A stretch of DNA of 20,623 bases, from positions 1 to 20,623 of the IMG/VR virus record IMGVR_UViG_3300035698_015138. One strand, given 5' to 3'. Positions 1 to 20,623 of this stretch are shown in pieces (position 1 is the stretch's first letter; each line of letters begins with the position of its first letter). Source of the DNA: a virus. The notes under the pieces are model-generated. The model was not told the DNA's origin, searched no databases, and saw only the letters and a program-made list of their open reading frames with translations. The position numbers and the translations under genes were made by a program.

Positions 1-228
1 CCGCCTTATCCAACGGACACTAGGCGAGGTGGCCGTTATAAGCATGAGTTAACAATGCAAGATCATCAGGACCTGGCCGATTTTCTACAGACTTTAAAGG
101 GTGCTGTTATTATTTCAGGCTATGACCATGACATTTATAATAAACTTGGCTGGCAAAAAGTAACAAAAGAAACTAGAGCAGATAAAGCAGGAAAACGGCT
201 AGAGTGTTTATGGATTAGTAAACCATGA
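1..228 (+). CDS. D12-class adenine-specific DNA methyltransferase, C-terminal part
   Basis: The gene enters from the left edge and 75 codons remain before TGA. The visible part starts with Pro-Pro-Tyr, the end of the (D)PPY catalytic motif IV of N6-adenine methyltransferases. It continues with the RGGRYKHEL stretch, a SGYD segment and the ECLWIS C-terminus typical of the D12 (Dam-like) class. Members transfer a methyl group from S-adenosylmethionine to adenine in DNA, often in GATC. In phages they usually protect phage DNA from host restriction or set methylation-dependent regulation. The N-terminal SAM-binding motif I lies outside the window, so completeness cannot be judged. The stop overlaps the start of the next gene (ATGA), implying an operon and translational coupling. 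Confidence 0.87.
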   Translation, partial: PPYPTDTRRGGRYKHELTMQDHQDLADFLQTLKGAVIISGYDHDIYNKLGWQKVTKETRADKAGKRLECLWISKP

Positions 229-527
229 ATAAAGAACAGACCGAGGCGTGTAAGGCGTTTATTGAATATCAAATGGGCTTGTTTAGTTACGGGACAAACA
301 TTGATGCTGTCTGGAAACGTGGTTGTGAGACTGGCTTCAAAGCCGCCCAAACCCCAGAGATGTTGATGAAGAATCCTTTGGTCAATGGTTTGATTGAAGC
401 GCTGGATGTTTCACGATACCACTGGATCGAGGGAGTTCAAATGCACGACATAGAAGCAGATAGAGCTACCCATCCTTTAAGTAAAGCCCAAGAGGCCATC
501 GAACCTTTCAAGAGTAAAGTATTCTGA
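225..527 (+). CDS. conserved-looking small phage protein, unknown function
   Basis: A 100-residue soluble protein with no signal peptide or membrane segment. The ATG overlaps the methyltransferase stop as ATGA, so it is very probably made from the same message. The N-terminal half is aromatic and charged, with a WKRGCETGFKAA helix at about residues 30-41. The C-terminal half looks helical and ends with a short basic tail. The arrangement resembles the many small early or accessory phage proteins that accompany DNA modification genes, but I do not recognise a family. The reading frame is believable because of the tight coupling and ordinary amino-acid composition. Confidence 0.72.
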   Translation: MNKEQTEACKAFIEYQMGLFSYGTNIDAVWKRGCETGFKAAQTPEMLMKNPLVNGLIEALDVSRYHWIEGVQMHDIEADRATHPLSKAQEAIEPFKSKVF

Positions 528-728
528 TGGCTGGGGGAGCGTTGAATAATAATTCACACGAACATGGGAAATACACGAATTTTTAGGAGTTTAGATGCCA
601 TAATGGCCCGTATTCACACGAATGCATGAAAAAAAATGCCCCAAGAGACCCATTCCCTTGAGGCTGGAATACCAATGCGCCAATTGTTGTTAATCCTCAA
701 TTTAGAATATTTATGTTTTGGGTCAAGC
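528..728. other. intergenic region between convergent genes; repeats and micro-ORFs only
   Basis: About 200 bases separate the plus-strand methyltransferase operon from the end of the minus-strand membrane protein gene. No ORF of normal size is convincing here and I see no strong hairpin followed by a T-run. It holds an 11-base direct repeat (ATTCACACGAA at 552-562 and 612-622), a related ACACGAAT at 573-580, an isolated AGGAG at 585-589 and three chained micro-ORFs described among the findings. It may hold decayed coding sequence or a regulatory site. Confidence 0.5.
552..622. repeat. short direct repeat ATTCACACGAA, two exact copies 60 bases apart
   Basis: ATTCACACGAA occurs at 552-562 and 612-622. 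A partial third copy, ACACGAAT, lies between them at 573-580. The outer TTC and GAA of TTCACACGAA are inversely symmetrical, which would suit a dimeric DNA-binding protein. The 60-base offset is a multiple of three, so the copies also read in the same frame (Ile-His-Thr-Asn). The function is unknown. Confidence 0.45.
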
Positions 729-1139
729 TTATTTTCTTTTGCTCAATTTTTTTATATCATCTTCAATTCTTTGCAGACGCAAATCAATAGCCTGTTGATA
801 AGAGCTTTGCTCTGACTTGGTGTATCTATCGCCCGCCGAGATTCTTATAATATCAGAAATCTTTGATGTTTCATCTCTAAGCTGTGTTCTTATTGAATCA
901 AAGCCCCGATCAATCTTGCCGTTTAAATTGCTAACGGTGCGCTCAAGTTTATTAATTCTTTGAGTGTTTGCTGTTGTTCGTTCGATAACTATTTGAGCTT
1001 GTGACGCTTGATTCTTATAAATCATCTCAACGCCTTGATTTTGAAAAGCCATAAGTAATCCAATTATTGTTGCACCGCTGGCTCCTGCTATTCCTATTTG
1101 TTTATATTCTAGTTTTTCATGCTTCATTTCATTACTCAT
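729..1139 (-). CDS. membrane-anchored coiled-coil protein, possibly lysis-related
   Basis: A 136-residue protein with a short charged N-terminus, one hydrophobic Gly/Ala/Ile-rich segment at about residues 15-32, and a long charged C-terminal part. Heptad-like spacing at about 45-100 and 115-133 predicts coiled coil. The RYTKSE motif followed by a short helix ending in LQRIEDDIKKL resembles small phage membrane proteins found beside lysis genes. A single N-terminal anchor plus a long coil is also the layout of inner-membrane spanins, but it lies far from the lysin and on the other strand, so the lysis role is inference. The ATG is preceded on its strand by AAGGT at short spacing. An alternative is a membrane-tethered superinfection-exclusion protein. 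Confidence 0.75.
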   Translation of the reverse strand: MSNEMKHEKLEYKQIGIAGASGATIIGLLMAFQNQGVEMIYKNQASQAQIVIERTTANTQRINKLERTVSNLNGKIDRGFDSIRTQLRDETSKISDIIRISAGDRYTKSEQSSYQQAIDLRLQRIEDDIKKLSKRK

Positions 1140-1251
1140 AACCTTATTTTAATACAGAGAGTTTTTAGAAAGACAAATTAATATAGTATAAACATTTTCT
1201 AAATGGGCTAGCTAGCCTGTTAATTGTCTCTTAGTTTGGTGTGATTGAGTT
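1140..1251. promoter_or_regulatory. divergent intergenic region with palindrome; probable promoters/operator
   Basis: This AT-rich region separates a leftward gene (start 1139) from a rightward one (start 1252), so promoters on both strands are expected. A perfect 12-base palindrome GGCTAGCTAGCC lies at 1206-1217. It is flanked by the near-inverted pair AGACAAATTAA (1171-1181) and TTAATTGTCT (1220-1229), which differ by one extra A. A TATACT-like -10 hexamer reads leftward at 1190-1185 and TATAGT reads rightward at 1182-1187. I cannot find convincing -35 boxes, so the promoter assignments are weak. The symmetry suggests a repressor site. Confidence 0.4.
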
Positions 1252-1971
1252 GTGAAGATACTTAAAGGATTATTTAAGTCAATTTTTGTCATCGGTGATC
1301 AGCATTTTCCTTACCAGCATCAAGATGCTTTGAAATTTCTCGAGTTCTGCATGAAAGCCTATAAACCAGACCTTGTTGTAAATATAGGTGATGAAACTGA
1401 CGGTCACGCCTGGAGTTACCATGACCCTGATCCCGAGTTACTAAGTCCAGGCCATGAGTTTAGAGCTGCTCGCACTGGGCTTAAGAAGTTGCAAAAGATA
1501 TTTCCCAAAATGGAGTTAATAGAAAGTAACCACGGCTCGCTTTACTGGCGCAAACAAAAGTCCATGGGACTCCCAAAAGACTTCTTTAAGAATTACCAAG
1601 AAGCATGGGATGTTGGGCCTGATTGGAACTGGCACTATGATTTAACGGTTGAAATGAGCAATAAGCAGCTTGTCTATTTTCACCACGGCAAGACAAGCCA
1701 AGTTTTAAAGCTCTCACAAAGCTTAGGAATGTGTGCCGTTCAAGGGCATTACCACGAAAAAATGGGAGTGGAGTATTGGCAAAGTGCTGCGGGTGTTTTC
1801 TGGGCGGCGCAAACGGGTTGCTTAGTTGATAACACATCAATGGCCATGGCTTACAACAAAAATAATTTAAAGAGTCCACTTCTAGGCTCACTTGCCATTA
1901 TAAACGGCTGGCCTATTTCTGTCCCCATGGTTTTAGATAAAAATAAGCGTTGGATAGGGCGTCTCGTATGA
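1252..1971 (+). CDS. calcineurin-type metallophosphoesterase
   Basis: A 239-residue enzyme with the dimetal phosphoesterase motifs in order: GDQH (D16 and H18), GDETD (G46, D47, D50), SNH (N93, H94, in place of the usual GNH), HH at 144-145 and GHYH (H166, H168). Family members hydrolyse phosphomono- or diesters (phosphoprotein, nucleotide or nucleic acid); the substrate here cannot be read from sequence. There is no signal peptide, so it should act in the cytoplasm. The start is GTG with only a weak TTGAG upstream; no better start is in frame. It heads a three-gene cassette, and its stop overlaps the acetyltransferase ATG. Such enzymes are common in tailed phages but are not part of the virion. 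Confidence 0.85.
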   Translation: MKILKGLFKSIFVIGDQHFPYQHQDALKFLEFCMKAYKPDLVVNIGDETDGHAWSYHDPDPELLSPGHEFRAARTGLKKLQKIFPKMELIESNHGSLYWRKQKSMGLPKDFFKNYQEAWDVGPDWNWHYDLTVEMSNKQLVYFHHGKTSQVLKLSQSLGMCAVQGHYHEKMGVEYWQSAAGVFWAAQTGCLVDNTSMAMAYNKNNLKSPLLGSLAIINGWPISVPMVLDKNKRWIGRLV

Positions 1972-2393
1972 GTATTAAAATAAGAGAGACTAAGAACTTT
2001 AAGCTCATTTCAAAGCTAAATGACAGGATATTCCCAGAGGACCCATTACCTTTAGATTTCACAGATGTTTGTTGGGTTGTTTATTTAGGTGATCTTCCAG
2101 TGGGCTTTGCTTGTTTAAGGCACCTTAAGTATGAGCCCAGCAGTGTTTTCTTTTCACGCGCAGGTCTTCAGCCGTCAGCCAGAGGCTTTGGCATTCATAA
2201 AAGACTTATCGGGGTGAGGCTTAGTTACTGCAAACGTGAGGGCATAAGAAGTGTAATAACCTACACGCTTGATACCAATCTTTCGAGTGCTAATAACTTA
2301 GCGGCTTGTGGTTTTAAATTGTACGAGCCCGAGCACAGATGGGCTGATTCATCGAGTAAAAAAGAAGTGCTTTATTTTTATAGGGAAATTTAA
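1968..2393 (+). CDS. GNAT-family N-acetyltransferase
   Basis: A 141-residue single-domain protein. The acetyl-CoA pyrophosphate-binding motif A is visible as ARGFGIHKRL at about residues 71-80, following a beta strand ending in AGLQPS. Motif B appears as an Asn (104) followed by SSANNLAACGFKLY, the usual helix and turn of the family. The central VCWVVYLGDLPVGFACLR strand pair is typical. The family moves an acetyl group from acetyl-CoA to an amine; the acceptor (small molecule, protein or antibiotic) is unknown. I chose the ATG at 1968 because it overlaps the phosphoesterase stop as ATGA; an in-frame TTG 18 bases upstream lies inside that gene and lacks a ribosome-binding site. Confidence 0.85.
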   Translation: MSIKIRETKNFKLISKLNDRIFPEDPLPLDFTDVCWVVYLGDLPVGFACLRHLKYEPSSVFFSRAGLQPSARGFGIHKRLIGVRLSYCKREGIRSVITYTLDTNLSSANNLAACGFKLYEPEHRWADSSSKKEVLYFYREI

Positions 2394-2395
2394 GG

Positions 2396-2638
2396 ATGAA
2401 AAAACTGACCTTTATTGAAAACTCAAACTTTTTTGCACGGATTGAAGATAGAAGCGGTAAGCTTTGGATGGTTTGGGGCAACCCTAATCAAAATACCTTT
2501 AGTGAGGCTCGAGTGAGTGGGCCCAAGGCAATAATTCTAAGGGACTTTATGGCCGAAGTGTTAAGTGCAACTATGCAGAGCCCAAAGGAAGATTGTTATC
2601 AGTATGAGGAGGAAGATAGTTTAAAGGTTCTTCACTAG
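2396..2638 (+). CDS. unknown 80-residue protein of the phosphoesterase/acetyltransferase cassette
   Basis: A small soluble protein that starts two bases after the acetyltransferase stop, with AAGG directly before the ATG. The N-terminal half looks beta-rich (FARIEDRSGKLWMVWG), then a helix (about residues 45-60), then a short acidic tail with EEEED. I recognise no family. Its last 68 bases overlap the end of the minus-strand DNA-binding protein gene, a tail-to-tail arrangement without room for a terminator between them. Being third in the cassette, it may be a partner or substrate adaptor of one of the enzymes, but that is only context. Confidence 0.7.
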   Translation: MKKLTFIENSNFFARIEDRSGKLWMVWGNPNQNTFSEARVSGPKAIILRDFMAEVLSATMQSPKEDCYQYEEEDSLKVLH

Positions 2639-2828
2639 GCTCAATGGAGTCAATAAAACCTTTGTTTTCCTCTAAAAACTCATTAACTAAAAGCCTTAGA
2701 ATATTAGCAACAGTCACGCCTTTATTTGTAGCAACCATGTTCATAATAAAGTGAGTTTTTTCTGGCACAGGACAGGCGATTGTTTTTGAAGAACCATTTT
2801 CAATTTTCTTTAAGTCATCAACTTTCAT
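2571..2828 (-). CDS. probable ribbon-helix-helix DNA-binding protein
   Basis: An 85-residue protein. Residues about 18-54 fit the ribbon-helix-helix pattern: a short strand (TIACPVPE), a helix (KTHFIMNMVATNKG), a turn with TVAN, and a second helix (ILRLLVNEFLEEN). The C-terminus is acidic and proline-rich. Members bind DNA as dimers through the N-terminal strand and act as repressors or plasmid/phage regulators (Arc, CopG, ParD types). The gene points away from the structural operon, so the 2829-2918 region serves both. That region carries several ATTAAT repeats that could be its operator. Function by motif resemblance only; an antitoxin is a less likely alternative, as no toxin gene is adjacent. 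Confidence 0.68.
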   Translation of the reverse strand: MKVDDLKKIENGSSKTIACPVPEKTHFIMNMVATNKGVTVANILRLLVNEFLEENKGFIDSIEPSEEPLNYLPPHTDNNLPLGSA

Positions 2829-2918
2829 GACTCTATAAAACCACGGCGAGATAATAGATCAAGGGAATATTAATTTAATAAAACATTAATCATATATTAA
2901 TCTTTAGGTTTAAGGCTC
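2829..2918. promoter_or_regulatory. divergent control region between RHH gene and terminase operon
   Basis: The region is strongly AT-rich. ATTAAT occurs three times (2869-2874, 2885-2890, 2896-2901). ATAATA at 2851-2856 could be a leftward -10 (TATTAT) for the minus-strand gene. The right half is the first copy of the 31-base element described separately. It is the only place from which transcription of the packaging and capsid genes could start close to terS. Confidence 0.5.
2875..2905 (+). promoter_or_regulatory. 31-base shared upstream element, copy 1 (before terS)
   Basis: The element reads TTAATAAAACATTAA (15 exact bases), six variable bases, ATTAA, one base, CTTT. It matches 25 of 31 positions of copy 2 at 4963-4993. 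The two ATTAA cores start 11 bases apart (2885 and 2896), one helical turn. It ends 13 bases before the terS start. A phage-specific promoter or a regulator-binding site are both possible. Confidence 0.55.
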
Positions 2919-3356
2919 ATGGTCTATTTTAAAGAGATGGGACGAATTACTAAATACAAAAAAGAATACTGTCAGAAATTAATTGATCATATGGAAGAAG
3001 GCCTAAGCCTCGAATCCTTTGCTGGAGTTGTTGGCATTTGCCGCCAGACTCTTTATTCTTGGTTTGAGGCGAACGAAGAGTTTGCTGAGGCCAAAGGTAT
3101 TGGCACCTCGAAATCATTTTTGTGGTGGGATAAAGCAGGAATTGCCGGGCTTAATTCGCGCTCTATTCGCAATGCCGATGGGAGCTCCGAAAGTATTTCG
3201 ATCAACTCAACCATGTGGACCTTTAACATGAAAAATCGCTTTGGTTGGCGTGACAAGCAGCCCGATGAACACGACACAATTGTGAACAACTACCAAGACC
3301 TCAGCGAAGAAGAAATTGATGCCCGAATCGCTGAGCACATGAAAAAGAATGGATGA
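2919..3356 (+). CDS. terS: terminase small subunit
   Basis: A 145-residue DNA-recognition subunit of the packaging motor. The N-terminal domain holds a helix-turn-helix (about residues 29-50, SLESFAGVVGICRQTLYSWF). A central helical part follows, with TSKSFLWWDKAGIAGL and MWTFNMKNRFGWRDK (residues 99-113), a signature shared by many small terminases. The acidic C-terminal tail probably contacts TerL. It acts as a ring that selects phage DNA and stimulates TerL ATPase. The position just before terL supports the call. I kept the ATG at 2919 (TAAGG three bases upstream); an ATG at 2937 (MGRITKYKKEY) is a possible alternative with a poor site. Confidence 0.88.
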   Translation: MVYFKEMGRITKYKKEYCQKLIDHMEEGLSLESFAGVVGICRQTLYSWFEANEEFAEAKGIGTSKSFLWWDKAGIAGLNSRSIRNADGSSESISINSTMWTFNMKNRFGWRDKQPDEHDTIVNNYQDLSEEEIDARIAEHMKKNG

Positions 3357-3498
3357 CACTGACTATGAAAGACTCTCAAAGCGAGCCAAACATTATTTCA
3401 TTAAAAGAGGCGGCGGAGAAGAAGAGGGCGAAGAATGGCTTTACGATTCCAAAAATCCTCGACGAGAGATCTTAAAAATAATTAGAGATCGAGGATAG
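3349..3498 (+). CDS. small 49-residue protein between terS and terL
   Basis: The ATG lies eight bases inside the terS end, and the stop comes three bases before the terL GTG, so it fills the gap exactly. The product is highly charged: a basic helix (YERLSKRAKHYFIKRG), a run of Gly and Glu (residues 21-29), then WLYDSKNP and a basic helix ending IIRDRG. No family is recognised. The GAGGA in its last codons is the terL ribosome-binding site. A competing 40-residue frame (3353-3475) starts four bases later but has a less ordered composition and leaves a gap. Confidence rests on fit and coupling only. Confidence 0.55.
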   Translation: MDDTDYERLSKRAKHYFIKRGGGEEEGEEWLYDSKNPRREILKIIRDRG

Positions 3499-3501
3499 CC
3501 G

Positions 3502-4959
3502 GTGAGTTTAGATAACAAGCTCGAAGTTTTAAAGCTTTTGGAAGAAAAAGAGCGGCGCAAGAAAACTCAACGCCTCTTTTCTTATTACCCGGACAAGGGG
3601 CCGTTAAGGCGAGAACTTTACAAAAAGCATATCTCATTCTTTGCGGCAGGCCCTAATCACAGAGAGCGGTTAATGCTCGCAGCCAACAGGGTCGGGAAAA
3701 CGGAAGGGGTTGGCGGTTACGAAATGACCCTACATCTCACTGGTCTTTATCCCGACTGGTGGGAGGGCACGAGGTTCGATCGACCTATTGATGCATGGGC
3801 CGCAGGTGATACGAACACAACCGTTAGAGATATTATCCAGCACAAGCTACTAGGGCCGTATCACTCGATTGGAACAGGCTTAATACCTCAAGATTTAATC
3901 TTAAAGAAAACCACAAAGCAAGGTGTTGGTGAGGCCTTTGAGACGGTCTATGTTAAGCACGCAAGCGGTGGTGTGAGTAAGATTTCTTTTAAGTCTTATG
4001 ATCAAAAGCGAAAGTCATTTCAGGGAACAAAGGTCGATGTGATTTGGCTTGATGAAGAACCACCACAAGACATTTATACTGAGTGCTTGCTTAGAACAAT
4101 GAACACTGATGGGGAAGAGGCAACACAAAGGCTTATGCTCCTAACCTTTACGCCGTTAAAGGGTTTAAGTGACGTTGTTTTGTCTTTCTTGCCTGGCGGT
4201 AAATTAAAAGAAAAATCAGAGAGTGCAAAGTTTGTTGTCATGGCCACATGGGATGATGCTCCTCACTTATCTAAAAAAGAAAAAGACGAGCTGTGGGCCG
4301 CGATGCCACCGCACCAAAGGGATGCAAGATCAAAAGGTATTCCACAACTTGGGAGTGGCGCTATTTATCCCGTACCTGAAACAGACCTTGTGGTTGATGA
4401 CTTCCCAATCCCCGATCATTTTATAAAGTGTTACGCCCTTGATGTTGGTTGGAACAAAACCGCCGCTCTTTGGGGGGCCTTAGATAGGGAGAGTGATATT
4501 CTTTATCTTTATAGTGAACACTATATGGGTCAAGCTGAGCCGGTGATACACGCTCAAAGTATTAGGGCTCGAGGGGAGTGGGTTCCAGGCGTTATAGATC
4601 CGGCGGCAAGAGGCAGGGGCCAGAGAGATGGTTCGCAACTTATGCAAGATTACGTAGACCTTGGCCTTGATCTAGAAACAGCCTTTAACGGCGTTGAGTC
4701 TGGTATTTATGAAGTGTGGCAGCGAATGTCGAGTGGAAGACTTAAGATTTTTAAAAGCTTAAACAACACTTTGGGTGAGTTTAGAATTTACCGACGCGAT
4801 GAAAAAGGCAAGATTGTAAAAGACAAAGATCACATAATGGACGCCTTGAGATACCTTGTAATGTCGGGAATAGAGCGAGCTAAAACAAAGCCCGTTAAGC
4901 GAGTCGAGGAGCAATACACTTATGACGCCTCCTCCTCTGGTAACAATTGGATGGGCTAA
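3502..4959 (+). CDS. terL: terminase large subunit (packaging ATPase/nuclease)
   Basis: A 485-residue motor protein that translocates DNA into the prohead and cuts it. The N-terminal ATPase has Walker A at about 60-68 (AANRVGKTE) and Walker B at about 178-186 (VDVIWLDEE, with the catalytic Glu following the Asp). LLTFTP at about 213-218 fits the coupling motif. The C-terminal RNase H-like nuclease shows its acidic residues in ALDVGW (D314), VIDPAA (D366) and HIMDALRY (D447). Length is normal for the P22 gp2-like class. It starts at GTG with GAGGA seven bases upstream. It follows terS and the 49-residue gene and precedes the portal, its docking partner. Confidence 0.95.
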   Translation: MSLDNKLEVLKLLEEKERRKKTQRLFSYYPDKGPLRRELYKKHISFFAAGPNHRERLMLAANRVGKTEGVGGYEMTLHLTGLYPDWWEGTRFDRPIDAWAAGDTNTTVRDIIQHKLLGPYHSIGTGLIPQDLILKKTTKQGVGEAFETVYVKHASGGVSKISFKSYDQKRKSFQGTKVDVIWLDEEPPQDIYTECLLRTMNTDGEEATQRLMLLTFTPLKGLSDVVLSFLPGGKLKEKSESAKFVVMATWDDAPHLSKKEKDELWAAMPPHQRDARSKGIPQLGSGAIYPVPETDLVVDDFPIPDHFIKCYALDVGWNKTAALWGALDRESDILYLYSEHYMGQAEPVIHAQSIRARGEWVPGVIDPAARGRGQRDGSQLMQDYVDLGLDLETAFNGVESGIYEVWQRMSSGRLKIFKSLNNTLGEFRIYRRDEKGKIVKDKDHIMDALRYLVMSGIERAKTKPVKRVEEQYTYDASSSGNNWMG

Positions 4960-4962
4960 TAA

Positions 4963-4993
4963 TTAATAAAACATTAACTTTTCATTAAACTTT
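4963..4993 (+). promoter_or_regulatory. 31-base shared upstream element, copy 2 (before portal gene)
   Basis: This is the second copy of the element before terS. It has the same 15-base block TTAATAAAACATTAA at 4963-4977, then ATTAA at 4984-4988 and CTTT at 4990-4993, with the same internal spacing. It sits in a 65-base gap inside an otherwise tightly packed operon, four bases after the terL stop, and ends 31 bases before the portal GTG. Confidence 0.55.
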
Positions 4994-4999
4994 GAATAC

Positions 5000-5022
5000 A
5001 AACTCAGTCTCTTAAACTCAGT
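5000..5022. repeat. direct repeat AAACTCAGT in portal leader
   Basis: AAACTCAGT occurs at 5000-5008 and 5014-5022, 14 bases apart, immediately before the portal GTG start. It occupies the position where a ribosome-binding site should be, and no AGGAG-like sequence is present. It may be a protein-binding or mRNA-structure element; the evidence is only the repeat. Confidence 0.35.
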
Positions 5023-5024
5023 TT

Positions 5025-7112
5025 GTGAGCTCAAAAAAAGATATTATCGAAATAGCACGAAAGCGCTTTAAGTTAGCTGAAGAAGCTGAGATAAAGATCC
5101 GTGAAGAAGCCCTTGATGACTTAAGGTTTCGAGCAGGTGAGCAGTGGCCTGATGAGATTAAAACCTCAAGAGATTTAGACTCAAGACCTTGTTTAACAAT
5201 CAATAGACTCCCGCAGTTCATTAGACAGGTTACAAATGATCAAAGGCAAAACAGACCCTCGATTAAAGTAAGCCCTGTTGATGATTATGGCGACAAAGAT
5301 ATTGCCGAAGTTTTGCAAGGCTTAATCAGACATATTGAATACAACTCAAATGCTGATGTTGCTTATGATACGGCTTTTGAAAGTGCCGCGACTCAAGGGT
5401 TTGGTTATTTCAGAGTCATTACTGATTACGTATCTCCCATGTCTTTTGAGCAAGAAATTAAAATCAAAAGAATTAAGAATGCTTTTTCAGTTTACATGGA
5501 TCCTTACTACCAAGAGCCCGATGCTTCAGACGCTAACTGGTGTTTTGTTTTTGAAGACATACCGGTAGAGGAGTACAAATCTCAGTATAAAGACTCAGAA
5601 ATGGCTTCAATGAACGACTGGCGATCAGTTGGTGATAGAGCTCCAGGTTGGGTGAGTACTGAAACAATTCGCGTTGCAGAATATTTTTGTAAAAAGCATG
5701 AAGAAGTTGAGATTGTTTTTCTAAGCAATGAACGAATCGTTAAGAAATCAGAATTGCCCGAGGGTGTTCGCACTAAGGCTGAAGTGATGTCTTCAGAAAT
5801 TATAGATCCTGACGAGATATTTATTGTCGACTCTCGAATGACCTCAATACCCGTTGTTAAGTGGTACAAAATTAATGCCCTTGAGGTTTTGGAAGAAAAC
5901 GAGTGGGCCGGTCAACACATACCTGTAATCCCTGTTCTTGGTGACGAGATAGACTTGAATGGCGAAAAGCGTCTTGAAGGTATTATTCGTCACGCTAAAG
6001 ATCCTCAAAGAATGTACAACTACTGGGCTTCAAGTGAGACTGAAACTATTGCTCTAGCTCCACGCGCTCCATTCATTGGAGTCGAGGGTCAGTTTGAGGG
6101 GCATGAGGCCGCTTGGAAAACAGCCAACACAAGAAATCACGCTTACCTTCAATATAAAGCCAAAACCATTGGCGGGCAAATGGCACCAGCACCGCAACGT
6201 AATGTTTACGAGGCACCTGTTGGCGCGATCACAAATGCTCGAATGCAATCCAATGAAGACATGAAGGCCACAACGGGAATTTATGATGCTTCGCTTGGTA
6301 ATAGATCAAACGAAAATAGTGGAATTGCTATTCAAAGGCGAAACCACCAAGCGCAGACAAACAACTTTCACTACATAGATAACCTTTCGCGCTCACTCCG
6401 CCACCTTGGGCGTATTTTAATTGACCTCATTCCTAAGATTTACGACACACCAAGAACGGTAAGAATTGTTGGAAGTGACGACGAGGAAAAGATTGTGGCA
6501 ATCAATCAAGTCTTTGAAGAAAGGGGTAAGACAAAAGAGTTTATGCTCAGCCACGGCAAGTATGATGTCACGGTTGCTACGGGCCCTAGTTACGCTTCAA
6601 AAAGACAAGAGGCTGTAGAGGCCATGCTCTCACTTACCTCAAGCTACCCGCAAATTGCACAGTTTGCCGGTGACTTAATGGTCAAGAACATGGACTGGCC
6701 AGGGTCTCAAGAAATTGCTGAGCGCCTTAAGCGCACAATCCCACCTGAAGTTGTGGGCCCAGAAAATAGTGAAGAGGGCGCACAACAAGTGCCACCACAA
6801 GCTCAACAGCAAATGGCTCAAATGGATCAAATGATTCAACAGATGACTGAGCAGTTAAATCAAGCTCAAGACAAACTACAAAACAAATCTTTAGAGATTG
6901 AATCAAGGGAACGGTTGGCAATGCTTAAAGCAGAAACCGATCTTCGCATTGCTCTTTTAAAAGAAGACGGCACCGATTCAAGAGAGCTTTTAAGGGCTGA
7001 AATCAATCAATTAGACAAACAACAAAATTATAATAACGGGGCTGGAGCTCAATCGAGCATGGACCCTGAAATACCAACTCTTACTGGTGGGATTACACCA
7101 GGAATACTCTAG
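5025..7112 (+). CDS. portal protein, P22 gp1-like
   Basis: A 695-residue protein of the dodecameric portal through which DNA enters and leaves the head. Length is close to P22 gp1 (725). The N-terminal region has DLRFRAGEQWP and CLTINRLPQFIRQVTNDQRQNRPSIKV (split here as LTINRLP and NDQRQNRP), hallmarks of this portal family. The core contains IKNAFSVYMDPYYQEPDASDANWCF and a stretch around 380-470 (VGAITNARM, GIYDASLG, SGIAIQRR) that forms the wing and stem. The Gln-rich C-terminal part (about 590-680) predicts a long helix, like the P22 portal barrel. The start is GTG without a visible Shine-Dalgarno sequence. It follows terL and precedes the scaffold. Confidence 0.93.
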   Translation: MSSKKDIIEIARKRFKLAEEAEIKIREEALDDLRFRAGEQWPDEIKTSRDLDSRPCLTINRLPQFIRQVTNDQRQNRPSIKVSPVDDYGDKDIAEVLQGLIRHIEYNSNADVAYDTAFESAATQGFGYFRVITDYVSPMSFEQEIKIKRIKNAFSVYMDPYYQEPDASDANWCFVFEDIPVEEYKSQYKDSEMASMNDWRSVGDRAPGWVSTETIRVAEYFCKKHEEVEIVFLSNERIVKKSELPEGVRTKAEVMSSEIIDPDEIFIVDSRMTSIPVVKWYKINALEVLEENEWAGQHIPVIPVLGDEIDLNGEKRLEGIIRHAKDPQRMYNYWASSETETIALAPRAPFIGVEGQFEGHEAAWKTANTRNHAYLQYKAKTIGGQMAPAPQRNVYEAPVGAITNARMQSNEDMKATTGIYDASLGNRSNENSGIAIQRRNHQAQTNNFHYIDNLSRSLRHLGRILIDLIPKIYDTPRTVRIVGSDDEEKIVAINQVFEERGKTKEFMLSHGKYDVTVATGPSYASKRQEAVEAMLSLTSSYPQIAQFAGDLMVKNMDWPGSQEIAERLKRTIPPEVVGPENSEEGAQQVPPQAQQQMAQMDQMIQQMTEQLNQAQDKLQNKSLEIESRERLAMLKAETDLRIALLKEDGTDSRELLRAEINQLDKQQNYNNGAGAQSSMDPEIPTLTGGITPGIL

Positions 7113-7123
7113 GAGAGAAACCT

Positions 7124-8092
7124 ATGTCTATTACAGTTACGTCCACAACGGATACTGACGATCAAGTGATTGCCGCTCAAGGTGATCAGAAAAAACAAGA
7201 GCAACCTGTTGTTGAGGCTAAGTCTGAAGAAAATCAGGACGCCAAAGAAGAGGAAGTTCAAGAAGATAAATCCGAGTCTGTTCAAGAAGATCAAGAGCAA
7301 GACGAAAACGAGGATGCTGAGGAGTCGGACACTTCAGAAGCTGAGGAAGAAGAAGTTGAGGTTGAGGCTGAAAAAAAGCCAAAACCAAAGCGTGGGTTCA
7401 AGAGAAGAATCGACAGGCTGAACAGTAAATTGTCGGCTGCGGAGCAAGAGACTGAATACTGGCGGCAGCAAGCCCTGGCTAAACAATCTCAAGATACTGA
7501 AAAAGAGTCGACCACTCAACAGAGCGTTGAGAAAAACCAAAAGCCTAGTGCTGACGACTTTGAAACTCATGAGGAGTTTATAGAAGCTTTATCTGACTGG
7601 AAAGTCGACGAGAAGCTTGAGGCTCGAGAAAGAGACAACAAAGAGCGTCAGATAAAAGCGGAGCACGAGAAAGAAGTTTCTTCGTTTCGCGAAAAGGTGA
7701 GTGAGTTTTCTCAAACCGTTGAAGATTTTAAAGATGTAATTGAAGACGTTGACGACATTCCGATGTCTGTTGCTGTCCAACAGTGTATTTTAGAATCAGA
7801 AGACGGTCCTGAATTAATGTACAACCTGGCAAAAGACCCTGAAGAATACAAAAGGATTTGTAGTCTAGGTGCTGTTGCTGCGGCTCGTGCTATCGGGCGC
7901 TTTGAAGCAAAAACCCAAAAACCAGAATCCTCAAAAGAAACTAAAAAAACCGAAACTAAAACAACCAAGGCTCCGCGCCCCATTAACCCCGTTAGTTCTA
8001 AAAAAGGCTCTGTGTCTACTAAGTCACCGGATCAAATGAGTTACCAGGATTACAAGCGCTATAGAGAGAGTCAAAACCATAAAGGATTTTAA
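7124..8092 (+). CDS. scaffolding protein, P22 gp8-like
   Basis: A 322-residue, highly charged, mostly helical protein. Residues about 20-85 are extremely acidic, followed by a basic patch (KKPKPKRGFKRRIDRLNSKL) and coiled coil with EQETEYWRQQA. The central region (about 155-250) is helical with ETHEEFIEALSDWK. The C-terminal part is Lys/Pro/Ser-rich and ends in a small basic helix, DYKRYRESQNHKGF. In P22-like phages such a basic C-terminal helix binds coat protein and the scaffold leaves the prohead intact. The ATG has a strong AGGAG seven to eleven bases upstream. Position between portal and coat is decisive, as sequence conservation in scaffolds is low. Confidence 0.88.
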   Translation: MSITVTSTTDTDDQVIAAQGDQKKQEQPVVEAKSEENQDAKEEEVQEDKSESVQEDQEQDENEDAEESDTSEAEEEEVEVEAEKKPKPKRGFKRRIDRLNSKLSAAEQETEYWRQQALAKQSQDTEKESTTQQSVEKNQKPSADDFETHEEFIEALSDWKVDEKLEARERDNKERQIKAEHEKEVSSFREKVSEFSQTVEDFKDVIEDVDDIPMSVAVQQCILESEDGPELMYNLAKDPEEYKRICSLGAVAAARAIGRFEAKTQKPESSKETKKTETKTTKAPRPINPVSSKKGSVSTKSPDQMSYQDYKRYRESQNHKGF

Positions 8093-8094
8093 AA

Positions 8095-9297
8095 ATGGCT
8101 AATACTAATTTAACTATTTCTATGATCACTCGTGAAGCGTTGCGAGTGCTAGAAAACAACTTAACTTTCGCTAAAGGTGTAAACCGTGAGTATGACGAGA
8201 AATTTGCAATTGAGGGCGCCAAGATTGGTGACACTCTTAACGTTCGCAAACCAGCTCGTTATCAGGGTAGAACTGGAGCAACCCTTTCTGTAGAAGATCA
8301 CACAGAGACTAGTGTTCCTTTACAACTTGATACTCAGTTTGGTGTTGACCTTAACTTTTCTTCTAAAGAACTTGCTCTTGATATTGATGATTTTTCTGAG
8401 CGCATCTTAAAGCCTGCAATGGCCACTGTTGCTAACAAAATCGACAGAGACGGTCTTGCTCTTTATAAAAATGTTTACAACACTGTTGGAACTCCAGCGA
8501 CTGTCCCTTCAAGCCTTAAGACTTATTTACAAGCCGGTGCGAAAATGGATTATGAAGCGGCTCCACGTGATGGTATGCGCTCAGTATGTATTGACCCGAA
8601 TGCTCAGGTTGAAATCGTTGACGCTCTTAAGGGTCTTTTTCAGTCTTCAAACCAGATTAAATCTCAGTATGAAGACGGTAACATGGGCTTAGCTGGTGGT
8701 TTTAAATGGTCTATGGATCAAAACATCAACACTCACACAGTTGGTGCTTATGCCGGTACTCCATTAGTTAACGGTGCTGATCAAGCCGGCGCTTCTTTAG
8801 TAACTGATGGTTGGTCTTCAGGTGCTTCAGCTCTCGCTCAAGGTGATGTTTTCACAATCGCCGGTGTTTATGCTGTTAACCCACAGTCGCGTCAGTCTAC
8901 TGGTCAGTTAAGACAGTTTGTTGTTACAGCTGCAATTTCTGACACAAGTGGAGCTAAGACTATTGGAATTAGCCCATCAATTGTCGCAAGTGGTGCTTTT
9001 CAGACTGTTAATTCGGCTCCTGCTGATAACGCTGCGATCACAGTGCTAGGTGCTGCCAGTGCAATTAGTCCGGCTCACATGGCTTACCATAGAGACGCCT
9101 TTACATTAGCTTGTGCTGATCTTCCACTTCCAGGTGGGGTTGATAAGGCCGCTCGAGTTAGTGACAAGCAACTAGGAATGAGTGTTCGTATGGTTCGCGC
9201 ATACGATATCAACAACGATAAATTTCCTTGTCGTTTAGACGTCCTCTACGGATGGAAGACACTTTATCCAGAGTTAGCTTGCCGTATCCAAGGGTAA
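8095..9297 (+). CDS. major coat protein, P22 gp5-like
   Basis: A 400-residue HK97-fold capsid protein of the P22 type (P22 gp5 has 430). The start MANTNLTISMITREALRVLENNL matches the family N-arm. It is followed by GDTLNVRKPARYQGRTGATL and DFSERILKPAMATVANKID. A beta-rich part at about 225-340 (GDVFTIAGVYAVNPQSRQ, then Ser/Ala-rich turns) corresponds to the extra I-domain inserted in P22 coat. The C-terminus (VSDKQLGMSVRMVRAYDI, RLDVLYGWKTLYPELACRI) is typical. It starts two bases after scaffold, with AAAGGA about 8 bases upstream, and is followed by a terminator-like hairpin. Confidence 0.95.
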   Translation: MANTNLTISMITREALRVLENNLTFAKGVNREYDEKFAIEGAKIGDTLNVRKPARYQGRTGATLSVEDHTETSVPLQLDTQFGVDLNFSSKELALDIDDFSERILKPAMATVANKIDRDGLALYKNVYNTVGTPATVPSSLKTYLQAGAKMDYEAAPRDGMRSVCIDPNAQVEIVDALKGLFQSSNQIKSQYEDGNMGLAGGFKWSMDQNINTHTVGAYAGTPLVNGADQAGASLVTDGWSSGASALAQGDVFTIAGVYAVNPQSRQSTGQLRQFVVTAAISDTSGAKTIGISPSIVASGAFQTVNSAPADNAAITVLGAASAISPAHMAYHRDAFTLACADLPLPGGVDKAARVSDKQLGMSVRMVRAYDINNDKFPCRLDVLYGWKTLYPELACRIQG

Positions 9298-9303
9298 GTT
9301 AAC

Positions 9304-9336
9304 AAAGCCCCTCTTAATCGGGGGGCTTTAATTAAT
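9304..9336 (+). terminator. terminator-like hairpin after the coat gene
   Basis: AAAGCCCC (9304-9311) pairs with GGGGCTTT (9322-9329) around a ten-base loop, followed by AATTAATTTA. The stem is GC-rich at its loop end. The trailing T-tract is interrupted, so it may be only partly efficient. It would let coat mRNA be more abundant than the downstream tail genes, or protect its 3' end. Confidence 0.65.
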
Positions 9337-9351
9337 TTACTGGAGGTTTAA

Positions 9352-9642
9352 GTGAGTTACCCGAAATGGCTTTATCATTCAGAAAAAGAAGCTGTCATTG
9401 TTAAAAGTGAAGAAGAACAGCGCGACCTGGGCAAGGGTTGGGAAGACACGCCAGCGGCATTTGGTCAACCAAAAACAAAGGTTGAAATCAAGGAAGAAAT
9501 TATTGAGGAGTACTTCGATTATAACGACCTTAAGGTGAGTGAGCTAAAAGAAGTTTTAGTTGAGCAGTTTGATTATTCCTTAAAAGACATTGATAAAATG
9601 AAAAAAGCAGAGCTTATAAAGTTAGCTGAAGGTGCTTATTAA
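9352..9642 (+). CDS. small HeH/SAP-like protein between coat and head-completion genes
   Basis: A 96-residue protein. The N-terminal segment (YPKWLYHSEKEAVIVKSEEE, then LGKGWEDTPAAFG at about 26-38) is a short module seen in many phage small proteins. The C-terminal part, about 58-93 (YNDLKVSELKEVLVEQF, then SLKDIDKMKKAELIKLAE), fits a helix-extended-helix/SAP-like fold with the typical L-K-x-x-E-L spacing. Such folds bind nucleic acids or act as structural extensions. The start is GTG with TGGAGG six to eleven bases upstream. It is the first gene after the hairpin, next to the gp4-like gene, which suggests a capsid or head-completion role; not proven. Confidence 0.72.
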   Translation: MSYPKWLYHSEKEAVIVKSEEEQRDLGKGWEDTPAAFGQPKTKVEIKEEIIEEYFDYNDLKVSELKEVLVEQFDYSLKDIDKMKKAELIKLAEGAY

Positions 9643-10356
9643 GTGGCAACGGCAAGAGATTTGATCAAGGGATCATTAAGACTTATCGGAGCCCTTGCAA
9701 CGGGCGAGACGCCTCCCGCTGAAGAAACCGCTGATGCTCTCTTTGCTTTAAACGACATGATTGAGTCATGGTCTAATGAAAACCTGCTTATTCCAAACAT
9801 AGCGAGAGAAGTTTTCCCGCTCGTTGTGAGCCAGGCGTCTTACACGATGGGAAGTGGCGGTAATTTCGACACAACAAGGCCTGTTGAGTTTATTAGGATT
9901 CTAGTTCAAGAAAGTGGTGCAAACCCTCCTTTTGAACTGCCTTTAAAAATGACCACAGTCGATGAATTCTCAAGCATTACTGTTAAGGCAGTAGATAGCA
10001 CTCTGCCAACTCACTTTTACACTGAGGGCACAGCACCTCTTGAGACAATTAATTTCTACCCTGTGCCAAGTGAAGGCAAGAATATTGTTATTTATTCAGA
10101 AAAGCCACTCGCTACCCTTGCAAGCCTCAACACTGAGTTGAGTTTACCGCCAGGTTATATGAAGGCCCTTCGTTATAATTTAGCCATGGAGCTTGCGCCA
10201 GAGTATGGCAAGGAGCCAATGGGCTCTGTTGTTATGGGAGCTATGGAATCAAAAGAAGTTATTAAAAGAAAAAACATTAAGCCTGTTTACTCAAAATGTG
10301 ATGCGGCTACGTTATCGCCAAGAAGTTCTAGTTATGACTACAGGACTGGTGAGTAG
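9643..10356 (+). CDS. head-to-tail adaptor, P22 gp4-like tail accessory factor
   Basis: A 237-residue protein. The N-terminus (ARDLIKGSLRLIGALATGETPPAEETADALFALNDMIESW, helical) is the signature of the gp4-type head-closure family, followed by SWSNENLLIPNI and a beta-rich part with FIRILVQ and HFYTEGTAPLETINFYPVP. Near the C-terminus SLPPGYMKALRYNLAMELAPEYG is a conserved helix. In P22 twelve gp4 subunits extend the portal and stabilise packaged DNA; P22 gp4 is shorter (166). The GTG start follows the previous TAA without a gap, so it is coupled. The next gene is the gp10-like hub that in P22 binds directly to gp4. Confidence 0.87.
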   Translation: MATARDLIKGSLRLIGALATGETPPAEETADALFALNDMIESWSNENLLIPNIAREVFPLVVSQASYTMGSGGNFDTTRPVEFIRILVQESGANPPFELPLKMTTVDEFSSITVKAVDSTLPTHFYTEGTAPLETINFYPVPSEGKNIVIYSEKPLATLASLNTELSLPPGYMKALRYNLAMELAPEYGKEPMGSVVMGAMESKEVIKRKNIKPVYSKCDAATLSPRSSSYDYRTGE

Positions 10357-11793
10357 ATGCGTTTAGCTGGCTTCATTGGTCCTAGTTACACACTTCAGTC
10401 GGTTAATTACGATTGCCAAAGGTGTATCAACCTTTTTCCACAAATCAATGAGATTGGTTCTGGTAAAGAGCGCGAAGTGGCTTCTTTTGTGACGACTCCA
10501 GGTCTAGCCCTAAAAAACACAATCGGAGATGGCCCAATACGCGGTATTCACAGGGGCTCTAATGGCTCGCTTTATGTGGTGAGCGGTAATAAGGTTTATA
10601 GCCTCAATTCGGATTACTCTGAAGATCTTATTGGATCACTCCTAACGTCTTCTGGGCAAATCAGTATGGCTGATAATGGAATTACGCTAGCAATTGTTGA
10701 CGGTCAAGAGGGTTACGGGGTTGTTATGTCGACTGGCATATTAACTCAATTTGTTGACCCTGACTTTAAAGTTTCTGATGTTGTTGTTTATCAGGACGGT
10801 TATTTTATCTTCAACGAGAAAGACACGGGCAGATTTTTTATAAGTGCTCTTAACTCGGTAACTTTTGATGCCCTTGATTTTGCAACAGCCGAAGGTAATC
10901 CCGATAACATTATTTCAATCATTTCCGACCACAGAGACTTGTGGCTTTTTGGAACGCAAACGACAGAGGTCTTTTACAACTCTGGTAATGCTGATTTTCC
11001 ATTTGAACGGATTCAAGGTGCCTTTATAGAGCACGGTTGTGCCGCTGCTTTTAGTGTTCAAAAAATGAATAACGAGGTTTTTTGGATTGGAAGTGACGAT
11101 AAAGGTAATGGGATTGTTTACAAGGCAAGAGGCTATCAGCCACAAAGAATTTCAACTCACGCCGTTGAGCAGGCCATAAAAAGTTACGGCACAATCAGTG
11201 ACGCTGTTGCTTATACTTACCAAGAAAATGGCCACCACTTTTATGTTTTAAACTTTTCTAGTGCTGAGACCTCATGGGTTTTCGATAGCTCAACAAATCT
11301 TTGGCACGAGAGAGCCTATACAAACAACGGAAGTTTTGAGCGACACAGAGCTATTAACCACTCATTTTTTAACGGTACTCACGTTGTTGGCGATTATCAA
11401 AACGGCAAGGTTTATGAGTTAAGCTCGGATGTATACACGGATGATGGTGAGGAAATCACCAGACAAAGAGTCGCACCTCATATTACAAGTGGGCTCAAGA
11501 GAGTTTTTTACAATTCATTTCAATTAGACCTTGAGGTTGGTGTTGGGCTTGATGGTGCCATTTCAACCCAAGGTCATGATCCGCAAGCCATGCTTCAGTA
11601 CTCTGATGACGGCGGTCACTCTTGGTCAAATGAGAAGTGGGTTTCTTTTGGTAAAATAGGAAGAAGACTTAAACGCGCTATATGGCGCAGGCTTGGTTAC
11701 TCGAGAGACCGAGTTTTCAGGATTACAATAACAGACCCGGTAAAGGTGGCCATTATTGGTGCCGAAATTGACTTGGCTCAAGGGAGTAACTAA
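10357..11793 (+). CDS. tail hub / packaged-DNA stabilisation protein, P22 gp10-like
   Basis: A 478-residue protein, almost the length of P22 gp10 (472). The N-terminus MRLAGFIGPSYTLQSVNYDCQRCINLFPQ is the family signature, and the body is a beta-propeller-like succession of strands. Recognisable segments are YQDGYFIFNEKDTGRFFIS, SIISDHRDLWLFGTQTTEVFYN and AFIEHGCAAAFSVQKMNNEVFWIG. The C-terminal half has LQYSDDGGHSWSNEKWVSFG followed by RRLGYSRDRVFRITITDP. Gp10 forms the hexameric hub below gp4 that plugs the portal and carries tail spikes. It starts directly at the previous stop and ends in TAATG, overlapping the next small gene. Confidence 0.92.
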   Translation: MRLAGFIGPSYTLQSVNYDCQRCINLFPQINEIGSGKEREVASFVTTPGLALKNTIGDGPIRGIHRGSNGSLYVVSGNKVYSLNSDYSEDLIGSLLTSSGQISMADNGITLAIVDGQEGYGVVMSTGILTQFVDPDFKVSDVVVYQDGYFIFNEKDTGRFFISALNSVTFDALDFATAEGNPDNIISIISDHRDLWLFGTQTTEVFYNSGNADFPFERIQGAFIEHGCAAAFSVQKMNNEVFWIGSDDKGNGIVYKARGYQPQRISTHAVEQAIKSYGTISDAVAYTYQENGHHFYVLNFSSAETSWVFDSSTNLWHERAYTNNGSFERHRAINHSFFNGTHVVGDYQNGKVYELSSDVYTDDGEEITRQRVAPHITSGLKRVFYNSFQLDLEVGVGLDGAISTQGHDPQAMLQYSDDGGHSWSNEKWVSFGKIGRRLKRAIWRRLGYSRDRVFRITITDPVKVAIIGAEIDLAQGSN

Positions 11794-11942
11794 TGACAAG
11801 CCGTCTTAGATCCATTCCTTTTAAAACTCAGCTTTTAAACCAAATTGGTTATTTAACAAGGCCATGGGAAAAGTTTATTTTAGAGCTTTTTCAGAGAGTG
11901 GTTGAAATGGAAAACGGACTCGATCAGGGGCCAACACTATGA
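11793..11942 (+). CDS. 49-residue small protein coupled to the tail-hub gene
   Basis: The ATG overlaps the gp10-like stop (TAATG) and the stop overlaps the next ATG (ATGA), so this short frame bridges the gap with double coupling. The product has a basic N-terminus (MTSRLRSIPFKTQLLNQIG), then LTRPWEKFILELFQRVVEMENG, an amphipathic helix with the TRPW motif often seen in small tail-region proteins of phages. No signal peptide or membrane segment is seen. Function is unknown; a minor virion or assembly factor is suggested by place. Confidence 0.68.
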   Translation: MTSRLRSIPFKTQLLNQIGYLTRPWEKFILELFQRVVEMENGLDQGPTL

Positions 11943-12277
11943 GTGTTATAGCAAAACCGCTCGTAAATGCGGGATGGGCACCAAATGTCATAACAAAAGT
12001 GTATGAGGCGCCAGGAAATACACGCTCAATTATTGATAAGTTCACGGCTACAAACACCGACTCTGGCGCCCTTACTCTGACGGTTTATATTGTTCCTTTT
12101 GGATCAACTGCGGGCACGTCAAACACAATTTTAAAAACAGTTTCAATCGCTGCGGGACTGACAAGAGATTGCACAGAATTACAAAATCAAATTTTAAATA
12201 CAGGCGACTTTATTAGTGTGGTTGCAAGCACGGGTGATAAAATTGTCATCAGAGCATCAGGGCGGGAGGTTTCGTGA
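11939..12277 (+). CDS. small beta-rich virion-associated protein
   Basis: A 112-residue protein, predicted mostly beta: alternating hydrophobic strands such as ALTLTVYIVPFG and KIVIRASGREVS, with Thr/Ser-rich turns. The pattern ENTRSIIDKFTATNTD-like (here GNTRSIIDKFTATNTD) followed by TLTVYIV resembles small Ig-like or fibre-associated proteins that many phages carry beside tail genes. It starts at an ATGA overlap and ends with GTGA overlapping the cupin-like gene. In P22 the tail-needle gene 26 stands here; this protein is too short and lacks heptads, so it is not a needle. Confidence 0.72.
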   Translation: MSVIAKPLVNAGWAPNVITKVYEAPGNTRSIIDKFTATNTDSGALTLTVYIVPFGSTAGTSNTILKTVSIAAGLTRDCTELQNQILNTGDFISVVASTGDKIVIRASGREVS

Positions 12278-12810
12278 GTGAATTACAAATATTCCAGCAA
12301 AACTTACCAGCAGAGCCGATGACTGTGAACTTTGATATTTTCGTTAAGCATCAAAATGATCGGGTAAAAATGAGAAGCCTGATTCAACAACTTGAAGACG
12401 AGCTCAAACAAATTTCAGATATTCAAATTCAGCTCGAAACGACACACTATTTTTCTAAAGGTCTCTATACAAGGGAAATCTTCATTCCCAAGAATACAGT
12501 TTTAACCGGAAAAATTCATCTTCATGAAAATATAAATATTTGTTCAATGGGAAATATCACCATTGTGACCGAAGACGGTATTAAAAGAATTGGAGCACCG
12601 TTTACAAGTGCATCAAGGCCCGGAATAAAAAGAGTTGGGTTTGCCCACGAAGACACAGTCTGGACCACAGTTCACGCCACAGAAAAAACAGATCTAAAAG
12701 AAATAGAAGAAGAATTGTTTTCAGAGGAATTTGAAACAGTAGAATTAGCGCCGCAAGAGTTAAAGGTGCAAAAAACCATGGAGGGATTTTTATGTCAGCG
12801 GCAGTCGTAG
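12274..12810 (+). CDS. cupin-like phage protein
   Basis: A 178-residue protein with a helical N-terminal part (about residues 20-55) and a single beta-barrel-like domain at about 57-135. The barrel reads YTREIFIPKNTVLTGKIHLHENIN, then ITIVTEDGIKRIGAPFTS, then GFAHEDTVWTTVHAT. The HLH pair (H82, H84) and H125 stand where cupin metal ligands usually lie. The acidic C-terminus has LKEIEEELF. Similar proteins are frequent in tail regions of podoviruses, role unknown. The start is GTG with GGGAGG five to ten bases upstream, overlapping the previous stop; its end overlaps the next gene by 19 bases. Confidence 0.77.
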   Translation: MSELQIFQQNLPAEPMTVNFDIFVKHQNDRVKMRSLIQQLEDELKQISDIQIQLETTHYFSKGLYTREIFIPKNTVLTGKIHLHENINICSMGNITIVTEDGIKRIGAPFTSASRPGIKRVGFAHEDTVWTTVHATEKTDLKEIEEELFSEEFETVELAPQELKVQKTMEGFLCQRQS

Positions 12811-13466
12811 CAGGGGTTGGAATGGGTCTGGGGGCCTTAGCATCAGTTTACACTTCTAACCAGCAGAGAAGTGCCGCAAGAGACGCTGGGGCAGCACAAA
12901 CGAGCGCTGCAAATAGCGCAAACGAAACACAACTGCACATGTTCAACCAGCAGCGTGCAGATCAGGAGCCTTGGAGACAAGCGGGCAAAGAAGCCCTTGG
13001 TTATCTCAATAACAACATGTCTGATTTAACGAGAAGTTTTAATGCTGACGATTTTCAAAAAGACCCTGGTTATCAATTTAGAATGGACGAAGCCAATAAG
13101 GCAATGGAGCGGGGAGCTGCGGCTCGTGGCGGCTTAATGAGTGGCGGCACTATGAAAGCACTTTCTCGTTATAACCAAGATTACGCTTCGGGCGAATACA
13201 ATAATGCTTACAACAGGTTTAACAACGACCGAGATTCTAAATACAACAAGTACGCGGGAATGGCTGGTGTCGGGCAAGCGGCAAATACTCAAATTGCAAA
13301 CGCTGGTCAAAACTACGCTAACAGCTACGGCAATAATGTCATGGGCGCTGCGAACGCTCAAGGTGCTGCGGGAATGGCGGCGGCAAACGCAAACTCACAG
13401 ATGGTCGGTAATTTAGCAAACACGGGAATGAACACGTGGATGACTTACCAAATGACGAATAGATAA
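12792..13466 (+). CDS. DNA ejection protein, P22 gp7-like position
   Basis: A 224-residue protein rich in Ala, Gly, Asn and Gln. The N-terminus has a hydrophobic Gly/Ala segment (about 3-19) followed by polar, helical sequence. The central DDFQKDPGYQFRMDEANKAMERGAAARGGLMSGGTMKAL segment (about 79-117) is a mark of phage internal or ejection proteins. These are packaged in the head and released ahead of DNA to help cross the cell envelope. It overlaps the cupin-like gene end and has GAGGGA six to eleven bases before ATG. It is the first of three consecutive ejection genes, as in P22 (7, 20, 16). Orthology to gp7 is by position and composition. Confidence 0.8.
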   Translation: MSAAVVAGVGMGLGALASVYTSNQQRSAARDAGAAQTSAANSANETQLHMFNQQRADQEPWRQAGKEALGYLNNNMSDLTRSFNADDFQKDPGYQFRMDEANKAMERGAAARGGLMSGGTMKALSRYNQDYASGEYNNAYNRFNNDRDSKYNKYAGMAGVGQAANTQIANAGQNYANSYGNNVMGAANAQGAAGMAAANANSQMVGNLANTGMNTWMTYQMTNR

Positions 13467-13477
13467 GGGGATATATC

Positions 13478-14689
13478 GTGCCAATAGATACAAGTATTTA
13501 TTCAATGTTAAAGCCAGTTCAAAAGATTGATCCAATGCAATCCTACGCCAAGGCGTTGTCTCTTAAAAACATGGTTGACGAGGGCGAGCAGAGAAGTGGT
13601 GAGCGCGAAAAACGGCAACGACTTCAAGATATTTACAAAAAAAATGTGGTGCAAAATCTCGATGGGTCTAGCTCCCTTAACAAGCAAGCGGCCCTTTCTG
13701 ATCTTTATAAAGAGGATGCGGGACTTGCTATGAAAACGGAGCAAAGATTTACAAAACAAAGTCGCGAAGAAGAGGCTTACAGTTTTGAAAAGAAAGCGAA
13801 ACAGATTGGTATGGCAAAACAGCTTGCATGGTCTATTCATGACGAGGGCTCTTACCAGACGGCACGAGAACAGGCTAAACAATTTGGCCTTCCAACAGAC
13901 AACATGCCACCAAACTATGACCCGGGCTTTGTTAAGCAGATGCAGGCGGGAACACTCTCGGCTCAAGAACAAATTAACATGCAATATAAAGAGCGCCAAA
14001 TGGGCCAGACAGACAGACAGTTAAGTCAAAAAGATAGGGCACTAAAGCTGGGCGAATCCAAGCTTGCTAACAAGGCCACAGGCAAGGGTCCTCAAGGGAT
14101 AAAGCTCTCGGAGGGTGAGAAGGCTGTCGATAAAGATTATGCTAAGAAATACACAAACTATACAGCAACTGGGCGCAACAACGCTGTAAATACTATAGAT
14201 AAGCTTGAACAATTGGCGAAAGAAGTTGCTGCCGATACTGGATTTGGAGAGTCGGGTGGAGGGCGTATTGCTGCCTTGTTACCGGATGCAATTAGATCAA
14301 GAACAGCCATTGAGCGCAGAGACGATGCTCGAAACTTTGCTAACAAAACACTAAAAGAATTATTTGGTGGCCAACTATCTGATGGTGAGCGTGAAGCTGC
14401 CGCAAGAGAGTACTGGAATGATTCGCTTGATAATAAGAGCAATGCAAACCGCCTTATGGGAAAAATTAAAGAGCTTCGCGATAACGTAGCCTCTCAAGAT
14501 GCCCAGGCCAAATACTACGAAGAAAATAGAACGCTCCAGGGCTTTAGTTCAATTGGTGAAACAGCATCAAGAACAGCCGGTAACTTTGGTGAAGATGTTT
14601 TAAACTATGCTAAAAATCATGGAATTTCGCCCGAGCAAGCTAATGCAATTAAGCAGCAAAGAATGTCTGGCGTTGCAGGTGGCAACTAA
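13478..14689 (+). CDS. DNA ejection protein, P22 gp20-like position
   Basis: A 403-residue, mainly helical, Gln/Lys-rich soluble protein. The N-terminal part (about 15-80) has QSYAKALSLKNMVDEGEQR and RLQDIYKKN, and the middle (about 160-200) is a charged coiled coil. The C-terminal region (about 265-350) contains RSRTAIERRDDARNFANKTL, then LFGGQLSDGEREAAAREYW and NANRLMGKIKELRD. This module recurs in phage DNA-transfer proteins. The start is GTG, with AAGGGG 8-13 bases upstream. Its stop overlaps the next ATG (TAATG). P22 gp20 has 471 residues, so length is comparable. Confidence 0.78.
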   Translation: MPIDTSIYSMLKPVQKIDPMQSYAKALSLKNMVDEGEQRSGEREKRQRLQDIYKKNVVQNLDGSSSLNKQAALSDLYKEDAGLAMKTEQRFTKQSREEEAYSFEKKAKQIGMAKQLAWSIHDEGSYQTAREQAKQFGLPTDNMPPNYDPGFVKQMQAGTLSAQEQINMQYKERQMGQTDRQLSQKDRALKLGESKLANKATGKGPQGIKLSEGEKAVDKDYAKKYTNYTATGRNNAVNTIDKLEQLAKEVAADTGFGESGGGRIAALLPDAIRSRTAIERRDDARNFANKTLKELFGGQLSDGEREAAAREYWNDSLDNKSNANRLMGKIKELRDNVASQDAQAKYYEENRTLQGFSSIGETASRTAGNFGEDVLNYAKNHGISPEQANAIKQQRMSGVAGGN

Positions 14690-16470
14690 TGAGCTGGGAT
14701 CAAGCGCCGCCACAGCAACAAGAGCTCGAATCGTTTGCGGCCATTCCGGGCAGTGGCTGGGATTCAGCACCGCCTTCAGAAGTAGAGCTTAAGGGTGAGC
14801 AAAACAATTCAATGCTTGGCTCTGCTATTCGCGGCTTTAATCAGGGCGCTACTGGAAATTTTGCAGATGAAATCTCTGCGGGCGTTGAGGCTGCAGGCAG
14901 TGTCGTTGGATTAAAAAACCTTGGAGTGGGGGATATATCAGACCTTAAAGCTTCAGAAGAGGGGCCAACACTCAGTTGGGAAAATATTAAAAAAGTTTAT
15001 AACGAAGCCCTTGATTCTGAGCGCGGAGTAATGGCTAAAGATTTGAAAGACAACCCTGGCACAGCTTCAATTGCTAATATTGGAGGCGCGATTGCCTCTC
15101 CAATTAATAAGCTCACCAAAGGTGCTTCTCTTGCAAAAGCGGGAATGACTTACGGTGGTATTCAGGGCCTAGGAGCCAGTGAAGAAGATACAGCCCTTGG
15201 AATTGTTGGTGACGGGATTACTGGAGCCGCAGTTGGTGGTGTCCTCGGTAAGGGTATTGAAAAAGCAACGCCTGTTATTTCTCGAGCCGGAAAAGTTTTG
15301 TCTGACAAGGCCGGCGATGCGGCAGAGCAGTTTGCTGCAAAAGCACTTGGCGCCGAAAGAGGTACAATTAAAAAGCTTGGTTATGACAAGGTTAAAGAGG
15401 CCGGAAGATACGCCCTAGATAATAAAGTAATATCATCAAATGTTGACGACATGATCAATCAGAATGCCGCTATAAAAAACAAAGGTGGTAAAATGATGGG
15501 TGACGTTTACCAGACTATTGATGACGCCGGGGCGAGTACATTTGAGCCCCTTGAGGTTGCTTCAAAAGTTGATGACGCCGCAGGTGGTTTTTATAGAAGC
15601 CCTATTAATAGAGCCGATACCAATCAGCTCGAAAACACCTTGGAGTCAATTTTAATTCGTGGCGAAAAGAACCTTCCTTTAAGAGAGGCACAGGCTCTTA
15701 AGCAAGAGATTGGAAAAGTTTCTAACTGGGGCAAGGGAAGTCACCTTGAAGTGACTGATAAAGAAAAGATAGCCCGAGACGCATACAAGATCATTGCTAG
15801 GGAAATTGACGAGGTTGCTGAAAAAGGAGCCAAGACAGTTGGTGTTAAAGGTCTTGCTGAAAAATTAAAAAAAGGCAAAGACCTCTTTGGAAAATCTAAA
15901 AATGCAGAGATGCTTTTAACTAACAAGCAAGCAAGGGAGCAGGGCAATAAGTTCATAGGGCTTACCGACGGGATCGTTGGGGGAAGTGCGATTGCTTATG
16001 GCGGCGCCACGGGCGACTGGACAACTGCGATTGGAATTATGGCGGCAAAAAAAGGTCTTGGTAAGTATGGAGCCTCAAGTTCTGCAAAAACTCTTGATGC
16101 TGTTTCAAAAAGCCTTAAAATGACTCCCAAATTACAACTTCTTTTCAAAAATAATCCGGCGGCACTAAACACTATCGTTTCAAGATTTGAGGGGAGTGTT
16201 TCAAAAGCTCCAAAGGCTGCTGATAAAAAGCAAAGCAACACTTCGGGAAAACAGGTCGCAATTAAGGGCAAGTCTAAGTGGCAGCTAGATGGGTTTTCTA
16301 ATCTTGTTAATTCAGATACGGAAGGTTTTTTTCATGACCCTAAAAATGTCGAAAGGGCTTTGAAAACTAAAAAAGGCAAAATGCTATTAGCAAATGCCTC
16401 AACGATGAAGTCTAAAAAAGCTCTTTCAAAAATCATGGAACAGATCAAAAACCTTAAGGATGAAAAGTAA
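14689..16470 (+). CDS. DNA ejection protein, P22 gp16-like position
   Basis: A 593-residue protein (P22 gp16 has 609). The N-terminus has a double repeat of SWDQAPP and GWDSAPP, a tag common to large ejection proteins. It is followed by GSAIRGFNQGATGNFADEISAG, a conserved segment (about 45-66). Two Gly/Ala-rich hydrophobic stretches (about 168-190 and 427-457) could insert into the membrane to form part of the ejection channel. The C-terminal third is basic and Lys-rich. It is the last of the ejection trio and coupled to the preceding gene. No lytic transglycosylase motif is evident. Confidence 0.8.
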   Translation: MSWDQAPPQQQELESFAAIPGSGWDSAPPSEVELKGEQNNSMLGSAIRGFNQGATGNFADEISAGVEAAGSVVGLKNLGVGDISDLKASEEGPTLSWENIKKVYNEALDSERGVMAKDLKDNPGTASIANIGGAIASPINKLTKGASLAKAGMTYGGIQGLGASEEDTALGIVGDGITGAAVGGVLGKGIEKATPVISRAGKVLSDKAGDAAEQFAAKALGAERGTIKKLGYDKVKEAGRYALDNKVISSNVDDMINQNAAIKNKGGKMMGDVYQTIDDAGASTFEPLEVASKVDDAAGGFYRSPINRADTNQLENTLESILIRGEKNLPLREAQALKQEIGKVSNWGKGSHLEVTDKEKIARDAYKIIAREIDEVAEKGAKTVGVKGLAEKLKKGKDLFGKSKNAEMLLTNKQAREQGNKFIGLTDGIVGGSAIAYGGATGDWTTAIGIMAAKKGLGKYGASSSAKTLDAVSKSLKMTPKLQLLFKNNPAALNTIVSRFEGSVSKAPKAADKKQSNTSGKQVAIKGKSKWQLDGFSNLVNSDTEGFFHDPKNVERALKTKKGKMLLANASTMKSKKALSKIMEQIKNLKDEK

Positions 16471-17196
16471 ATGGCACAACTCGCACCATTTTTAAAACAA
16501 CGTTTCTTTGACGCTAACGGCGAGCCTTTGGTTGGCGGCAAGCTTTATTCTTATCAGGCGGGCACAAGCACGCCACTTGTGACTTACACCGATGAAAGCG
16601 CTTTAACAGCTAATGATAACCCTGTAATTCTAGACTCAAACGGTGAGGCTGAGGTTTGGATTGGTTCGAGTGCTTATAAGTTCACGTTATTCGATGCTGA
16701 AAATAATTCTATTTTTACGGTCGATAATGTTTCAGATATAGCTGACCTTTCGGTTCTAACGGCAAAAATTGCAAATGGAGCGGTTACCACGGCTAAACTT
16801 GCAAACGGATCAGTCACCAACGTAAAGCGAGCAGCTCCAACATTCTTAAGCTCTGTTGCAAGCACGGGCTCAACTAATGACGGATCGGACGTTGCTGTTG
16901 TTTCTGCGGCGTTAACGTCAGCCAGTAGACCGCACCTAATTATGGTTGAGGGCAGCGTAACCTATACGAATGGCGGAGCAACGCTTGGTAGTTTATCAGT
17001 TTATGACGGCGTAACAACCCACATAGATGCTGTTATTGGCACAAGCACCAGCAGTGAGGTTTTAAATTTACCACTTTATTTAAGTAAATTTATTCAAACC
17101 CCTTTTCCGGGCACACCAGATTATGAGGTCACTATAAATTCCGGTGACGGCACTTTTGTTTATGCAAATTTAAAAATTACAGTAATGGAGCTCTAA
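16471..17196 (+). CDS. short tail fibre with P22-type anchor domain
   Basis: A 241-residue protein. Residues about 1-85 form an anchor module with RFFDANGEPLVGGKLYSYQAG, then TPLVTYTDESALTANDNPVILDSNGEAEVWI, the phage-side domain shared by many fibres and spikes. A short stalk with tandem IANGAVTTAKLANGSVT repeats (about 94-110) follows. The C-terminal beta-rich tip (about 115-241) has little similarity to the next gene and probably contacts a receptor or another fibre. The ATG directly follows the previous stop by no gap. It is much shorter than a tailspike enzyme and no glycosidase motif is visible. Confidence 0.82.
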   Translation: MAQLAPFLKQRFFDANGEPLVGGKLYSYQAGTSTPLVTYTDESALTANDNPVILDSNGEAEVWIGSSAYKFTLFDAENNSIFTVDNVSDIADLSVLTAKIANGAVTTAKLANGSVTNVKRAAPTFLSSVASTGSTNDGSDVAVVSAALTSASRPHLIMVEGSVTYTNGGATLGSLSVYDGVTTHIDAVIGTSTSSEVLNLPLYLSKFIQTPFPGTPDYEVTINSGDGTFVYANLKITVMEL

Positions 17197-17198
17197 TC

Positions 17199-18776
17199 AT
17201 GGCTGAATTAGCACCACTAGCGAGATATAGATTTTTCGACGACAACGGCGAGCCTTTGTCTGGCGGCCTTCTTTATACATATGATGCGGGCACGACAACC
17301 CCAAGGGCGACATTTAAAGATGTTGCTGGCGTAGAGCCAAATACAAATCCGGTTGTTTTAGATTCGGCGGGAAGGGCTCAGGTAAGAATTGTTAGTGGTT
17401 CTTACAAGTTTGTTTTGAAAACCTCAAGTGATGTAACAATATGGACTGAAGATAATGTGCAAAGTTTAGCGGGCCTTATTAACGCCACCGGGGCGCTAGC
17501 TATTGCAAACAACTTAGATGATCTTGCAGACCTTTCAATAGCACTTGTTAACCTTGAATTAGAAAATGTTGATAATGTTGCAGACACTGGTAAGCCGGTA
17601 AGTACCGCGCAACAAACAGCACTTGATCTAAAGGCAAACATCGCGAGCCCGACATTTACGGGCACGGTTTCGGGCATTACAAAATCAATGGTTGGCCTTG
17701 GGAGTGTAGACAACACATCAGACAGCGCCAAGCCAGTGAGTGTGGCCCAGCAAAGCGCTCTAAACCTTAAGGCAAACATCGCAAGTCCAACATTTACCGG
17801 GACTGTTGGTGGCATAACTAAAAGTATGGTTGGCCTCGGGAGCGCCAACAACACTAGTGATGTTGATAAACCAGTTAGTACGGCTCAACAAGCGGCACTT
17901 GATCTAAAGGCGAATATAGCTAACCCCGTTTTAAATGGCAGCGTTAGTGGCACTGGCGTTTTGGATGAAGACACAATGAGTAGCAACAGCGCAACTAAGC
18001 TTGCAACACAACAAAGTATTAAAGCTTATGTAGACAGTGTGGCGGGCTCAAGTTTATCGGTCACAACAAAGACGGCTGACTATACTGCCACAACTGGTGA
18101 CGACATTATCCTAGTTGATGCTTCATCAAATGACGTAACAATTACTTTGCCAACATCTTCAGGTAATGCTGGAAAAGTATTTACAATAAAAAGAATTGAT
18201 GATGTCTCCGGCGGTTATGACGTTGTTGTTGATGGCAACTCAGCCGAAACTATTGACGGTAAATCAACTTTCCCTCTTACCGGCGAAAATGAATCTGTAG
18301 ACATTGTGCTTGATGGGAGCAATGTAGTTATAAGGTCTATGAAGCTAAATACTCTTTTTGAAGCGGCGCTAGGCTCTGATAACACCGAAAATTTTACAGA
18401 TAGCAGTTACACCGATTCGGGCCTAACAATTGCTCTACCAGCAAACACTATTTGGGAAATTGGGTTTCAGGCCGCAATGACAACTAGGATTTCCGGTAGT
18501 GCAACTGACGTTGGTACATCAGCAACGGTGCAAATCAGAACTGCGGCAAATGCTGTTGTGACAAGATGCGGGGCGACTCAGTTAATACCCTTAGATGCAT
18601 CTTCAACATCATCAGCTACCAGCTTAAGAGCAGAGCTTAAAGAATTAAATGTCACTGCCGACACAACTTACAAGCTTTCATGGTTCAAGCTTGGAAACGC
18701 TGGAGTTGTTGCTGCTCAACTGAGGGCTAATGCTGCGTCTAATCCGACTTATATGTGGGCGAAAAGAATTAAATAA
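17199..18776 (+). CDS. tail fibre with the same anchor and phage-fibre repeats
   Basis: A 525-residue fibre. Residues 1-90 repeat the anchor domain of the preceding protein (RFFDDNGEPLSGGLLYTYDAG). Residues 124-249 hold two full and one partial 46-residue repeats (DNTSD-KPVSTAQQAALDLKANIASPTFTGTV type), the classical phage tail-fibre repeat. It is followed by SSNSATKLATQQSIKAYVDS (about 261-280), a common joint in trimeric fibres, a beta domain with DDIILVDASSNDVTITLP (about 301-318), and a C-terminal beta-rich domain (about 385-525) probably binding the receptor. It lies two bases after the previous stop. No separate tail-fibre assembly chaperone is seen after it. Confidence 0.88.
   Translation: MAELAPLARYRFFDDNGEPLSGGLLYTYDAGTTTPRATFKDVAGVEPNTNPVVLDSAGRAQVRIVSGSYKFVLKTSSDVTIWTEDNVQSLAGLINATGALAIANNLDDLADLSIALVNLELENVDNVADTGKPVSTAQQTALDLKANIASPTFTGTVSGITKSMVGLGSVDNTSDSAKPVSVAQQSALNLKANIASPTFTGTVGGITKSMVGLGSANNTSDVDKPVSTAQQAALDLKANIANPVLNGSVSGTGVLDEDTMSSNSATKLATQQSIKAYVDSVAGSSLSVTTKTADYTATTGDDIILVDASSNDVTITLPTSSGNAGKVFTIKRIDDVSGGYDVVVDGNSAETIDGKSTFPLTGENESVDIVLDGSNVVIRSMKLNTLFEAALGSDNTENFTDSSYTDSGLTIALPANTIWEIGFQAAMTTRISGSATDVGTSATVQIRTAANAVVTRCGATQLIPLDASSTSSATSLRAELKELNVTADTTYKLSWFKLGNAGVVAAQLRANAASNPTYMWAKRIK
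17568..17945 (+). repeat. 138-base in-frame fibre repeats (2 full, 1 partial)
   Basis: Units lie at about 17568-17705, 17706-17843 and 17844-17945. Each full unit encodes 46 residues containing KPVS-AQQ-AL-LKANIA-P and GITKSMVGLGS. At DNA level the copies share blocks but differ at many third positions, so the repeats are old rather than freshly duplicated. They form the elongated stalk of the fibre trimer. Confidence 0.85.
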
Positions 18777-18840
18777 ATATTTGTTCCTTGTAACTGCAAT
18801 CCATGGGGTTAGCGTAAGGAAACTAACTAAGGGAGATAGA
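18777..18840. other. 64-base gap with weak bulged hairpin
   Basis: TTCCTT (18784-18789) can pair with AAGGAA (18816-18821), and TAAC (18791-18794) with GTTA (18808-18811) inside it, across a bulge. No T-run follows, so it is a poor terminator. GGGAG (18831-18835) is the ribosome-binding site of the next gene. Confidence 0.35.
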
Positions 18841-19080
18841 ATGAACGAACAACACACAGTAATGGATAAAGAAATCACACCAGAAACTCAACTCAAGATT
18901 AAGGTAATTGATAAGTCGATATTTATGGTGAACCTTGATTATGATGGTAAACAGCTTGATGCAGGTATGTATGCAAAGCTTTCAATGACTGATGTGCTCC
19001 AGGCTTATGTCGATTCAACAGAAACTGATTTCGACAACAAGGCCCTTGATACAGTAAAAGCGCTTCTCGGCATCGCTTAA
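18841..19080 (+). CDS. unknown 79-residue protein
   Basis: An acidic soluble protein with two predicted strands (LKIKVIDKSIFMVNLDY) followed by a helical C-terminal half (MTDVLQAYVDST, DTVKALLGIA). The frame is open further upstream into the fibre gene, but the ATG at 18841 has GGGAG five bases before the initiation codon, so I place the start there. No signal peptide or membrane segment is present. It sits between the fibre and lysis genes and is followed after one base by a TTG-started gene. No family recognised; a fibre-associated or lysis-control role is only possible from context. Confidence 0.72.
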   Translation: MNEQHTVMDKEITPETQLKIKVIDKSIFMVNLDYDGKQLDAGMYAKLSMTDVLQAYVDSTETDFDNKALDTVKALLGIA

Positions 19081-19081
19081 G

Positions 19082-19315
19082 TTGACCGCATTTTTAACAG
19101 GCCTTTTGAGTGACATCATTAGGCCCATTATTCAAAGCGAGCTCTCAGAGTTAAAGACTTTTTACAGTCAAGAGCAGGCTCGTCTTAATCAGTTTGAAAA
19201 GCATGACGAGATAGCAAAAGTGCTGATTGAAGAAATGGAATCAGCGTCAACGAGTGAGGAGGTTTGGGGTGTTTTACAAAAACTTAAGAATAATCGCGCT
19301 CAGTTTTCTTTTTAG
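19082..19315 (+). CDS. unknown 77-residue helical protein before the spanin-like gene
   Basis: The protein begins with an amphipathic stretch (FLTGLLSDIIRPII, about residues 4-17) and continues as a charged helix. The hydrophobic part is interrupted by Ser, Asp and Arg, so it is not a clear membrane span; a peripheral membrane or holin-accessory role is possible but unsupported. The start appears to be TTG one base after the previous stop (an in-frame TTG at 19106 is an alternative), without a good ribosome-binding site, so it probably depends on coupling. Its final 47 bases overlap the next gene in another frame, an arrangement reminiscent of Rz/Rz1 pairs, although the usual N-terminal anchor of Rz is not seen. 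Confidence 0.62.
   Translation: MTAFLTGLLSDIIRPIIQSELSELKTFYSQEQARLNQFEKHDEIAKVLIEEMESASTSEEVWGVLQKLKNNRAQFSF
19256..19262 (+). promoter_or_regulatory. ribosome-binding site deciding the start of the lipoprotein gene
   Basis: GAGGAGG, inside the 3' end of the previous gene, lies six bases before a GTG at 19269. It is the best Shine-Dalgarno match in this part of the window. It favours the GTG over upstream in-frame TTG (19227) and GTG (19254), which would put extra charged residues before the signal sequence. Confidence 0.7.
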
Positions 19316-19577
19316 TGGCTGTTTACTAAGTCTTCCAAAGAAACCTCAAACGTCTCTGTGTAGTTATGATAACGCAAGTGTTGACGATAAATCAAACATT
19401 AGTCCGACTTTTAAATGCATTAACGATAAAGAAACTCGTTTTGTCATTCGCTGGAACAGCCCGAGTGCTAACAAAATGGTGGCTATCCCATACAAAGATT
19501 ACATCGAGATGAATGCTTACTACAAAAAGATATTTGAAATCATGGAGCGGGAGTTCTTAGATAAGGCTAGAAGATAA
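19269..19577 (+). CDS. small lipoprotein, possible outer-membrane spanin subunit
   Basis: With the GTG at 19269 the protein has 102 residues. It starts with a short basic region (K4, R7) and a hydrophobic core IIALSFLF. A lipobox-like LFSGC follows with Cys at 18 (Phe at -3 is tolerated but unusual). The mature part has few strong features; further Cys residues occur near positions 31 and 50. Lipoproteins beside a lysin are typical o-spanins, which fuse the outer membrane with an inner-membrane partner in Gram-negative lysis. The overlap with the preceding gene in another frame supports this. It ends in TAATG, overlapping the lysin start. A lipoprotein with another role cannot be excluded. 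Confidence 0.68.
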   Translation: MFYKNLRIIALSFLFSGCLLSLPKKPQTSLCSYDNASVDDKSNISPTFKCINDKETRFVIRWNSPSANKMVAIPYKDYIEMNAYYKKIFEIMEREFLDKARR

Positions 19578-20623
19578 TGGATTTAACTCGATACAGAGAT
19601 TTAATATCAAGTGCTAAAATTAAAGATGAAGACGTTTCTTGGTATAAGAGCTTTGTCTTACCTAAGCTCCTTAACAATAAAGAAAAATACTTAGAAGTTG
19701 AAAGACTTATTGGAGTCCCTGCCGCTTTTACCATGTGTATACACACGCGTGAAGATGCTAGTGACCTTGGTATTTTCAAAAGCTATCTTGGTAATGGACA
19801 GCCATTGAACAGAAAAACAACTGATGTTCCTGCGGGTCGCGGTCCTTTCTCTTCTTGGGGGGCTGGCGCTGCCGATGCTTTTGTTGTTTTAAAAGGTCTT
19901 GATAAAATAAAAAACTGGTCTTTAGAAAGAGCTGCTTATGAGTGGGAGAGATACAACGGTTTTGGCTACAGGACCCGAGGCCTGGTCTCACCTTATGTTT
20001 TCTCGCATACCAATCTTTATTCTAAAGGTTATTTTGAATCTGACGGTGTTTATAATCCAACAAAGATAAGCAACAACATTGGTTGTTTTGCACTTTACAA
20101 ATTGATTATTGAATCTGACCCATCCCTTACAATAGGAGTTGTTACTGTGAATGAGCCTAAAAAAGCTGAGGGCAAGTCATGGCTTGCTCTTTTGTTTGAA
20201 GCAATTGCCAATATATTCAAATCTCTTTTTGGCGGGACTTCTTCAGGCAAGAAAGAAATTACCTCTATGGTTTCTTTTGGCGAGACAAGCGAAAACGTGA
20301 AGGTGTTTCAAAATGCTCTTAATGAAAACGGGGCAAGCCTTACTGTTGACGGTAACTATGACAACATGACAAAAGCTGCAACAAGTGTGTTTCAAAAATC
20401 TAAAGGCTTGGCGGGCTCTGGTATTGCTGGCCCTAAGACTCTCGAGTTTCTAGGCATAACAATCAAAGAGCGTGAGCCAAACAAAAGCACCAAGATCCCT
20501 TGGTTTTGGGAATTAAAAAAGTATGAGGGTAAGGTCGAGACTGATCCTCAGTTCAATAAAGAGATGTCATCTAAGTGGAGTCTTGTGGGATTAAATTTGC
20601 CTCACATCACAAAGAGCTGGTCA
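19577..20623 (+). CDS. multidomain endolysin, 3' end outside window
   Basis: 349 codons are visible with no stop. Residues about 35-185 match the phage lysozyme-like family with IHTREDASDLGIFKSYLGNGQPLNR (catalytic Glu likely E59), VPAGRGPF and a WERYNGFGYRTRG segment. A hydrophobic amphipathic stretch (about 201-219, SWLALLFEAIANIFKSLFGG) links to a peptidoglycan-binding domain (about 240-293, VKVFQNALNENGASLTVDGNYD and GIAGPKTLEFLG). From about 305 a third domain begins (KIPWFWELKKYEGKVE, then VGLNLPHITKSWS), resembling the start of CHAP/NlpC-P60-like amidases, but its catalytic Cys/His are beyond the edge. The ATG overlaps the lipoprotein stop. The protein degrades the cell wall at lysis or, if virion-bound, at entry. 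Confidence 0.85.
   Translation, partial: MDLTRYRDLISSAKIKDEDVSWYKSFVLPKLLNNKEKYLEVERLIGVPAAFTMCIHTREDASDLGIFKSYLGNGQPLNRKTTDVPAGRGPFSSWGAGAADAFVVLKGLDKIKNWSLERAAYEWERYNGFGYRTRGLVSPYVFSHTNLYSKGYFESDGVYNPTKISNNIGCFALYKLIIESDPSLTIGVVTVNEPKKAEGKSWLALLFEAIANIFKSLFGGTSSGKKEITSMVSFGETSENVKVFQNALNENGASLTVDGNYDNMTKAATSVFQKSKGLAGSGIAGPKTLEFLGITIKEREPNKSTKIPWFWELKKYEGKVETDPQFNKEMSSKWSLVGLNLPHITKSWS

Follow-up and report, generated by a model that had tools for sequence, protein, structure and literature searches.

Paired tandem-operator arrays beside a divergent RHH-type gene suggest a late-gene control system in uncultured P22-like podoviruses

Introduction

The P22 Arc and CopG-type repressors are small ribbon-helix-helix (RHH) proteins whose operator lies beside their own gene and is built of near-palindromic half-sites about one helical turn apart (11 bp in Arc), an arrangement that recurs, with a predicted RHH protein, at the locus described here. 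Sites upstream of promoters with a poor or missing -35 element are known from Mu C, P2 Ogr, P4 Delta and phi29 p4 and from the class II activators of the PhoB/OmpR type, all of which have folds other than RHH; the direct repeats of the PhoB type recur every 11 bp and replace the -35 element.

Within the RHH family, RelB uses 12-bp half-sites (PMC2812701). RHH dimers bind multiple operator sites cooperatively, and the archaeal-virus proteins SvtR, AvtR and F55 are RHH regulators of their own gene, F55 using tandem repeats; SvtR also regulates a structural gene and is thought to repress a tail-fibre gene (PMC5569661). That the RHH fold is able to activate transcription is known from AmrZ and NikR (PMC3325190). 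The open-licence papers that we searched describe no RHH late activator of a phage.

Results

Two matching arrays in one phage

The window, by which we mean the whole 20,623-base stretch of viral DNA that was analysed, the entire record of this virus, carries two putative operator arrays, one before the gene for the small terminase subunit (terS) and one before the portal gene. The features concerned are the following.

2571-2828, minus strand: gene of an 85-aa RHH-type protein, the proposed regulator, divergent from terS
2874-2901, plus strand: operator array 1, boxes TTTAAT (2874-2879), ATTAAT (2885-2890) and ATTAAT (2896-2901), centres 11 bp apart, PWM score 25.3
2902-2905, plus strand: CTTT, copy 1, immediately 3' of the third box, at -35 to -32 relative to the start codon
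2925-2930, plus strand: -10-like box TATTTT, at -12 to -7 relative to ATG 2937
2937-3356, plus strand: terS, start moved from 2919 by comparison with the relative L008 (MGRPTAYKAKFC)
3502-4959, plus strand: terL, large terminase subunit, in the first operon
4962-4989, plus strand: operator array 2, boxes ATTAAT (4962-4967), ATTAAC (4973-4978) and ATTAAA (4984-4989), centres 11 bp apart, PWM score 23.9
4990-4993, plus strand: CTTT, copy 2, immediately 3' of the third box, at -35 to -32 relative to the start codon
5013-5018, plus strand: -10-like box TAAACT, at -12 to -7 relative to GTG 5025; an identical TAAACT is found in the relative L083
5025-7112, plus strand: portal gene, first in the capsid operon, predicted leaderless, start GTG 5025

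An earlier note on this DNA had reported that positions 2875-2905 and 4963-4993 agree at 25 of 31 positions, including an exact block of 15 bases (TTAATAAAACATTAA), and that the shared element stands in front of terS and, again, in front of the portal gene. A recount reproduced the match, and the placement was confirmed. The note had also described paired ATTAA cores 11 bases apart; here the spacing stood and the number did not, as each copy contains three TTAA cores, and hence three boxes rather than two, with an exact 11-bp period (2875/2886/2897 and 4963/4974/4985). The hexamers around these cores are near-palindromes of the ATTAAT type. We place the putative terS start at ATG 2937 rather than at 2919, as suggested by the L008 homologue and by the promoter geometry described below.

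The 31-base match is far above chance, and we take the element to be a real regulatory site. Both intergenic gaps are 72-78% AT. In 400 dinucleotide shuffles of both gaps, the best 31-base match reached 22 positions and the longest common word 11 bases, as against the 25 and 15 observed. With both strands of the record searched, the 15-mer TTAATAAAACATTAA occurs just twice, and all its other matches carry three mismatches; at up to three mismatches there are 9 matches against 2.0 ± 1.5 expected. The best non-array match in a position-weight scan of the window scores 12.8, at 1177, and was considered as a third array; given the scores of 25.3 and 23.9 for the two arrays, it is taken as chance. 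Elsewhere in the window, a tail-fibre-like gene (17199-18776) contains three copies of a 138-nt repeat, at 17581-17952.

The architecture is kept in relatives and the word is not

Portal, terL and major capsid queries returned close to 190 viral contigs, mostly distant; the relatives used here are uncultured contigs of unknown host. The exact element pattern has no match in 2.9 million viral contigs (IMG/VR) and is absent from the relatives checked; the strict pattern TTAA-N7-TTAA-N7-TTAA is likewise absent from nine relatives, so the array word itself is private. The expectation that the element would recur at the same places in relatives therefore fails for the exact sequence and holds for the architecture: 11 environmental podoviruses, the window included, carry arrays of 11-bp period at both corresponding places, and in the closer relatives the terL-portal gap carries a different tandem word with the period unchanged. 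Words in the portal gap include the following.

L007: TTATAA
L008: GTAAAC and TTAAAC
L009: GTAAAC-like
L013: CTATAG
L021: TTAAAG
L083: ATATAG

L013, with its CTATAG boxes, is GC-rich (36% AT overall). In L003, L021 and L083 some boxes are flipped, as judged by eye, with centres still exactly 11 bp apart; such flipping without a shift in phase is compatible with the binding of one two-fold symmetric dimer per box. The longest array seen, also by eye, is in the portal gap of L238 (8360-8464), with up to five boxes in a row at steps of about 11 bp. L083 is a mosaic, with a terL 86% identical and a portal 60% identical to those of the window and with its different operator word at the junction.

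Period and word matching were assessed with a joint test in which three hexamers per gap, in free orientation, are scored over both gaps together (maximum 36). Orientation-aware hexamers were used in place of direct repeats alone and of 7-base words, both of which had overlooked flipped boxes. With 10 phages the mean joint score was 31.8 at period 11 and 27.4-28.1 at other periods, and within-phage pairing exceeded swapped pairing (p = 5e-5). With 11 phages (the window, L005, L007, L008, L009, L010, L013, L021, L155, L158 and L238) the score was again 31.8 at period 11, while the other periods tried (8-10 and 12-15) gave 27.4-28.3 and shuffles 27.1 ± 0.3 (z = 15.7); within-phage pairing gave 350 and swapped pairing 332, and none of 50,000 permutations reached the observed value. 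We note that L238 was found after the idea had been formed, and that its RHH gene and both arrays are present. In L005 and L155 a period other than 11 scores one point higher, and some boxes are weak in L007, L155 and L158. The array word thus varies across phages and agrees between the two places within each phage, and from these comparisons the regulator and its sites appear to evolve together.

Position-weight scans were run on the records of seven phages. Since the matrices were made from the arrays themselves, the rank of the arrays is partly built in, and the informative results are the gap to the next match and any extra sites. The two arrays rank at the top or within the top three in all seven, and at the top in the window, L008, L010, L013 and L155, by a small margin in L155. 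The window has two arrays only. In L009 a third array lies 24 nt before a long tail-fibre-like gene; in L021 a third adjoins the RHH gene and precedes several small genes of the minus strand that resemble lysis genes by eye, without a family match; and L010 has a weaker candidate array behind the major capsid gene.

Among relatives whose portal gene overlaps or abuts terL (L011, L014-L016, L018 and L255), no clear array was found at the portal gene. Only L011 and L255 were also inspected further upstream for an RHH gene, and these two, which lack a terL-portal gap, show neither RHH gene nor array. L020, L109, L111 and L112 have no 11-bp array before the portal gene. A palindrome of the TTGTAA-N3-TTACAA type precedes the portal gene in these four contigs (3663-3756 in L020), perhaps the site of a different regulator. 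In the genome_contigs collection the terL query found no relative and the portal profile found relatives at 35-56% best-segment identity, three of which (L109, L110 and L112) were examined and have no such array. The phage contigs L109 and L112 are filed in a Bathyarchaeota genome bin; their gene content resembles that of bacterial podoviruses, and the assignment is probably mis-binning. Some relatives carry, as read by eye, intein-like or endonuclease-like insertions in terL or portal genes (L012 1805-4276, L004 768-2706, L005 1478-3377, L158 4569-7710), and L009 has a repetitive reading frame rich in glycine-aspartate at 519-893.

A candidate regulator of the RHH type

In the AlphaFold2 model of the 2571-2828 product, a strand (residues 14-18) is followed by two helices (23-36 and 40-54), the predicted order of the RHH fold, with a pLDDT of 82-89 in the core block. 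Its best 50 structure matches are nearly all RHH proteins, with a modest best Z of 5.2, and a profile of the RHH proteins of the window and its relatives (alignment A3) matches ORF56, an RHH protein, at E 2.5e-4. Matches to curated families stayed below threshold: the window protein matches ParG at E 0.21, below the cut-off, and the L017 protein scores 20.4 bits against Pfam RHH_1, whose cut-off is 20.5. No sequence relative of the 2571-2828 product was found in IMG/VR or in named phages, and none of the L238 RHH protein in named phages; a further RHH alignment (A1) was too divergent for scanning.

In L005, L007, L008, L009, L010, L013, L021, L155, L158 and the window, a minus-strand gene encoding about 64-85 aa points away from terS or from whichever other gene comes first, in many cases a ParB-like one. 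A second group of RHH proteins (alignment A4) comprises those of L008, L009, L010, L013, L021, L028, L158 and L238. Its model has two confident helices and no assigned strand, and structure matches are weak, which leaves the putative RHH fold of this group resting on sequence alignment and helix prediction; the two groups align in register with a probability of 74% (E 2.9e-5). Most A4 members carry an acidic N-terminal motif, SIDxxxENFD, in the first ~20 residues and before the RHH core, a candidate for a polymerase contact.

Predicted core promoters and their spacing

A TAnnnT box starting at -12 or -13 precedes 19 of the 27 genes that follow arrays and 3 of 102 control genes from the same phages, and it ends 7-8 nt before the start codon. 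Reading it as a sigma-70-type box is an assumption, the host being unknown. Several start codons of the first operon were chosen with homologue alignment or spacing in mind; portal genes alone, taken by an unbiased first-start rule, have the box in 10 of 15 cases. Shine-Dalgarno-like motifs are found at 1 of the 27 genes and at 53 of the 102 controls. A -10-like box some 7-12 nt ahead of the start codon and a nearly complete lack of Shine-Dalgarno motifs give these genes the sequence features of leaderless genes. Matches to a -35 element before them are no better than in shuffles, and a promoter with its own sigma-70-type -35 was rejected on this ground.

Counted partly by hand, the last box mostly lies 24-26 nt from the start codon. 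This spacing is 35 nt in L083, in L017 and at both genes of the window if terS starts at 2937; L083 (99-1613) shares with the window this spacing, the TAAACT box and the CTTT. The difference between the classes, ~10-11 nt, is one helical turn. L155 does not fit either class cleanly. An array at a constrained distance upstream of a -10, without a -35, is what is expected of an activator-dependent phage late promoter.

Discussion

We propose that the RHH protein encoded at 2571-2828 reads the arrays as the operator of a small regulon, replaces the -35 element and activates leaderless terS and portal promoters, a reading that we hold to be probable though well short of established. At each array, the one before terS and the one before the portal gene, three dimers of the protein would bind the three hexamers, one dimer to each helical turn. 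Once bound, they would substitute for the -35 element and recruit host RNA polymerase, and the packaging and capsid genes would be transcribed as leaderless mRNAs. The RHH gene may itself be regulated by binding in the gap between the divergent genes; early expression of this gene, with autoregulation through the divergent array, is plausible and untested. In the absence of binding or transcription data, binding to the arrays, activation by that binding, leaderless mRNAs and late expression are all inferred. The earlier note had proposed a phage-encoded late promoter or operator bound by tandem regulator dimers and had named the 2571-2828 product. The comparative data lend this support, through the observed 11-bp arrays in relatives, the within-phage word match, the adjacent divergent RHH-type gene in all 11 phages and the -10-like box at a fixed distance; no binding has been measured, late timing remains an inference, and the choice between activation and repression is unsettled.

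The RHH protein could instead bind the arrays as a repressor that keeps the terS and portal promoters off early and is later removed or titrated, in the manner of SvtR. We think this unlikely but by no means negligible: most characterised RHH proteins repress (PMC3325190), SvtR binds its own promoter plus that of a structural gene (PMC5569661), and the stretch immediately before the -10 is taken up by the arrays, so that a protein bound there could obstruct polymerase. A repressor, however, would not need an operator-to-minus-10 spacing fixed to ~1 nt or lengthened by one helical turn, and under repression the promoter would be expected to retain a -35 of its own, of which there is none above chance. 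The -10-like boxes of the late genes, moreover, match TATAAT at 3.6 of 6 positions against 4.5 of 6 at the RHH genes, as expected for activator-dependent promoters; some RHH genes, not that of the window, have a near-consensus -10 (TATACT in L008, TATAGT in L013 and L021, TATAAT in L010). Activation from the -35 position is favoured, not shown: array and -10 keep a constrained phase, the -35 is missing, the -10 is weaker than that of the RHH genes and a leader is predicted to be absent.

It is improbable, in our judgement, that the arrays are read by some other protein, whether from the host or another regulator or a sigma factor of the phage, with the RHH gene a mere neighbour. Direct binding evidence is absent, and L012, L017, L004 and L028 have their RHH gene on the opposite strand, ahead of terS or terL. 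Against this, word and RHH gene change in step among phages of like kind, the RHH-type gene is divergent from the first array in 11 of 11 phages, neither is seen in L011 and L255, and triple near-palindromes one turn apart suit tandem RHH dimers. A chance likeness of AT-rich gaps, or a recent functionless duplication, can practically be discounted, for all the AT content of both gaps, in view of the shuffle tests, the uniqueness of the element in the window and the recurrence of the architecture, under different words, in ten relatives, GC-rich L013 among them.

Extending the activator reading to the podovirus family, we lean only slightly towards the view that these phages switch on packaging, capsid and sometimes tail or lysis operons by an RHH activator whose tandem operators replace the -35 of leaderless promoters, and that regulator and word change together, giving each phage a private late-gene code comparable to immunity specificity. 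Uncultured P22-like podoviruses would thereby gain a readable gene-control system, with structural-gene promoters that can be located from sequence alone. The mosaic L083 makes the evolution of such private codes testable, and about a dozen regulator/word pairs offer natural material for studying how RHH proteins select their DNA sites.

Among named phages, the closest relative by TerL (59.7%) is EBPR podovirus 1 (JF412294), compared here alongside P22-like portal/terminase modules; a 6-nt gap precedes its portal gene, and there is no array. Unlike the operators of Arc and CopG, the arrays here are triple, lie at two or three structural-gene promoters and occupy the place of the -35 at a constrained distance to a predicted leaderless start, and the protein falls below the Pfam RHH cut-offs. 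SvtR, AvtR and F55 differ in acting at archaeal promoters and in being described mostly as repressors, and at gp30 some 80 nt separate the SvtR site from the promoter elements, unlike the arrays. AmrZ and NikR are cellular rather than phage-encoded, and AmrZ acts at algD from 282 bp upstream, with no fixed -35 position. The system looks like a variant of the phage late-activator theme not previously described in the papers searched and, if the proposal is true, an RHH activator at the -35 of leaderless phage promoters would widen the role of a fold known mainly for repression.
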